From NCBI GenBank assembly GCA_937934295.1, contig CALHAI010000006.1, forward strand, positions 186,001 through 250,000: a stretch of 64,000 nucleotides of DNA, written 5' to 3'. The notes beneath the pieces were generated by a model, which worked only from the letters and a program-made list of their open reading frames with translations, searched no databases and was not told the origin of the DNA. This DNA is from an uncultured Blastocatellia bacterium. Lineage in GTDB: Bacteria; Acidobacteriota; Blastocatellia; HR10. Position numbers and translations under genes: made by a program. Below, piece after piece: positions 1 to 64,000 of the stretch. Within the stretch, counting starts at the first letter, position 1. Each line of letters opens with the position of its first letter.

Positions 1-1
1 G

Positions 2-385
2 GAGGGGTTGAACACCGAGGAGCGCGTGCGCGCTGGCCTGCCCATCGCCGTCACGCCGCGATTCCTGGCGGAGCATCCCGATGAAGTCGAAGACCTCGTG
101 CGACGCCGGCTCGCACACCCGGTCTCCGAGCCAACGTTCCTCGCGCAGATTCAAGCGGTGATGGCATTCGATGTCGAAGACCGCGTCCCCGCTCTCCAAG
201 CGCCGACGCTCGTCATCACCGGAGATGCGGACCTCTTGATCCCGCCGGAGAATTCGCAGAATCTCGCCGCACGAATCCCTAATGCCCGACTGCACATCGT
301 CGAAGGGGCCGGACACGCCGTCTTCATCGAGCAGGCCGACGCTTTCAATCGCGCCGTCTTGGAGTTCTTGGGCGTGACCGCATGA
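2..385 (+). CDS. Alpha/beta hydrolase, C-terminal part (cut by window start)
   Basis: The reading frame is open to the left edge, so only the last ~127 residues are present. The sequence has the C-terminal half of an alpha/beta hydrolase: a strand followed by a GDAD turn at the usual catalytic-acid position, then 'PPENS', and a GAGH motif carrying the catalytic histidine near the end. The nucleophile elbow lies outside the window. The substrate cannot be told from this part; relatives include 3-oxoadipate enol-lactonase-like and other small esterases. It ends one base before the convergent glycosyltransferase gene. Confidence 0.8.
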   Translation, partial: EGLNTEERVRAGLPIAVTPRFLAEHPDEVEDLVRRRLAHPVSEPTFLAQIQAVMAFDVEDRVPALQAPTLVITGDADLLIPPENSQNLAARIPNARLHIVEGAGHAVFIEQADAFNRAVLEFLGVTA

Positions 386-386
386 G

Positions 387-1166
387 CTATTCTGTTGCAA
401 GTGGATGCCCCCATCCCTTGGGGAAGCGCGCGCGCTCCCAGAGCTTGGCATTCTTGAGGAAGACATAGTAGGCGGCAAAGCCCGAGATCACCAGCCCGGG
501 AATTCCATCGCGAAAGCCCTGCCGGAGCACATAACTTCTCAGGAAGGCCAGCAGCGGTCGCACGCACAAGGCGAACCACCCGGCACGCTTCCCGTGAGCG
601 AAGGCTTCTTCGGCCGCGAGCGTCGTGTAACGATTCAGGACCTCGTGATGCTCGCTCAAGCTGCGCCGCGTCATGTGCCAGAGATCTCCCTCGAGCGTTC
701 CCACGCTCCCTTCCACGTGCACGGATTCATGGACGTAGTCGCCGACCCATCGAGCCCGATCGCGGCGATAGAGGCGAAGCTGATAATCCGGGTACCAGCC
801 GCTGTGCCGAATCCACCGTCCGAGATACCAGGCGCGGCGCGCGACGCGATAGCCCTCATGTCGCGGCCCTTCGCGCTTCAGGCGCTCGATCGAGCACCGC
901 AATTCGGGCGAGACGCGCTCGTCGGCATCGAGAGAGAAGATCCATTCGTGTGTAGCTTGTGCGTCGGCGAATCGCTTCTGCGCGGCATAGCCGGACCAAG
1001 GACGCACGAAGACGCGGTCCGTGTACTGTCGAGCGATCTCCGCCGTGCGATCCGTGCTGCGGGCATCCACGACGACGATGATCTCATCCGCCCACGTGAC
1101 GGACGCCAGTGCGTCGCCGATCCGATCCTCTTCATTGCCGGCGATGAGCGTGGCTGAGATCTTCAT
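387..1166 (-). CDS. Family 2 glycosyltransferase (WaaE/KdtX-like)
   Basis: 259 aa, complete for this GT2 subgroup. The N-terminus 'ISATLIAGNEEDRI' and the 'DARSTDRT' segment form the nucleotide-binding half; 'SLDADER' at about residue 98 is the metal-binding DxD-type motif. The C-terminal third is hydrophobic and amphipathic, as in the WaaE/KdtX-like enzymes that add sugars to lipopolysaccharide core at the inner membrane face. The acceptor is not predictable. It follows the TolC gene on the same strand after 88 bp, so the two may be co-transcribed. A GC-rich inverted repeat (GGGGA/TCCCC) lies just upstream of its start. Confidence 0.85.
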   Translation of the reverse strand: MKISATLIAGNEEDRIGDALASVTWADEIIVVVDARSTDRTAEIARQYTDRVFVRPWSGYAAQKRFADAQATHEWIFSLDADERVSPELRCSIERLKREGPRHEGYRVARRAWYLGRWIRHSGWYPDYQLRLYRRDRARWVGDYVHESVHVEGSVGTLEGDLWHMTRRSLSEHHEVLNRYTTLAAEEAFAHGKRAGWFALCVRPLLAFLRSYVLRQGFRDGIPGLVISGFAAYYVFLKNAKLWERARFPKGWGHPLATE

Positions 1167-1254
1167 ACACAGGTGGGGAAGCCCTCCCCGACTCCCGCGC
1201 GGGGGATGCGCAAGTGAGAGGCCCCATCTCGGGCGACGAGGCCTCCGAGAGCCC

Positions 1255-3036
1255 TCACCTGCCGGACTGCGCGGAGATCCTGATATTGTATGCGTCCAGC
1301 GTCGTGGACATCACGCGCTGGAGGTTGGCGATCGCTTTGTTGTAGTTGACCAGCGCTTGCAATTCCTGCGCCCGCGCGGCGGCCAGGAAGTTCTGGAACT
1401 GCAGGACGAAGAAGGTCGTCGAGAGCCCGGCCTCAAACTTCTTCTGCTCGCCCTCCAGCTGACGCTCGCGCGCGATCCGCTCGGCGCGCGCGGCTTCGAT
1501 ATTCTGGCGCGCGACCTCCACCTGTTGCAGCGCGTTCCGAACTTCGACGCTGATCTGTTGGATCAACTGCCGCTCTTGAAAATCGAGGCTGCGCCGTTGC
1601 GCCAGCGCCGCGCCGAAGTTCCCCTCGGCCGTTCGATTCCGCAAGGGGAAGCTGAATGAGAGGCCGAAGCTGTAAGAGCGAAAATCGTTCGAGAACGCCG
1701 TGCGCAGGGCTTTGGCCGCCCCGCCGATGAAGCGCGGTGACACATCGCGCGGGACGCGCTCCAGGACGGGCTCCCCCGTATCCGGATCCGTGATCGGATT
1801 CCCATCCTCGTCCAGCTTAATACGCGTCACCATTGTCGGCGTCCCCGCCAAGCCCGAACTCCCATACGTCGCCACGAGATCGATCTGCGGGCGCATTTGG
1901 TTCCGGAAGTACTTCAGATCAATCTCGTTTTGCGCCCTTCGAAAGCGCAACTGCTCCAGCTCCGGACGATTCTGGAGCGCCATCCGCAGCGCACTCTCGA
2001 AGTCCACGGCCGGCGGCAGAAAGTCGATGCTCTCGGTCGGGACGATGTTCGCCGACCATTCCGGCGAGTTCGGATCGCCGAGGATCAAGTTCTTGAGCGC
2101 ATTCTCGGCGACGGTGACCTGCCCGATGGCCGCCGTCACCTCCTGCGTCCGGCGCTGGACCTCAGCCTCCGACTGCGCCAATTCGATGGGCGCGAGCGTC
2201 CCGGCCTGAACCTGCCGCCGATTGTTCTCCAAGTTCGCCTTCGCCAGCTCAAGCGACTGCTCGGCGATCTCCACATTGCGGAGGGCGAAGATGAGGTCCC
2301 AATAGGCGTTCTGCACTTGCGTGATGATCTCGATCACGCGTTGCCGGAATTGACTGTCGGAGAGATCGAGCGCTCGCTTCGCGATCTCGATCTGCCGCCG
2401 CGTTTGATCCATGCGGAAGCTTCGGAACAATGGCTGGCGCAACTCGAACTGCACGGTGCTCACAAACGAAGGGTTGAACGCGACGGCCGAATCGCGGCTC
2501 TCGATACCCAAGAAGCGCGAGACGAAGACCTGATCGGTCGTCTGTCGCGTGTTCTGGATCTGAAAGCGCCAGCTCCCGCCGGTCGGCAGCAGTTGCTGCA
2601 CCGACAGGTTGTAGGTGAGCTGCCGATTGGTGAAGGCCGGATTATCTGCGCCGGTGGTGAAGGAGCTGGTGCTGGGCCGCGTCGCCGTCGTGCCCGTGGT
2701 GTCGAAACCGAAGAGAATATCGTAAGCGCCGCGCGCTGCCAGAAGGTTCCGATCGCTCGAGTGTACGCTCATGCGCTCGATCTGAATCTGATTGTTGTTC
2801 TCCAACGCCTTCAGGATCGCATCATGGAGGGAGAGATACAGGAGCTGATTCGGATTCACGCCTACGCGCGGCACGCGAAGTGGTTTCGCGCGTTCCAGGA
2901 CGACTTGAGGTCGAGTCGTCTCCGGCTGCCCCGACGATGAGGACGACTGCTGCGCCCACGGCGCCCCCAAGGTCCCCATCGTCAGGACCAGGATCCCAAT
3001 CCCAGCGAGGAGTCCATTGAAGATCCGTTTCCTCAT
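1255..3036 (-). CDS. TolC-family outer membrane efflux protein
   Basis: 593 aa with an N-terminal signal peptide (charged MRKR, then a hydrophobic stretch ending near 'GAPWAQ'). The rest has the TolC/OEP layout: two long alpha-helical repeats rich in 'ALENNxQI', 'VIEIITQVQNAYWDLIFALRNVEIAEQSLELA' type helices, each ending in a short beta region. Members form the trimeric outer-membrane channel of type I secretion or RND/ABC efflux pumps. No inner-membrane pump or adaptor is adjacent, so the partner is unknown. The ribosome site GGGGGAAGG precedes the ATG. A loop of about 40 residues around 'RIKLDEDGNPITDPDTGE' between strands is longer than in E. coli TolC. Confidence 0.88.
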   Translation of the reverse strand: MRKRIFNGLLAGIGILVLTMGTLGAPWAQQSSSSSGQPETTRPQVVLERAKPLRVPRVGVNPNQLLYLSLHDAILKALENNNQIQIERMSVHSSDRNLLAARGAYDILFGFDTTGTTATRPSTSSFTTGADNPAFTNRQLTYNLSVQQLLPTGGSWRFQIQNTRQTTDQVFVSRFLGIESRDSAVAFNPSFVSTVQFELRQPLFRSFRMDQTRRQIEIAKRALDLSDSQFRQRVIEIITQVQNAYWDLIFALRNVEIAEQSLELAKANLENNRRQVQAGTLAPIELAQSEAEVQRRTQEVTAAIGQVTVAENALKNLILGDPNSPEWSANIVPTESIDFLPPAVDFESALRMALQNRPELEQLRFRRAQNEIDLKYFRNQMRPQIDLVATYGSSGLAGTPTMVTRIKLDEDGNPITDPDTGEPVLERVPRDVSPRFIGGAAKALRTAFSNDFRSYSFGLSFSFPLRNRTAEGNFGAALAQRRSLDFQERQLIQQISVEVRNALQQVEVARQNIEAARAERIARERQLEGEQKKFEAGLSTTFFVLQFQNFLAAARAQELQALVNYNKAIANLQRVMSTTLDAYNIRISAQSGR

Positions 3037-3271
3037 ACGCCTTCCCCCTTCTTTATCGTCATGCTAAAGGCTCCGCTCAGAGAGGCGATAGCGTTTCATC
3101 CCAATCGCCCCACGAAGAACGAGAGCGCACCTCCTCGGCACGAAGAGAGGTCTTCCATCTGATGCCGAAGGGGAGATGCGTGATCGCCATGTGCGGCTTT
3201 GCGCCTCACGTGATCCCATCAACCTGAGCGCTCACCGTGCTCGCACCTTCCTCACCCGCTCTTGGATTCGC

Positions 3272-3286
3272 GTGCTAGAGTAGCAC
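3272..3286 (-). terminator. Short perfect hairpin directly after nfo
   Basis: GTGCTA and TAGCAC form a perfect 6-bp stem around a 3-nt loop, starting two bases after the nfo stop codon. No T-run follows, so it is at best a weak or processing hairpin, not a canonical intrinsic terminator. Confidence 0.3.
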
Positions 3287-3288
3287 AT

Positions 3289-4152
3289 TCACCCAGTGGG
3301 AGCAACCCAGGCGCGGACGCGCGCGAGATTCCGACGATCGTCCTCCACTGTCTTCCTCGGCGTTTCAAGGATGAGCGGGCATCCCCGGAAAGCGGCGCCC
3401 GCGAGGATCCGACGGAATGCTTCCGCGCCGAGATTTCCCTCGCCGATATGCCAATGCCGATCCACGCGCCCTCCGCAGGGTATCCGCGTATCGTTGAGGT
3501 GAAGGACGCGCACGCGCTCCAGGCCCACGGTCGCTTGCAACTGCACGAGCGTTTCGGCAAGACCCGCTTCGGTTGCCAGATCATACCCGGCGGCGAACGC
3601 ATGCGCCGTGTCCAGACAGATCCCAACCGGCAGTTCTCCCAACTCTTCAAGGAGCGCCGCCAGATGTTCGAACCGCCATCCGATCTGATGCCCTTGACCG
3701 GCCGTGTTCTCCAGCAAGAGGCAGAGCGAATCCATGGCCACGTCCCGCACCACCTGCCGGATGGCGCGCGCGCACGCGCGAATCCCATCCTCGACGGAGC
3801 GACCGAGAGCGCTCCCCGGATGGAGGACGAGATAATCGGCGCCCAATTGAATGACGCGCTGGATCTCCTGCCGGAGGGCCTGAATGGAGCGTTCCCTCAC
3901 TTCGGGGTTCGCCGCCGCAAGGTGGAGAAGATAGGGGGCGTGAATGACGAGGGGATCCAACCCAAGTCGCTCGCGTTCGCGGCGAAAGGCGCGAACCTCC
4001 GTCGCCTCGAGCGCGCGCGCTTCCCACCCCCGTGGATTGCGCGAGAAGAGCTGCACGGTTTGACACTTCAACTCGGCCGCTTCCCGCAACGCATGGATCA
4101 GTTCTCCGGAGGTCGAAGCATGAATGCCGATGCGCACATCAACTCCGGACAC
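3289..4152 (-). CDS. nfo: Endonuclease IV (AP endonuclease)
   Basis: 287 aa from the GTG at 4152, which has GGAGGG just upstream; this matches the usual ~280 aa, whereas a longer frame adds an unlike N-terminus. The TIM-barrel signatures are visible: 'RIGIHASTSG' at the start, 'VIHAPYLLHLAA', 'YLVLHPG', 'LLLENTAG', 'GICLDTAHAFAAG', 'VLHLNDT' and 'DRHWHIGEG', which hold the His, Glu and Asp ligands of the three-zinc site. The enzyme cleaves DNA 5' of abasic sites in base excision repair. It lies downstream of the mutase genes and the small membrane ORF on the same strand. Confidence 0.93.
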   Translation of the reverse strand: MSGVDVRIGIHASTSGELIHALREAAELKCQTVQLFSRNPRGWEARALEATEVRAFRRERERLGLDPLVIHAPYLLHLAAANPEVRERSIQALRQEIQRVIQLGADYLVLHPGSALGRSVEDGIRACARAIRQVVRDVAMDSLCLLLENTAGQGHQIGWRFEHLAALLEELGELPVGICLDTAHAFAAGYDLATEAGLAETLVQLQATVGLERVRVLHLNDTRIPCGGRVDRHWHIGEGNLGAEAFRRILAGAAFRGCPLILETPRKTVEDDRRNLARVRAWVAPTG

Positions 4153-4231
4153 CGACCCTCCCTCATCGCTCTTCGGGTGGCTTTCCCGCCTCCGACGACG
4201 GCCGATCCTCGGCGCACGCTGAGCGCGAGAG

Positions 4232-4321
4232 TCACGTCGGCACGCCGAGCCGAGGAAGAACGTACCGCATGAGGAGCCCATAGCCGACCACGAAAAGGAC
4301 GATCACAAGGACATCCGTCAT
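4232..4321 (-). CDS. 29-aa single-span membrane peptide
   Basis: This small ORF starts with ATG after GGGAGAG at good spacing and ends in TGA, 79 bp before nfo and 121 bp after the mutase small subunit. The peptide begins MTDVLVIVLFVVGYGLL, an uninterrupted hydrophobic span, and ends with a basic tail 'MRYVLPRLGVPT'. That is the layout of a tail-anchored or regulatory membrane micropeptide. Function unknown. The ribosome site, the ideal length for one membrane crossing and the conserved-looking Pro/Gly-rich tail support it as a real gene; homologue searching would decide. Confidence 0.55.
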   Translation of the reverse strand: MTDVLVIVLFVVGYGLLMRYVLPRLGVPT

Positions 4322-4442
4322 CGCCACTCTCCCTTCGGAGAAGCGGAAGCAGCGCTCATTCTCCTTTGTTTCCTCCCCCCACGCATGAGGGGACGCCCAC
4401 TGACCGAGCGCTCATCGGCGCGCGGATCCCTCAAGCGCGCGC

Positions 4443-4859
4443 TCATTCGGACGTCTCCAGCGACCGCTTCACGCCCTGCCGCACCGCGTGCACGATCTGC
4501 TCCAGCAGCGTCCCCGGCAGGAAGACTTCGGCCACGCCCAGGGCCTTCAGCTTCGGGATGTCCTCCTGTGGGATGATCCCGCCAATGAAGACGACGACAT
4601 CCTGAAGCCCCTTCTCCCGAAGGAGCTGCATCACGCGCGGGACAAGCGTCATGTGTGCTCCAGAGAGGATGGAGAGGCCGATGACATCCACGTCCTCCTG
4701 AAGGGCCGCTGTGACGATCTGCTCCGGCGTTTGTCGAAGCCCTGTGTAGATCACCTCCATGCCCGCATCGCGCAGGGCCCGCGCGACGACTTTCGCGCCT
4801 CGGTCATGCCCGTCCAAGCCGGGCTTGGCGATGAGCACGCGAATCTTTCGCTCTCCCAT
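4443..4859 (-). CDS. Methylmalonyl-CoA mutase, cobalamin-binding small subunit
   Basis: 138 aa from the ATG at 4859; the upstream extension of the frame is not family-like. It is a stand-alone B12-binding domain: '[15 protein letters not shown]' contains the DxHxxG loop whose His ligates cobalt in the base-off form, followed by 'GLSILSGAH' and '[14 protein letters not shown]', the usual Rossmann signatures. With the large subunit 35 bp upstream it forms the split mutase that interconverts methylmalonyl-CoA and succinyl-CoA in propionate, odd-chain fatty acid and branched amino acid breakdown. No MeaB-type GTPase or epimerase gene is seen nearby. Confidence 0.93.
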
Positions 4860-4894
4860 GGCTCGCCGTGAGGCCGCCCCGGAAAGATCCGCGA

Positions 4895-6574
4895 TCAAAA
4901 CGGCGGCTCTTGATACTCCCCGAAGACTTCCTTCAAGGCGTCGCAGATCTCCCCGAGCGTCGCATAGGCGCGCACGCACTCGAGGATATACGGCATCGTA
5001 TTCTCGGTGCCGCGCGCGGCCTCCTTCAAAGCCTCGAGCGTGCGTTGTACCTTCGCGGTGTCGCGCCGCGCGCGCAGGCGCCGCAGCCGCTCTTTCTGGA
5101 TCTCCGCGACCGATTCGTCAATGTAGAGGATGGGGACCTCAATCGGCTCCTTCTCCAGGACGTATTCGTTGACGCCGACGATGATCTGCTCCCGCCGATC
5201 CACGGCCTGTTGGTACCGATAGGCCGCCTCCTGAATCTCCTTCTGCGGGAAACCGCGCTCGATGGCCGCGATCATCCCCCCCATGGCGTCGATCTTCTCG
5301 AAGTATTCGTAGCACCCCCGCTCCATCTCGCTGGTCAACGCCTCGACGAAGTAGCTTCCGGCCAATGGATCCACCGTGTTCACGACGCCCGATTCATACG
5401 CGATGATCTGCTGTGTGCGGAGCGCGAGCATAGCCGTGAATTCCGTCGGCAGGGCGAGCGCTTCATCCAGAGCGTTCGTATGGAGGCTCTGCGTCCCACC
5501 GAGCACCGCCGCGAGCGCTTGGATCGTCGTGCGCACGACGTTGTTGTACGGCTGCTGCGCCGTCAAACTGCATCCGGCCGTCTGCGTGTGGAAGCGACAC
5601 ATCCAGGAGCGCGGATCGCGCGCGCCAAACCGCTCGCGCATGACGCGCGCCCAGACCTTTCGCGCCGCTCGGAACTTCGCGATCTCCTCGAAGAAGTCAT
5701 TATGGCAGTTGAAGAAGAACGAGAGGCGCGGCGCGAACGCATCCACATCGAGACCGGCGCGCACACACCACTCGACGTACTCGATCCCATCCCGCAAGGT
5801 GAACGCCAACTCCTGCAAGGCCGTCGCCCCCGCTTCGCGAATGTGATAGCCCGAGATCGAGATGGGATGCCAGCGCGGCACCTCCTGCGTACAAAAGGCG
5901 ATCGTATCCACGATCAAGCGCATCGAGGGCGCCGGAGGATAAATCCATTCCTTCTGCGCGATGTACTCCTTCAGGATGTCGTTCTGGATCGTCCCGGAGA
6001 TCTTCTTCCAATCAGCCCCTTGCTTCTCGGCGACCACCAAATACATGGCGAAGATGACGGCCGCCGGCGCATTGATCGTCATCGAGGTCGTCACCTCTTC
6101 CAGCGGAATGCCATCGAATAAGACCTCCATGTCTTCGAGGCTGGAGACGGCCACGCCGCACTTCCCCACCTCGCCTTCCGCAAGCGGATGATCCGAGTCC
6201 AAGCCCATGAGCGTCGGCAGATCGAAAGCGACCGAGAGGCCCGTCTGCCCCTGCTCCAAGAGATACTTGAATCGCCTGTTCGTGTCGAAGGCCGTGCCGA
6301 ATCCGGCGAACTGTCGCATCGTCCAGAGCTTCCCCCGATACATCGTCGGGTGAATGCCGCGCGTGAACGGATACTCGCCCGGGAAGCCAATGTCTTGCTC
6401 GAAGTCGAGATGCTGCACATCAAGCGGGGTATATAAGCGCTTGATCGGTCGAAGCGACGTCGTCGTGAACTCGGCCATGCGCTCCGGCAGGCGCGCGAGT
6501 GTGGGGCGAAGCGTCTGTGCCTCCCACCGGCTGAGCGCTTCTTCCAACTGGCTTGTCATCTCCTTCGTCGTCAT
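4895..6574 (-). CDS. Methylmalonyl-CoA mutase, catalytic large subunit
   Basis: 559 aa from the ATG at 6574, preceded by GAGAGGGGG. The substrate-binding TIM barrel is complete: '[25 protein letters not shown]', '[19 protein letters not shown]' (with the Tyr and Arg expected for methylmalonyl-CoA), '[17 protein letters not shown]', 'TISGTIQND'-like '[12 protein letters not shown]', and '[17 protein letters not shown]'. The B12 domain is missing from its C-terminus and supplied by the next gene, as in archaeal-type split mutases. Isobutyryl-CoA or ethylmalonyl-CoA mutase is less likely but not excluded. A sigma70-like promoter lies 33-62 bp upstream. Confidence 0.93.
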
Positions 6575-6606
6575 ACGTCCCCCCTCTCGTGCGACTCGGA
6601 GTGTAA

Positions 6607-6636
6607 ATGGTAGGGCAGCGCCAAGGAGCGTGTCAA
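6607..6636 (-). promoter_or_regulatory. Promoter of the methylmalonyl-CoA mutase unit
   Basis: TTGACA (6631-6636) and TACCAT (6607-6612), separated by 18 bp, lie 33 bp before the large-subunit ATG. The -35 box is perfect and the -10 box matches 4 of 6. No cobalamin riboswitch box is seen in the short leader. Confidence 0.5.
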
Positions 6637-6680
6637 ACGCGTGGCCGAGTCGCGTGGCGCGCATCCCTCTCACGCGCAAC

Positions 6681-7907
6681 TCACTGAGTGGAAGATTGAG
6701 GCTCGATGAGGGCTCTCTTGGAAAGCGCACGAAGAAATGATGCCCAGCAGGGGAGTGCTCCGAAGAACAAGAAACTCACCCCATAATCGGCCAGATGCAG
6801 ATCGAGCCGCTCGGCCTGAAGCGTCGCGAGGATGAGACCGCACACGATGGGGAATGCGAGCACAAGCGCGCTCTTTCGAAGGAAGCCGATCGCATCCGCG
6901 CTCGCGTGAGAGCAAGCGAGTGCATACCCCCCTGCTGCCAAAGGAACAAGGAGACTCGCATAAGGCACGATGTCATCGAAGCGAGCGAACTTGTTCTGTT
7001 CCAGGAACGGAGAGATGCCATGCGGAGCGTGCAGCGCGAAAGGCAGCAGGACGCTCCCGAAGGTTCCCACGACAAGCCCCAGGAGCCCGAGCGCCACTTT
7101 CCCCCCAACTTCTCGCCACAGGAGCGCGAAGAGGGACGGCAGAAGAAGTAGGAAACTCACCCGCCAGGCTAACCCCAACCCCAGCAGGAGTGCCGCTGCG
7201 GGTCTCCACTTCCCAGGGGCACAGATCACAAGCCAAGAGAAAACGAGGACGACAATGCTGTTGGCCGGAAGGTCGCTGCCTGTGACGATCTGCTGCAAGA
7301 GCACGGGTGAGAAGGCAAGAAGGCCCCAAAAGAGCAGGAGCGCATGCCGGGCCTCGCGCAAGACCCGTCGGGCGAGGAGGAAGAAGATGGCGAGCCAGAA
7401 GAAGTTTTGATAGGCGCTATTTCCCAGTAAGACGAAGGGGAGAGAGAAGAGCAGCCCTCCCGGAAGCGGAGCGATCGGATTCCCTAAATAGGTCCTGACG
7501 TGATACGGACATCGCCCCTGAAGCAGCTCGCGAACGCCGAGATTCAACGCATCGTCCCGATCGCTCCCCCCACCCACGATCCCGGAATCGGCCAAGGGAT
7601 AAAGCGCGAGGAAAAGTAGCAGGAGCCCGAGCCCCGTCACGATGGCGAACCCGTAGGCCCAGCGTTCCGAAGCGATGGCGCCCGGTCCCCGAAGGAATCG
7701 AGGGGCGAGGATCCAAAATCCGAAGACCAGGAGGGCATAAAGGAGCAGGCCCCACGTCCCCGCGTACTTCTGTACCTGACCAAGAGACGGCCCCACCAGG
7801 ACGAAGGCTAAAGCGAGGGCCGCTTGTTTTGCGCTTCTCCGAAGCGCATCGTCCTTCGGCAAAGCCGCTCCGTGCCACATCAGGGGCTGCTCTTCGTTCA
7901 CCTTCAC
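6681..7907 (-). CDS. Polytopic membrane protein, GT-C glycosyltransferase-like
   Basis: 408 aa with about ten hydrophobic spans. After the first two or three spans comes a polar loop '[25 protein letters not shown]' followed by 'NPIAPLPGG'; acidic residues in the first large external loop and a proline-rich re-entrant segment are the layout of GT-C enzymes (GT87/DUF2029-like), which transfer sugars from lipid-phosphate donors outside the cytoplasmic membrane. The family is not recognised with certainty. It starts 9 bp after the secreted beta-helix gene and must share its transcript. A lipid-linked sugar transferase acting on that protein or on cell-surface glycans would fit but is inference. 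Confidence 0.6.
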
Positions 7908-7916
7908 ATCGGACGC

Positions 7917-9131
7917 TCACGCTCCCGCGAACTGATTCGGCGCCGTGCGGATCGGACACGTCCTCACGGATCCGCTCCCGGAGACCGAGCAATCCACGCC
8001 ACTGGCATTGATCGGCAAGCCGGTTCCTCCTCCAGGCGGTCCCGCACAGTTCGATCCCGTGGCTTCGGGACACGTTGTATTGCCAGGAGCAGGATCTTCG
8101 GCCGAATCCGGCCCCGTGTTCGCTCCCCAATAGTTGCTCCGCGCATCCAGCGTATAGGTCCCGTGGACGAAGCTGAGCCCCACAGCTCCTGCTGCCCGAC
8201 AGGCTCCGAGACTCATGCATGTGATGTTGTTGTCATTGATCACCGGCGCCATCCCGCTTGTCGCCGTCGTCGTATCCACGGCGATCCCAACCCCATTATC
8301 CTGAAGATGGTTGGCCAGGATCTTACTCCCCGGCGATCCATCCACGACGATCCCCGTCCCGAAGTTCAGGATCGTGTTGCGCTGCACGATCACGCCAGGG
8401 CTGCCGGGATTGAGCAAGATGCCAATGGCTCCTCTTCCAAGGTCTCCCCCTTCCAAGATATTCCGTTCGATCACGACCGAGCTTCCCGATGGGATATCGG
8501 AAACAATAATCCCGGCCGTCACATCGCTCCCAACACGGTTCCCTCGCACGATCACCTGTAAGGGCGAAACATTTCGGCCATCAATGAGAATGGCAGCACT
8601 CACCAGTTGATTCGTGATCTGGTTCCCCTGGATGAGAAACGGCCCTCCGAATTCGTTCACCAAAGCGATGCCGGAGAAGAGCGCCAAGCGGTCGCGCCCG
8701 ACGAATCGGCAATTCCTCACCGTCAAGGGACGTCCGCTATCGCCGGAGAGGATGCCGTAACATCCCGAAGGGACTTCGATGTTAAGCCCGACGATTTGGA
8801 CGCGGCCCTGCCGACCCCGCGCATCAATGACAGCCTGATTTCCAGGACACGCCGCCACCGAGATGACCGCCGGGATCCCCCCATTCATTTTCCCAAGGAG
8901 GGTGATTCCACCAGGAGCTAAGGAGAGGTCCACGGCACCCTCGACCCTCCCAACGATGAGCAACGTGTCGCCATTGCGTGATTCCGCCAGCGCTTGATTC
9001 ACCGTCGGGTACGTTCGTCGCAGACGCGGATTGTAGACGCGACCCGCTCCCTGCGTGAAGACGAGATCCGGAAGAACGAGCCCTCCGAGAATCCCGATCG
9101 TCATGAGCCACATGAACACGTTCGACCGCAT
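7917..9131 (-). CDS. Secreted right-handed parallel beta-helix protein
   Basis: 404 aa. It begins with a clear signal peptide (MRSNVFMWL..., hydrophobic to about residue 27). 'YPTVNQALAESRNGDTLLIVG' is the start typical of DUF1565/NosD-like beta-helix proteins. Regular coils follow, each with asparagine or glycine turns: 'VRNCRFVG', 'IQGNQITN', 'VRGNRVGS', 'IERNILEG', 'VQRNTILN', 'ILANHLQDNG', 'INDNNIT'. 'ARSNYWGANTGP' is the usual capping motif near the end. Such folds bind or cut polysaccharides, but no catalytic Asp pair can be assigned, so binding or a structural role is as likely. AAAGGAGGTG precedes the ATG. Confidence 0.85.
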   Translation of the reverse strand: MRSNVFMWLMTIGILGGLVLPDLVFTQGAGRVYNPRLRRTYPTVNQALAESRNGDTLLIVGRVEGAVDLSLAPGGITLLGKMNGGIPAVISVAACPGNQAVIDARGRQGRVQIVGLNIEVPSGCYGILSGDSGRPLTVRNCRFVGRDRLALFSGIALVNEFGGPFLIQGNQITNQLVSAAILIDGRNVSPLQVIVRGNRVGSDVTAGIIVSDIPSGSSVVIERNILEGGDLGRGAIGILLNPGSPGVIVQRNTILNFGTGIVVDGSPGSKILANHLQDNGVGIAVDTTTATSGMAPVINDNNITCMSLGACRAAGAVGLSFVHGTYTLDARSNYWGANTGPDSAEDPAPGNTTCPEATGSNCAGPPGGGTGLPINASGVDCSVSGSGSVRTCPIRTAPNQFAGA

Positions 9132-9290
9132 GATCGTCCACCTCCTTTCCGAAAAATTCGCTCCTCATCGCACAGGCGTCCGCACGCGCAGATAGCCCGA
9201 GGATTCGCTCGAACCGGCACCCGAATGCGGACGAAATCCCCACACCGAGGACGACTTTTCAAAGAGCGCGCCTTATTGTCGTTGATGGGA

Positions 9291-9319
9291 AGTATAGTCG
9301 GAGTGGAAAGCTTCGTCAA
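9291..9319 (-). promoter_or_regulatory. Promoter of the beta-helix / membrane protein pair
   Basis: TTGACG (9314-9319) and TATACT (9291-9296) with a 17-bp spacer. Predicted transcripts would have a leader of about 155 nt before the ATG at 9131. It points away from the tRNA-Pro promoter 58 bp to the right. Confidence 0.7.
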
Positions 9320-9376
9320 GCTGAAGCTGATGTCCATGTTATCCTGCGACCTTGCGGCCATCGAGAGAAAGCGCCG

Positions 9377-9406
9377 TTGACAACTCGCGGGGATGGAGCA
9401 TATGAT
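9377..9406 (+). promoter_or_regulatory. Promoter of the tRNA-Pro/acyP/apt/tRNA-Arg unit
   Basis: TTGACA (9377-9382), 18-bp spacer, TATGAT (9401-9406). Initiation about 7 nt later would fall at roughly 9413, eight bases before the mature tRNA 5' end. No other convincing promoter is seen before acyP or apt. Confidence 0.75.
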
Positions 9407-9420
9407 TTTGAGTCAGCCTT

Positions 9421-9498
9421 CGGGGCGTAGCTCAGCCTGGTGAGAGCGCACGGTTCGGGACCGTGAGGTCGGTGGTTCAAATCCACTCGCCCCGACCA
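9421..9498 (+). tRNA. tRNA-Pro (anticodon CGG), CCA encoded
   Basis: The cloverleaf folds completely: acceptor CGGGGCG/CGCCCCG, D-stem GCTC/GAGC, anticodon stem CACGG/CCGTG around loop TTCGGGA, and T-arm GGTGG-TTCAAAT-CCACT. Discriminator A at 9495 is followed by an encoded CCA (9496-9498). The next gene's start codon is only 7 nt further on, so 3' processing of this tRNA defines the 5' end of the acyP message. Confidence 0.97.
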
Positions 9499-9505
9499 GC
9501 TTCTT

Positions 9506-9781
9506 ATGCGCATCGCGCGCCGCTTTTTGATCAGTGGGATCGTGCAAGGTGTGGGCTATCGGTATTTCGCCCTTCGCGCGGCTGCGCGTCATGGGATCGT
9601 GGGCTATGTGCGCAATTTACATGACGGACGCGTGGAGGTCGTCGCCGAGGGCGAGCCCGAAGCCGTAGAGGCCTTCAAGCGAGAGCTGCAACGCGGCCCG
9701 GCAGCGGCTCGCGTGACCCATGTCGCCGAAGAGATCTTGGAGCCGACGGGCCGCTACCGCCATTTCGGCGTCGCGTATTGA
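9506..9781 (+). CDS. acyP: Acylphosphatase
   Basis: 91 aa, the standard family length. 'GIVQGVGYRYF' carries the phosphate-binding loop and catalytic Arg, and 'GYVRNLHDGRVEVVAEG' the catalytic Asn; the C-terminal 'GRYRHFGVAY' strand is also present. The enzyme hydrolyses acyl phosphates such as acetyl phosphate and carbamoyl phosphate in the cytosol. No Shine-Dalgarno sequence stands before the ATG: the preceding bases are the tRNA-Pro 3' end plus 7 nt. The N-terminus fits the family, so the start is probably right and translation may be leaderless after tRNA processing. Confidence 0.95.
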   Translation: MRIARRFLISGIVQGVGYRYFALRAAARHGIVGYVRNLHDGRVEVVAEGEPEAVEAFKRELQRGPAAARVTHVAEEILEPTGRYRHFGVAY

Positions 9782-9814
9782 GAGGGCCTCTCCAAGACCA
9801 AAGGAGTGACGTGC

Positions 9815-10336
9815 ATGGAGAGACTCAAACGCCTGATCCGAGAGATCCCGGATTTCCCCCGGCCGGGCATCCTCTTTTACGACATCACGACGCTTTTGAA
9901 AGACCCAGAGGGGTTCCGCACGACAGTGGATCTGCTCTCGGAAGCTTTCGCCAGCGAGCGCGTTGATCGCGTCGTCGGGATCGAGGCGCGCGGCTTCATC
10001 TTCGCCCCGGCCCTCGCCTATAAGCTCGGGGCCGGGTTCATCCCGATGCGTAAATCCAACAAGCTTCCGGCTCCGACCGAGAGCGTGACCTACACGCTCG
10101 AATACGGAACCGACCGCCTGGAGATCCACAAGGATGCCATCGAACCAGGCCATCATGTCCTGATCATTGACGATCTTCTGGCGACGGGAGGGACGGCGAA
10201 AGCCGCGATCGAGTTGGTGGAGAGGCTTGGAGGTCAGGTCGTCGGCGTGGGGTTCGTCATCGAGCTGGAGTTCCTCAAAGGGCGCGAGCGGCTGGCTGGC
10301 TATCGCGTCGTCTCCTTGCTAAAATACCCGTTTTGA
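9815..10336 (+). CDS. apt: Adenine phosphoribosyltransferase
   Basis: 173 aa from the ATG at 9815; AAGGAG at 9801-9806 gives 8-nt spacing, which rules against the in-frame GTG at 9806 overlapping that site. '[15 protein letters not shown]' is the typical start, 'GIEARGFIF' the adenine-binding region, and '[17 protein letters not shown]' the PRPP-binding motif. It makes AMP from adenine and PRPP in purine salvage. It follows acyP by 33 bp and ends 4 bp before tRNA-Arg, so it lies inside a tRNA-bounded transcript. Confidence 0.97.
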
Positions 10337-10340
10337 CGGT

Positions 10341-10414
10341 GCTCCCGTAGCTCAGTTGGATAGAGCGAGCGCCTCCTAAGCGCTAGGCCGCAGGTTCGAT
10401 TCCTGCCGGGAGCA
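10341..10414 (+). tRNA. tRNA-Arg (anticodon CCT)
   Basis: Acceptor GCTCCCG/CGGGAGC, D-stem GCTC/GAGC, anticodon stem AGCGC/GCGCT with loop CTCCTAA, T-arm GCAGG-TTCGATT-CCTGC, discriminator A. The following bases are CTT, so CCA is not encoded, unlike the tRNA-Pro upstream. It begins 4 bp after the apt stop codon and ends 2 bp before the end of the convergent glmS gene. Confidence 0.97.
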
Positions 10415-10416
10415 CT

Positions 10417-12282
10417 TCATTCGACGGTGACCGATTTGGCCAAGTTCCGCGGTTGATCGACATCGCAACCGCGTCGGACAGCGATCTGATAGGCCAGAAG
10501 CTGTAAGGGCAGAATCGCCAGAAGCGGCGCCAGCCAGCGAGAAGCCGGAGGGATCGTCAACACCTCGGCCCCAGCCTCCTCCCGACATGCCCGAAGGACT
10601 TCCTCGTCCGCCTCGTGAATGAGGGCGAGCACCGGCGCCCCTCGCGCCCGCACCTCCAGCAGATTGGCGAACGTCTTCTCGTAAAGCACTCGTCCCAATT
10701 CTTCTCCTCGATCGTAGGCCGCGAGCACCACAACCGGCACCTGCTCCTCCAGCAACGCGTTCACCCCATGCTTCATCTCTCCGGCTGCACATCCCTCAGC
10801 ATGAATGTAGCTCAACTCCTTCAGCTTCAACGCCCCCTCTAGCGCTATCGGATACAACAACCCTCGCCCCAAATAGAGCGCATTTCTCACCCCAGAGAAG
10901 CATCGGGCCACGGCCTCGATCTCTGCGGTCCGCTCTAACACCCGCTCCATCCGAACCGGAAGCCCACGCATCTCTTCCAGCAAGCGTCGAATCGTCTCCT
11001 CCGAGAGCACACCCCGCCGCCATCCTAGCTTCAACGCCAAAAGCAGCAGCACGGCCAGTTGCGCCGTGAAGGTTTTGGTCGCCGCTACCCCGATCTCTGG
11101 CCCCGCTTGCGTGTAGAGAACGCCATCGGCTTCTTGCGTGATCGTCGAGCCCAAGACGTTTGTCAGGGCCAGGACCCGTATTCCCCGCTGCCGCGCCTCC
11201 CGCACGGCCCCCAACGTATCGGCCGTCTCTCCCGACTGCGTGATGGCCAAAAGAAGCGTTCGTTCTCTCAAGACCGGACGCCGATACCGAAACTCGCTGG
11301 CCAGCTCCACCTCCACCCGAATCCGCGCCACTTCTTCGAGCAAGTATTTCCCAAACAGCCCGGCATGAAAGCTCGTGCCGCAGGCGACGATGATGATCTC
11401 GTCCACCTGCTCGAACGCCTCTTCGCTCACTCCCGTAAAGGTGATTTCTCCGACAGCCGGATCCATATATGCGTTCACCGTCTCCCGCACCGCGCGCGGC
11501 TGTTCGTGAATCTCCTTGAGCATGAAATGGCGATAGCCACCTCGCTCGATCAGGATCGGATCCCATAGAATCGGCTGTGCCCGCAACGGGCGCTCCCGCC
11601 CCATGCTGTCCAGCACCCGCACCGTTTGCGGCGTCAGAAGCGCCAGCTCCCCATCCTCCAACACATGTATTCGCCGCGTGAAGGGCAGAAGGGCCGGAAT
11701 GTCTGAAGCGACCCAGTACTCCCCCTCCCCTAAGCCCACGACAAGCGGTGCTCCCCGCCGTAAGGCCACAATCGCTCCCGGCTCCTTGGTCGAAAGCAGC
11801 GCCATGGCGAAAAGCCCTTGAAGCTGCTTGGCCGCCCGATGCGCGGCCTCAAGAAGCGGAACCTCCCGAAGCTGCTCCTCGACCAGATGAACGATGACCT
11901 CCGTGTCCGTCTCCGAGGCGAAATGATGGCCCCGCCCTTCCAACTCTCGTCGCAGGGGGAGATAGTTCTCGATGATGCCGTTGTGCACTACGGCCACCTG
12001 GCCCGTGCAATCCCGATGGGGATGGGCATTCTCCTCATTCGGCCGCCCGTGTGTCGCCCAACGCGTATGTCCGATCCCACAAGTCCCTCTCACCAGGCGG
12101 CCGCGTAACGCTTCCTCCAACCGGTCCACCTTCCCCCGGACTCGATAAAGCTCAAGCTGCCCATCGGCATCGGCCACGGCCACTCCTGCCGAATCGTATC
12201 CCCGATACTCCAACCGCTTCAGCCCTTCCAGCAGAAGGGCCACGGCCGGGCGCGTTCCGGTGTAGCCGATGATCCCACACAT
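10417..12282 (-). CDS. glmS: Glutamine-fructose-6-phosphate aminotransferase (isomerizing)
   Basis: 621 aa from the ATG at 12282, chosen because it places the glutaminase nucleophile at Cys2 ('MCGIIGYTG'). The N-terminal Ntn-hydrolase domain shows 'HTRWATHGRPNEENAHPH' and 'VVHNGIIENY'. Two SIS isomerase domains follow, with 'ACGTSFHAGLFGKYLLE' and 'LGRGLLYPIALEGALKLKELSYIHAEG', and the canonical C-terminus 'DVDQPRNLAKSVTVE'. It makes glucosamine-6-phosphate for peptidoglycan, lipid A and other amino sugars, and sits beside the large polysaccharide locus. Its own promoter and a leader ORF lie upstream. Confidence 0.98.
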   Translation of the reverse strand: MCGIIGYTGTRPAVALLLEGLKRLEYRGYDSAGVAVADADGQLELYRVRGKVDRLEEALRGRLVRGTCGIGHTRWATHGRPNEENAHPHRDCTGQVAVVHNGIIENYLPLRRELEGRGHHFASETDTEVIVHLVEEQLREVPLLEAAHRAAKQLQGLFAMALLSTKEPGAIVALRRGAPLVVGLGEGEYWVASDIPALLPFTRRIHVLEDGELALLTPQTVRVLDSMGRERPLRAQPILWDPILIERGGYRHFMLKEIHEQPRAVRETVNAYMDPAVGEITFTGVSEEAFEQVDEIIIVACGTSFHAGLFGKYLLEEVARIRVEVELASEFRYRRPVLRERTLLLAITQSGETADTLGAVREARQRGIRVLALTNVLGSTITQEADGVLYTQAGPEIGVAATKTFTAQLAVLLLLALKLGWRRGVLSEETIRRLLEEMRGLPVRMERVLERTAEIEAVARCFSGVRNALYLGRGLLYPIALEGALKLKELSYIHAEGCAAGEMKHGVNALLEEQVPVVVLAAYDRGEELGRVLYEKTFANLLEVRARGAPVLALIHEADEEVLRACREEAGAEVLTIPPASRWLAPLLAILPLQLLAYQIAVRRGCDVDQPRNLAKSVTVE

Positions 12283-12311
12283 CGCTCTGCTCTCATCAGC
12301 GGACCATATCG

Positions 12312-12325
12312 CCGCCAAAAGGCGG
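12312..12325 (-). other. Short hairpin between leader ORF and glmS
   Basis: A 5-bp CCGCC/GGCGG stem around a TTTT loop (as read on the minus strand) lies between the stop codon of the 54-codon leader ORF (12332) and the glmS start (12282). No T-run follows, so it is not an intrinsic terminator by itself. It could modulate reinitiation. Confidence 0.3.
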
Positions 12326-12331
12326 ATCGTT

Positions 12332-12496
12332 CTAGGACCTCCTGGAGAGCAATCGCCCATCCCGGAAAGGCCTGTGGGGATACTCGCCGGCCTCATCCCC
12401 CCTGCCGCTCAGCACTTCTCGTTCGCCAGTGACCGGCTTCTCCAACATCACCTGCAGAGTCATCCGAATGTAGCCCGACAGCCTCCCCCACACCAT
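12332..12496 (-). CDS. 54-codon leader ORF upstream of glmS
   Basis: The ORF starts with ATG seven bases after a full AAGGAGG and ends in TAG 49 bp before glmS. It lies about 24 nt downstream of the predicted transcription start. The predicted peptide (MVWGRLSGYIRMTLQVM...) is basic, has no recognised domain and ends 'RDGRLLSRRS'. The ribosome site is better than that of glmS itself. Either it is a short gene or a translated leader whose reading influences glmS expression. The amino acid content gives no clear regulatory codon run. Confidence 0.4.
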   Translation of the reverse strand: MVWGRLSGYIRMTLQVMLEKPVTGEREVLSGRGDEAGEYPHRPFRDGRLLSRRS

Positions 12497-12526
12497 GTCT
12501 GAGCCTCCTTACCCTCCTCGCTCCAG

Positions 12527-12555
12527 ATTATAGGGCACCCAACATTTCTTCCCAA
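12527..12555 (-). promoter_or_regulatory. glmS promoter
   Basis: TTGGGA (12550-12555), 17-bp spacer, perfect TATAAT (12527-12532). Transcription would begin near 12520, giving a leader of about 240 nt to glmS that contains the 54-codon ORF. No glmS ribozyme core is recognised in that leader. Confidence 0.65.
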
Positions 12556-12596
12556 ACGTCCTCAAGGAATGGACCGATATGCCAGACACCTCAGTT

Positions 12597-12617
12597 CCCC
12601 ATGGAGAGGACATGGGG
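12597..12617 (-). terminator. Hairpin after the last polysaccharide gene
   Basis: CCCCATG and CATGGGG form a perfect 7-bp stem with a 7-nt loop, 60 nt past the stop codon of the last gene of the polysaccharide locus and upstream of the glmS promoter. It lacks a T-tract, so it may be a Rho-assisted end or a simple barrier between the two units. Confidence 0.4.
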
Positions 12618-12676
12618 CCCTCTGCATGAAGGCTTCAGGCCAGACCGCTTTCAGACGCTCACGGGAGACACCGCGG

Positions 12677-13663
12677 CTATAGAGCCAAGCTCCGATCCAC
12701 CTCGAACCGGCGATGGTGCAGAAGAACTCGCCACAGAATCTCCTCCAATCGAGTCGTTGGCCGATATCCGATCAGTGTCCGAATCTTCGTCAGATCGGGC
12801 ACGCGCCGTCGCATATCCTCAAAGCCATCGCCGTAGGCGCGGTCATAAGGGATGAAGACGATGGGGGAAGCGCTCCCGCTCAGAGCCTTCACCTGATAGG
12901 CTACATCCGCGATTCGCACCTCCTCGTCGCTGCCGACATTGAAGATTTGACCCACAGCGCCCGGATGTTCGGCCAAGGCCATGAGCGCCCTCACCGTATC
13001 CCCCACCCAGCAAAAGCTCCGCGTCTGCTGTCCATCCCCATACACGGTGATCGGCTCTCCTCGCAGGGCCTGTCGGACGAACGTCGGAATGACCATCCCA
13101 TAGCGATCCGTCTGCCTCGGTCCGACGGTGTTGAACAAGCGCGCGATCACGACCGGCACCCCATATTCCCGCCAATACGCCAAGGCGAGAAATTCCCCCA
13201 GAGCTTTCGAGCATGCATATCCCCACCGGGAGCGCCAGGGCGCCCCCAAGACCAAATCATCATCTTCCCGAAAGGGTACCCGCGAGGTCTTACCGTACAC
13301 TTCGCTCGTCGAGGTGAAGATCACCTTTTTCCTTTTCGGCGCGGCCAACTCCAAGACGATCTCCAGCGTGCGCACATTCGTCTCGATCGCTCGAGCGGGA
13401 TCCTCGACGACCAGCCTCACCCCCACCACCGCTGCCAGATGGAAGACGACATCTGCCCAATTCACCAACTCCGCCATGAGATGACGGTTCAAGACCGTGT
13501 CGATGACGCATCGGAACCGGACCTCCGACCTCAATGGCTCGATGTTCTCGAGACTCCCGGTCGAGAGATCGTCCACGACGGTCACTGCATGGCCTGCGCG
13601 CAGAAGCTCCTCAGCCAGATGAGAGCCAATGAATCCCGCTCCTCCTGTGATCAAGCACCGCAT
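12677..13663 (-). CDS. NAD-dependent sugar-nucleotide epimerase/decarboxylase
   Basis: 328 aa from ATG 13663 (a GTG two codons earlier, nearer to AGGAGG, is possible). An extended short-chain dehydrogenase: 'ITGGAGFIGSHL' binds NAD, 'HLAAVVGV' follows, 'TSTSEVYGK' and 'YACSKALGE' supply the Ser/Thr-Glu and Tyr-x3-Lys active site, and 'ARLFNTVGPRQ' and 'GDGQQTRSFCWVGDTV' are typical of the UDP-glucuronate decarboxylase and dTDP-glucose dehydratase branch. The TSE plus YxxxK set favours a UDP-glucuronate decarboxylase (UDP-xylose) type, but substrate is inferred. Last gene of the polysaccharide locus. Confidence 0.85.
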   Translation of the reverse strand: MRCLITGGAGFIGSHLAEELLRAGHAVTVVDDLSTGSLENIEPLRSEVRFRCVIDTVLNRHLMAELVNWADVVFHLAAVVGVRLVVEDPARAIETNVRTLEIVLELAAPKRKKVIFTSTSEVYGKTSRVPFREDDDLVLGAPWRSRWGYACSKALGEFLALAYWREYGVPVVIARLFNTVGPRQTDRYGMVIPTFVRQALRGEPITVYGDGQQTRSFCWVGDTVRALMALAEHPGAVGQIFNVGSDEEVRIADVAYQVKALSGSASPIVFIPYDRAYGDGFEDMRRRVPDLTKIRTLIGYRPTTRLEEILWRVLLHHRRFEVDRSLAL

Positions 13664-13797
13664 ATCCACGCTTCCTCCTGAGTGAAGGATAGTACGCCTT
13701 GGGGCATCAGCACCATGGGCTGTGTTTTCCTCACCCTCGAGATCGCATCCCTTCGGGGGAGAACCGAAGTGCCCATCCCCCGCCTTCCGCCCACCGC

Positions 13798-14949
13798 TCA
13801 ACAGTGCCGACTATAGCGAGCATCGGCCCGCACGCGCTCGAAGACCGCTTCCAGCCTCCTTCGGACTCTCGCCGGATCGTGGACGGTGAGATACCGGCGT
13901 CGCGCATTCTCCTGAAATCGCCGGAGCACATCGAGATTGGCGATCACGGTCTCGAGCCGTTCGATCAACCCGCGGACATCTCCAGGTGCGACGAGGAACC
14001 CGACTTCGGCATTGGGAAAAAGTTCCGGCAGCGGATCAAAGTTCGAGATGACGATGGCACACCGATGAGCCATCGCTTCGACGGCCGCAACGGCATATGT
14101 ATCCGCATATGTGGGCGATACGAAAAGATCAGCTTCCCGCATCAACTCGAGGACCCGTTTGTGGGGGAGCGGAGGGTGAACCCGAAGTCCCCACGCACCC
14201 GATAGTTCGCTTATCTCCCACACTCGCTCCCGCAGCTCCCCGTCGCCGAGGCGCACCACAATATCGAGTTGAAGGCGAGCGTGCCTTCGCCTCAACCATT
14301 CGTAGGCGTCCAGCAGCTCCGGCAATCCCTTCAGGACCGGATCGAGGCCGACGAAAAGCAGACGGATAATCCCATCGCGTTGTGAAGGCTTCATCTCCGG
14401 AATATCAGGAGGGACGAGGACCGGAGCGGGAACGACGTGCGTCTTCGCTTCCAGTTCAGGACACCATCGAAGGAGGTGGCGCGCTCCGGACTCCGTCGCG
14501 ATCAGCAAGGCCTGCGCCTGAGGACCGAGAACGCGATAGAGAAAGATGACGTCCTCGAGCGACCATTGCCCGCAGCGCTCATAGTACATCGCCGGAGAGA
14601 TCCCCTGCGAACTCCAGATCAGCGGGATGCGCGGACGCGGGAAGGGAAAGCAAATGTGCGAGAGCAGGAGATCAGCTGCGCTCGCCGCGCGATGCGGGAA
14701 ATAGAGAAGCCGCGCGGCCACCAAGAGGGCACGCCGAACGCCCGTCGGTTCCCATGCGCGCGCGAGCTTCTCGCACGCTTTTCTCAGGAAGGCCTGCGTC
14801 CGCCGCCTCCATGTGGAGGGGAGCGTTTGGAAGGAGAGACGTTCATCGCCCAGGTGCATCCAGTTTCGATAGAACATGATGTCACCGCCACGCCCCTGCA
14901 GCTCTTCGAGCGTCGCATTCAGGAGGATGCGCAACGAACCCCCTCCCAC
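13798..14949 (-). CDS. Family 4 glycosyltransferase
   Basis: 383 aa from the GTG at 14949, which sits 7 nt after AAGGAGG. The C-terminal GT-B half is clear: 'LLFVGLDPVLKGLPELLDAYEWL', 'HPPLPHKRVLELMREADLFVSPTYADTYAVAAVEAMAHRCAIVIS' with the EX7E-type acidic pair, then 'GFLVAPGDVRGLIERL'. The N-terminal acceptor half is divergent, beginning 'RILLNATLEE', and 'SSQGISP' may be the start of its loop. It transfers a sugar from a nucleotide donor to the growing lipid-linked repeat at the cytoplasmic face. Which sugar is unknown. It starts 34 bp after the preceding GT4. Confidence 0.85.
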   Translation of the reverse strand: MGGGSLRILLNATLEELQGRGGDIMFYRNWMHLGDERLSFQTLPSTWRRRTQAFLRKACEKLARAWEPTGVRRALLVAARLLYFPHRAASAADLLLSHICFPFPRPRIPLIWSSQGISPAMYYERCGQWSLEDVIFLYRVLGPQAQALLIATESGARHLLRWCPELEAKTHVVPAPVLVPPDIPEMKPSQRDGIIRLLFVGLDPVLKGLPELLDAYEWLRRRHARLQLDIVVRLGDGELRERVWEISELSGAWGLRVHPPLPHKRVLELMREADLFVSPTYADTYAVAAVEAMAHRCAIVISNFDPLPELFPNAEVGFLVAPGDVRGLIERLETVIANLDVLRRFQENARRRYLTVHDPARVRRRLEAVFERVRADARYSRHC

Positions 14950-14983
14950 CTGCAGTCCTCCTTACGCCCGTGGTGAGAGGCGT

Positions 14984-18887
<3,904 letters not shown>

Positions 18888-18909
<22 letters not shown>

Positions 18910-20111
18910 CGCAAGTCCTCCGTCTCCCCAATCGCCTCCGGCCTCCTCGGTGTCCGATGGGCGATCTCGACATAGAGGCGCTCCAGCTGATCGATCGGCT
19001 CGCCCCACGAAAGCTCTCCGCGCAACTGGAGCGCTTGCTTGGCGAATCGTCGGCGCAGCGCGTCGTCCTGCAACAGGCGCCGCAAAGCATCCTTCAACGC
19101 TTCCTTCTCCGGCTCGATCACGAATCCGGCCCGTCCCTCGACCAGGGGCGCCACACCACACCGATTCGTCACGATGACGGGCGTTCCACAGGCGAGCGCC
19201 TCGGCGACGGCGTTGCCGAAATTCTCGTGCATCGAAGGGAGGACGAACACATCGGCATCCACGAGCGCGCTCACGCGTTGGCGACCGTATAGCGGATCGA
19301 GGACGCAAACGGAATCTTCAAGCCCCATCCGAGCGATCGCGTGCTCGATCGCTCGGCGCGTCCCATCTCCATCGTCCGGCCCGATGATCAAGAGCCGGGT
19401 GTTCGGCAACCGCATCTCGCCAAAGGCCTCGATCAAAAGGGGGATGTTCTTCTTCACAGCGAGCCGCCCGAGATAAAGGATCACGCGCTCGTCATCTCCG
19501 ATCCCCCCCCGCGCGCGAAACGTCCCGCGCGACGGCAGCGGATCGAATTCCGAGAGATCGAGTCCATTCCGGCGCACGACGATCTTCTCCCCAGGGATGC
19601 CCCAGGCGATGGCCTCTTCGGCTTCTTGCCCTGAGGTCACGATCACACGCGCGGCATGCGCGAAGAGGGCGCGTCCGAAGAGCCGATCATACGCCCGCTT
19701 CTTCCAAAGACTTCGACCAATGGGGAGAAGCATTCCCATCGGCTCGACGATGTACGGGAGACCGCACCGCCGAGCCGCCCAACACACGAGGGTCGAGAGG
19801 AAATCCCGAACGCCGTAAACGTGAATGAGATCGAATCGCTCCAACTCACCCAGGTATCGAAAGACATCCGGTTGCACGCCATCCCACCGGTATCGCAGGA
19901 CCGTGTGGAAGTACACGACACGAATCCCCTCCTCCTCGACCACGAGCGTGCGATCTGACAACCGGCGCGCGGCATCCAGCAGATTCGAGGTATAAACGGT
20001 CACCTCATGTCCCCGGCGCACCAGCTCACGCGCGATGTGTGAGACGGTCTGGCTCATGCCGCCGCCGGCCAGAGCCGGTGGGAAACACCGCGTGAGTTTC
20101 AAAATTCGCAT
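18888..20111 (-). CDS. Family 4 glycosyltransferase
   Basis: 407 aa from ATG 20111. N-terminus 'ILKLTRCFPPALAGGGMSQTV' and 'HEVTVYTSN' are typical GT4 acceptor-domain sequences; 'FDLIHVYGVRDF' follows. The donor half has 'VVVRRNGLDLSEFDPL', 'VILYLGRLAVKKNIPLLIEAFGEM', 'VFVLPSMHENFGNAVAEALACGTPVIVTNRCGVAPLVE' (E-x7-E) and 'GFVIEPEKEALKDAL'. It likely adds one residue of the repeat unit. It overlaps both neighbours (13 nt upstream, 22 nt downstream), which indicates strict co-translation. Confidence 0.9.
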
Positions 20112-21262
20112 CGTCGGTGTGCGAGCGAGTGCTCGCCGGACATTTTGGAACACCTCCGCTCCGGAGCAAGAAACCCGAGCTCGCCTAAAATCGTTGCGAG
20201 GTTCTGCCGAAATCGTTCGGGCGCGAACTCGCGCCAAGCGCGCTCGCGCGCCTGCGCGCCGAGCCGCCGGCGTCGCGCATCGTCCTGGAAGAGCTCCAGA
20301 GCCGCGCGCGCGACCTCTTCGGGATCGGAGGGATTGACGAGCAGGCCGGTCACACCATCGAGGACAGCCTCAGCGCTCCCCCCCTCGCGACCGGCGATTG
20401 CAGGCTTGCCGAAAGCGGCGGCTTCGAGATAGACGATCCCAAAGCCTTCGCCCTCGCACGGATCCACGAGCCGCACCCGACTCGGCATCACGAACAGATC
20501 ACAACTGCGATAGTAGGCGGGGAGCCAGGCGTCGTCCACATCTCCGGCGAAATGCACGGCCGTATCCAGCCGCAACTCGCGCGCCAACTGCTCCAATCGC
20601 GGGCGATCGTCCCCATCGCCGACGATCACGTAGACGACCTCCGGCAAGACGCGTCGAAGGTGCGCGAGTGCACGAATCACGATGTCGTAGCCTTTATAGC
20701 CTCCCGCCCGCGTCAGGCGACCGACCGTGAGCAACACGCGTTTGCCGCGGAGCCCATGACGCTCGATCACGCGCTCCGGGGGAATGGACGAGTGCCAAAG
20801 CCTCAGATCGAGCGCGGGCGGAAGGAGCCGAACCTTCTCCACGCCCACGCGGTGCCGGCTGATGAGCCGATCAGCAGTGAACCGGCTGACGCTGAGAATC
20901 GCCTCTGCTTCGCGAAGCGCATAGGCGGGCGCCCGACCCCACACCTCATCCCCATGCGCGAGGACGAGATACGGAACGCCGAAAGCCGCTTTCATCACGG
21001 CGGCGACGCGCGCAATCCCCACATGTGTGCACAGGATCGCCGTAGGTCGAAACCGCCACCTGTCCAGGAGCACGGAGAGGGCGAACGCTCCTTTCTCCCC
21101 CACATCGGGTGGAGACGCGCCCTTCCAGAGAAAGCGCACGCGCACCGCCTCGGGCCCGAGCAACTCGCGGAGACTCTCCAGGAGAAGATGGGTGTACCGC
21201 TGAATCCCCCCGCGCGCGTGCGCATCTGTGGCGAGCACGAGGATGCGGGGCGTGGTCCTCAT
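20099..21262 (-). CDS. Family 4 glycosyltransferase
   Basis: 387 aa. 'ILVLATDAHARGGIQRYTHLLL' is a strong GT4 start with the glycine loop; 'HVGIARVAAVMKA', 'LAHGDEVW' and 'ILSVSRFTADRL' follow. The donor-binding half shows 'VLLTVGRLTRAGGYKGYDIVIRAL', 'VIVGDGDDRPRLEQLA', 'DLFVMPSRVRLVDPCEGEGFGIVYLEAAAFGKPAIAGREGGSAEAV' and 'GLLVNPSDPEEVARA', close to the PimB/mannosyl-transferase branch. A mannose or related hexose donor is plausible. It begins 9 bp after the polymerase gene. Confidence 0.9.
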   Translation of the reverse strand: MRTTPRILVLATDAHARGGIQRYTHLLLESLRELLGPEAVRVRFLWKGASPPDVGEKGAFALSVLLDRWRFRPTAILCTHVGIARVAAVMKAAFGVPYLVLAHGDEVWGRAPAYALREAEAILSVSRFTADRLISRHRVGVEKVRLLPPALDLRLWHSSIPPERVIERHGLRGKRVLLTVGRLTRAGGYKGYDIVIRALAHLRRVLPEVVYVIVGDGDDRPRLEQLARELRLDTAVHFAGDVDDAWLPAYYRSCDLFVMPSRVRLVDPCEGEGFGIVYLEAAAFGKPAIAGREGGSAEAVLDGVTGLLVNPSDPEEVARAALELFQDDARRRRLGAQARERAWREFAPERFRQNLATILGELGFLAPERRCSKMSGEHSLAHRRCEF

Positions 21263-21271
21263 CGTTCGCTC

Positions 21272-22867
21272 TCACACTGTATGCGCGTCAGGAATCGCTT
21301 CTCCAGCGATCCTCGGCAGTCGAAAGAGCAGACCGCACAGGAACCAATGGTAAGCATTGTTCACGTAGTTCTGATACACGGGCAGCCCCAAGAAGAAATA
21401 GGGGAAGTGCAACAGCGCGAGAAAGAGCGCCAGCGCGGCTGCGGGTCCGAAGAATCGAGACCCCTCGAGCCGCCATGCCGTACGCGCGGCAGCGAAAACC
21501 AGAACCGCCGTCCACCACAGCCAGAAGGCGACCCCGATCCCCCCCCATTCCCAGATGACTGAGGCGTAGCCCCCTTCCACGCGATAAAGGGATCCCGTCT
21601 CCCCTTGGTAGAAGTAGTCCAAGCCATACAGATACTGCAGGCCGAGCGAAGCCGTCCCCGTGCCGTGCCCGAAGACGCGCGATTCCTGAATGGCGAAGAG
21701 AATATCGCGCCAATAGACCTTGGGGCGCCAGCTCACCTCCGTCTCTCGGGCGATCGGCGAGAGCGTCTCGACGCAGAACCGATAGAGGGCGATGAGGCGC
21801 TCCGGGCGGACCAGGGCGAGCCCAACAAGCGCCAGAACAATCCCCCCGCCGATCTTCCCGATGGGAAATGAAGGCTTCCGAAACCGAGCGGTCCACGTGG
21901 CGAGCCGATCTCGCCCAGCCTTCATGGCGAGGATGAGGAGCGCCGCACCGACGAGAAGGAGCGCAGCGCGCTGTGCGCTCACAATGAGCCCAGCCCCAAT
22001 GAGCGTGAACGCGAGCCATAAGCTCCGTTCTTGGCGGCGACGCACCGATAGCACGCGACACGCGAGCGCGCGAATCCTCGGCCTCGGCTCTTCCCACAAC
22101 GCCCGCTCTTCGTCGCGGTGAAGGCCCTGCCAATACGAGAGCGCTCCCAGCCCGAGGAAGAACAAAACGAACAAATATTGCGCGAATCGCCCGGCATCCA
22201 CGAAGACCGACGTCGGCCGAGGAACGGACATCTGACTCTCCGGAGCCACGCGAATCAATTCCAGCCGGAGTCCGGGGACGAACCCCTTTGGGTTCAAGAG
22301 GTCCAATCCCATCAGCGCCTGAAGCACGCCGAGCGCCGCAACCCCTCCGCCAAGAAGGAGCGCGAACAGCAGGAAGCGGCGCAGCCGCTCCTCGGAGTCG
22401 AAGTACGCATAGCCGAGATACAGCAGCGGGACGTAAAGGAAGTACATGCGCATCCCGATGACAGGGATGAGCGGATGCTCGATCTGCGGATTGAAGCATT
22501 CGGCCACTGCCAGCACGATCAGGGCGACCAGGGGCGTGCGAATCGGATTGTGAAACTTTCCGGTGCGCCGGTTCCTCATGCGAGCGAAGAGGAAGCTCAC
22601 ATAGGTCAGTAAGATCAACGCATCTTTCACTCCGTACAAGACGATGCGATTCCCCAAGTACTTGCGGATCAAATCCTCCACGACGATCCAAGCGAAGAAG
22701 CTCAGGATGCCGAATCGCCAATTTCTCAGAATCTGAAGGCCCAGTGCCCCGGCGCCGACGAAGACGAAGACGACGACTACCGTTCGCCAATCGGCTTGAA
22801 GCAAAAGGTGTGCCAAACCGAACCCAGCGAACACGGCGACGGCGAATGCCATCGCCGAAGCTTTCAT
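21272..22867 (-). CDS. Polysaccharide polymerase / O-antigen ligase-like membrane protein
   Basis: 531 aa from the ATG at 22867, which shares a base with the upstream stop (TGATG). About twelve hydrophobic spans. A large periplasmic loop after 'VRPERLIALYRFCVETLSPIARETEVSWRPKVYWRDILFAIQESRVFGHGTGTASLG' contains the Arg/His-rich 'RxxxW...FGxGxG' pattern of the Wzy_C/O-antigen ligase family. It would polymerise lipid-linked repeat units at the outer face of the cytoplasmic membrane. A second ligase/polymerase-type protein is encoded at 26518-27906, so one of the two may have another transfer role. Confidence 0.78.
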   Translation of the reverse strand: MKASAMAFAVAVFAGFGLAHLLLQADWRTVVVVFVFVGAGALGLQILRNWRFGILSFFAWIVVEDLIRKYLGNRIVLYGVKDALILLTYVSFLFARMRNRRTGKFHNPIRTPLVALIVLAVAECFNPQIEHPLIPVIGMRMYFLYVPLLYLGYAYFDSEERLRRFLLFALLLGGGVAALGVLQALMGLDLLNPKGFVPGLRLELIRVAPESQMSVPRPTSVFVDAGRFAQYLFVLFFLGLGALSYWQGLHRDEERALWEEPRPRIRALACRVLSVRRRQERSLWLAFTLIGAGLIVSAQRAALLLVGAALLILAMKAGRDRLATWTARFRKPSFPIGKIGGGIVLALVGLALVRPERLIALYRFCVETLSPIARETEVSWRPKVYWRDILFAIQESRVFGHGTGTASLGLQYLYGLDYFYQGETGSLYRVEGGYASVIWEWGGIGVAFWLWWTAVLVFAAARTAWRLEGSRFFGPAAALALFLALLHFPYFFLGLPVYQNYVNNAYHWFLCGLLFRLPRIAGEAIPDAHTV

Positions 22868-23940
22868 CACAAAACCCTGATGGGGCGTCGCCCGGTGCAT
22901 TCCGCGCTCCCCACGGTGGAGTGGCGCATCGCCACGCGCCATCGCCAATAGGTCCGCAAGCCCTGCCACTTCCCCGCCAGCGAAAGACGAAGCATTTCGT
23001 CCCACGATCGGCGAGGAGTGCGCAGGGCTTCCCAAAGAGCCGTCAACAGCCCCAACGACCGACGCTCCCCCCGCACGAGGAAGTAGAGCAGGAAAGCGAG
23101 CTTCCCGAAGGGGGGGAGATGCTTCAGCATGAGATAAGTGTGGTTATGGCTGTAGGTGTAGATGAGTCGCTTGAGGTCTTCGCGCGCTTCCTCCCGAATG
23201 GCGCGCGGCGCTTCAAAATGATGGACGCGACATTCGGGATCGAAGAGGATGCCATATCCGAGCCGCCGGACTTGAAAGGCGATGTCCAGCTCGAATTGAA
23301 GGCCATAGCCGATGAAGCGCGGATCCACAGTGATGCGCTCGAGGATGGCTCGCCGGATGGCCGCATTGGCTCCTTGGAATCCGGCGACTGGTACCGGTGC
23401 GCGCGCCTCTCCCGGTTGCTCAAATCCTCCGATGTATCGACCATACCAAGTAACGGCCCCCACGCGCTTCACCGGAGGCAGGTCCACGGGATGGCCATTC
23501 CTGTACGGGATGATCCGACCAGCGACGATCCCCACCCTCGGGTCGGCGAAATGGCGGCTTCCTCGCTCGATCCACTCCGGTTCTGCCTCTGCGTCATCGT
23601 CTATGAGGAAGATCAGCTCCACATCCTCGCGCGTGCGGAGCACCTCCACCCCTTGCTTGAAGGCCCATACGGGGCCAGGGAGGGTGACGCTCACCATATG
23701 GATCTCCACCTGCGATCCCGAAAGAGCGCGCTCCTCTTTCGACGTACTGAGTCTCTCATCTCGGAAGCGCTGCAGGAGGGCGATGGACGCCTCATCGTCG
23801 TCCCGCACGACGACTACGATGCATCGCGGGCGACGAGTCTGCTGAAGGACGGAGTGCAGACAGCGTTCCAGATAGGCCGGCCGACGATATGTCGGGATGA
23901 GCACCGCGGTCTCCGGATGCGCCGGCCGCTCTTCGCTCAC
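22867..23940 (-). CDS. Family 2 glycosyltransferase
   Basis: The frame is open to 24045, but the GTG at 23940 overlaps the flippase stop as GTGA, the junction type used throughout this locus, and gives a 357-aa protein starting just before the catalytic domain ('TAVLIPTYRRPAYLERCLHSVLQQ'). 'LIFLIDDDAEAEPEWIE' is the metal-binding DxD region and 'VPVAGFQGANAAIRRAIL' plus 'FIGYGLQFELDIAFQVRRLGYGILFDPECRVHHFE' the acceptor loop with ED-type base. It resembles rhamnosyl/galactosyl GT2 enzymes of capsule loci. Donor unknown. Confidence 0.85.
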   Translation of the reverse strand: MSEERPAHPETAVLIPTYRRPAYLERCLHSVLQQTRRPRCIVVVVRDDDEASIALLQRFRDERLSTSKEERALSGSQVEIHMVSVTLPGPVWAFKQGVEVLRTREDVELIFLIDDDAEAEPEWIERGSRHFADPRVGIVAGRIIPYRNGHPVDLPPVKRVGAVTWYGRYIGGFEQPGEARAPVPVAGFQGANAAIRRAILERITVDPRFIGYGLQFELDIAFQVRRLGYGILFDPECRVHHFEAPRAIREEAREDLKRLIYTYSHNHTYLMLKHLPPFGKLAFLLYFLVRGERRSLGLLTALWEALRTPRRSWDEMLRLSLAGKWQGLRTYWRWRVAMRHSTVGSAECTGRRPIRVL

Positions 23941-25448
23941 TGCAGGGAAGTGTTGTGAGGCGTCACCGGTGAGAAGGCCTTCGCCGAACTCCGCCATCGC
24001 GTCCACAGATTCCAAACGAGCTGCCGAAGTGTGTCGCTCCACCATCCGAGCCCGAGCGCGTAGACCGCTGTCCCAAGCGCAGCCGCCATGATCAGCTCTA
24101 CCAGATTGGAGAGGTGTGGACTGACCTCATGCAAGACGCCACCCACGATTCCGCCGACGAGCACCGGTTTTCCGACGGCTTCCCAAAAGCGCACGCGCTC
24201 GGCGCGCGTGGACAAAAGCGCTTGCACCTGCTGCGCGAGCCAGAAGGTGGGAACCCATACGGCGAACGCGGAAGCCGCGGCGATGCCATAAAAACCCAAG
24301 AGCGGCGCCAGCACAAGCGCCATCCCCACCTCAAGTGCTGCCCAGAGGACGACGCTCCTTGAGGCGAGGGAGAACAGCCCCATCCCATTCGCGAAGAAGA
24401 CGAAAAGCCCAAGCAGCGCGCCGCCGGTCATACGGATCCCGAAGAGATAGAGTGCCGGAAGAGCGGGCATCCATTTCTCCGTGTAGATCATGGCGATCAC
24501 GGGATGGGCCAGACCCAGAAGCGGCATCAGCAGGAGCGTCATCAGACTCATCAAGGCGAACGTCATCCCCTCGAGGACTCGGCCTATGGACAGCAGGCGC
24601 ATCTCTTCCGATTCGGATAACCGGGCCACCAGCGAGAACCCCACGCGCATGAGGGCGGAGGCGAAGACGTGATAGCTCACGTAGGTGAGGTTCCGGGCCC
24701 ACACGAGATACCCCACAGCCGTGGGGCCGAAGATGGGTCCCGCGATCAGCGGGGGTGTATGTTCGCGAAGGAATCCGAAGAGGTCAGCGCGTTGGCACGG
24801 GCGCCCACCTCGCCACAAAGCGGCGAGCGATTCCCGCTCGATGCCAACGCCAATGGGCCAACGCGCCAAGCTCGCACTCAAGAGCGTCCGCCCGACGCTC
24901 GCCGCGAACATCCCCCCTACCAAGCTCCAGAGGCCGAATCCCCGCCACGCCAAGCTCACAGCCACCCCAGCATACAACATCCCACCCACGAGCGAGATCG
25001 CGCTGATCGCTCCGTACGCCATTCGCCGCTCCAAGGCGGCGTTGGAGAGGCGCTCCACAGGAGCCAGCATCACCATCGGCACCCCCCACGCGAGCGCGCA
25101 CTCGAAATCCCTCCCGAGATTGAAAGCGCGCGCCAGAGAAGGCGCGAGCGCAAGCAGCAGAAGCGACAAACCGGCAGCCCCGATGAGCTGAAGGGTGAAC
25201 GACGTGCGCCATTCGTCCTCCCGCAATGCGACCTGGCGCTGGATGAGCACGGTCCCCTGACCAAATTCGCCCAGGACGTGTGCGAGCGAGACGACGAACA
25301 TGAGAATGGCGAACGTCCCGAACTCCGCCGGATTCAACCTCCGTGCCAGGAACACGCCACTCGCGAATTGAATGGCGAGCGACGCCGCCTGTCCCAGGGC
25401 GAGGACGACGACGCCGATGATAGCCTTCTCAGCGAGAGAGGAACGCAT
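23937..25448 (-). CDS. Polysaccharide repeat-unit flippase (Wzx-like)
   Basis: 503 aa with about fourteen hydrophobic spans in the MOP/polysaccharide-transport layout. 'LGQAASLAIQFASGVFLARRLNPAEFGTFAILMFVVSLAHVLGEFGQGTVLIQR' is the characteristic N-terminal pair of helices with 'L.P.EFG'. It carries undecaprenyl-linked repeat units across the cytoplasmic membrane for polymerisation. The polar C-terminal tail ('RWRSSAKAFSPVTPHN') overlaps the next gene by four bases. It begins 18 bp after the epimerase gene. Confidence 0.88.
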   Translation of the reverse strand: MRSSLAEKAIIGVVVLALGQAASLAIQFASGVFLARRLNPAEFGTFAILMFVVSLAHVLGEFGQGTVLIQRQVALREDEWRTSFTLQLIGAAGLSLLLLALAPSLARAFNLGRDFECALAWGVPMVMLAPVERLSNAALERRMAYGAISAISLVGGMLYAGVAVSLAWRGFGLWSLVGGMFAASVGRTLLSASLARWPIGVGIERESLAALWRGGRPCQRADLFGFLREHTPPLIAGPIFGPTAVGYLVWARNLTYVSYHVFASALMRVGFSLVARLSESEEMRLLSIGRVLEGMTFALMSLMTLLLMPLLGLAHPVIAMIYTEKWMPALPALYLFGIRMTGGALLGLFVFFANGMGLFSLASRSVVLWAALEVGMALVLAPLLGFYGIAAASAFAVWVPTFWLAQQVQALLSTRAERVRFWEAVGKPVLVGGIVGGVLHEVSPHLSNLVELIMAAALGTAVYALGLGWWSDTLRQLVWNLWTRWRSSAKAFSPVTPHNTSLQ

Positions 25449-25466
25449 CGGAGAAGGTGCGCGCGG

Positions 25467-26405
25467 TCACGCCCAACGTTCAGCGAAAAATTCCACCGTC
25501 CGACGCAATCCTTCCTCGAAGGAGACCAGCGGCCGATAGCCGAGCGCAGCTTCGGCTTTGCTCATATCGGCTTGCGTATGGCGGACATCCCCTTTTCGAG
25601 GGGGGGCATAACGCGCCGGAAGCGATCGGCCGAGAATTCGCTCCAAATGAGCCTTCACCTCAAGCACGGAATACCGCTGTCCGCACCCGATGTTGAAGAC
25701 CTCGCCGGCGATGCCACGCTGCATCGTCGCACGCAGGTTCGCCTCCACGACGTTCTCCACATAGGTGAAATCCCGCGATTGCAGCCCATCACCATGAATC
25801 TCCAAGGGCTCTCCTCGCAGCGCCGCGAGGATGAAACGCGGGATGACGGCGGCATATTCCGACCGAGGATCTTGTCGCGGTCCGAAGACGTTGAAATATC
25901 GGAGGCTCACGGTCTCCACCCCATAGAGCTTCGTGAAGAGCGCGCAATAATGTTCCCCGGCGAGTTTCGAGACCGCGTAGGGAGAGATTGGGCGAGGCAG
26001 TTGCGATTCGCGAAGCGGGAGTTCCGATGTCTCACCGTACACGGACGAAGACGATGCGAAGATGACGCGCCGCACGCCCGCTTCACGGGCCGCCTGCAAG
26101 AGATTCACCGTACCGAGCACATTCACGGCCGTCGTCGTCGTCGGATCCTCAACCGAGCGCGGGACCGAACGAAGAGCCGCTTGATGCAAGACATAGTCCA
26201 CATCGCGAACGGCGCGGCGCACGATCTCCGGATCGCGCAGGTCTCCTTCGATGAACTCGATCCGATCCCACACCGCGGCGAGATTCTCTCGCCGCCCTTC
26301 GGAGAGATTGTCGAGCACGCGCACCCGATGGCCCAGAGCGACCAAGCGCTCGACCACATGCGAACCGATGAATCCCGCTCCTCCCGTGACCAAATACGTC
26401 ACCAT
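25467..26405 (-). CDS. UDP-hexose / UDP-HexNAc 4-epimerase (WbpP/GalE-like)
   Basis: 312 aa. Extended SDR: 'YLVTGGAGFIGSHVVERL', 'HQAALRSVPRSVEDP', 'VIFASSSSVYGE', 'YAVSKLAGEHY' (YxxxK), 'LRYFNVFGPRQDP' and 'GDGLQSRDFTYVENVVEA'. The 'ALRSVPRS' and 'SSSSVYG' segments resemble the WbpP group, which interconverts UDP-GlcNAc and UDP-GalNAc or their uronates. Substrate remains an inference. Its start lies 6 nt after a possible -10 box (see promoter), and no strong ribosome site is seen, so it may have its own leaderless transcript in addition to read-through. Confidence 0.88.
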   Translation of the reverse strand: MVTYLVTGGAGFIGSHVVERLVALGHRVRVLDNLSEGRRENLAAVWDRIEFIEGDLRDPEIVRRAVRDVDYVLHQAALRSVPRSVEDPTTTTAVNVLGTVNLLQAAREAGVRRVIFASSSSVYGETSELPLRESQLPRPISPYAVSKLAGEHYCALFTKLYGVETVSLRYFNVFGPRQDPRSEYAAVIPRFILAALRGEPLEIHGDGLQSRDFTYVENVVEANLRATMQRGIAGEVFNIGCGQRYSVLEVKAHLERILGRSLPARYAPPRKGDVRHTQADMSKAEAALGYRPLVSFEEGLRRTVEFFAERWA

Positions 26406-26411
26406 AGGGGT

Positions 26412-26441
26412 ATCCTACACGGGCGCGCCTCTTCGGAACAA
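26412..26441 (-). promoter_or_regulatory. Possible internal promoter before the epimerase
   Basis: TTGTTC (26436-26441), 18-bp spacer, TAGGAT (26412-26417); the ATG is at 26405. This is the largest gap (112 bp) inside the polysaccharide locus, which makes a secondary promoter sensible, but both boxes are imperfect. Confidence 0.35.
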
Positions 26442-26517
26442 GGGATACGCTCGACATGCACAGGCTACCGCCGCTCAGGCCAACGGCCTGCCCTCCCCCG
26501 CATTCGGTCCACTCTTG

Positions 26518-27906
26518 TCACCACTCGCGACCGAGGCGCAGAAGCACGGCCACTAGGCTCAGGAAAACGAGCGCATTCGCCGTGATCTGCAACCCGAAGT
26601 CCACGAGGCTATGGATCAAGCCGGCCACGATCCCCACGCTCGCTCCCACGGCCAGGCTCCACTGGCGCGTCCCAACCGTGCGCGAGAGCGCCCGCCGCAT
26701 GATCCGAAGCAGAGCTACAAGGAAGCCGACTCCGATGAGGCCGCCCGCGATCCCCGTCTCGGCCAGAAGCTGTAGATAGTCATTATGCGCTTCCGCCGTA
26801 TACCGCAACCCATTGCCCGAGTCATAGTGTGGATACATCGTCGCGAACGCGCCGAGGCCGACGCCGAAGAGCGGGTGATCGGCGATCATCCGAAGCGTCG
26901 CTCGCCAAATCGCGCTTCGAACGGCGAACGCGTCGTCGCGAAAGCGTCCAACCAGGCGTTCGCCGAGCTCCTCGCCGCCCACGCCGATCCCAATGCCGAT
27001 CGCGAGGCCGAGGATGAGGCACGCGCGTCCGAGAGTTTGGCGAAGCCCATGCCCCCCCCGCCTCATCACAAGAGGTACAGCGATGCACGGCAGGAGAGTG
27101 AGCACGAGGCCCGCGCGAGAAGCCGCTACGCCAACGGCTGCGGTCATCATCGCGATGGCCAGCACGAACGGCAATCGCTCGCCGCGCCGACCAATGCCCT
27201 CCGAGAGCACGCGCGCCAACCCAAGCGGCAGGAGCATCGCGACGAGCGTGGAGAAATGCGCGCGATTGGCATAGGGTCCGAAGGACGGCGAATTCGAGGA
27301 GAAAGCCCAGAGGATCGGTCCCACCGAAGAGAGCGCGTTCACCATTCCGAGGAGAGCGAGCACGGTGCCGTTGCCGAGAAGCGCTCGCTCAAGCGCGTGC
27401 ACTCGCGCAGCAGAATTCGCACCGAGCGTCATCAGGAAGAAAAACGCCAGCACGAGCGCGAGCTTCGCCGCCGCCGCCGCCGTCGCCGCTGGATCGCGCG
27501 TGAGCCGATTCCAGGAGAGCATACCCCCTTCAGGCAGCGGGATGCGCTCGACCGACAGGGGTAGGGGAAGGAGTTGAAGGACAGCGAGACCGAAAAAGAG
27601 CGCCATCCACGTGTGTCCTCCTGACCACGCCCACCGTCCGGCGCCGGCTAACGCAAGGGTCGCCAGCCACAGCAGAAGGAGCGCCGCCGCCCCCCATCCG
27701 AGCAGCAGGAGCGCTCCCGCGTGATCGGAGCCGTATAGCCAGGGCGCAAGAAGCAGGAGAGCGAGCACGCCACCGAAGATCGCCCGATCGCCCACGCGCA
27801 CCCCAAGTGAGCCGAATCCCACGCCCTCGCCGTCGGCGAAGGCCGCTCTTCTCCACGCGAGGGTGGTGCGGTCAACGATGACCAGCTGTCGTGTGGCGGA
27901 CGTCAC
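26518..27906 (-). CDS. O-antigen ligase / polymerase family membrane protein
   Basis: 462 aa from the GTG at 27906, which overlaps the upstream TGA as GTGA. About ten to twelve membrane spans. Near the C-terminus lie the large loop motifs of the Wzy_C family: 'AIWRATLRMIADHPLFGVGLGAFATMYPHYDSG' followed by 'AEAHNDYLQLLAETGIAGG', the H-N-x2-L signature seen in O-antigen ligases and PglL-like enzymes. It is paired with a TPR protein, a common arrangement for this family. It either polymerises repeat units or transfers glycan to a final acceptor. Confidence 0.85.
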   Translation of the reverse strand: MTSATRQLVIVDRTTLAWRRAAFADGEGVGFGSLGVRVGDRAIFGGVLALLLLAPWLYGSDHAGALLLLGWGAAALLLLWLATLALAGAGRWAWSGGHTWMALFFGLAVLQLLPLPLSVERIPLPEGGMLSWNRLTRDPAATAAAAAKLALVLAFFFLMTLGANSAARVHALERALLGNGTVLALLGMVNALSSVGPILWAFSSNSPSFGPYANRAHFSTLVAMLLPLGLARVLSEGIGRRGERLPFVLAIAMMTAAVGVAASRAGLVLTLLPCIAVPLVMRRGGHGLRQTLGRACLILGLAIGIGIGVGGEELGERLVGRFRDDAFAVRSAIWRATLRMIADHPLFGVGLGAFATMYPHYDSGNGLRYTAEAHNDYLQLLAETGIAGGLIGVGFLVALLRIMRRALSRTVGTRQWSLAVGASVGIVAGLIHSLVDFGLQITANALVFLSLVAVLLRLGREW

Positions 27907-29333
27907 GGCCTTTTCTCCACTCCAGCTTCGATCGATTGAATCGCGAAGGCATCGAACCAAATGCGCCCGTTCACGAAATCGGCGAGCGATGCGGCCGGCT
28001 CTCTCCGCACACGCAGGAGGACGAGCGACGTCGTCGGTGATGTCTGGAAGGTCTCGCGCACGAGTGCCCATCCGGTGCGATTCGTCTCCGGCGGCATCCA
28101 CCACCGGAAGAGCACACGGTCTTCCTGCGGCACACCTCGAGGGGCTTCGACGATCTCCACAAGCACGCGCGGATCACCTCGCAGATCGGCCCGAGAGGCG
28201 AAGCGCAGTTCGTACTGCGTCGCCGGACGTAAGAGCACAAGCTGCGCGACTCCGGAGAAGCGGGTGCTCTCGGGCTTCACGAATTCGAGACGAAGCGCCC
28301 GTTCGCCCTCGTAGGCCTCCTCGCGGGCGATCTCGGCGACGACGCCATTTTCTCCTGCGATCTTCCAATCGAAATCGCGATCGAGGATCTCAGAGTCCAC
28401 CATCGCTCGGAGCGAGGGTGGTGGCCGATCAGCGATCTTCTCCACAAGAAGGGGCTGCTCAAACCCTCCGTTCCAGATGAGGGTTTCGCTAGCGCGCCCG
28501 TAAAGGCGCTCCCCCATCGCGTGCCACAGGGCGAGCGCCCATTTGGCCTCCCCGACGTTGATCCCGCGCGAGATCAAAGCGCGCGCCAACCAGAGCTTCA
28601 CCCCTTCGTCATCGTCCCACGCGAGATCGCGCCACAGGGCGAGCGCCGATGCCAGCGCATCGTGCGTGAGCAGGAACGCGCACAAGCGCGCGCGCACGCT
28701 CATCCGATTCGCCAGACGATCGAGCCGCCGGAGCGCATCCGCGTCCTGCAGCAATTCAGCGACATTGGCGACGGCCTCCGGGTTCGCACCCACAGCGCGC
28801 GCGAAGACTTCGATCGCCCGCTCGCGCTCTCCGTGCTTGAGCAGGAAGTTCGCATAGAGCCACGGGGGGAGGAAATACGCGGGTGCAGAAGCGAGGGCTC
28901 GACGATAGGCCACGTCCGCTCGCGCGCGATCACCTGTGGCCTCATACCCTTGAGCGAGATGCAGCCAATTCCGAAAGTCAAAGGGATTCTCGCGCACGGC
29001 CTGCTGCAGATGGGCGAGCGCTCGCGGCGGGTCAAAGGTCAAAGGGTCGTAGAGATACTGCACCCCTAACCGCACGCGCACTGCGGAGGGTGTCCAGGGG
29101 ACAACAGAGAGCGCGACTTCGACGTCTGCCGCTCGCAGACTGCTCGATCGCACGAGAAGGGCATGCGCGCGGGGGTATCCCCAAAGAAGGAGCAGCCCAC
29201 CAAGCGCCGCTCCAATCCCCACACTCAGCCGAATCCCACGATGCCGAATGACGATCCAGACGTCTCGAACGTCCGCTCCCACCATGTCCGCTCTCACACG
29301 AGCCAGTGCGCGAACGCGGGCTTTCGCTTCCAC
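27903..29333 (-). CDS. Membrane-anchored TPR protein with C-terminal jelly-roll-like domain
   Basis: 476 aa. One N-terminal membrane span (about residues 33-52), then periplasmic helical repeats: 'RALAHLQQAVRENPFDFRNWLHLAQGYEATGDRARADVAYRRALASAP' and 'YANFLLKHGERERAIEVFARAVGANP' are classic TPRs. The last ~190 residues ('ETLIWNGGFEQPL' ... 'GRIWFDAFAI') look like a carbohydrate-binding jelly roll. TPR partners of O-antigen ligase-type polymerases are known to bind nascent polymer or export factors; the coupled ligase gene supports such a role. The exact function is inferred. Confidence 0.65.
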   Translation of the reverse strand: MEAKARVRALARVRADMVGADVRDVWIVIRHRGIRLSVGIGAALGGLLLLWGYPRAHALLVRSSSLRAADVEVALSVVPWTPSAVRVRLGVQYLYDPLTFDPPRALAHLQQAVRENPFDFRNWLHLAQGYEATGDRARADVAYRRALASAPAYFLPPWLYANFLLKHGERERAIEVFARAVGANPEAVANVAELLQDADALRRLDRLANRMSVRARLCAFLLTHDALASALALWRDLAWDDDEGVKLWLARALISRGINVGEAKWALALWHAMGERLYGRASETLIWNGGFEQPLLVEKIADRPPPSLRAMVDSEILDRDFDWKIAGENGVVAEIAREEAYEGERALRLEFVKPESTRFSGVAQLVLLRPATQYELRFASRADLRGDPRVLVEIVEAPRGVPQEDRVLFRWWMPPETNRTGWALVRETFQTSPTTSLVLLRVRREPAASLADFVNGRIWFDAFAIQSIEAGVEKRP

Positions 29334-29338
29334 ACGCG

Positions 29339-30091
29339 CTATCGCGCCGGAACCTCAGAGAGCTCCGCTCCCTCTACAATCGCCTTCGGATTCTCGATGA
29401 ACAACGCACGAGCAACCGCTTCACCATACGTTCGAGCGATATCCTCCCACGCGCGCCGCAGTTTCGGCGGACGCGCCCGCAGGCCATGCGCATCGGATGC
29501 AATGGCGTGCACCCATCCGGCTTCGACCCAGCGCGCCGCGACGCGCTGCGCCTCCCGCCCGTGATCTCCCAGGAGAGAAGGGGCATCTACCTGGACACCG
29601 CACCCCTGTTCCACGAAGCGGCGCAGCCGCTCAGGCCGATACCGCAGCGCCACGTTCCGTTCGGGATGCGCGAGGATCGGTCGAATGCCGGCCGTCAGCA
29701 GCTCGAACAAGAACGACTCAACGCCCGGAGGAATGACCTCGGGCGGAAACTCCAGAAGCACATATGATGTGCCGTTCAGAAGAAGCGCGCGATCGCCATC
29801 CGCCGGCGAACACATCATGCGTTCGGCCCAGGCTCTCAGCTCGGGGACGATCCGCACCTCCGCGCCCGGAAGGACGCGCAAGCGCCCCTCAAGAGCTCGA
29901 TTCAACTGCGCGATGCCCTCCCGGATGCGCTCGGGCTCGGGATTCGGATAGCGTGCCCAAAAGACGTGTGGCGTGGTCACGGCGAGCGTGACCCCCTCTT
30001 CCGCGAGCCGAAGGCCAAGAGCGAGGGCCTCCTCCCACGTCCTCGGTCCATCGTCCACGCCAGGCAGAAGATGGCAATGCAAGTCGATCAC
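29339..30091 (-). CDS. PHP-type tyrosine-protein phosphatase (CpsB/YwqE-like)
   Basis: 250 aa. 'MIDLHCHLLPGVDDGP' is the canonical start of the manganese-dependent CpsB/CapC phosphatases, with the HxH metal ligands; 'TPHVFW', 'GAEVRI', 'PILAHPERN' and 'AIASDAHG' provide the others. It removes phosphate from the tyrosine cluster of the cognate BY-kinase and so controls polymer length and export. It overlaps the kinase stop as ATGA, which is consistent with a kinase-phosphatase pair. Confidence 0.93.
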   Translation of the reverse strand: MIDLHCHLLPGVDDGPRTWEEALALGLRLAEEGVTLAVTTPHVFWARYPNPEPERIREGIAQLNRALEGRLRVLPGAEVRIVPELRAWAERMMCSPADGDRALLLNGTSYVLLEFPPEVIPPGVESFLFELLTAGIRPILAHPERNVALRYRPERLRRFVEQGCGVQVDAPSLLGDHGREAQRVAARWVEAGWVHAIASDAHGLRARPPKLRRAWEDIARTYGEAVARALFIENPKAIVEGAELSEVPAR

Positions 30092-32382
30092 AAGGCTTCT
30101 TCCGAAGATGAACGATCCTCGGCGATCGCCGGAGCGGGTTCTTCCACCTCGCGATCGCTCGCGTAGTAATAGCGATAGTAGTAATACGAGTACCCATCCT
30201 GCGTCACATCCACGCGGTTGAGGACGACGCCGAAGATGCGCGCGTTCACATCCAAGAGCGCTTGATGAGCGCGATGCACCAGCTCGCGCGGCGTCTCCCC
30301 ACAGCGGATGATAAGGATGACGCCGTCCACCAGAGCTGAGAGCACGAGCGCATCGGGCGTGGAAGCCGGCGGAGAATCCACAAGGACGAAGTCGTAGCGT
30401 TCGCCCACCTGCGCAATCAGCTCGCGCATCTTAGCTGACCCAAGCAGCTCCGACGGATTGGGCGGGATCGCGCCCGCTGGGATCACGAAGAGATTCTCCG
30501 CCGGCTGATGAAGGACGACGGCGTCCACCTCGAGCGGACGTGTCAGATAGGCCGAGAGCCCCGGATAGTTCTTCACATTCAGGGCCTTGTGGAGACCGGG
30601 CTTGCGCAGGTCGCCGTCAATGAGCAGGACGCGCGCGCCCATCTGCGCGAGCGAGATCGCCGTGTTCACAGCAGTCGTCGTCTTCCCCTCACCGGGGCCG
30701 CTTGAGGTGAAGAGGATCGTACGCGGCGGATGTTCGGCGTGCGAGAGGAGGACCGACGTGCGCAGCGTGCGGAAGGCTTCGGCGAAACTCGAACGCTGCC
30801 GCTGGCTGATGAGAATGGGACGCTCCTCTTCTTTCGCCCGATGGACGCGCGGCAAGGCGGACCACCGCCTCCGCTCCAAGCTCTCCAACGCCGGCACCAA
30901 CCCGAGCACCGGCAAGCCAAGCAGCCGATCCACATCCTCGGTCGATTTGACCGTGTTGTCCAGATACTCGACGAAGAGGGCGAGGCCGACGCCGAGAATG
31001 AGCCCGACGAGCACGCTGAGCCCGATGTTGAAGAGCTTGCGGGGCCGAGCCGGATGCAGGGGGACCTCAGCCTTGTCGAGAATTTGAATGTTGGTCGTCG
31101 TCAAGGTCGAGAGCAGTTTCACATCGTTGAGCTTTTCGAGCAGGCCCTCATAGAGTTGCGTCGTCACCTCAACCTCGCGCTTGCGCAGGCTCAATTCGAT
31201 GGCCCGTTCGTTCTGACGAAGCGTCTCGGCCCGCTGCCGTTCCAAGGCCGCGCGCAGATCGTTCTCCCGCCGCACGGCCGCCTTATACTCGGCCTCGATG
31301 TTGGCCAGAATACGCCGTTTGGCCAGCGCCAGTTGACGCTCGGCCTCGGCGATCTGTTCGCGCACGCGAGCGACGCGCGGATGCGTCGGCTGATATTCGA
31401 CATTGAGCTGCGCCAGCTCTTGCCGCAGTTCAGCCAAGCGGGCGTTCAACGCCTGAACCTGCGGATCGGCTAACACGGGCGGCAGCGCATCCACCTCGCC
31501 TTCGCGACTCAACCGATAGAGCGTCTCGGCGCGAATGCGATCGGTCTCGGCCTCGATCAAGCGTCGGTTCAAGTCGGCCAATCGCTCGACCGTGATCGTT
31601 TGATTCTCGCTGAGTTGCACGATCTCGTTCTCGCGGCTGTAGCGGACCAATTCCTCTTGCGCCTTCTCCGCGCGATCGCGTAAAAGAGCCAGTTGCTCCT
31701 GCAACCATTCAGTCGCCTTGCGGGTCGAATCCGAGCGCGCTTCAAGCATATACTCGCCGTACTGGGTGAACAACTCATTGACGGCACGCGCCGCCAACTG
31801 GGGATCGTGCGCGCTGTATGTGACGGCCACCACGCGCGTGTTGCGCACGAGTTCGACCTTGAGGTTCGCCAGAAAGCGATCGATGAGCAACACGCGCTGC
31901 CGATCCGGATCCGCGGCGCGCGTCGTGATGCCGGCGAACTCCGGATGTCGCTCCAAATGGAGCGCCTCGATGACGCGCCGCGCCAGCTCTCGACTCCGCA
32001 AGACGTTCTGCTGCGTCTCCAGATACTGCGCGTCGTTGGAGGAGAGATCGGCGCCGGTCTCCTTCTCCTGCGTCACCCGCAGCGGCAGTTGCGGATTGAT
32101 GATGATCCGCCCCGTGGCTTCGTAGATGACCGGCAACTGAGACATGCGGATCGTCACGATGGTGACGATCACCAGCAGGACGCTCAGGACGATCCACCGC
32201 CGCTTCTTGATTACCCGCCAGTAGTCGAGCAAGTGGACATCGCGCTCGCCCCCCTCCTCATCGCGAAAAGCGCTCGCCGGATAAAACTTCATCACCTGTC
32301 CCGACATCGCTCCGGGAGCCTGCAGTGATGATCGTTCCGATGGCGTCGCCGGAAGAGAAGGCTTTTCGTTGGATTCCGTCAT
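30088..32382 (-). CDS. Polysaccharide co-polymerase with tyrosine autokinase domain (Wzc/GumC-like)
   Basis: 764 aa. Wzz-type chain-length domain with a first membrane span near residue 60-80, a long periplasmic coiled-coil (about 190-430), a second span ('LFNIGLSVLVGLILGVGLALFVEYL'), then a cytoplasmic BY-kinase. Walker A 'SSGPGEGKTTTA', Walker A' 'LLIDGDLRKPG' and Walker B 'FVLVDSPP' are intact. The tail 'DGYSYYYYRYYYASDRE' holds eight tyrosines, the autophosphorylation cluster. It sets chain length and couples polymerisation with the Wza-like exporter encoded next to it. Ribosome site GGAGGGAG is well placed. Confidence 0.95.
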   Translation of the reverse strand: MTESNEKPSLPATPSERSSLQAPGAMSGQVMKFYPASAFRDEEGGERDVHLLDYWRVIKKRRWIVLSVLLVIVTIVTIRMSQLPVIYEATGRIIINPQLPLRVTQEKETGADLSSNDAQYLETQQNVLRSRELARRVIEALHLERHPEFAGITTRAADPDRQRVLLIDRFLANLKVELVRNTRVVAVTYSAHDPQLAARAVNELFTQYGEYMLEARSDSTRKATEWLQEQLALLRDRAEKAQEELVRYSRENEIVQLSENQTITVERLADLNRRLIEAETDRIRAETLYRLSREGEVDALPPVLADPQVQALNARLAELRQELAQLNVEYQPTHPRVARVREQIAEAERQLALAKRRILANIEAEYKAAVRRENDLRAALERQRAETLRQNERAIELSLRKREVEVTTQLYEGLLEKLNDVKLLSTLTTTNIQILDKAEVPLHPARPRKLFNIGLSVLVGLILGVGLALFVEYLDNTVKSTEDVDRLLGLPVLGLVPALESLERRRWSALPRVHRAKEEERPILISQRQRSSFAEAFRTLRTSVLLSHAEHPPRTILFTSSGPGEGKTTTAVNTAISLAQMGARVLLIDGDLRKPGLHKALNVKNYPGLSAYLTRPLEVDAVVLHQPAENLFVIPAGAIPPNPSELLGSAKMRELIAQVGERYDFVLVDSPPASTPDALVLSALVDGVILIIRCGETPRELVHRAHQALLDVNARIFGVVLNRVDVTQDGYSYYYYRYYYASDREVEEPAPAIAEDRSSSEEAL

Positions 32383-32401
32383 AAAGATCTCCCTCCTCGC
32401 C

Positions 32402-33421
32402 TCATCGTAAGAGCCAGATCAACTGCGAGGCCGCCCCCAAGCTGAACGCGTTCAACATCGCCATTCCCACGTTGCGCATCGAGGAGGAAGGCACGAAGAC
32501 GATGTCGTTCGGCTCAAGCGGCACATCCTTCACCTGATCGCGCTCCACCTTCTCCAGGTCCACGACGATCTCCACGCGCTCGCTCCGCCCCGGTACATGC
32601 CGCAGGATCGTCACCTTGTTCTTCTGGGCGTGCGGGCGCAGGCCGCCGGCGAGTGCGATCGCCTTGGTGAGCGTCATATCGCCGCGAATCCGAAAGGCGT
32701 TCGGATTCACCACGTTCCCCGTCACGAAGATCTGGTCAGCCTCGGGCACGCTCACGATGTCGCCCGGGTACACGCGCATGTTAACCAGGTCCCACTGTCC
32801 GCTCAACAACTGCCGCAGGTCCACAATCTCCAATTGCGGCTCCGCTTCGCTTCCGCCCAAGGGGTGATCCGCTTCGGCCGGGCGCACGGGCTGCTTCCCC
32901 GTGCGGATGATGTGCACCGTATTGCCGGCGCTCTCGGTCAACCCCCCGGCCGCCGCCAGCAGATTCAGCAGGCGGGTGCCACGCACAATCTCATACCGAT
33001 CCGGTTTGCGGACTGCGCCGATGACAGCCACAAATCGGCTACGCGACTCCTTCACGCGAACGACGACCTGCGGATTCTTGAACAAAGTCGTGAGTCTCTC
33101 GCGAATGATCTCGGCCAGTTGATGCTCCGTGTAACCGGCCGCCTTGATCGGTTCCGGGAAGGGAAGGATGCGAATGTAGCCCTTGAGTGAGACGCGCACC
33201 TCGCCGCTCAAGTCCGGCTGCTCGAAGACGCGAATCTCCAACAGATCTTCAGGACCGATGACATATTCCTCGTCCTCATCCGGCAGCGAGAGCACCGATG
33301 GGGCCCCTTGCCGTCCCTCCTGAACGACAGGAGCCGATGGGCGCGCGCCCGATGCCTGCAAATCCTCCGCCAGAACGCTCCCCCATACTCCGAACAGCAC
33401 CAGAAGGCTCAAAACCCACAT
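32402..33421 (-). CDS. Polysaccharide export protein (Wza-like, SLBB domains)
   Basis: 339 aa with a signal peptide (cleavage likely after 'GSVLA'); there is no lipobox cysteine, unlike E. coli Wza. 'YVIGPEDLLEIRVFEQPDLSGEVRVSLKGYIRILPFPEPIKAAGYTEHQLAEII' is the Poly_export domain, followed by two SLBB repeats ('FVAVIGAVRKPDRYEIVRGTRLLNLLAAAGG' and 'IFVTGNVVNPNAFRIRGDMTLTKAIALAGG'). It forms the outer-membrane/periplasmic exit channel. The C-terminus has a hydrophobic/amphipathic stretch that may be the membrane helix. Confidence 0.92.
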   Translation of the reverse strand: MWVLSLLVLFGVWGSVLAEDLQASGARPSAPVVQEGRQGAPSVLSLPDEDEEYVIGPEDLLEIRVFEQPDLSGEVRVSLKGYIRILPFPEPIKAAGYTEHQLAEIIRERLTTLFKNPQVVVRVKESRSRFVAVIGAVRKPDRYEIVRGTRLLNLLAAAGGLTESAGNTVHIIRTGKQPVRPAEADHPLGGSEAEPQLEIVDLRQLLSGQWDLVNMRVYPGDIVSVPEADQIFVTGNVVNPNAFRIRGDMTLTKAIALAGGLRPHAQKNKVTILRHVPGRSERVEIVVDLEKVERDQVKDVPLEPNDIVFVPSSSMRNVGMAMLNAFSLGAASQLIWLLR

Positions 33422-33472
33422 AAGCGTCTCTCCCTCTCACTCCACGTTGCGTCTGGACGACCCGGCTCACTC

Positions 33473-34468
33473 TTAAAAACCACATCGATTGGCGGCGATC
33501 TCCCGCCCCACTTGTGTCACCACTTCGACAACGCCTCCAGCGGCCAGATCGGCCGGCGTCGCCGCAAAGAACGCCTGGTAATAACCAAGGGAAGGGCCAT
33601 CAGCTCCTGTGACGACATTCAACACTGTCAGGCCGGGAAGCCGATTCCGAAACAGCACGCGAACGATCACGGGCGCGCCGCCAATTGGGGTCGTCCCCAA
33701 CGCGACCCGCCCGATAACCCGCAGCCCATGACCGAACAGCTTCTCCGCTCGACATTCGATCACCAACGGAGGCCGCTCGGTCGTCTCCGGTACGGGCATC
33801 GGCCCCGGCGAATATCCGAGGCGCGCGCGCTCATCCTGCTGTTGAAACGGCCGCATGGCGAGGGCAGTGGCCACTTCCGGCGTAACAGCGCGAAGCGCCT
33901 CGCCCGGCCCGGAGCGCCCGCCCACAGCATGAACGAGCATGGTCTTCTCGCGCACCAAGAGCGAATAGATCGCCGCGCCCTTCGACATTCGCGGATCACG
34001 CGACGGACTTAAGCGAAAGGAGCGATCCGGCCCTTCGACCTCGACATCGTCTTGACTTCGGATCGTCGCCTCACCATAGAGCACGCGCAGGCGTAAGCAC
34101 GAACGCTCGCGCGCAATCCGCACTCGACTGGTCGGGCCGATGAAGATCACCCCACGACCGTCGCGCAACCGCACAAAGGCCAGGCTCGACGTCGTCTCAA
34201 TGTCACTGCCGTCTAAGACGGCGCTCCCCCAAAAGATCGGTACGCCATTGAGCCGCACAAGCCCATCCCCGACGGTGATCACCTCACCGAGGATCGCGCG
34301 CTCAGGAGTCCCTTTCTGCGTTGGCCCCGAAGGATTCAGGACAGGACTTTCGGTCACCGCTACATCCGCCATCTCCGCTGACCCACGGCCCACCCATGTC
34401 CCGACCAGGAGGACAAACCCTGCGCATCCGATCCCCCAGCTCATGACTCGATGTCCGAAGCCCCTCAT
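33473..34468 (-). CDS. Secreted FecR-domain-like protein
   Basis: 331 aa from the ATG at 34468, 7 nt after AAGGAG and overlapping the upstream small ORF as ATGA. A signal peptide or anchor ('VMSWGIGCAGFVLLVGTWVG') is followed by a FecR-like segment: 'GEVITVGDGLVRLNGVPIFWGSAVLDGSDIETTSSLAFVRLRDGRGVIFIGPTSRVRI'. This domain is frequent in periplasmic sensing or structural proteins beside polysaccharide exporters. The C-terminal ~120 residues form a predicted beta domain of unknown type. As first full-length gene of the unit it could monitor the cell envelope; that is inference. Confidence 0.65.
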   Translation of the reverse strand: MRGFGHRVMSWGIGCAGFVLLVGTWVGRGSAEMADVAVTESPVLNPSGPTQKGTPERAILGEVITVGDGLVRLNGVPIFWGSAVLDGSDIETTSSLAFVRLRDGRGVIFIGPTSRVRIARERSCLRLRVLYGEATIRSQDDVEVEGPDRSFRLSPSRDPRMSKGAAIYSLLVREKTMLVHAVGGRSGPGEALRAVTPEVATALAMRPFQQQDERARLGYSPGPMPVPETTERPPLVIECRAEKLFGHGLRVIGRVALGTTPIGGAPVIVRVLFRNRLPGLTVLNVVTGADGPSLGYYQAFFAATPADLAAGGVVEVVTQVGREIAANRCGF

Positions 34469-34665
34469 CCGCTCGCTCCTTCCAGAGCACGTCCGCACGC
34501 GCCGCACGTCCATCTCCGCTCACGCATATCCCCTAGCGCTCCACTTCCCGCCACAAGGAACATTCGTGGGATGCGTCCGCACGCTCCGCAACCCGCCGCC
34601 CATGACTGATGAGGCCACGTCCGCTTCCGCGCCTTTTCACTGCTTGCATACGTTCCCCACTCCAT
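34465..34665 (-). CDS. 66-aa protein with two CxxC motifs (zinc-ribbon-like), probably leaderless
   Basis: The ATG at 34665 lies 9 nt past a strong -10 box, almost at the predicted transcription start, and the TGA overlaps the FecR-like start as ATGA. The product has CGAC at residues 26-29 and again at 54-57, spaced like a zinc ribbon (CxxC-x24-CxxC), each followed by G-R. Its central part is hydrophobic ('PRMFLVAGSGAL'). The motif pair reflects a near-exact 17-bp direct repeat in the DNA, so an alternative is that this is an untranslated regulatory leader. No known family is recognised. Confidence 0.45.
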   Translation of the reverse strand: MEWGTYASSEKARKRTWPHQSWAAGCGACGRIPRMFLVAGSGALGDMRERRWTCGACGRALEGASG

Positions 34666-34673
34666 TGGCCCGT

Positions 34674-34702
34674 ATTGTAGGTTTTGCCTACTGCAATGTC
34701 AA
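34674..34702 (-). promoter_or_regulatory. Main promoter of the exopolysaccharide locus
   Basis: Perfect TTGACA (34697-34702), 17-bp spacer, TACAAT (34674-34679). It is the strongest sigma70-type promoter in the window and faces the 22-kb polysaccharide gene run. Initiation would fall near 34667, two bases before the small CxxC ORF and ~200 nt before the FecR-like gene. Confidence 0.85.
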
Positions 34703-34938
34703 GGAGATTTTGGACGCAACGCCCTTCTCTCGTCAAATCCAGTGCGAGGCCTTCAATGGGAGCCCCCGCTTTCAAGTTAAGTCCACATATTACCGAGCCT
34801 TACGCTGAATCGAGATGCTGCCCAGCTCTCTCCCGACGCGAATCCGTTTTTCTCAGTTAGCCTACAGTATTGATGTGATGCATGAAATCGCCAGAGATGG
34901 TCTTTCGCTGAGTCGTCTCCGTCGCACGTGTGATGGGC

Positions 34939-34967
34939 TTGTGGACGCTCTCGACCGATGCTACACT
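34939..34967 (+). promoter_or_regulatory. Promoter of the subtilase gene
   Basis: TTGTGG (34939-34944), 17-bp spacer, TACACT (34962-34967). The first ATG of the subtilase frame follows after 9 nt, the same geometry as two other probable leaderless genes in this window. Confidence 0.5.
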
Positions 34968-34976
34968 CACTGAACG

Positions 34977-36887
34977 ATGAGACGGGCTTGGAGCCGTACT
35001 CGCGCGCGAATCTTCACTGGGGCGAGCGACCGACCGGGGGTCTTCAGAATGATGGGAAAGCGACTTCGCATCGCGCTCAACGTTCTCCTCCTTTTGTGGG
35101 TCGCCACCGGAGACGTGATGGAGCGTCCGGTCAACGGGGTCGCCCCGCCGACCCTCGCCCAGTCGAATCGGCCGCATTACGTGTCCACCCATCTCATTGT
35201 CGGCTTCCGTCCTGGGGTGCAGCTTCCGACCGAAGCTACTGTGGCGGCCGAGGAGCAGCCGGAAAAGCTCTTTCAAGACCTTGTCCGGACAAACGGGCTT
35301 CGTGAGATCGCGCGCCTGGTGCCAACGCTCCCTCTTCCCCGCGATCGGCAAAGGGCGAGCGAAGCGCTCGCGCGGCGAGCTCCGCGCTCGCTCTCGGAAG
35401 CGGCGCTCCTTCTGGAGCGTCACGGCCTGGATCGCATGGCCGTGCTCCGATTCACCCGCCCCATTGATCCTCGGCGATTAGCCGAAACGCTCCTGCGCCG
35501 GTATCCGACGGTGATCGAATTCGCCGAGCCTGATTATGTGCTTCGTTCCCACATCGTGCCGAACGATCCGCTCTTCAGCTTCCAATGGTATCTTCGCGAT
35601 CGCCAAGTCTTCCCGGAGCGACGCGCGGATATTTGGGCCCCGGAAGCGTGGGACCTCACCACGGGGCGTTCGGACGTAGTCATCGCTGTCATCGACACCG
35701 GGGTTGACACCACGCATCCGGATCTTGTACGGAAGCTCTTTGTCAATCCCGGAGAGATCCCCAATAACGGCGTGGACGATGATGGCAATGGCTTCGTGGA
35801 CGACGTCTCCGGATGGGACTTCCTCCGGCGGGATAATGATCCCGATGACGAAAATGGACATGGGACGTGGATGAGCAGCCTGGCGGCGGCCGAGACCAAT
35901 AATGCTCTGGACATCGCCGGCGTCAGTTGGGCAAGTCGCATCCTCCCGCTGAAGGCGGGGGATGAGCGAGGGAATTTCCAACTATCCAACATCATCCGGG
36001 CTGTGAGCTACGCCGTGATGATGGCTCAGTTTGGGGTGCGCGTCATTAACATGAGCTTCGGCGGAGTAGGGGCGAGCCAGCAGGGGCTCGAACGTGCATT
36101 GGCCGCCGCCAACGACGCGCGCATCATTGCCATTGCTGCGGCCGGAAACGATGGGCAAAACAATGACGTGACCTCCTGGTTCCCTTCAGACCTTACGACG
36201 CGGCTTGACAATGTCGTCGCCGTGGCCGCGACAGATCGGTTCAATCAGCTCGCCTCGTTTTCCAACTACGGGCGGGTGAGCGTGGATGTCGGTGCGCCGG
36301 GCGTGGCGATCCTTGGCCTCACGACGCGGAACCCTTCGGCGGAGCTGGGGCGTAGCGATGGCCTCATCACGGGAAATGGGACCTCCCAAGCGACAGCCAT
36401 TGTGAGTGGTGTCGCGGCGTTGATCTATTCGGCTTATCCCGAAAGCACGCCAATTCAGGTGAAAGTCCGCCTTTTGGCCAACGCCGATCAAATCCCAGAA
36501 CTCGTGGGGAAACTTGTCGCTGGCGGACGCGTGAACGCCTTCCGCGCGCTCGATCGGGATGAAGTCCCGCCGGCTCCGATCACCGATCTGCGCCTCCTGA
36601 GCAACGTCACTCCGCTTGCGCTCACCTGGACGGCGACGGGAGATGATGGGCACGTGGGGCGGGCCGCTTTCTACGACATTCGTTATAGCGTGTCGCCGAT
36701 CACGGCGAGCACTCTGCGCTTCGCCGTTCGGGTGAAGGACCCACCGCGCCCGCAGCCGGCGGGGACGGGCGAGACTTGGGCTATTCCGTTGAACCTCCCA
36801 TCGCGCACGTACTATTTCCTGATCCGCGTCTTCGACAACGCCGGGAACATGGCCGAATCGAACCAGGTAGAGATCACCGTCCCCTGA
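34977..36887 (+). CDS. Secreted subtilisin-like serine protease (S8) with Fn3-like C-terminus
   Basis: 636 aa from 34977; starts at 35049/35052 (MMGKRLRIAL...) would put the signal sequence at the N-terminus and cannot be excluded. A propeptide-like region (about 65-195) is followed by the S8 domain: catalytic Asp in 'AVIDTGVDTTHPD', His in 'ENGHGTWMSSLAA', Ser in 'GNGTSQATAIVSG', and oxyanion Asn in 'AAAGNDGQNND'. The last ~100 residues ('PPAPITDLRL' ... 'NAGNMAESNQVEITVP') are a fibronectin III-like domain. An exported protease divergent from the polysaccharide promoter; substrate unknown. Confidence 0.92.
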   Translation: MRRAWSRTRARIFTGASDRPGVFRMMGKRLRIALNVLLLLWVATGDVMERPVNGVAPPTLAQSNRPHYVSTHLIVGFRPGVQLPTEATVAAEEQPEKLFQDLVRTNGLREIARLVPTLPLPRDRQRASEALARRAPRSLSEAALLLERHGLDRMAVLRFTRPIDPRRLAETLLRRYPTVIEFAEPDYVLRSHIVPNDPLFSFQWYLRDRQVFPERRADIWAPEAWDLTTGRSDVVIAVIDTGVDTTHPDLVRKLFVNPGEIPNNGVDDDGNGFVDDVSGWDFLRRDNDPDDENGHGTWMSSLAAAETNNALDIAGVSWASRILPLKAGDERGNFQLSNIIRAVSYAVMMAQFGVRVINMSFGGVGASQQGLERALAAANDARIIAIAAAGNDGQNNDVTSWFPSDLTTRLDNVVAVAATDRFNQLASFSNYGRVSVDVGAPGVAILGLTTRNPSAELGRSDGLITGNGTSQATAIVSGVAALIYSAYPESTPIQVKVRLLANADQIPELVGKLVAGGRVNAFRALDRDEVPPAPITDLRLLSNVTPLALTWTATGDDGHVGRAAFYDIRYSVSPITASTLRFAVRVKDPPRPQPAGTGETWAIPLNLPSRTYYFLIRVFDNAGNMAESNQVEITVP

Positions 36888-36999
36888 GACCTCAGCAGTG
36901 GAGGAATAAACGGCGCGCTCAATTGTGTTCTCTCAATGAGTGGCTGATGCGGGGCGATGCTTATCCAGCAGGCGGACCGGGCGCAGGTCGTCTGAGGAT

Positions 37000-37016
37000 G
37001 TCCTCGCGGTGAGGAC
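37000..37016 (+). promoter_or_regulatory. Hairpin covering the ribosome site of the sigma factor gene
   Basis: GTCCTC and GAGGAC form a 6-bp stem around GCGGT; the right arm contains GAGGA, the only good ribosome site before the ATG at 37022. A second GAGGA at 36994-36998 could pair with the same TCCTC. Folding would hide the site, so translation could be conditional. Confidence 0.4.
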
Positions 37017-37021
37017 TGGCG

Positions 37022-37657
37022 ATGATTCGACGATGGCGAGCGCAAAATCACGCCGAGCGCGAATTCGAGCGCCAAGCGCTGGCGTATCTGGAAGGGCTGT
37101 ACAACTTCGCCATGGCGCTCACGCGAGACCCAACGGAGGCGGAGGATCTGGTCCAGGAGGCCTATCTTCGCGCGTTTCGCGGCGCGGCGCAGAGATTACC
37201 GACCGGCGATATCAAGGCATGGCTCTTCACGATCCTGCGGAACATCTGGATCAACGAGCGACGGCGGAAGCGGCGACAGCCAGATACGGAAGAGCTGGAC
37301 GCCGAAGAGGAGGACGGGGGAATCGGCTGGCGCACCCTGGCCGACGAACGGCATCGCCCGGACATCGTGCATGAACAGAGTGCGCTCGGACAAGAGATTC
37401 GCCGCGCTATCGAGAGTTTGCCCGCTGTCTACCGCGAGGTCATCGTCCTGCGATTCCTGGAGGGATTCAGCTACAGCCAGATCGCAGCGATCACCGGTTG
37501 TCCGGCTGGGACAGTCATGTCGCGCATCAGTCGCGCTCGCGCCGAACTCCGGAAGCGGTTGACCCCTTATCGGGAATCCGTCGCGAGTCCATCGTCGGAT
37601 ACCGGAGAGCGCACGGCGAGTGGGAGGATTCGCGAAGCAGGAGAGACCCATGGGTGA
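37022..37657 (+). CDS. ECF-type RNA polymerase sigma factor
   Basis: 211 aa. Region 2 is visible as 'LYNFAMALTRDPTEAEDLVQEAYLRAFRG' plus 'DIKAWLFTILRNIWINERRRKRR', and region 4 as 'LPAVYREVIVLRFLEGFSYSQIAAITGCPAGTVMSRISRARAELRKRL', a helix-turn-helix that binds the -35 element. Regions 1 and 3 are absent, as in group 4 sigma factors. A Ser/Thr-rich tail of ~25 residues follows. The anti-sigma gene overlaps its end by 8 nt. The regulated genes are unknown; the upstream subtilase is 134 bp away on the same strand. Confidence 0.95.
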   Translation: MIRRWRAQNHAEREFERQALAYLEGLYNFAMALTRDPTEAEDLVQEAYLRAFRGAAQRLPTGDIKAWLFTILRNIWINERRRKRRQPDTEELDAEEEDGGIGWRTLADERHRPDIVHEQSALGQEIRRAIESLPAVYREVIVLRFLEGFSYSQIAAITGCPAGTVMSRISRARAELRKRLTPYRESVASPSSDTGERTASGRIREAGETHG

Positions 37658-38486
37658 GCACGTCGTCCATCTCATCGAGCTGTATTTGGATGAAGAGCTG
37701 CAGGGTGAAGAGCGACGACAGTTCGAGGCGCATGTCGCCGAATGCGCGGAGTGCTGGGCGCGCTTGGAGCGCGAGCAGCGCCTCATGGCCTTACTCGCGC
37801 ATGCGCGGCCGCTCTATGACGTGCCCGAGGGCGTCCGCAGGCACATCGAGCAATTGTGGGCGCGCCCGTCCTGGACCCGGATCCGCGTCTTCAAATGGAT
37901 GCTCGGGTTGACGGCTGTGATCCTCGTGGCGCTTCTCGTCCGAGTTGTCGTTCACGACAACGTTCGTCGTTCGGCAGCCGATCGCGCAAACCACCGTTCG
38001 GAATTTGCCCTTCTGGCCGCGGACACGCATCAACGATGGGTGCGCGGACAGCTCCCGCTCGAGATTCGGAGCCAATCTCCCGAAGAGATCTCGGCCTGGT
38101 TCGCCGATAAGGTTCCCTTCAACCTGAAGCTCCCGAGCTTTCGCGAACTCTCTGGCCAGCCGAAGCCCTACCAACTGGAAGGCGCGCGCCTGGTGGGGTT
38201 CAAAAATGACTATGCCGCCTACATCACCTATCGCATGCGGAATCGCCCGATTTCGCTGCTGGTCACTTCGGAGACGGTCGCTCGCCCTTCCGGAGGCGAG
38301 GAGATTCGCTCCCAGGGTCTCGTCTTCCATTTCGAGGAGCTCAACGGATGGAAAGTCCTCACGTGGTCCGATCGCGGGCTGACCTATGCCTTGGTCTCCG
38401 ACTTCGAAGAACGCGGCCAAGCCTCATGCATAGTCTGTCATCCGAGCGCCAGCGAGCAACGCAAGCTCGAAGACTTGCGACGGTGA
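37650..38486 (+). CDS. Transmembrane anti-sigma factor, zinc-finger (zf-HC2), with periplasmic CxxCH
   Basis: 278 aa from ATG 37650 (AGGAGAG upstream). The cytoplasmic N-terminus has the ZAS zinc motif 'HVAECAEC' (HxxxCxxC, about residues 31-38) in a helical bundle that binds the sigma factor. One membrane span follows ('WMLGLTAVILVALLVRVVV'). The ~160-residue outer domain ends with 'GQASCIVCHPSASE', a CxxCH motif that in exported proteins commonly attaches haem c or forms a redox pair. This suggests control by redox state or haem, which is inference. Overlap with the sigma gene confirms the pair. Confidence 0.88.
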   Translation: MGEHVVHLIELYLDEELQGEERRQFEAHVAECAECWARLEREQRLMALLAHARPLYDVPEGVRRHIEQLWARPSWTRIRVFKWMLGLTAVILVALLVRVVVHDNVRRSAADRANHRSEFALLAADTHQRWVRGQLPLEIRSQSPEEISAWFADKVPFNLKLPSFRELSGQPKPYQLEGARLVGFKNDYAAYITYRMRNRPISLLVTSETVARPSGGEEIRSQGLVFHFEELNGWKVLTWSDRGLTYALVSDFEERGQASCIVCHPSASEQRKLEDLRR

Positions 38487-38502
38487 GTCGAGCGTGGGAC
38501 GC

Positions 38503-38904
38503 TCACCCAATGTCTCGCGCGGCTTTCTGAGCGAGGCGTTGCCGAAAGCGCGCCAACTCCACCGGGGCGCGCACGTGAGTGCCCTCGCCGATCTTCTCCC
38601 ACTCATCATACGCTTCGACGGCGAAAGTGATCGCGCGCTCGTCCACAGCGATGACTTCGGCGCGGGCGGTCACCGTCATCCCGACAGGCGTCGCCGCCAG
38701 ATGCCGTACCGATACGGCGACGCCGACCGAGATCCATCCATCCGGAAGATACGGCTGGATCGCCTCGGCCGCCGCGACCTCCATCAAGTAGATCATCATC
38801 GGCGTCGCGAAGGCCGCCGGAAGGCGGTCGTCCACACGCGCGATCGTCAATTCCCGCGTCACCGTCCACGTCTTCGTCACCGAAGCGCCGAGCGGAATAG
38901 TCAT
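38503..38904 (-). CDS. Hot-dog thioesterase, FlK-like
   Basis: 133 aa, single hot-dog domain. 'LPAAFATPMMIYLMEVAAAEAIQP' and 'SVRHLAATPVGMTVTARAEV' match the fluoroacetyl-CoA thioesterase group, with the Thr, Glu and His that form the catalytic triad there; 'VEAYDEWEKIGEGTH' is also family-typical. Most members outside the fluoroacetate producer hydrolyse other short acyl-CoAs, so the natural substrate is open. AGGAGG lies 8 nt before the ATG. It is convergent with the anti-sigma gene and divergent from the acyltransferase. Confidence 0.88.
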   Translation of the reverse strand: MTIPLGASVTKTWTVTRELTIARVDDRLPAAFATPMMIYLMEVAAAEAIQPYLPDGWISVGVAVSVRHLAATPVGMTVTARAEVIAVDERAITFAVEAYDEWEKIGEGTHVRAPVELARFRQRLAQKAARDIG

Positions 38905-38945
38905 GCTCAGACCTCCTCGCCTCGTTCGTCATGTCAAACCGTCAC

Positions 38946-38951
38946 ATTATA
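38946..38951 (-). promoter_or_regulatory. -10 box for the thioesterase gene
   Basis: A perfect TATAAT on the minus strand lies 42 nt before the thioesterase ATG, but no good -35 box stands at 16-18 bp. It lies just left of the divergent promoter at 38964, so the two could be co-regulated. Confidence 0.4.
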
Positions 38952-38963
38952 CTCGGCCTCGCA

Positions 38964-38991
38964 TTGACACGCCCGCTCTTCGTGCTATGCT
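38964..38991 (+). promoter_or_regulatory. Promoter of the acyltransferase/VWFA unit
   Basis: TTGACA (38964-38969), 16-bp spacer, TATGCT (38986-38991). Initiation near 38998 gives a leader of about 30 nt with ribosome site AAGGAG before the ATG at 39029. Confidence 0.65.
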
Positions 38992-39028
38992 AGAGAGGGA
39001 ATTCATCCGACCGAAGGAGCAGGAGGTC

Positions 39029-39712
39029 ATGTCGGAACAGAGAGTCGGACGTCCTGTTGGACTCATCGAGACGATCTTCGAGGATTTCCTCGCCCGTGTC
39101 GAAGAGAAGCTGGCTGATTCGCGGCTCGATCGCAACGAGATCGTGCGCGATCTGCTCTACGAGCTGTATTTGGCCGAAGCCCCGAATTTCCAGAGGCTCG
39201 GCGATTACACGTTTCCGATCGCCGCGCGCGCGGTGATCGCGTGTTTCGATCCGCGGAACGTGACATTGGAGGCTGAGGGGGGTCCGGACGTCGATCCACA
39301 GAAGTACGCCGAGCGGAAGCCGCTCATCTGGTTCTGGCAGATGTTCGACGGCTCGCCGCTTGGGCTGAATGCGCATGTGGGACAGCGCTTGCGCCGCATC
39401 CTCGCGCCGTACATCTTCGCGCGCGTGGGAGCGAACTTCGTGTGTCATCGCGGGCTGCGCTGGCGCTGCGGCTATCAGATTTCGATCGGCGAGAACGTCA
39501 CGATCGAGAATGATGTGACCTTGGACGATCGCGGCGCGCTGGAGATCGGAGATGACGTGCACATCGAAAGCGGGGCACATATCGCCGCTTCTGCTGCCGG
39601 GGCGACGAGCCTCGGACGAGGGGTTCGGATCGGCGCGCGGGCGATCGTGCTGGCCGGAGCCCGTATCCCCGAGGGGACGACGATTCCGCCGTCCGGCATC
39701 GCGGGACCGTGA
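39029..39712 (+). CDS. Hexapeptide-repeat acyltransferase-like protein
   Basis: 227 aa from the ATG at 39029. The N-terminal half is helical and unassigned. The C-terminal half has left-handed beta-helix repeats: 'YQISIGENVTIENDVTLDDRGALEIGDDVHIESGAHIAASAAGATSLGRGVRIGARAIVLAGARIPEGTTIPPSGIAG'. That is the fold of maltose/galactoside O-acetyltransferases and other CoA-dependent acyltransferases. A catalytic His appears within the helix ('HIESGAHIA'). Its acceptor is unknown. The next gene overlaps its stop (GTGA). Confidence 0.78.
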   Translation: MSEQRVGRPVGLIETIFEDFLARVEEKLADSRLDRNEIVRDLLYELYLAEAPNFQRLGDYTFPIAARAVIACFDPRNVTLEAEGGPDVDPQKYAERKPLIWFWQMFDGSPLGLNAHVGQRLRRILAPYIFARVGANFVCHRGLRWRCGYQISIGENVTIENDVTLDDRGALEIGDDVHIESGAHIAASAAGATSLGRGVRIGARAIVLAGARIPEGTTIPPSGIAGP

Positions 39713-40353
39713 GGGAAATGGACCGATCGAGGGTCGCCACACGCGCATGGCGCGGGATCGCAGGGGTGAGTCTCACCCTCCTGCTATGGGGAGGAAGTGC
39801 TCCGTACGATCCCGTCCCGTCGGCGTGTCCTTCCCAAGCTTCCTCGGCGCCCTCTGCTCAAAAACCCCCATCCCCCAGCGCGGAGGCCCCGCGTCCTCAG
39901 GAGAGGAGAGAGCCGGAATCGGCCTCTCGGGATCCGCTCACGGACCCGGAGAAAGAGCTTCTGGATCGCGCGGCGATCGAATATCGAAAGGCCGAACACC
40001 GTCGTGCTGTCGAAGCGTCGGAGCAGCTCCTCAAGCGGGCGCGGGAATTGAGCGAGCAGTGGGAGGGACATCGTCGTTCCCGACGCTTGGAAGAGCTGCT
40101 GCAGGAGATCGAACGCTTCGCCCGCCGCATCCGCACTCTCAGCGGCGCCGGCGATCTGGAACTCCGCGAGCCGCTGCCCGAGGATCCGGCGCGAGCGCTC
40201 TCGCGATTGCGCGAATCGGCTGAACGGTTGCACGACGCTGTGAAAGCGCTGACGGCGTATGTCATCTCCGTCGAAGTCATGGAGCGCGCGGATGAGATCG
40301 TGCGGCTGGCTCGCTACTTGCGCCAGCACGCGCGCACCGATCGAGGGACGTGA
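39709..40353 (+). CDS. Exported helical protein of unknown function
   Basis: 214 aa from the GTG that overlaps the upstream TGA; an ATG at 39718 is an alternative start. An N-terminal hydrophobic segment ('GIAGVSLTLLLWGGSA') is followed by a Pro/Ser-rich linker (about 35-75) and then charged, mostly alpha-helical sequence with heptad-like patterns ('EASEQLLKRARELSEQW', 'RLRESAERLHDAVKALTAYV'). It probably works in the periplasm as a coiled-coil. No known domain is recognised. Position between an acyltransferase and a VWFA protein suggests a shared envelope role. Confidence 0.6.
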   Translation: MREMDRSRVATRAWRGIAGVSLTLLLWGGSAPYDPVPSACPSQASSAPSAQKPPSPSAEAPRPQERREPESASRDPLTDPEKELLDRAAIEYRKAEHRRAVEASEQLLKRARELSEQWEGHRRSRRLEELLQEIERFARRIRTLSGAGDLELREPLPEDPARALSRLRESAERLHDAVKALTAYVISVEVMERADEIVRLARYLRQHARTDRGT

Positions 40354-40354
40354 G

Positions 40355-41251
40355 ATGCGCGTCTCTGGTGCCCTCCTCCTCATGGCGTTCCTATTCGGAC
40401 TGGCAGCGGCGCAGCGCCCCGAGCAAGAGCCCCTCGTTCGCTTGGAAGCCCCACTGGTGCTGTTGAACGTCACGGTGACGGGAGGCGACGGTCGCTACGT
40501 CTCGAAGTTGAGCGAGCGTGACTTCACGATCCTCGAAGACGGACGCCCACAGCCGATCGCGCACTTCAGCGCCGAGGAGACGCCTTTCGCCGTGGCTATC
40601 TTACTCGACGTCAGCGGGAGCATGGAGCGCATGCTGCGGATCGCACGGGCGGCCGCGCGCGGCTTCGTTCACGGTCTCCGCGAGAACGATGTCTTCGCCC
40701 TCTACGCTTTCGCCACGCAATGTGCGCAAATTCAGCCCTTCGGGGCGTACCCGGAGATCGAGCCGGAGGTCTGGAGCCTGAAGGCCGAGGGGTACACGGC
40801 GCTCTACGATTGCCTGGTGCGCGCCGCGCGCGATTTGGCCGAGCGTCTGGAGAAGCGACGTGCCATCCTGCTGCTCTCCGATGGAGCGGATACGGCCAGT
40901 CGTGCATCGCTCGATGACGCGCTTCGGGAAGTCTTGGCGGCGAATGTGACCATCTACGCCGTAGATCTCATGGACGAAGCGTCCGCTTCGGTGGCCGACG
41001 CCGTGCGCGCCCGCATAGCCTTACGCGCTTTGAGCGAGCAGACGGGCGGCCGCTATATCCGCGATCCGGGTGGGGCCCGGATGTACGCGACGTTTCAGGC
41101 GATCGTTCAAGAGCTGGGCCATCAGTACACACTCGGCTATTCCCCGACGTGGGAGCGGCGCGACGGACGATGGCACCGGATCGAGGTGCGCGTCGCTCAA
41201 GCGGGCGTCACCGTGCGCACGCGGCGCGGTTACTACGCCTCGCAGCCGTGA
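40355..41251 (+). CDS. Secreted VWFA-domain protein (Acidobacteria-type)
   Basis: 298 aa from ATG 40355, one base after the preceding stop, with GAGGGA upstream. A signal peptide ('ALLLMAFLFGLAAAQ') is followed by a short Ig-like strand region ('LVLLNVTVTGGDGRYVSKLSERDFTILEDG') and a VWFA domain whose MIDAS site is 'LLDVSGSM' (DxSxS). The C-terminus 'LGHQYTLGYSP...RWHRIEVRVAQAGVTVRTRRGYYA' is characteristic of the VWFA-related family common in Acidobacteria. It is expected to bind metal and a protein ligand in the envelope; function is not established. Confidence 0.9.
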   Translation: MRVSGALLLMAFLFGLAAAQRPEQEPLVRLEAPLVLLNVTVTGGDGRYVSKLSERDFTILEDGRPQPIAHFSAEETPFAVAILLDVSGSMERMLRIARAAARGFVHGLRENDVFALYAFATQCAQIQPFGAYPEIEPEVWSLKAEGYTALYDCLVRAARDLAERLEKRRAILLLSDGADTASRASLDDALREVLAANVTIYAVDLMDEASASVADAVRARIALRALSEQTGGRYIRDPGGARMYATFQAIVQELGHQYTLGYSPTWERRDGRWHRIEVRVAQAGVTVRTRRGYYASQP

Positions 41252-41342
41252 GGGCGACGCACAAGACGAAGGGCCAGCAGGACGTCTGCGAAGCGCATCG
41301 GACGAACGGCGTTCCCCGCCAAGCCCCCTTGCGGCGGAAGCC

Positions 41343-41720
41343 CTACCTCTCGATGAGGACTTGTGCGATAGCCAGATCGCGCCCGTGCGAGAGCGAGATG
41401 TGGGCGCGTTGTCCGCCGAGCGCGCGTAAGCGCTCGCGCGCACTGGCGTGAAACTCGATTCGCGGCTGGCCGCTCGGCGATGGTAAAATCTCCACGTCAT
41501 GCCAACGAATGCCACCGCGCTTGCCGGTGCCGAGAGCTTTGAGCGCCGCTTCCTTAGCCGCGAAGCGCGCGGCGAAGCGTTCGGCCGGATGCGCGGCCCG
41601 CTGACAATAGGCGATCTCTGCCGGCGTGAAGACACGCTCGAGGAAGCGCTCGCCGAATTTCGCGATCGCGGCCTCGATGCGCGAGATCTCAACGACATCT
41701 ATGCCAATGCCGACGATCAT
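41343..41720 (-). CDS. acpS: Holo-[acyl-carrier-protein] synthase
   Basis: 125 aa, normal length. 'MIVGIGIDVVEISRIE' is the metal-binding N-terminus and 'FAAKEAALKALGTG' the second signature with Glu and Lys; 'AHISLSHGRDLAIAQV' closes the domain. It transfers phosphopantetheine from CoA to acyl carrier protein for fatty acid synthesis. Its ATG (41720-41718) overlaps the divergent pgeF start by two bases, so each gene's upstream control region must lie in the coding region of the other. Only a weak GGAG precedes the start. Confidence 0.96.
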   Translation of the reverse strand: MIVGIGIDVVEISRIEAAIAKFGERFLERVFTPAEIAYCQRAAHPAERFAARFAAKEAALKALGTGKRGGIRWHDVEILPSPSGQPRIEFHASARERLRALGGQRAHISLSHGRDLAIAQVLIER

Positions 41721-42555
41721 GTCCGCGTTTCAACTCCGAACGACCGATGGCCTCTCGTATCTCGTCTGCGTTCCCCTTCTCTCTTTCGGTGTGCTCGTCG
41801 CCACGAGCACGCGGCAGAGGCAAGAGCATGCCGCAAGTGACGTGGCTTTTCAAGACGAGTTGTCGGCTTCGGAGGCCGGCTCGGCAGATGGCCGGCGCGT
41901 CGTGTCATCGGCCTTCGTTCGATTCCTCTCCGCCGTGGGGCTCGCCCATCGGCCGCTGCTCACCCTGCGGCAACGGCATACGAATCGTGGTGTGGTCTTC
42001 GATGCCGCCATCGGGGATTGGGGGCGAGAGGCTCCGCCCATTGGCGACGCCATCGTGACGCGCGAGCGTGGGGTTGTGCTGGGCATCTACACGGCCGATT
42101 GTGCGCCGATCTTCCTCTTCGACACGCGGACACGCGCTCGCGCCGCCGTTCACGCCGGATGGCGGGGGACACTCGGACGCCTCACGGAACGCGCTTTTCG
42201 CCTGATGGTCGAACGCTTCGGGACGCGCGCCGAAGAGTGCTTCGCCACCATTGGTCCGACGATCGGTCCTTGCTGCTACGAGGTCGGCCCTGACGTGCTG
42301 GAGCCGTTCCATCGGGAGTTCCCGTATGCCGAGGCGCTCCTCTCATCGCCGACGGCGTCGGGCACAGCTCGCTTGGATCTTGTGGAGGCCAACGTTCGCC
42401 AACTGCTCGCCTGCTCGATCCCGCGCGCACAGATCTTCACGAGCGGGCTCTGCACGGCGTGCTCTCCACAGCTTTTCTTCTCGCACCGGCGCGACTTCCC
42501 AACCCTCGGCCGCGTCGGACGCATGCTTTCGGTCATCGGAGACCTCTCGCTATGA
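41719..42555 (+). CDS. pgeF: Laccase-domain multicopper/purine nucleoside phosphorylase-like protein
   Basis: 278 aa from ATG 41719; this start gives the normal YfiH N-terminus ('FQLRTTDGLSYLV...VLVATSTRQ'). The family's metal triad is present: His in 'RQRHTNRG', Cys in 'TADCAPIFLF' and His in 'AVHAGWRGTLGRL'; 'TIGPTIGPCCYEVG' and 'CTACSPQLFFSHRRD' also fit. Members of this family cleave purine nucleosides (adenosine, inosine) or edit peptidoglycan in E. coli. The next gene overlaps its stop as ATGA. Confidence 0.92.
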   Translation: MSAFQLRTTDGLSYLVCVPLLSFGVLVATSTRQRQEHAASDVAFQDELSASEAGSADGRRVVSSAFVRFLSAVGLAHRPLLTLRQRHTNRGVVFDAAIGDWGREAPPIGDAIVTRERGVVLGIYTADCAPIFLFDTRTRARAAVHAGWRGTLGRLTERAFRLMVERFGTRAEECFATIGPTIGPCCYEVGPDVLEPFHREFPYAEALLSSPTASGTARLDLVEANVRQLLACSIPRAQIFTSGLCTACSPQLFFSHRRDFPTLGRVGRMLSVIGDLSL

Positions 42556-43523
42556 GCCGTCTCGCGATCGGCACCTCAGGTTGGAATTACGCGCACTGGA
42601 GAGGCCACTTCTATCCGGAAGACCTCCCTTCGTCTCGATGGCTCGAGTTCTACAGCCGCCACTTTCGCACCGTCGAATTGAACGTCACGTTCTATCGGAC
42701 GCCGAGGGAGACGACGGTGCGGAAGTGGGTGGATGCAACGCCGGAAGACTTCGTCTTCTCGGTCAAGATGAACCGTCAGATCACGCATCGGCATCGGTTG
42801 AGTGACGCTGAAGAAGCTCTGGAAGCCTTCCGCGCGATGCTCTCCGGGTTCGGCCAGAAACTGGGCGTCGTCTTGATTCAGCTGCCGCCGAGCTTCCGCT
42901 TCGATCGGGAACGCGTCGGGCATTTCCTCGAAGCGCTGCGCCGCAAAAGCCCACACATCCGTTATGCGCTCGAGCCGCGGCATCAGACATGGCTGCAAGA
43001 AGACGCTTATGCTTTGCTGCGCCATCAAGAGATCGCCTTCTGCCAGGCCGATTCCGGCGGACGGTATCCGACGGCTGAGGTCGTGACAGCCCCCTTCATC
43101 TATCTCCGCTTTCACGGGCCGGGAGCCCTTTACGCGTCGGCCTATACGGACGAGCACCTTCGCGCCGTGGCCGAGAAGATTCGCGCTTGGCACGACCAGG
43201 GGCTCGACGTGTACGCCTACTTCAACAACGACTTTCACGGCTACGCTGTCGAGAACGCGCGGAAGCTGATAGAATTCACCGGCATGGGGTTGGGGAACCG
43301 TGGCGCGCGGGAGAAAGGATGGGATGAACCGGAGTCGGGTGAACTGGGTGGACGGGCTGCTCTTTCTGATGTCCACGGTCTGGGCCGTCAACTTCACCGT
43401 CGTGAAGATCGCCCTGCACGATTTCTCCCCCCTCAGCTTCAATGCCCTGCGTTTCCTCATCGCCTCGCTGACGCTCGCGCTGCTCTTTCGGATGCGACGG
43501 GAGACTTGGGCCGTCGAGAGTGA
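42552..43523 (+). CDS. DUF72 family protein, C-terminus probably frameshifted
   Basis: As read, 323 aa from ATG 42552. Residues 1 to ~245 match the DUF72 TIM-barrel family throughout: 'LAIGTSGWNYAHWRGHFYPEDLPSSRWLEFYSRHFRTVELN', 'FYRTPRETTVRKW', 'FSVKMNRQITH', 'LIQLPPSF', 'FIYLRFHGPG' and 'YAYFNNDFHGYAVENA'. The remaining ~75 residues are low-complexity and lie over the EamA gene in another frame. Inserting one base near the GGGG runs at about 43284-43293 would end the gene at 43327 and restore an ATGA overlap with EamA. Function of the family is unclear. Confidence 0.8.
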   Translation: MSRLAIGTSGWNYAHWRGHFYPEDLPSSRWLEFYSRHFRTVELNVTFYRTPRETTVRKWVDATPEDFVFSVKMNRQITHRHRLSDAEEALEAFRAMLSGFGQKLGVVLIQLPPSFRFDRERVGHFLEALRRKSPHIRYALEPRHQTWLQEDAYALLRHQEIAFCQADSGGRYPTAEVVTAPFIYLRFHGPGALYASAYTDEHLRAVAEKIRAWHDQGLDVYAYFNNDFHGYAVENARKLIEFTGMGLGNRGAREKGWDEPESGELGGRAALSDVHGLGRQLHRREDRPARFLPPQLQCPAFPHRLADARAALSDATGDLGRRE

Positions 43524-44265
43524 GGACCTCGGCTCACTCATCGCGCTGGGCATCTTAGCAAATACGATCTATCAAGTCGCCTTCATCGAAGGCCTGGCGC
43601 GCTCGCGGGCGAGCACGGCGGCTTTGATCCTGGCGACGACGCCGATGGTCGTCGCCCTGCTCGGCGCTGTGCGGGGGCAGGAACGCGTGACCGGGCGCAT
43701 GGCTCTGGGCATCGGACTCTCATTTCTGGGGATCATCCTCATCGTCAGCGGGGATTGGAGTCGCCTCCGAGCACCTCGTGCGTTCCTTGAAGTCGATGGG
43801 CCGTCACGCGAGACGGCGTTTGGAGACCTCTTGCTCCTTGTGGCGACGGTATGCTGGTCCTTCTACACGATCGAAGTGAAGCGACACGTCTATCGCTATG
43901 GGGCGTTGAAGAGTACGCTGCTGACGATGATCTCGGGGACAATCCCGCTTGTGTTGCTCGCGCTGCCGGTCCTGCGAGAGCAGTCGTGGGCGACGATCCG
44001 TCCGAGGGCATGGATGGCGCTCTTCTTCAGTGCACTTGGCGCCATCGTCTTCTGTTTCATCGCGTGGAATTATGGCCTTAAACGCCTGGGGAGCACGCGC
44101 ACGGCCATCTACTCGAATATGAGTCCGGCGATCGCGCTGCTGGTCGCGTGGCTCGGATTGAATGAACGGCCGAGCCTGGAGCAGTTGAGCGGCGCGGCCG
44201 TGATCCTGCTGGGGATCTTCCTGGCGCGCACTCGGGGGGAGGAGTCCGAGCTCACGATCTCTTGA
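43324..44265 (+). CDS. EamA/DMT-family permease
   Basis: 313 aa from ATG 43324 (a GTG at 43300 is less likely). Ten hydrophobic spans in two EamA repeats: 'LFLMSTVWAVNFTVVKIALHDFSPLSFNALRFLIASLTLALLF' opens the first and 'GDLLLLVATVCWSFYTIEVKRHV' the second; 'STRTAIYSNMSPAIALLVAWLGLNERPSLEQLSGAAVILLGIFL' is the usual end of the second. Drug/metabolite transporters of this type export amino acids or other small metabolites. Substrate unknown. It meets gcvPB end to end with a 4-bp gap. Confidence 0.9.
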   Translation: MNRSRVNWVDGLLFLMSTVWAVNFTVVKIALHDFSPLSFNALRFLIASLTLALLFRMRRETWAVESEDLGSLIALGILANTIYQVAFIEGLARSRASTAALILATTPMVVALLGAVRGQERVTGRMALGIGLSFLGIILIVSGDWSRLRAPRAFLEVDGPSRETAFGDLLLLVATVCWSFYTIEVKRHVYRYGALKSTLLTMISGTIPLVLLALPVLREQSWATIRPRAWMALFFSALGAIVFCFIAWNYGLKRLGSTRTAIYSNMSPAIALLVAWLGLNERPSLEQLSGAAVILLGIFLARTRGEESELTIS

Positions 44266-44269
44266 ATCC

Positions 44270-45820
44270 TTAGGACTCGGACGAGCCGATGCGTTCCGAC
44301 GGCGCGCCGTCCGGAGGAGCCTCAGCGCGCGAAGGTGACGCCTGGGGACGCCAGCGCAAGACGGGATGTCGCGCTGCCGCGACTTCATCCAAACGCCCGA
44401 GGCGCGTTCGATGTGGGGCCGTGCGCACAAGCTCGGGATTCTCTCGGCACTCGCGATCAATGGCCTTCATCGCCGCGATGAACAGGTCTAACTCCTCACG
44501 ACATTCGGTCTCGGTCGGCTCTACCATGAGGGCGCCCGGGACAATCAATGGGAAGGACATCGTCGGCGGATGGAACCCATAATCAATGAGCCGCTTGGCA
44601 ATGTCCACGTTCCGAACACCGTAGGCCCGCTGCCGTTTGTCCGAGAAGACCACCTCGTGCATGACGGGACCGGGATAGGCGATCTCATACGTATCCTTCA
44701 GATGGTGGGCGAGATAGTTGGCGTTGAGCACGGCCGTCTCGGCGACTTCGCGCAAACCCTCGGGCCCCATCGTCAGGATATAGCTCAACCCCCGCACGAG
44801 CACGCCGAAGTTCCCGTAGAAGGCGCGCACGCGTCCGATCGAATACGGTCGATCGTAATCGAGAGCGAGTCGGCCATCGGCCCGACGCACGATGCGTGGC
44901 ACAGGGAGAAAAGGCTCCAATTCAGCCGTCACCAGGACAGGCCCTGCTCCCGGTCCTCCCCCACCGTGGGGCGTGGAGAACGTCTTGTGGACGTTCAGAT
45001 GAATGACGTCCACGCCCATGTCGCCCGGACGCGCGATCCCGACAAGGGCATTCATGTTCGCCCCGTCCATGTAGACGAGTCCCCCGGCCTCGTGCACGAT
45101 ACGTGTGATCTCTTCGATCTCCTCCTCGAAGAGCCCGAGCGTATTGGGGTTAGTGAGCATGAGCGCCGCCAGATCACGGTCAGCTGCGCGGCGAAGAGCA
45201 TCGAGGTCGATGAGTCCTCGTTCATTAGATGGGATCGTCTGTACGCTGTAGCCACAGATGGCCGCGCTCGCGGGATTCGTGCCATGCGCGGAGTCTGGGA
45301 TGAGGACTTTCCGCCGTGGATCGCCGCGCGCCTCCAGACAGGCGCGGATGAGCAGAAGGCCCGTCAACTCGCCGTGCGCGCCGGCAGCCGGTTGCAAGCA
45401 GCCGGCCACCATGCCTGTGATCTCGCAAAGGAGCTCTTCCAGCATCTTGAGGACGTCGAGACTCCCTTGCGAGAGCTCCTCCGGCGTCAGGGGATGGTGA
45501 AGGGCGAAACCTTCCAGACGAGCCGCCTGATCGTTCATCTTCGGATTGTACTTCATCGTGCAGGAGCCCAAGGGATACATCCCGACATCCACGGCATAGT
45601 TCCATCGGGAGAGCCGCGTGAAATGCCGGATGACATCCACTTCGCTCACCTCCGGCAGTCCGGCTACAGGATCCGGGCGCAGAAAGCGCGCTTCGATCCA
45701 TGTCTCCAGCGGAACCGTCGGGACATCGAGCGGGGGCAGGCTATAGGCCGCTCGCCCTGGGTGAGAGCGCTCGAAGATCAAGGCTTCGTCGCGACTGACA
45801 TGGCACGGTGTCTCCCTCAT
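44270..45820 (-). CDS. gcvPB: Glycine dehydrogenase (decarboxylating), subunit 2
   Basis: 516 aa. '[16 protein letters not shown]', '[36 protein letters not shown]', '[15 protein letters not shown]' and '[19 protein letters not shown]' (PLP-binding Lys) match the second half of the P-protein. With GcvPA it decarboxylates glycine and transfers aminomethyl to lipoyl-GcvH. The C-terminal ~60 residues ('[19 protein letters not shown]...') are a low-complexity extension. Start overlaps the gcvPA stop by four bases. Confidence 0.97.
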
Positions 45821-47157
45821 AGCTCATCCAGCACCTGCAAATACGTCTCCATCATCGAGCGCGGGATCATCTCCGTCACGCAGACGAGGAGACATTCGCG
45901 CAGCTCGGGATAATACGGCTCAAGGGGCAGGCCACCTAAGATCTTCCGCTCGCGCAGTCGGTCAAGGACGAGGGCGACCGGCCACTCCGACTGTATGACG
46001 AACTCGTTGAAATGCGAGCCAGAGAAGCGAAGTCGGAACCCCGATTGGCGAGCGATCTCGCGTGCCAGATAGGCCGCCTTCTGCGCATTCTGCTCGGCGA
46101 CCTCGCGCAATCCGCGCGGCCCCATCGTCGAGAGATAGATGGCTGCCATGATGGCGCACAACTCTTGACTCGTGCAGATATTGGACGTCGCCTTCTCGCG
46201 CCGGATGTACTGCTCGCGCGTGGCCAGCGTCATGACGAATCCGCGCCGCCCCTGCTGATCGAAGGCTTGCCCGATGATGCGCCCGGGCATCTGTCGCACG
46301 AACCGCTCGCGCGTGGCGAAAATCCCCAGATATGGCCCGCCGAAGCTGAGCGGGAGACCAAAGGATTGCCCCTCGCCGACGACGATATCGGCGCCCAGCT
46401 CTCCTGGCGGCCGCAATAGGCCTAAGCTGATCGGTTCGGTGATGGCCACAATGAGCAGCGCTCCCACTTCGTGCGCCCGCTCGGCGAGCGCCGCGATGTC
46501 CTCGATGACGCCGAAGAAGTTGGGCGACTGCACGATGAGGGCCGCCGTCTTCGCACTCGGCGTGACGGCGCGTAGGTCTATCCCTCCGGTCTCCGGATCA
46601 TACTCCAGGAGGCGAAGCGTCACGTCGAACGCGCGCGTATACGTGGCGATGACCTGCCGATATTCGGGATGCACGCTGCGCGCCAGCAGAATCTCGCGCC
46701 GACGCGTCACCCGCTCGGCCATGAGTACGGCTTCCGCCAAGGCCGTCGAACCATCATAGAGTGACGCATTGGCGACCTCCATACCCGTGAGCTGACAGAT
46801 GAGCGTCTGGTACTCGAACAGCGCCTGCAGCGTCCCCTGCGCGATTTCCGGTTGATAGGGGGTATAGACCGTCGCGAATTCCGCGCGCGAAATGAGCGCG
46901 TCCACCACCGAGGGGATGAAATGATGATACGCACCCGCGCCCAAGAAGAGGGCATACTCGGTCGCCGCCGCATTACGTGCGGCTAATTCTCGGAAGAAGG
47001 CTAAGACCTCCACCTCCGATCGCGCTGGCGGGAGCCGCAGCGGTCCTTTCAACCGGAATCTCTCTGGAATGGGACGAAAGAGCTGCTCGATCGTCGAATA
47101 GCCGATCTCCCGCAGCATCTCGGCCCGTTCTTCCGGCGAATTCGGAATGTAGCGCAT
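45817..47157 (-). CDS. gcvPA: Glycine dehydrogenase (decarboxylating), subunit 1
   Basis: 446 aa; AAGGAG lies 6 nt before the ATG. '[26 protein letters not shown]' is the standard start; '[18 protein letters not shown]', '[38 protein letters not shown]' and '[25 protein letters not shown]' are further family signatures. It forms the alpha half of the two-subunit P-protein found in thermophiles and many Gram-positives, Acidobacteria included. It lies 79 bp after gcvH on one strand with gcvT and gcvPB. Confidence 0.97.
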
Positions 47158-47236
47158 GCGGATCTCCTTCTCCCCGTTCCCACCGCACGCCGGGCCGCCG
47201 CGCGGTGACGACCCGGGAGGGCAGTTCCCCGGGGCA

Positions 47237-47632
47237 TCATTTCTCCTTCTCCTCCCTCACGTACGCCTCGTACTCGCTTGCCGACATGAGCGTCTCCAAC
47301 TCCGTCGGGTCCGAGAGCGCGATCTTCACCATCCATCCGTCGCCATACGGGTCTTCGTTGACCAGCTGCGGGGACTCGGCTAAGTCTTCGTTGATCTCCA
47401 GGATCTCTCCGCTCACAGGCATGTAGAGCTCGCTCACGGCCTTGACCGATTCCACGTTGCCGAACGGCTCCCCTTGACTGAAGTGATCCCCCACGCTTGG
47501 CAGCTCGACGTAGACGATGTCACCGAGCGCCTCCTGCGCGTAATCGGTGATGCCGATCACCCCGGTGTCATCCTCGACGCGGATCCATTCGTGCTCCCTC
47601 GTATATAGGCAATCCTCAGGATAGGTCGCCAT
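47237..47632 (-). CDS. gcvH: Glycine cleavage system H protein
   Basis: 131 aa from ATG 47632 (GGAGG 9 nt upstream); an ATG two codons earlier lies nearly on the ribosome site and is less likely. 'LYTREHEWIRVEDDTGVIGITDYAQEALGDIVYVELPSVGD' and 'GNVESVKAVSELYMPVSGEILEIN' are diagnostic; the lysine of 'ESVKAVSEL' is lipoylated. It shuttles the aminomethyl group among P, T and L proteins. The L protein (lipoamide dehydrogenase) is not in the window. Confidence 0.97.
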   Translation of the reverse strand: MATYPEDCLYTREHEWIRVEDDTGVIGITDYAQEALGDIVYVELPSVGDHFSQGEPFGNVESVKAVSELYMPVSGEILEINEDLAESPQLVNEDPYGDGWMVKIALSDPTELETLMSASEYEAYVREEKEK

Positions 47633-47671
47633 CCTCATCTCCCTCCCTGTGAAACATCCACGAGGCCACCT

Positions 47672-48775
47672 TTATCTCGGCCTCTTGTAAAACGGCGTGG
47701 GCACGACCTCCGCCTCGACCTCCCGCTCCCGCACGCGAATCTGGAATCTTGTCCCGACAGTCGTGTGCTCGATCGGCAGATAGGTCAAGCCGATGTTCTT
47801 CCGAAGGAAGGGTGCATAGCTGCCCGAGGTCACCTCCCCCACGATGCGACCCCGGATGAGGACGGGATACCCCGTGCGCGCCGGAGTGCGATCATGGACC
47901 TCGAAGCCGATGAGCTTACGTTGCACGCCCTCTTCCTTCTGCCGCCGTAAGGCGTCGCGCCCGATGAAGTCTCCTTTCTCCAACTTCACGATCCAACCCA
48001 GGTCGGCCTCCCACACCGTCGTCGTCTCATCCATGTCGTGGCCGTAGAGCAACATCCGCGCTTCTAATCGAAGAGTGTTTCGTGCCGCCAGGCCGCACGG
48101 TTTCAATCCCGCCGCCTGTCCGGCATCGAGCAACCGATTCCATACCCATTCGACCGAAGCCACTGGGACGTACAATTCGAAGCCATCCTCACCCGTATAT
48201 CCTGTGCGGGAGATCAAACAGGAGACGCCCGCCACTTCTCCGTGTTCGAACCAGTAGAAGCGAATGTGATCCAATTGCACATCAGTCAACGGTTGAAGGA
48301 TCTCGCTGGCCGCCGGACCCTGGAGCGCCAGTTGTGCCAGGTGATCGCTGATGTCATAGACCTCGGCCTCTTCCCCCTCCCGATGTTCCCGAATCCAGCG
48401 GGCATCCTTCTCCCGATTCGCCGCGTTGACGCAGAGCAGGAAATGGTCCTCGCGAAAGCGATAGACGGTGAGATCATCCACGAACGTCCCGCGCTCGGTC
48501 GTGAGCGCCGAGTACTGGACCTGATGATCGCGCAGGCGCGCGGCATCGTTGCAGGTCACTTTTTGAATGAGGGCCAGGGCATCTCGCCCACGAATCTCCA
48601 AACGCCCCATGTGGCTCACGTCGAAGAGGCCAGCGGCCATCCGCACGGCCAGATGTTCCTCGATCACTCCCGTGTACTGCAGCGGCATGAGCCAGCCGGC
48701 GAATTCCATGAAGCGCGCGCCCAAAGCTTCGTGCGTCGCATGCAACGGCGATCGCTTCGGTTGTGCGGCTACCAC
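47672..48775 (-). CDS. gcvT: Aminomethyltransferase (glycine cleavage T protein)
   Basis: 367 aa from the GTG at 48775, with GGGAG 8 nt upstream. 'SPLHATHEALGARFMEFAGWLMPLQYTGVIEEHLAVRMAAGLFDVSHMGRLEIRG' and 'CLISRTGYTGEDGFELYV' match T proteins; 'GLAARNTLRLEARMLLYGHDMDETTTVWEADLGW' and the C-terminal 'GEVTSGSYAPFLRKNIGLTYLP' also fit. It releases ammonia and makes methylene-tetrahydrofolate. No glycine riboswitch fits in the 61 bp that separate it from the mutase gene. Confidence 0.97.
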   Translation of the reverse strand: MVAAQPKRSPLHATHEALGARFMEFAGWLMPLQYTGVIEEHLAVRMAAGLFDVSHMGRLEIRGRDALALIQKVTCNDAARLRDHQVQYSALTTERGTFVDDLTVYRFREDHFLLCVNAANREKDARWIREHREGEEAEVYDISDHLAQLALQGPAASEILQPLTDVQLDHIRFYWFEHGEVAGVSCLISRTGYTGEDGFELYVPVASVEWVWNRLLDAGQAAGLKPCGLAARNTLRLEARMLLYGHDMDETTTVWEADLGWIVKLEKGDFIGRDALRRQKEEGVQRKLIGFEVHDRTPARTGYPVLIRGRIVGEVTSGSYAPFLRKNIGLTYLPIEHTTVGTRFQIRVREREVEAEVVPTPFYKRPR

Positions 48776-48836
48776 GTCATGATCTCCCTGCGCGTCCTCA
48801 GCGGATTTGGCAAGCTAGCATAGCCTCTCCCCATCG

Positions 48837-50054
48837 TCAAGCGCCGTACTTCAGGAGCTTCTGCGCGTGCGCCAGAAGCTGCGGCAAGCCCTCCACCAAG
48901 CGGAAACGCCCCAATCCACCGCGCATGAAGGCGCGTTCGCTGAACTCCGTCACGTCGTCCGATTGCAGGGGCTTCGCGTAGAGCAGATACGGGACCGGAT
49001 GCCAAGTGTGTCCCCGCAGGACCGACGGCGTGCTGTGATCTCCCGTGATGGCGACGACGTCCGGTCGCAACGCCAAGATCGTCGGGATGAGGATCTCGTC
49101 CACCCGCTCGAGCACGCGCACCTTGCCCTCGAAATCGCCATCCTCGCCACAACTGTCCGTCTTCTTCACATGCACGTAGAAGTAGTCGTAGCGCTCGAAG
49201 TTCTCGCGGAGCCGATCGGCGAGCGCGCTGAGATCCTCCTCCGGCGGCGTCTCGATGATTCGCATGCCGACCAATCGCGCCAGACCGCGATACATCGGGT
49301 ACGTGGCGATGGCTGCGGGTGTGAGGCGAAAGACGTCAAGCATTGAGGGGATCTCTGGTCGGCGCGAGAATCCGCGCAGCGTCACGCCATTGGCCGGACA
49401 CTGATCGGCCAAAAGCTCAAAGGCACGTTCCAAGAAACGACGCACGATGCGCGCCGTGCGTTCGGACGCTTGATCGCGCGCGTGGACGGGCTTGGGCTTC
49501 AAGCCAATGCGCTGCGGATCCGTATCCTCCAAGCCATCGCCCAACCCCTCACCCCGCAGGATCAACACGAAGCGATGCTCTTTCACGGGGCGGATGAGGA
49601 TCTCGACGCCCTCGATCTCGCGGATCTCCGCCTGCAGTCGCGCGCATAACTCGACGCAGCGCTCGGTAGGGATGCGCCCGGCTCGCCGATCCACGATCAC
49701 CCCCGCTCCATCGAGCGTGACGAAATTCCCGCGCGCGGCCACATCCCCCGGCTGCAACTCGAACCCGATGCCCAAGGCTTCAAGCACCCCACGCCCGATC
49801 TCCCATACGAGCGGATCGTAGCCGAAAATGGCCAGATGACCCGGCCCGCTTCCAGGCGTGATCCCCGGAGCGACCGGATCAGCCAGACCGCAGAGCGCGC
49901 GCCGCGCTAACTCATCCAGATTCGGCGTGCGCGCGGCCTCTAATTCCGACCGGCCCGTCTCATTCGGTAATCCCCCCAACCCGTCCAGGACAAGCTGCAC
50001 GATCTTCGTATCCGTCCTCGTCGCCAGTTGTCGCAGATATTCCAGCGAAAGCAT
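48837..50054 (-). CDS. apgM: Cofactor-independent phosphoglycerate mutase, archaeal type
   Basis: 405 aa from ATG 50054, directly after AAAGGAGGGGG. 'KIVQLVLDGLGGLPNE', 'ARTPNLDELARRALCGLADPVAPGITPGSGPGHLAIFGYDP' (Ser nucleophile region), 'GNFVTLDGAGVIVDRRAGRI', 'YDYFYVHVKKTDSCGEDGDFEGKVRVLERVD' and 'VAITGDHSTPS' match the ApgM alkaline-phosphatase-fold family with its metal-binding Asp/His residues. It interconverts 3- and 2-phosphoglycerate in glycolysis. The link to serine/glycine metabolism may explain its place before the glycine cleavage genes. Confidence 0.95.
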   Translation of the reverse strand: MLSLEYLRQLATRTDTKIVQLVLDGLGGLPNETGRSELEAARTPNLDELARRALCGLADPVAPGITPGSGPGHLAIFGYDPLVWEIGRGVLEALGIGFELQPGDVAARGNFVTLDGAGVIVDRRAGRIPTERCVELCARLQAEIREIEGVEILIRPVKEHRFVLILRGEGLGDGLEDTDPQRIGLKPKPVHARDQASERTARIVRRFLERAFELLADQCPANGVTLRGFSRRPEIPSMLDVFRLTPAAIATYPMYRGLARLVGMRIIETPPEEDLSALADRLRENFERYDYFYVHVKKTDSCGEDGDFEGKVRVLERVDEILIPTILALRPDVVAITGDHSTPSVLRGHTWHPVPYLLYAKPLQSDDVTEFSERAFMRGGLGRFRLVEGLPQLLAHAQKLLKYGA

Positions 50055-50065
50055 ACCCCCTCCTT

Positions 50066-51544
50066 TCACGCTCTCGGCCATTCGGCCTGAAGACGAGCCG
50101 CATGCGCGCGGAGCAATTCCCACGCGCGCCGCACATGCCGCTCGCTCGTCCGCACATTCCCAATGGCCAGCCGCAGCGCCAGTTGCCCGCGCACCCGCGT
50201 GTGCGAGAGGAAGCACTCGCCCGTCACATTGACGGCTTCCAGCAATGCCTCGTTGAAGCGATCCAGCTCGGCCTCCGACAAAGCCCATCCTCGCGGGCGC
50301 GCGCGGAAACAGACCGTGCTTAACGGCGTCGGCGCCAGACGCTCGAAATCGGGATCGGCATCCACCCAGGCGGCGAAGTGCTGCGCCAATCGGATGTGCT
50401 CGCGAATGCGCGCCGCCAATCCCTCTCGCCCGAAATACCGGATGACCATCCATAGCTTCAAAGCGCGAAACCGACGCCCGAGCTGCGGCCCGTAGTCCAT
50501 GAAGTTCCGCACTTCGTCCTCCTCCGTACGCAGGTATTCGGGCACCAGACTGAAGGCGCGCCGCAACACGTCCATGCGCCGACAGTAGAAAGCGCTCAGA
50601 TCGATCGGTGTGAAGAGCCACTTATGCGGATTGACGACGAGCGAATCCGCGCGCTCGCACCCCTCCAAGACGTGCCGGAACTCCGGCACGATCGCCGCCG
50701 CTCCGGCATACGCGGCATCCACGTGCAACCACAATCCGGAGCGCTCGCACACGCGCGCGATCTCCGCGACCGGATCGATGCTCGTCGTGGATGTTGTGCC
50801 CACGGTCGCCACCACGCAAAACGGTCGCCATCCGGCTGCGCGATCCTCCTCGATGGCGCGCTCCAGCGCCTTCACGTCCATGCGAAAGGCCTCGTCGGTC
50901 GGGATCTTCCGCACGCCCGCCTGCCCCAGGCCAAGCACGATCGCTCCTTTTTCGATGGAGGAATGCGCCTCTTCGGACGTATAGAGGCGGAGGCGCGGTA
51001 GCTCCGCTCGCCCGGCCAACCCCTCCTCGCGCACGCCCAGCCCCACCGCTTCGCGCGCCGCTGCCAACGCGCACAGGCTGGAGATCGAAGCCGTGTCGTA
51101 AATGATGCCTTCAAACTCCGGCGGTAGCCCGAGCATCTGCCGCAGCCAATCGAGCACGACCTGTTCCAACTCGGTGGCCGCTGGCGAGGTCTTCCACAGC
51201 ATCGCATTCACGTTCAACGCCGCCGCGAGCAGCTCGCCGAGAATCCCCGGCCCCGATCCTGTGATCGCGAAATAGGCCATGAACCCCGGATGATTCCAAT
51301 GCGTGATCCCCGGCAGTACGATCCGCTCGAAATCGCGCAGGATCGCCTCAAAGGGCTCCCCCTCGACCGGCGGATGCGCCGGCAAGCGCTCTCGAATCTC
51401 CCCCGGCCGAACGCGCGCCAGGACGGGATAGCGTTCGATCTCGGCCAAGTAGTCGGCGATCCACTCCACCACCTGATGCCCGAACCGCCGAAATTCCTCC
51501 ACAGGCATATCCGAACGGGTGGTCTCAGCCATAGCGCGTTCCAT
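50066..51544 (-). CDS. PLP-dependent decarboxylase, aromatic-L-amino-acid-decarboxylase family
   Basis: 492 aa from ATG 51544; AGGAGGT stands almost against it, so the ATG four codons later (51532) is a fair alternative. 'MPVEEFRRFGHQVVEWIADYLAEIERYPVL', 'ITHWNHPGFMAYFAI', 'DTASISSLCALAAAREA', 'LYTSEEAHSSIEKGAIVLGLG', 'WLHVDAAYAGAA' and 'VNPHKWLFTPIDLSAFYCRR' (PLP lysine) match group II decarboxylases that act on tryptophan, tyrosine, dopa or phenylalanine. Substrate not assigned. Eleven bp before apgM, so it heads the unit that contains the glycine cleavage genes. Confidence 0.93.
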   Translation of the reverse strand: MERAMAETTRSDMPVEEFRRFGHQVVEWIADYLAEIERYPVLARVRPGEIRERLPAHPPVEGEPFEAILRDFERIVLPGITHWNHPGFMAYFAITGSGPGILGELLAAALNVNAMLWKTSPAATELEQVVLDWLRQMLGLPPEFEGIIYDTASISSLCALAAAREAVGLGVREEGLAGRAELPRLRLYTSEEAHSSIEKGAIVLGLGQAGVRKIPTDEAFRMDVKALERAIEEDRAAGWRPFCVVATVGTTSTTSIDPVAEIARVCERSGLWLHVDAAYAGAAAIVPEFRHVLEGCERADSLVVNPHKWLFTPIDLSAFYCRRMDVLRRAFSLVPEYLRTEEDEVRNFMDYGPQLGRRFRALKLWMVIRYFGREGLAARIREHIRLAQHFAAWVDADPDFERLAPTPLSTVCFRARPRGWALSEAELDRFNEALLEAVNVTGECFLSHTRVRGQLALRLAIGNVRTSERHVRRAWELLRAHAARLQAEWPRA

Positions 51545-51566
51545 ACCTCCTGACCCAAATAGCCGT

Positions 51567-51595
51567 AGTGTAGAACCGTTCGGAGAAAAGTTCAA
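51567..51595 (-). promoter_or_regulatory. Promoter of the decarboxylase/apgM/gcv unit
   Basis: TTGAAC (51590-51595), 17-bp spacer, TACACT (51567-51572). Initiation near 51560 would give a 15-nt leader before the ATG at 51544. Confidence 0.6.
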
Positions 51596-51601
51596 GGCGA
51601 C

Positions 51602-52020
51602 TCACATGAGCGATGCGCGCCACAAGACCAGGCGACAGGGCCGAATCTTGGTCACCACAGTGTCTTCAAGCGGCATGGCGCGATAGCCCGGATACTTCTC
51701 CCGGGGTCGAGCGAGCGCCCGCGCATGCTCTTGGCTCGAGGCCAGCAGCTCGGCCTCCCCCAGAACGAGCACATAACGCAATCGGCTCCAATCCTCATCG
51801 CATGCGTCAATCAGGAGAGCGACCCGGGGATTCGTGCGCGGGTTCTGCACGCGCCTCAAGCGCTCGGGAGCGACTCGTTTTGGCTTCGCATCACGGAATA
51901 GGACGCCTCTCCATCGAGGACGAAGCAGATGGGTGCAACGTGAGGCTCAGCGTCCGGACTCGCCGTCGCCAAGTGCGCCACACGCGCATTTCGGATCAGC
52001 TCTTCCGCCCACTGTTCCAT
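51602..52020 (-). pseudogene. Frameshifted PNPOx/F420-type oxidase gene (one base missing)
   Basis: Two frames together make one protein of about 139 aa. From ATG 52020 the first frame reads 'EQWAEELIRNARVAHLATASPDAEPHVAPICFVLDGEASYSV', a pyridoxamine-phosphate-oxidase/F420-type N-terminus. It runs into unrelated residues and stops at 51856. The other frame continues as 'KPKRVAPERLRRVQNPRTNPRVALLIDACDEDWSRLRYVLVLGEAELL' to 51602. The break is near 51887-51893; one added G there restores the typical 'DAKPKR' motif. Similar proteins belong to a group of probable F420 or flavin-binding reductases. It could be a real pseudogene or a sequence error. Confidence 0.75.
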
Positions 52021-52104
52021 ACGAAGAGAGCTGACCACATCGGCACCTACTCGACCACTTCGCGCGCATTGACAGCTCGCCGCTTTTACCTCACCATAAG
52101 CGCG

Positions 52105-53031
52105 ATGGTGGCGAGGGCGATCCTCTTCAATGCGGCCGGGCGCGTGCGCGCTGGATGGCGCGTGTCCGTGTTCTTCGCGCTCTTCCTCGCCTTCAGCCCT
52201 CTCGGAGGAGTACTTCTCGGCTTCGCCTCCGGTGTCCTCTGGACCGGCGACGCGTCTGGCACGCGATTGAGTGCCCTCGGTTTTCAACTGCTCGCCTATG
52301 GCCTGCTCATCGGTGCGACGCTTTTGGCCTCCGCCGTCTGCCTGCGCTGGCTTGATCGGCGCCCTTTCCGAAGTCTCGGCTATCAATGGCGCCGGCGCGG
52401 ATGGCGCGAGTATCTCGTCGGATTTGGCCTCGCCGCGCTGATGATCACGCTCATCGTCCTCATCGAGCTTCCTCTCGGTCACGTGAGCCTCCAGTGGGAG
52501 GGGCATTCTGCTGCGAAGACGGCCGGCGGAACGCTCCTCGCCTTCTTCTTCTTCAACGTGGCCGCGGCCTTCGAGGAATTCCTCTTCCGCGGGTATCCAC
52601 TTCAGACGCTCCTTCTGGATGCGCATCCGACGCTTGCCATGAGTGTCCCCTCAATTCTTTTCGGACTCGGGCATGCAGGGAATCCGAACGCATCGGCGCT
52701 GGGAGTCTTCAACACGATATTGGCCGGCGTCTGGCTCTCGATCGCGTACCTGAAGACGCGGCGACTATGGCTGCCGATCGGATTGCATGCCGGATGGAAC
52801 TTCACGATGAGCGCCATCTATGGCCTGACCGTGAGCGGCATTGAGGAGCGCATTGGGACGTCGTTCTTTCGCGCCGCGCAGACCGGCCCCACGTGGCTCA
52901 CTGGGGGGAGCTATGGTCCGGAGGGCGGCGTGTTGGTGACGGCCGTGTTGATCGGTGCGAGCCTCTGGCTCTGGCGCACGTCGCACATGTGCCCGCAGGA
53001 GGGGGTGTATCAAGCATCCATTCGGTCGTGA
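52105..53031 (+). CDS. CPBP-family intramembrane metalloprotease (Abi)
   Basis: 308 aa from ATG 52105. Eight or so membrane spans. The CPBP motifs are clear: 'NVAAAFEEFLFRGYPLQTLL' (EExxxR), 'SILFGLGHAGNPNA' (His), and 'LWLPIGLHAGWNFTMSAIYGL' (H...N). Members cleave CAAX-like or other membrane substrates; several act in envelope stress or bacteriocin immunity. TTGACA at 52069-52074 is a possible -35 box, but the -10 match is weak. It is divergent from the frameshifted oxidase gene. Confidence 0.9.
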   Translation: MVARAILFNAAGRVRAGWRVSVFFALFLAFSPLGGVLLGFASGVLWTGDASGTRLSALGFQLLAYGLLIGATLLASAVCLRWLDRRPFRSLGYQWRRRGWREYLVGFGLAALMITLIVLIELPLGHVSLQWEGHSAAKTAGGTLLAFFFFNVAAAFEEFLFRGYPLQTLLLDAHPTLAMSVPSILFGLGHAGNPNASALGVFNTILAGVWLSIAYLKTRRLWLPIGLHAGWNFTMSAIYGLTVSGIEERIGTSFFRAAQTGPTWLTGGSYGPEGGVLVTAVLIGASLWLWRTSHMCPQEGVYQASIRS

Positions 53032-53051
53032 TCCTCGCATTGGGCGATACA

Positions 53052-53080
53052 TTGAAAATCCCTGGTGAGGCCGTTATACT
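53052..53080 (+). promoter_or_regulatory. Promoter of the VKOR-DsbA gene
   Basis: TTGAAA (53052-53057), 17-bp spacer, TATACT (53075-53080). The start codon at 53089 follows the -10 box after 8 nt, so the transcript is expected to be leaderless. Confidence 0.75.
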
Positions 53081-53088
53081 CTGCCCCG

Positions 53089-54375
53089 ATGACGCGAGAG
53101 AAGCACCGATCGGCGTACTCGAATAAACCCGTCGCGCGAGCGGAGAAATCGCGCGACGCCGGGCTCGATGTGGGAGCGTTTCTGCGCTGCTATCGATGGA
53201 TTCGACGCGCGGCCGGCCTCGGATTGCTCTCGGCGCTCTATCTCACCTGGCACTACAAGCTCTTCCTCTCTGGAGCCGGCGACCAAGCATTGTGCAATGT
53301 GAGCGAGTTCATCAATTGCGATCGCGTGGCCGCATCTTCCTGGAGTCAGCTCTTCGGACTGCCCTTGGCCGTTTGGGGTGCTGGGGGGTATTTGGCCCTC
53401 ATCGTGCATACGACGCGCGTCTTGCGTCGCACGACGGGGGGGCGGGGAGAACGCCAGCTGACCGCGCCCTCGGACTATGCGCCCTCGACGCTGCTGCTCA
53501 TGGCCCCGTTTGTCATCGGATTGGCGATCTTGCCCGTGATCTCGCTTGCGCGCCTTCGCGCGTTGTGCCTTGGATGCGCCGTGAGTTGGATCGCCGATCT
53601 GGGACTGCTCATCTTCGGGATTCACCTTCTGCGACGCGCGCGCCTCGCCAAGGGGCGTGCGGCGCTCGTGCGCCCGCTGTGGCCTTCGGTCGCGCTCGCC
53701 GCTTTGCTCATCGTCCCCCTGAACTGGTACACTCGTCCTTCACCGCCACCGACTCCTGCAGAATCGAGGAGAGTGTTAGAAGAGAAGGCGCGTCCGGTTG
53801 CCGAGGCGACCGACGTGACCACCCCTGATCCGCTGAGTCCGACGTTTGGAAGCCCGGGAGCGCCGATCACGATCGTCTACTTCACCGACTTGCAATGTCC
53901 CTACTGCAAGCTGCAAACGGAAGCGCTCCGAGAACTCCTCGCGCGGCACCCGCGTCAGGTGCGCGTCATCTACCGACATTATCCGCTTGATCAATCGTGC
54001 AATCTCCGCCTGACGCGAACGGCCCATTCGTTTGCGTGTCTGCTGGCGCAGCTCGCCATTGATGCGCAGCGGCGGGGCGTCTTCGAGACCTGGTCTGCCG
54101 AGATCTGGCGCGCGCAAGAATCGCTCACACTGGACCGCATTCGCGAGATCGCGCGCCACTATGGGCTCGATCCCACAGGCGCGGCGCAAGACCCTGAGAT
54201 TCAACGGCAGCTCGCGCGGGATATTCTCCTTGCCGAACGCTCCGGCGTGGACTCCACTCCCACGCTCATCATTAATGGCCGCCTCATCCGCGGCTATCAG
54301 CCCCTCGAACGCTTGGAATCTTTCCTCGCCGCGTTGCTTCACTCCCCCTCTGGGTCAACGAGCCCGCGAAGATGA
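53089..54375 (+). CDS. VKOR-DsbA fusion, disulfide-bond forming membrane protein
   Basis: 428 aa from ATG 53089; there is no ribosome site, matching the leaderless promoter. The first half is a vitamin K epoxide reductase domain with four to five spans: loop cysteines in 'ALCNVSEFINCDRVAASSWSQLFGLPLAVWGAGGYLAL' and the CxxC 'LCLGCAVSW'. The second half is periplasmic thioredoxin/DsbA-like: 'GSPGAPITIVYFTDLQCPYCKLQTEAL' (CPYC) with cis-Pro 'VDSTPTLIINGRLIRG'. It oxidises cysteines of exported proteins and passes electrons to quinone, all in one polypeptide. Confidence 0.94.
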   Translation: MTREKHRSAYSNKPVARAEKSRDAGLDVGAFLRCYRWIRRAAGLGLLSALYLTWHYKLFLSGAGDQALCNVSEFINCDRVAASSWSQLFGLPLAVWGAGGYLALIVHTTRVLRRTTGGRGERQLTAPSDYAPSTLLLMAPFVIGLAILPVISLARLRALCLGCAVSWIADLGLLIFGIHLLRRARLAKGRAALVRPLWPSVALAALLIVPLNWYTRPSPPPTPAESRRVLEEKARPVAEATDVTTPDPLSPTFGSPGAPITIVYFTDLQCPYCKLQTEALRELLARHPRQVRVIYRHYPLDQSCNLRLTRTAHSFACLLAQLAIDAQRRGVFETWSAEIWRAQESLTLDRIREIARHYGLDPTGAAQDPEIQRQLARDILLAERSGVDSTPTLIINGRLIRGYQPLERLESFLAALLHSPSGSTSPRR

Positions 54376-54700
54376 ATGCCGAGGCGTCGGGCAGTCTCTG
54401 GCCGCTCAATGAGCCTCGGCCCACACGCGTTGGAAGCGCTCAAGGAACGGCTCGCCTGAGGCCTCGGCCACGGCGCTCGGCCAATGGCGAATATCAGGAC
54501 CAGACGAGCGATTCGCTCGAATTCCGCTGGCCGGGTTTGGACAGGGCAAGACTATCCTTCTGTGAGCGAAGCCCCGCACAGCCACCAATATGCCGTAGCA
54601 CGTCCGCGCGTCGCTCCGGGCCAGCGCCCAACGTTCCCTCTCTTGAGCCTCCGGGCTCGCTGTTCTCCCTTTGACCGGTTCCCAGCAGTCCCTCCTGGCG
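54376..54700. other. Intergenic region between convergent genes
   Basis: 325 bp with no supported gene. An 8-bp inverted repeat (GCCGAGGC at 54378-54385, GCCTCGGC at 54413-54420) starts 2 nt past the VKOR-DsbA stop and could mark its 3' end, although there is no T-run. A 60-codon frame on the minus strand (54406-54588) has no family resemblance and no ribosome site. Confidence 0.5.
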
Positions 54701-57700
54701 TCAGAAGACGAGCCTTAAGGCCAACTGAATCTGCCGCGGATCGAAGGCCGCCGTCGGCTGCCCCGCCGTCAGGAAGTTGTTGCTCACGTCGCTCACGTTG
54801 ACGCGATTGAACGAATTGAACATCTCGAAGATGGCATCCAGGCGCCAGCGTTCGGTGAGGAAGAACGAGCGCGTGAGCCGAATGTCTAAGCTGGCGAATC
54901 CCGGACGCATGCCCGTATTGCGTCCGAGGTTCCCAATCTGTCCTTCGGGCGGGACGGCGAAGACGCCGAAAGGCCGCTCGCGCGTGGGCGGTCCGATCAA
55001 GTTCGGCCGATCGTTGAACGGGCTCGTGTCGAAGTTATTGTCCTGCCCGAGATAGATCGTGAAGGGGCGTCCCGACGAGAGCTCCAGGATGGGCGCGAAG
55101 GTGAAATCGGCCAGCATCTTTCTCCAGAACCCACTCTCCGAATGCCGATACGGACTCTGGAAGACGCCGCTCAGGACGAAACGATGCCGTTGATCGAAGT
55201 TCGAGAGCGAGCGCTCCAGATCGGCGCGGAAGCTGTCCTGCGGGATGAGCTGCGATTGCAGATCGGTCGAATCGTCGATCGCCTTCGAGAGGGTGTAGCT
55301 CACGAGGAACTGAACATGCCGACTGTAGCGCTTATTGATGTTGAGCGAGAAGCCGTGATAGGTGGAGCTGCCGGCCGTCTCCTGCAGGATGATCTGCGCG
55401 TAGGGGATGAAGACGCCTGGCCCTTGAGGCAGACCGAGCGCGCGCGCGATCTGCAGCGCTTGCTCGCGCCCGATCCCCGCACGTTGCAATAGGGCGAAAT
55501 TCGGCCCCGAGGGGCGGAAGAAGTTGAAGAAAGCCGTCGGCACAACGCCGCTCACAGGATCGAAGACGGTGACCTGCAGCGGATTCGTCCCCGGCGGGAG
55601 GAGCCCAAGTTGCACGGCGCGATCCCGATTCCGCAGCAGCAGCGGGACGAGCGGCGGATTGATCTCGCGCGGCCGATTCAGATGCGTCCCCTTCACGAAG
55701 AGATACCCGACGCTGACGCTCACGTCCGAGAAGAGTTGCCGCTCGATCGTGAGATTCGCATGTTGGGCATAGGGCAAGACGTTCTTCCGCGAAGTCGGAA
55801 GCATGAAGGGCAGAAGCGGGCTGACCTGCAAAATGCCCTCCTGGGTTTGAAAGGCCGGCGCCTTGGTGTCGAAGCGCTGCTCACCCGGCAGATAACCGGG
55901 GAAGACGAGCACGCCCTGAAAGAGCGAAGCGGCATTGATGCTCGTGGGCGCGGGCGCCCCAATGGGGAGCACCAGATGGCGCGTGCCGTTGGCGACGCGC
56001 GAGTTCGCGAACGTCGCCAGAAACGATTTGTCGTGGAAGATCCCGTAGGCGGCGCGAATGACCATCTTCCCACTGTTGCTCGGGTCCCAAGCCAGAGCGA
56101 AACGCGGTTGCACGTTGTTGAAATCGCGCGCGATGCCTTCGAGCAACCCCAAGGCCCGTTCGGCCTCGGCCGAAAGCGGTGTCGGCGGCGAGAGCGAAGG
56201 CGTCAGCTCGACCTCGTAGCGCACGCCGTAGTTGATCGTCAGATTGGAGCGCGGTCGCCAACTATCCTGTCCGAAGACGGCCAGCGTCTTGTTTGAGCCG
56301 GCGACGTGGGGATCGCCGAACCCCTGAATGAAACTCTGCGGCAGTCCGAGCCCGTACGCCTGCACCGCCGTCAGCGGTGGCGCCAAACGCAGATTCGGAT
56401 CGAGGACCGAGGCCGGCAATGGTCCGAAGTTGTACACTCCGCCGAAGTAGAGGTGAAAATCCGCACGCAGCGGGAGATAGTTGATGTCCGTCCCGAACTT
56501 GAAATTATGCGAGCCATGAACGAGGGAGAGATTGTCCATCCACTGGAATCGCTTCTCCACGCGATCCAAGGGGGAGAAGGCCTCCTGCCCGAAGAAGGCG
56601 AATCCGGCGATGTTGACGGCGACCTGCGTGCTCTGCGGCTTGAAGCCGAGGCCACGACGTGCCGCCTGAAAGCGCGCTTCGTTGACGAAAGTTCCGCCCC
56701 ACACGCTCGTCAGGTGCGCGGCGAAGGCGAAGTCACGGAACTGCTCGATGGCCGTGCGTGAGAAGGCGTTCTGCCCAAAAGGTTGGTTCTGCGACGTCGT
56801 TTGAATGCCGGCCGTCGTGCTCGGCGTCACCGAGAGCCGCGTCATGAGCCGATGCGCTGACGAGAGCTGATGATCGAACTTCGCCAGATAGAAGCTCACC
56901 TTCTGCGAGATCGGATAATTCTGTCCTAAGGGAAGAAGCGGCTGGAATCCGGAAGGCAAGGGACGACCGGCGGGGAAGATGCGCGGCCCCCCAGGACCAA
57001 GCGGACTGCCGAAGAGCGCCGTTGCCGACGCGGCCGCGAGCGTGCGGAAGTACGCCGCGCGCAATGGCTCGGGCACGGTCGGATTCGCGACGAATGCCGC
57101 TTGCTCCCGCGTCAGGAGTCCCGTCGTGCCGCCGAAGGTCACCGGCACGAGATCGAAATTCCCTTGTCCAATTGTGGAGAAGCCCGTCTCTTGCCGCCGC
57201 GTCGTTTCGTAAGAGAAGAAGTAGAAATGGCGATCGCGCACAAAGGGGCCGCCCAGCGTCGCCCCCGTCTGCACGCGCGTGTAGGCCGGATCCGGTTCCG
57301 TCGAGAACGCGTTCGTCGCCTGAAACGACCGATGGCGAATGAACCCGAAGATGCTGCCGTGCACTTCGTTTGTCCCCGAGCGCGTGACGATGTTGATGAC
57401 GCCGCCGGTGGCCCGCCCGAATTCGGCATTGTAGCTGTTGGCGATGATCTGAAACTCTTGCACGGCCTCCTGCGAGACCGTCGCCCGCACGGCATTCACT
57501 GAGTTATCGTTGTTGTCCACGCCGTCCACCTGCACGTTGTTGCCCCGCGCGCGCTGCCCACCGAAGTTGAGCCCGGACGTGGGAGCCGGACCAATGGCCG
57601 GGGCATTGTCGCGCGTCGCCAGCGAGCTGGTGAGGGCGAAGAAGAGATAGTTCCGTCCATTGATCGGCAGATACTCGATGCGGCGTTGATCAATCGTCTC

Positions 57701-58120
57701 CACGACGGCCGTGCGCGTGCGCTCGATGATCTCCGCCCCTGCCTCGACAGTGACCTCCTCGCCCAAGCGCGCGACCTCCAGTCGAACGTTCAACTCAGCG
57801 CTCTGCCCGACCGTCAACACGACGTTCGGGTTCACGACCTTGGCGAAGCCCGGCGCCTCGACGGTCACCTCGTAGCGCCCGGGGGGAAGCGCGAGGAAGC
57901 GAAATTGCCCGGCTTCGTCGGTCGTGGCCGTGCGGGAGAGATTCGTCGCCTGATTGCGGATCGTCACGGTCGCTCCGCCGACGACGCGCGCGTGCGGATC
58001 GAGCACGATCCCTATGAGATCGGCCGAGGCCGCCTGCGCTTGCCAAGCGGCGAGCACAGTGGGACGTGTCAAGCACACTCCGAGGAAAAGAACGACCCAA
58101 AAGAGAAGCGCCCGTCTCAT
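54701..58120 (-). CDS. Oar-like TonB-dependent receptor with carboxypeptidase-regulatory domain
   Basis: 1139 aa from ATG 58120, 6 nt after GGAGGGG. A signal peptide (MRRALLFWVVLFLGVCL...) is followed by a carboxypeptidase-regulatory-like domain ('GIVLDPHARVVGGATVTIRNQATNLSRTATTDEAGQFRFLALPPGRYEVTVEAPGF') and a plug ('GRNYLFFALTSSLA', 'GNNVQVDGVDNNDNSVNAVRATVSQEAVQEFQIIANSYNAEFGRATGGVINIVTRSGTNEVHGS'). A long beta-barrel follows and ends in the outer-membrane signature 'QIQLALRLVF'. The Oar-like group is expanded in Acidobacteria and probably imports oligosaccharides or peptides; ligand unknown. Confidence 0.95.
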   Translation of the reverse strand: MRRALLFWVVLFLGVCLTRPTVLAAWQAQAASADLIGIVLDPHARVVGGATVTIRNQATNLSRTATTDEAGQFRFLALPPGRYEVTVEAPGFAKVVNPNVVLTVGQSAELNVRLEVARLGEEVTVEAGAEIIERTRTAVVETIDQRRIEYLPINGRNYLFFALTSSLATRDNAPAIGPAPTSGLNFGGQRARGNNVQVDGVDNNDNSVNAVRATVSQEAVQEFQIIANSYNAEFGRATGGVINIVTRSGTNEVHGSIFGFIRHRSFQATNAFSTEPDPAYTRVQTGATLGGPFVRDRHFYFFSYETTRRQETGFSTIGQGNFDLVPVTFGGTTGLLTREQAAFVANPTVPEPLRAAYFRTLAAASATALFGSPLGPGGPRIFPAGRPLPSGFQPLLPLGQNYPISQKVSFYLAKFDHQLSSAHRLMTRLSVTPSTTAGIQTTSQNQPFGQNAFSRTAIEQFRDFAFAAHLTSVWGGTFVNEARFQAARRGLGFKPQSTQVAVNIAGFAFFGQEAFSPLDRVEKRFQWMDNLSLVHGSHNFKFGTDINYLPLRADFHLYFGGVYNFGPLPASVLDPNLRLAPPLTAVQAYGLGLPQSFIQGFGDPHVAGSNKTLAVFGQDSWRPRSNLTINYGVRYEVELTPSLSPPTPLSAEAERALGLLEGIARDFNNVQPRFALAWDPSNSGKMVIRAAYGIFHDKSFLATFANSRVANGTRHLVLPIGAPAPTSINAASLFQGVLVFPGYLPGEQRFDTKAPAFQTQEGILQVSPLLPFMLPTSRKNVLPYAQHANLTIERQLFSDVSVSVGYLFVKGTHLNRPREINPPLVPLLLRNRDRAVQLGLLPPGTNPLQVTVFDPVSGVVPTAFFNFFRPSGPNFALLQRAGIGREQALQIARALGLPQGPGVFIPYAQIILQETAGSSTYHGFSLNINKRYSRHVQFLVSYTLSKAIDDSTDLQSQLIPQDSFRADLERSLSNFDQRHRFVLSGVFQSPYRHSESGFWRKMLADFTFAPILELSSGRPFTIYLGQDNNFDTSPFNDRPNLIGPPTRERPFGVFAVPPEGQIGNLGRNTGMRPGFASLDIRLTRSFFLTERWRLDAIFEMFNSFNRVNVSDVSNNFLTAGQPTAAFDPRQIQLALRLVF

Positions 58121-58288
58121 GTTTGTCCCCTCCATACGTGGCCTCACCTGCCCTGTGGTCAACCCAAGCCTACCACAACCCCGCGGGAGCTGCAATTCGG
58201 GAAGGGGCAACCCCTCGACCTACGGGGCAAAGGTCGAGCGATAGCCGGTGAGGTCCTCACACGCGCCTTTGCGCACGGATCTCACGCC

Positions 58289-60478
58289 TCACACCAGCGC
58301 GATGTCGAACTGCTCCTGATGGATGAGCGGATCGGCCGTAACGGTCACGTTGCCACCGAGATACGCTTCGATCTCCTCAAGGAGTCTCGGATACTTCTCG
58401 CGCAGCACGTGCGCGACTTCGGGATGAACGCGCAGGATGGCCTCTTTGCCCTCTTCGACCTCTTGCGCGAGGGCCATGCGTTTGGCCTCATCCAAGATCT
58501 CCAAGCAGACCGTCTGCGGCGACTTCACCAACCCGCTGCCATGACAATAAGGGCAAGGCTCGCAGAGCGTCCGTTCGAGGCTTTGCTTGACGCGCTTGCG
58601 CGTGATGGCGACCAAACCGAAGTCGTTGAACTGAAGGATCTTCGTCGGCGCGCGATCCTTCCGCAGCTCCTCCTCCAGCACCTGCATGACCTTCTGCCGA
58701 TTCTTCCGCTCCTCCATATCGATGAAGTCGAGGACGATGATCCCGCCCAGATCCCGCAAGCGAATCTGGCGCGCGATCTCACGCGCCGCCTCAATATTCG
58801 TGCGCGTGATCGTATCCTCGAAGCGGTTCGTCCTGCCGACGAATTTGCCCGTGTTCACATCAATGGCCACGAGCGCCTCCGTCTGATTGATGACGATGTA
58901 CCCCCCGGATTTCAGCCACACGCGCGGACGGATGGCCTTCTCGATCTCGGCCTGAATACCATAGTCCTCGAAGATCGGCGTCGGTCGCGTGTGCAGCTTC
59001 ACTCGATTGAGCAGCCTGGGCTGCAAGCGGGCGATGAAGTTGACGATGCGCGCGTAGTCGTCCTCGTCGTCCACGCGAATGGCCGTGAAGTCGTCCGAGA
59101 GGCGATCGCGCAGGATGCGCTCGACCAAGTCCAGTTCCCGATGGACGAGTTGCGGGGCGCGCGCCCGTTCGGCGCGCGTGCGGATGTCGACCCAGGTCCG
59201 GTAGAGGTAGAGCAGATCATCGAGCAATTCGGCTTCGCCGCAGCCTTCCGCGGCCGTGCGCACGATCACGCCACCGGAGATCTTCTGCCGCGCGCGCAAC
59301 TCGCTGACCAGCCGACGCAAGCGCGCGCGCTCGGCCGAGGAGGTGATCCGTCGCGAGACGCCAATGTGCTCGAACGTCGGCAGGTAGACGAGATACCGCC
59401 CGGGCAGCGTGATGTGCGTCGTCACGCGCGCGCCTTTGGTGCCGATCGGCTCCTTGGCGATCTGCACCAAGATCTCCTGTCCCTCTTCGAGCAATTCAGT
59501 GATCGTCGGCTTAGCCTCCGCGCGTTCCTCGCTCGCCGAAGGTTCGGCCGCGCCCGTGCGTCCGGTCCGCCGACGCCGCACGCGCCGCCGCGCCGCCAGT
59601 CGCGCTCGAACCCGCGGCGAGCGCACCGACGCCTCCCCATCCGGAAGCGGCGGATCGCTCGAAGCAGATTCTTCAGACGTAACGCGTGTGTCCGCTGAAG
59701 CTGCTTCCGATTCGGGGATCGAAGTCGCCTCAATCGAAGGCTCCCTTTCGGACATCGGCGAGCTCTCGGTTGGTGGCTGATCCGGTGGTTCATCGTCCAC
59801 AATCCGCTGTCGTCGTGAGGAGGCACTGAGCTGTCCCTGAAACGAGCCGACGCGCGGTGCCTGCTCTTCCGAAGGCGTGAGCTCTGGGGTCTCCGCGCGT
59901 TCTTCGCACGTCAGCTCAACGCGCTCTTCTTCGGCATGTAACGCCTCGGTGATCTTCTCATCGAAGATCGCCTCCTTCAAGTCCACCTCGGGGACGATCG
60001 CGCCTTCCTCACCCGCTTCAGCCGAAGGCAACTCCTGAACTAAACCCTCGACGAAAGCCTCCAGCTCGCGCTCCGGCTCCGAGGGCGCTGCCTTTTGCGG
60101 CTCGCGCGCATGCTCAAAGGTCGCGGCGGGCGGCTCCGCTAACGCCTCGAGGATCTCCTCCACCTCATCTCCCGCTTTGGACTTGCGTCCGACCGACGGA
60201 GCGACCGGCGGCTCGACGGCCAACTCGAACTCAATGTCCAGATCCTCCATGTCAATGACATCGGAGACGTAGAGGAAGGCATCTCGCTCCAGGCCGATGT
60301 CCACGAAGGCCGATTGCATGCCCGGCAGGACGCGCGTCACGCGCCCCTTGTAGATGTTGCCGACAATCCCCTGGCTTTCGCCGACCCGCTCGACATAGTA
60401 TTCGGTGAGTACGCCGTCTTCGAGGATGGCGATCTTCCGTTCGAAGTTGTTGGAACTGATGATCATCTCCTTCGCCAT
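58289..60478 (-). CDS. rng: Ribonuclease E/G with a large insertion in the S1 domain
   Basis: 729 aa; GGAGGGAG lies 8 nt before the ATG. The S1 domain starts normally ('GNIYKGRVTRVLPGMQSAFVDIGLERDAFLYVSDV', about 40-75), is interrupted from ~80 to ~325 by an acidic Glu/Ser/Pro-rich segment ending in an arginine patch ('RRRVRRRRTGR'), and resumes at 'EEGQEILVQIAKEPIGTKGARVT'. Catalytic Asp540 ('VAIDVNTGKF') and Asp584 ('IVLDFIDMEE') and the zinc-link 'CEPCPYC' (642-645) are intact. It processes rRNA and decays mRNA. The inserted segment could dock partners or the membrane. Confidence 0.93.
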   Translation of the reverse strand: MAKEMIISSNNFERKIAILEDGVLTEYYVERVGESQGIVGNIYKGRVTRVLPGMQSAFVDIGLERDAFLYVSDVIDMEDLDIEFELAVEPPVAPSVGRKSKAGDEVEEILEALAEPPAATFEHAREPQKAAPSEPERELEAFVEGLVQELPSAEAGEEGAIVPEVDLKEAIFDEKITEALHAEEERVELTCEERAETPELTPSEEQAPRVGSFQGQLSASSRRQRIVDDEPPDQPPTESSPMSEREPSIEATSIPESEAASADTRVTSEESASSDPPLPDGEASVRSPRVRARLAARRRVRRRRTGRTGAAEPSASEERAEAKPTITELLEEGQEILVQIAKEPIGTKGARVTTHITLPGRYLVYLPTFEHIGVSRRITSSAERARLRRLVSELRARQKISGGVIVRTAAEGCGEAELLDDLLYLYRTWVDIRTRAERARAPQLVHRELDLVERILRDRLSDDFTAIRVDDEDDYARIVNFIARLQPRLLNRVKLHTRPTPIFEDYGIQAEIEKAIRPRVWLKSGGYIVINQTEALVAIDVNTGKFVGRTNRFEDTITRTNIEAAREIARQIRLRDLGGIIVLDFIDMEERKNRQKVMQVLEEELRKDRAPTKILQFNDFGLVAITRKRVKQSLERTLCEPCPYCHGSGLVKSPQTVCLEILDEAKRMALAQEVEEGKEAILRVHPEVAHVLREKYPRLLEEIEAYLGGNVTVTADPLIHQEQFDIALV

Positions 60479-60588
60479 CGCCGAACTCCCTCCGCGTGAG
60501 GATCTCGCCGCCGATACCCGCTTTGACCCGCTCCCTCACAGAAGCAGGCCCCATATCTGTCCTCCATATCCCCTCGCCATCGGCGGCG

Positions 60589-61716
60589 TCAATTCACATA
60601 CCGATGCAACCGCACGTTGGCGATCAGCCCCAGGCCGATGAATGTGGCGATGAGGGCCGATCCGCCGTAGCTCATCAGCGGCAGCGGGATGCCGATGACG
60701 GGCACAAGCCCTACGATCATGCCGAGGTTCATGAGGATGTGAAAACTCAGCAAGGCGACGACCCCTGTGACGAGCAATGTGCCCACCGAATCCCGCGCCA
60801 ATTTCGCATGATTGAGCGCCCGCAGTAAGAGGAACGCGTACAGCACGAGGACGCCCAACATGCCCAAGAATCCCAATTCCTCGGCCACAACGGCCGCGAT
60901 GAAGTCCGTATAGGCTTTTGGCAGAAAGCGCAATCGGCTTTGCGTCCCACGAAAGAGACCGCGTCCGGTGAGCCCGCCGGAGCCCACGGCGATCATGGAT
61001 TGATAGGTCTGATACCCGTAGCCGCGACGATCGGCGCGCTCCGGGTGAAAGATCACTTCGATCCGCTGCACCTGATACGGCTTCAAGACCTGATAGCGGA
61101 AATACCATCCAAGGCTCAGCGCGACGGCCACACCCACGACGCCGGCCGCGATGACGCGCGGGCGCAACCCGGCGACAAAGAGCATGCCGCCCAAGATCGG
61201 GAAGAACGTGAGGGCCGTCCCCACATCCGGCTCCAGCAGGATCAGGAGGATCGGTGCTCCGGCGATCCCCGATGCAATGAGGACCTCGCGCATCGTCAGA
61301 TATGGGTGTTTCTCTCGCCGATGCTCTTCCCATCGCTCGGCTAAAAAGAGCGCGAGCAGGAGGATCGTGCCGATCTTGGCGAATTCCGAGGGCTGAATGT
61401 TGAAGCGCCCGATGCCCAGCCAAGCTTTCGTCCCATAGACCTCTTGTCCAAAGAGCAGGACCAGAACCAGCAGGAACAGAGAGAGGCCGTAGATGAAGGG
61501 AGCCGCTTCGACGATCCGATGATAGTCTATCGTAGCCGTCACGAACATGGCCACAAGGGCGATGCCCAACCACAGCAATTGCCGCTTCCAGAAAACCTCT
61601 TGCGGTTGCGAGCTATAGATCTCCAGCGCGCCCAGCAGCGCCAACACCAGCGCTCCACCAAGCAGCCACCAATCGAAATCGAGAAGAAAGCGCCGTTTCT
61701 GTCGGTGCGTGATCAT
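60589..61716 (-). CDS. rodA: Rod-shape peptidoglycan glycosyltransferase RodA
   Basis: 375 aa SEDS-family protein with ten membrane spans. 'RQLLWLGIALVAMFVTATIDYHRI', 'GTKAWLGIGRFNIQPSEFAKI' (with the conserved Asn/Gln/Pro-Ser-Glu), 'LEPDVGTALTF' (catalytic Asp of the E-P-D motif), 'GYQTYQSMIAVGSGGLTGRGLFRGTQSRLRFLPKAYTDFIAAVVAEELGFLG' and 'VIGIPLPLMSYGGSAL' are all present. It polymerises lipid II during elongation together with PBP2 encoded just upstream; the two genes overlap by four bases. Confidence 0.97.
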   Translation of the reverse strand: MITHRQKRRFLLDFDWWLLGGALVLALLGALEIYSSQPQEVFWKRQLLWLGIALVAMFVTATIDYHRIVEAAPFIYGLSLFLLVLVLLFGQEVYGTKAWLGIGRFNIQPSEFAKIGTILLLALFLAERWEEHRREKHPYLTMREVLIASGIAGAPILLILLEPDVGTALTFFPILGGMLFVAGLRPRVIAAGVVGVAVALSLGWYFRYQVLKPYQVQRIEVIFHPERADRRGYGYQTYQSMIAVGSGGLTGRGLFRGTQSRLRFLPKAYTDFIAAVVAEELGFLGMLGVLVLYAFLLLRALNHAKLARDSVGTLLVTGVVALLSFHILMNLGMIVGLVPVIGIPLPLMSYGGSALIATFIGLGLIANVRLHRYVN

Positions 61717-63689
61717 CGTCGGCCCATCTGCGGTTCCCCCGCAGGCAAACGGCGTCGGGTCGCCTCCAGCGCCACGGGCGCAACCCGTGGCGAGCGCTCG
61801 GGCGAGGGGGATTCGGACGCCGGAGAGACGGCTGCCGCGACCTCGCTCGCCCGCCCGTACTTCTCCTTGTACGTCTCGTAGAGGACGCGCGCCACCGGCG
61901 CGCTGAATCGTCCACCGAACCCCACATTCTCGATGAGCACGACGACAGCGATCTGCGGGTTATCGCGTGGCGCGAAGCTCACGAACCACGCATGATCCTT
62001 CAGGTGAGCCGCTCCGGCCGCTCGTTCCTTGGCGACGACTTGCGCCGTCCCCGTCTTGCCCGAGACATCTAAGCCCACAACGCGCGCAGCCCCGCCCGTT
62101 CCCCCACCCTCATTCACCACCCCCCACATCGCCGAACGAATCGCCTCGACCGTCTGCTTCCTGAACGGCACAACGAGCGGGCGATCCGCTGTGTAGACCG
62201 TGCCGGCCGGCCCAAGCGCTTCTTTGAAGACATGCGGCGTATGGAAGACACCCCCGACGGCGATCCCTCCAATCGCGCGGAGAAGCTGCAGCGGCGAGAT
62301 CGCCACCGATCCCTGCCCGATCGAGGCGATCACCGTGTCGAAGTCCCTCCAGCGCGGATCACGCGGATTGAATCTCGCCTTGAGCGCGCGACTGGGCACG
62401 AATCCGGCCACCTCATCCGGCAGATCAATGCCCGTGCGCTGCCCTAATCCGAATCGCTTCACCCACTGTTCCATGCGAGCAATGCCGAGCCGAAGCCCCA
62501 ACCGATAGAAATACCCGTCGCAGGAGACGACGATCGCCCGATGCAGATCCGGCATCCCGTGCGATCCGAGACATCGCACGAAGCGATTGCCCACTTGAAG
62601 TCCCCGACCGCAAGGGAGTGTCGAACGCTCGGGCGTAATGAGTCCTTCCTCCAAAGCCGCTGTGGCGACGAAGATCTTCCACGTCGACCCTGTCGGATAG
62701 ATGCCTTGAATCGCGCGGTTGTAGAGCGGCCGCTCCGGATCAGCGAGCAATTGGCGATATTCAGCCCGTCCCTCGGGCGTGTTGATCCGTTGCGAGAAGA
62801 GCGAGGGATCGTAGGCCGGATGACTGACCAGAGCCAGAATCTCGCCGTTTTGCGGATTCAGGGCGATGATGGCGCCGCGCCGCCCGCCAAGCTGTTCCTC
62901 GGCAACCCGTTGCAGGTCCAGATCAATCGTCAGTTTGATATCGTGCCCGGGGATCGGATCCACGCGCTCGATCTCTCCGACCTCATGCCCGGTGCTGTCC
63001 ACGATCACGCGCCGATAGCCATCGCGCCCCCGCAGCAGACGATCGTAGATCAGCTCCACACCGGCGCGCCCGATCAGATCGCCGGGGCGATAGCCTTGGA
63101 ACTCGGGCCGAGCCAGTTGCTCGCGAGAGACCTCCCCCACGTAGCCGAGCACATGTGCGAGCAAGGTCCCGTAGGGATACCGGCGCTGCGGCTGCTCCAT
63201 GATGTCCAACTCCGGATATTCGACTTGCCGCGCGCGGACCCAGGCGACCTCTTGCAGCGTCGCGTTCTCCTTGAGAACGACCGGATAATAGGCCGGCTGT
63301 GCGCTCATCGCCTCCAAGCGCTGCCGCACGCTCTCGCGATCGAGCGCCAAACCTTGAGCGATCAGTTCCTCCACCAGCTCCTGCGGCTTCCGCCCTCGAG
63401 CGCGCAACTCCTCGCGATTCAGGATGATGCTGAGCGTCGGACGATTGTCCACGATGACGCGCCCGTGCCGATCCAAGATCGCCCCTCGGGGTGCGGGGAT
63501 CGGAATCAGGCGAATGCGGTTGTTCTCGGCCGCTCGCAAGTATTTCTCATGCTGCACCACCTGCAGCGACCAAAACCGCACACCTAATCCGATAAAGAAG
63601 ATGAGCAGCAGATACTGCAGGAGCGCGAGGCGATCGGTCGCCGCCGCTTCTCTCGCTCGCTCCAAGAAGTCCAATCCTCGACTCGCCAT
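61713..63689 (-). CDS. mrdA: Penicillin-binding protein 2 (elongasome transpeptidase)
   Basis: 658 aa. One N-terminal span ('LLQYLLLIFFIGLGVRFW'), the pedestal domain ('PIPAPRGAILDRHGRVIVDN'), and the transpeptidase domain: 'YPTGSTWKIF' (STWK nucleophile), 'VVSCDGYFYRLG' (SxD motif) and 'SGKTGTAQV' (KTG). It crosslinks lateral-wall peptidoglycan with RodA. A Pro/Ser/Arg-rich tail of ~55 residues ends the protein. It starts 4 bp after the mreD stop. Confidence 0.97.
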   Translation of the reverse strand: MASRGLDFLERAREAAATDRLALLQYLLLIFFIGLGVRFWSLQVVQHEKYLRAAENNRIRLIPIPAPRGAILDRHGRVIVDNRPTLSIILNREELRARGRKPQELVEELIAQGLALDRESVRQRLEAMSAQPAYYPVVLKENATLQEVAWVRARQVEYPELDIMEQPQRRYPYGTLLAHVLGYVGEVSREQLARPEFQGYRPGDLIGRAGVELIYDRLLRGRDGYRRVIVDSTGHEVGEIERVDPIPGHDIKLTIDLDLQRVAEEQLGGRRGAIIALNPQNGEILALVSHPAYDPSLFSQRINTPEGRAEYRQLLADPERPLYNRAIQGIYPTGSTWKIFVATAALEEGLITPERSTLPCGRGLQVGNRFVRCLGSHGMPDLHRAIVVSCDGYFYRLGLRLGIARMEQWVKRFGLGQRTGIDLPDEVAGFVPSRALKARFNPRDPRWRDFDTVIASIGQGSVAISPLQLLRAIGGIAVGGVFHTPHVFKEALGPAGTVYTADRPLVVPFRKQTVEAIRSAMWGVVNEGGGTGGAARVVGLDVSGKTGTAQVVAKERAAGAAHLKDHAWFVSFAPRDNPQIAVVVLIENVGFGGRFSAPVARVLYETYKEKYGRASEVAAAVSPASESPSPERSPRVAPVALEATRRRLPAGEPQMGRR

Positions 63690-63693
63690 CTCG

Positions 63694-64000
63694 TCACCGC
63701 CGGCGCCGAGCCGGTCGGCCCAAGGTCCGATCCCGCTCGGCGAAGATCCGATCTAAAAGCGCGAAGAGCGCCAGAGCCGCCACCCCGTTGGCGCCCGCCA
63801 GCCACCCCACCTCACCAAGGAGCGTCGGCCACACGGGATTTCCAACTAAATTCTGCCCGAAAAGCCCATGCAGGCCAAGATAGATCAACGCGTGCAACGC
63901 CGTCGCCAGGACCAGCGCGATGAAGCGCAACGGGAAATGGTCCAACGCCACCCGAATGCTCACCCACGAGACCAAAAGGGCGACGACCATCTTGGCCAGA
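63694..64000 (-). CDS. mreD: Rod shape-determining protein MreD, N-terminus cut off
   Basis: The reading frame is open across the right edge of the window, so the gene begins further right; about 102 residues are visible. They contain three membrane spans ('LLVSWVSIRVALDHFPLRFIALVLATALHALIYLGLHGL' and 'GWLAGANGVAALALFALLDRIF') and a basic tail, as in MreD. The assignment rests mainly on position directly before mrdA and rodA, as in typical mreBCD-mrdA-rodA clusters. The mreC and mreB genes would be expected to the right. Confidence 0.75.
   Translation of the reverse strand, partial: LAKMVVALLVSWVSIRVALDHFPLRFIALVLATALHALIYLGLHGLFGQNLVGNPVWPTLLGEVGWLAGANGVAALALFALLDRIFAERDRTLGRPARRRR

Follow-up and report, generated by a model that had tools for sequence, protein, structure and literature searches.

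The exopolysaccharide locus of this uncultured Blastocatellia bacterium raises the question of what lies at its head: a small protein with two CxxC motifs, which a preliminary description had placed there as a possible regulator, or something else that the promoter and start codon have in common with those of related species. The window, that is, the whole stretch of 64,000 nucleotides analysed here, contains on its minus strand a sigma-70-type promoter (34674..34702) composed of TTGACA (34702-34697), a 17-bp spacer and TACAAT (34679-34674), in agreement with the consensus at 11 of 12 positions. The strength attributed to this promoter is thus borne out, but it is not the single strongest in the window; this is a tie, because a promoter-like site at 9377 on the plus strand, with an 18-bp spacer and directly 5' of a tRNA at 9421, also reaches 11/12. 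The ATG of the upstream open reading frame (uORF) occupies 34665-34663 of the minus strand, separated by 8 bases from the -10 hexamer. The start predicted about two bases before the ATG agrees with this geometry, since 34667, 34666 and 34665 are all compatible with the -10 spacing, which would place the first transcribed base within one or two bases of the ATG. The ORF itself runs over 66 codons (34465..34665, minus strand), its TGA stop overlaps the ATG at 34468 as ATGA, and it does encode CGAC twice, all as previously described.

The source genome (G000) was compared with four members of the same genus (G001-G004) and one of a sister genus (G005). Orthologs of the first structural gene, together with the promoter and leader, are carried by G001, G002 and G003, while both the next gene and the promoter are missing from G004, a genome 73% complete, which is therefore uninformative on the locus. 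The first structural gene (33473..34468, minus strand) encodes 331 amino acids with a signal-peptide-like start, and is recovered by tblastn at 88% (G001), 77% (G003), 68% (G002) and approximately 41-45% (G005). It starts at 34468 and not at 34513, with a Shine-Dalgarno and start shared by the relatives; the Shine-Dalgarno (34474..34482, minus strand) reads GAAGGAGCG identically in G000, G001 and G003, and GGAGGGACG in G002. Annotation tools may pick the wrong start at 34513 (33473-34513). The label FecR-like given earlier to this gene finds no backing, as no Pfam family matches at E<=1, PF04773 included, nor does any NCBIfam model; the only PF04773 match in its own genome is on another contig.

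On the same strand downstream follow genes for a Wza-type polysaccharide export protein (32402..33421, minus; Poly_export and SLBB domains), a Wzz/Wzc-type chain-length regulator with a kinase-like domain (30088..32382, minus; Wzz, GNVR and AAA_31), and CpsB, TPR, Wzy, epimerase, flippase-like, glycosyltransferase and carbamoyltransferase proteins. The ORF thus heads a polysaccharide cluster of about 22 kb, as had been proposed, with genes running down to 12677, and their orientation and spacing suggest a single transcript. Within the cluster, a 587-aa ORF (21272-23035, minus) has no Pfam match. On the other side, beyond a divergent subtilase gene, an ECF sigma factor gene is followed by one for a zf-HC2 protein, anti-sigma-like (37022-38486, plus), a pair that also adjoins the locus in G001. 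A protein of the FlK fluoroacetyl-CoA thioesterase family is encoded at 38503-38904 on the minus strand (E 2e-36), and its G005 homologue (74%) lies directly upstream of the first polysaccharide gene.

Does the 66-codon ORF encode a conserved protein? An ORF this long from the uORF ATG has a chance of 0.13-0.14, and its length alone is therefore not notable. The two CxxC motifs are less expected, with a chance of 0.009 within an open 66-codon frame, and they speak in favour of a genuine zinc-ribbon-like regulator of the operon. The relatives with the same promoter argue otherwise. Nucleotide identity over the ORF body is 114/151 (75%) in G001, 111/156 (71%) in G003 and 74/156 (47%) in G002, with 22, 17 and 17 further gapped bases, respectively, and frame-breaking indels of 1, 5, 11 and 6 nt are found in G001 and of 6, 9 and 2 nt in G003. 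The one-base deletion of G001 adjoins the ATG on its 3' side, and the ATG therefore opens a different frame of 48 codons. Residues 2-33 of the 66-aa sequence do align with G001 at 66%, but the frame that encodes the aligned segment has lost its ATG through this deletion and then runs into a stop. In G003 the aligned frame 0 contains four changes to stop codons. No CxxC pairs occur in the ORFs opened by the ATG in G001, G003 and G002.

Codon-level comparisons point in the same direction. The ratios of nonsynonymous to synonymous changes (N/S) in the ORF frame are 0.60 (G001) and 0.93 (G003), against 0.26 and 0.33 in the first structural gene; across the three frames they are 0.60, 0.82 and 1.24 for G001 and 0.93, 0.67 and 0.83 for G003, and so fail to single out a coding frame or to reveal codon-level selection. 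GC content by codon position is 0.61/0.72/0.58, highest at position 2, the position at which the eight neighbouring genes have their lowest GC. Database searches with the 66-aa sequence yielded no Pfam model above cut-off (best 14.4 bits vs 27), no NCBIfam model above cut-off (best 9.4 vs 54), and no relative in the PDB beyond one match with E = 0.4; some zinc-ribbon Pfam models score below threshold, weakly (best E 0.03). Among 396 genomes of the phylum five match. Besides G000 and G001 there are three with weak matches (E 2e-4 to 9e-4), of which two lie inside frames of 431 and 881 codons and one runs across a stop. We thus discard the zinc-ribbon regulator on account of the frame-breaking indels and the lack of convincing homologues in these searches, and attach very little probability to it. 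Frame-breaking changes under a shared promoter are the observation by which the protein reading was to stand or fall, and they refute it. Given the indels, the missing cysteine pairs, the absence of codon selection and the GC maximum at position 2, the 66-aa CxxC ORF is not a conserved gene. Lack of conservation also makes a regulatory role of the encoded protein improbable, and we regard the ORF as probably a lineage-specific upstream ORF.

The pair of CGAC motifs derives from a near-perfect 17-bp direct repeat, which had been put forward as a regulatory RNA element or protein-binding site in its own right. The repeat is real, with 16 of 17 positions identical, a value reached by none of 150 composition-matched sequences. 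However, it is not kept in the relatives, where the best 17-mer repeats of the leaders have 14, 13 and 13 identities, within the simulated range of 11-15. The fold of the leader RNA is no better than that of shuffled sequences (z +0.32), and Rfam has no match at the locus. An RNA element arising from the direct repeat is ruled out on these three counts, and function of the repeat as such, whether in RNA or as a binding site, appears to us the least credible of the readings considered. The same fold score and Rfam search gave no sign of a stable structured leader or attenuator, and no terminator-like site was found in the leader.

What has been conserved lies at the 5' end. A block that begins 5' of the -35, includes the discriminator (ACGGGCC) and ends with the ATG (34663..34712, minus strand) is identical at 48/49 positions in G001, 45/50 in G003 and 45/50 in G002, and identity drops steeply directly 3' of the ATG. 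The -10-to-ATG distance of 8 nt is unchanged in the four genus members that carry the locus, and CCAATG is present in all four, including G002 with a leader only 47% identical. The -35 and -10 hexamers are identical across five genomes and two genera: G005 keeps AAATCT-N-CTTGACA-17-TACAAT-NNN-GGCC, with no ATG at the matching place, where a GTG opens six codons. Scanning for the promoter gave no match in viral contigs and a single matching locus in genome contigs, apparently that of G001. The exopolysaccharide cluster is driven by a strong and conserved promoter, with a transcript that appears to start at the start codon of the uORF.

The promoter also contains a palindrome, GTAGG-CAAAA-CCTAC (34677..34691, minus strand), located between the -35 and -10 with its right arm overlapping the latter. 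It might be an operator, perhaps a dedicated one, and the regulated feature would then be the DNA, with a repressor or response regulator binding GTAGG-N5-CCTAC and a passive leader. Its arms are intact in G000, G001 and G002, even though the loop bases of G002 differ, and each of the four matching genomes has one such site, which rules out a genus-wide regulon for it (a looser promoter pattern retrieved other, different promoters). Yet a 5-bp palindrome is not rare by chance in such a stretch, the overlap of the right arm with the -10 weighs against an operator as well, the left arm is altered in G003, and G005 lacks the palindrome. We thus consider the operator a weak and rather improbable candidate; it can coexist with the leaderless uORF favoured below.

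If the peptide is not maintained, is the open frame? Counting from the A of the uORF ATG, the first stop in frame occurs at 198, 144, 165 and 162 nt in G000, G001, G003 and G002, giving uORFs of 66, 48, 55 and 54 codons, while the ATG of the next gene lies at 197, 174, 180 and 181 nt. The interval from stop to next ATG is thus the ATGA overlap in G000 and 27, 12 and 16 nt in the others, the frame being open to at most 27 nt from the next ATG in 4/4 despite the frame-shifting indels. The other two frames are fairly open as well, frame 1 having stops within the first 140 nt in 4/4 leaders and frame 2 in 2/4, which weighs against a special status of the ATG frame. Taken singly, the leaders would show such an open frame with a chance of 0.13-0.31; in a neutral simulation, set up with three related leaders and one unrelated, all four frames came within 32 nt of the end before any stop with a frequency of 0.0035, and in runs with G000 open the three others did so in 0.0095-0.014 (three settings, two seeds). 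These tests were devised after the data had been seen, with the threshold taken from the data and on four leaders, three of them related, and are therefore treated as suggestive. At this locus, then, the promoter and the ATG are conserved, the peptide is not, and the frame is open in all four species.

These figures bear on a simpler alternative, in which the leader is untranslated, or its translation irrelevant noise, and the open frame a chance product of a G-rich, stop-poor leader; the retention of CCAATG would then reflect the promoter, of which the first transcribed bases form part. The lack of peptide conservation fits this well, as do the individual chances just given, the Shine-Dalgarno that the downstream gene carries on its own, and the fact that the GGCC of the discriminator reaches G005 and the ATG does not. 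The joint openness of the four frames despite indels speaks against it, and so does the use of the same promoter-ATG layout to begin real genes in the genus. On balance we hold this alternative to be unlikely, though a serious contender.

The evidence for that layout comes from a search of five genomes with the pattern TTGACN-(16-18)-TANNNT-(6-8)-ATG, which returned 58 matches, four of them this locus. All 54 other sites were examined, and as orthologous sites were counted once per genome, the number of independent sites is lower than 54. Frames of at least 100 codons start from the ATG at 29 of the 54, whereas the two remaining frames reach this length at 1 and 9 sites. Four of the G000 sites were checked with Pfam and correspond to an enoyl-ACP reductase, a DsbA-like protein, NADH dehydrogenase chain 3 and a carbamoyltransferase; others begin proteins that we take, from their first residues, to resemble KdsB, YacG and HAD phosphatases. 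Against this, no excess of ATG was found after promoter-like motifs in the five genomes, the 58 matches for ATG comparing with 85 for GAT and 21 for GTA, in line with background trinucleotide frequencies of 0.0141, 0.0224 and 0.0049. Judged from these sequences, the genus clearly uses leaderless initiation, and the promoter-ATG layout would start many real genes.

At the remaining 25 sites the frames are shorter than 100 codons, and some share the layout of the exopolysaccharide locus. As the automatic search for Shine-Dalgarno-led genes after the sites was crude, mainly ORF lengths and inspected sequences were used here. In one orthologous group (A) the short leaderless ORFs have 17, 17, 5 and 5 codons in G000, G001, G002 and G004. 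In another (B) they have 47, 10, 10 and 10 codons in the same genomes and 41 in G003, where the ATG lies 9 nt from the -10, outside the search pattern; the long ORFs of this group continue in frame into the next small protein. For a small membrane-protein-like gene beginning MRERGQLD... (L049:81-221, L058, L059, L060, L061), an ATG is conserved at 8-9 nt from the -10; the leaderless ORF is in frame with the gene in two species, whereas in three it has 10 codons and stops at the Shine-Dalgarno. The orthologous leaders L066 and L078, of G004 and G002, carry leaderless ORFs of 23 and 17 codons that end, respectively, in an ATGA overlap and 12 nt before the Shine-Dalgarno-led ATG.

The explanation we favour, as somewhat probable, is a leaderless uORF whose sequence is arbitrary and which ends at the first polysaccharide gene, itself Shine-Dalgarno-led. 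Transcription would start within one or two bases of the ATG, and 70S ribosomes would initiate on the 5'-terminal AUG without a Shine-Dalgarno. They would then translate an arbitrary peptide, of the four lengths given above, through the leader of approximately 175-200 nt, terminating either at the Shine-Dalgarno-led ATG with which the first structural gene begins or shortly before it. Selection, if any, would act on the 5' AUG and on the open path to the next start. The start of transcription, the translation of the uORF and any effect of it are what we infer from this arrangement. Translation of the uORF might couple to or feed the first gene of the operon, or it might keep ribosomes behind RNA polymerase. 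The Shine-Dalgarno of the first gene is unpaired in the minimum-energy fold; this gene has a good site of its own, coupling is therefore not needed, and it would add to the gene's own initiation. With 86 G and 40 C, the leader is rich in G and poor in C. Rho loading sites differ from it in this respect, and the version in which ribosomes protect the transcript from Rho is therefore weakened.

Such an arrangement would probably be of an already known kind. In mycobacteria, leaderless small ORFs are linked to the next gene by RTGA, sometimes with the linkage kept and the sequence unconserved, according to Shell et al. (2015; PMC4633059). As in those coupled ORFs, an AUG stands at the predicted 5' end, the peptide is unconserved while the layout is kept, and the short ORF ends at or near the next start (ATGA in G000). 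Unlike them, the present ORFs belong to a different phylum, are predicted from sequence and are longer (48-66 codons); G000 alone shows the exact overlap, the relatives leaving 27, 12 and 16 nt between stop and start. Zheng et al. (2011; PMC3160421) predicted leaderless genes in all three Acidobacteria genomes covered, at 9.7-19.4% (mean 13.3%). These resemble our locus in having a -10-like signal shortly before the start codon, but that work concerns annotated genes, whereas here the ATG begins an unconserved ORF that precedes a gene with a Shine-Dalgarno. In Mycobacterium tuberculosis, a ribosome profiling study (PMC9094748) uses GC skew between codon positions 3 and 2, positive in functional genes, to mark codon-selected ORFs; this skew is negative in our ORF. 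Like the pervasively translated short 5' ORFs described there, ours has no signature of coding selection; unlike them, it is predicted from the DNA, and its ATG is conserved in four species. Leader-peptide attenuators, as exemplified by the ilvB1 uORF (PMC13236596) and the cysteine-responsive leaderless ORFs cited there, likewise combine a long leader with a uORF in front of the operon, but our locus has neither conserved regulatory codons nor a terminator-like site, and its fold is not above chance. Our search of the literature combining leaderless with Acidobacteria or Acidobacteriota found, judged by titles and abstracts, no report of a leaderless uORF for the phylum.

At this locus a plausible-looking CxxC protein turns out not to be a gene, and the 5' AUG is the part worth testing. 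More broadly, we tentatively propose that this genus maintains leaderless uORFs, whatever their sequence, as a device at the heads of operons, that of the exopolysaccharide genes among them. Selection would then act on nothing but the 5' AUG and a path without stops to the next Shine-Dalgarno, and 70S leaderless initiation would set translation of the first gene; we think this generalization doubtful rather than probable. If the uORF is translated, sequence-independent leaderless uORFs would extend from mycobacteria to a lineage of Acidobacteriota and to the control of polysaccharide synthesis, and promoter-ATG spacing together with openness of the frame across species would offer a cheap genome-wide test for them.
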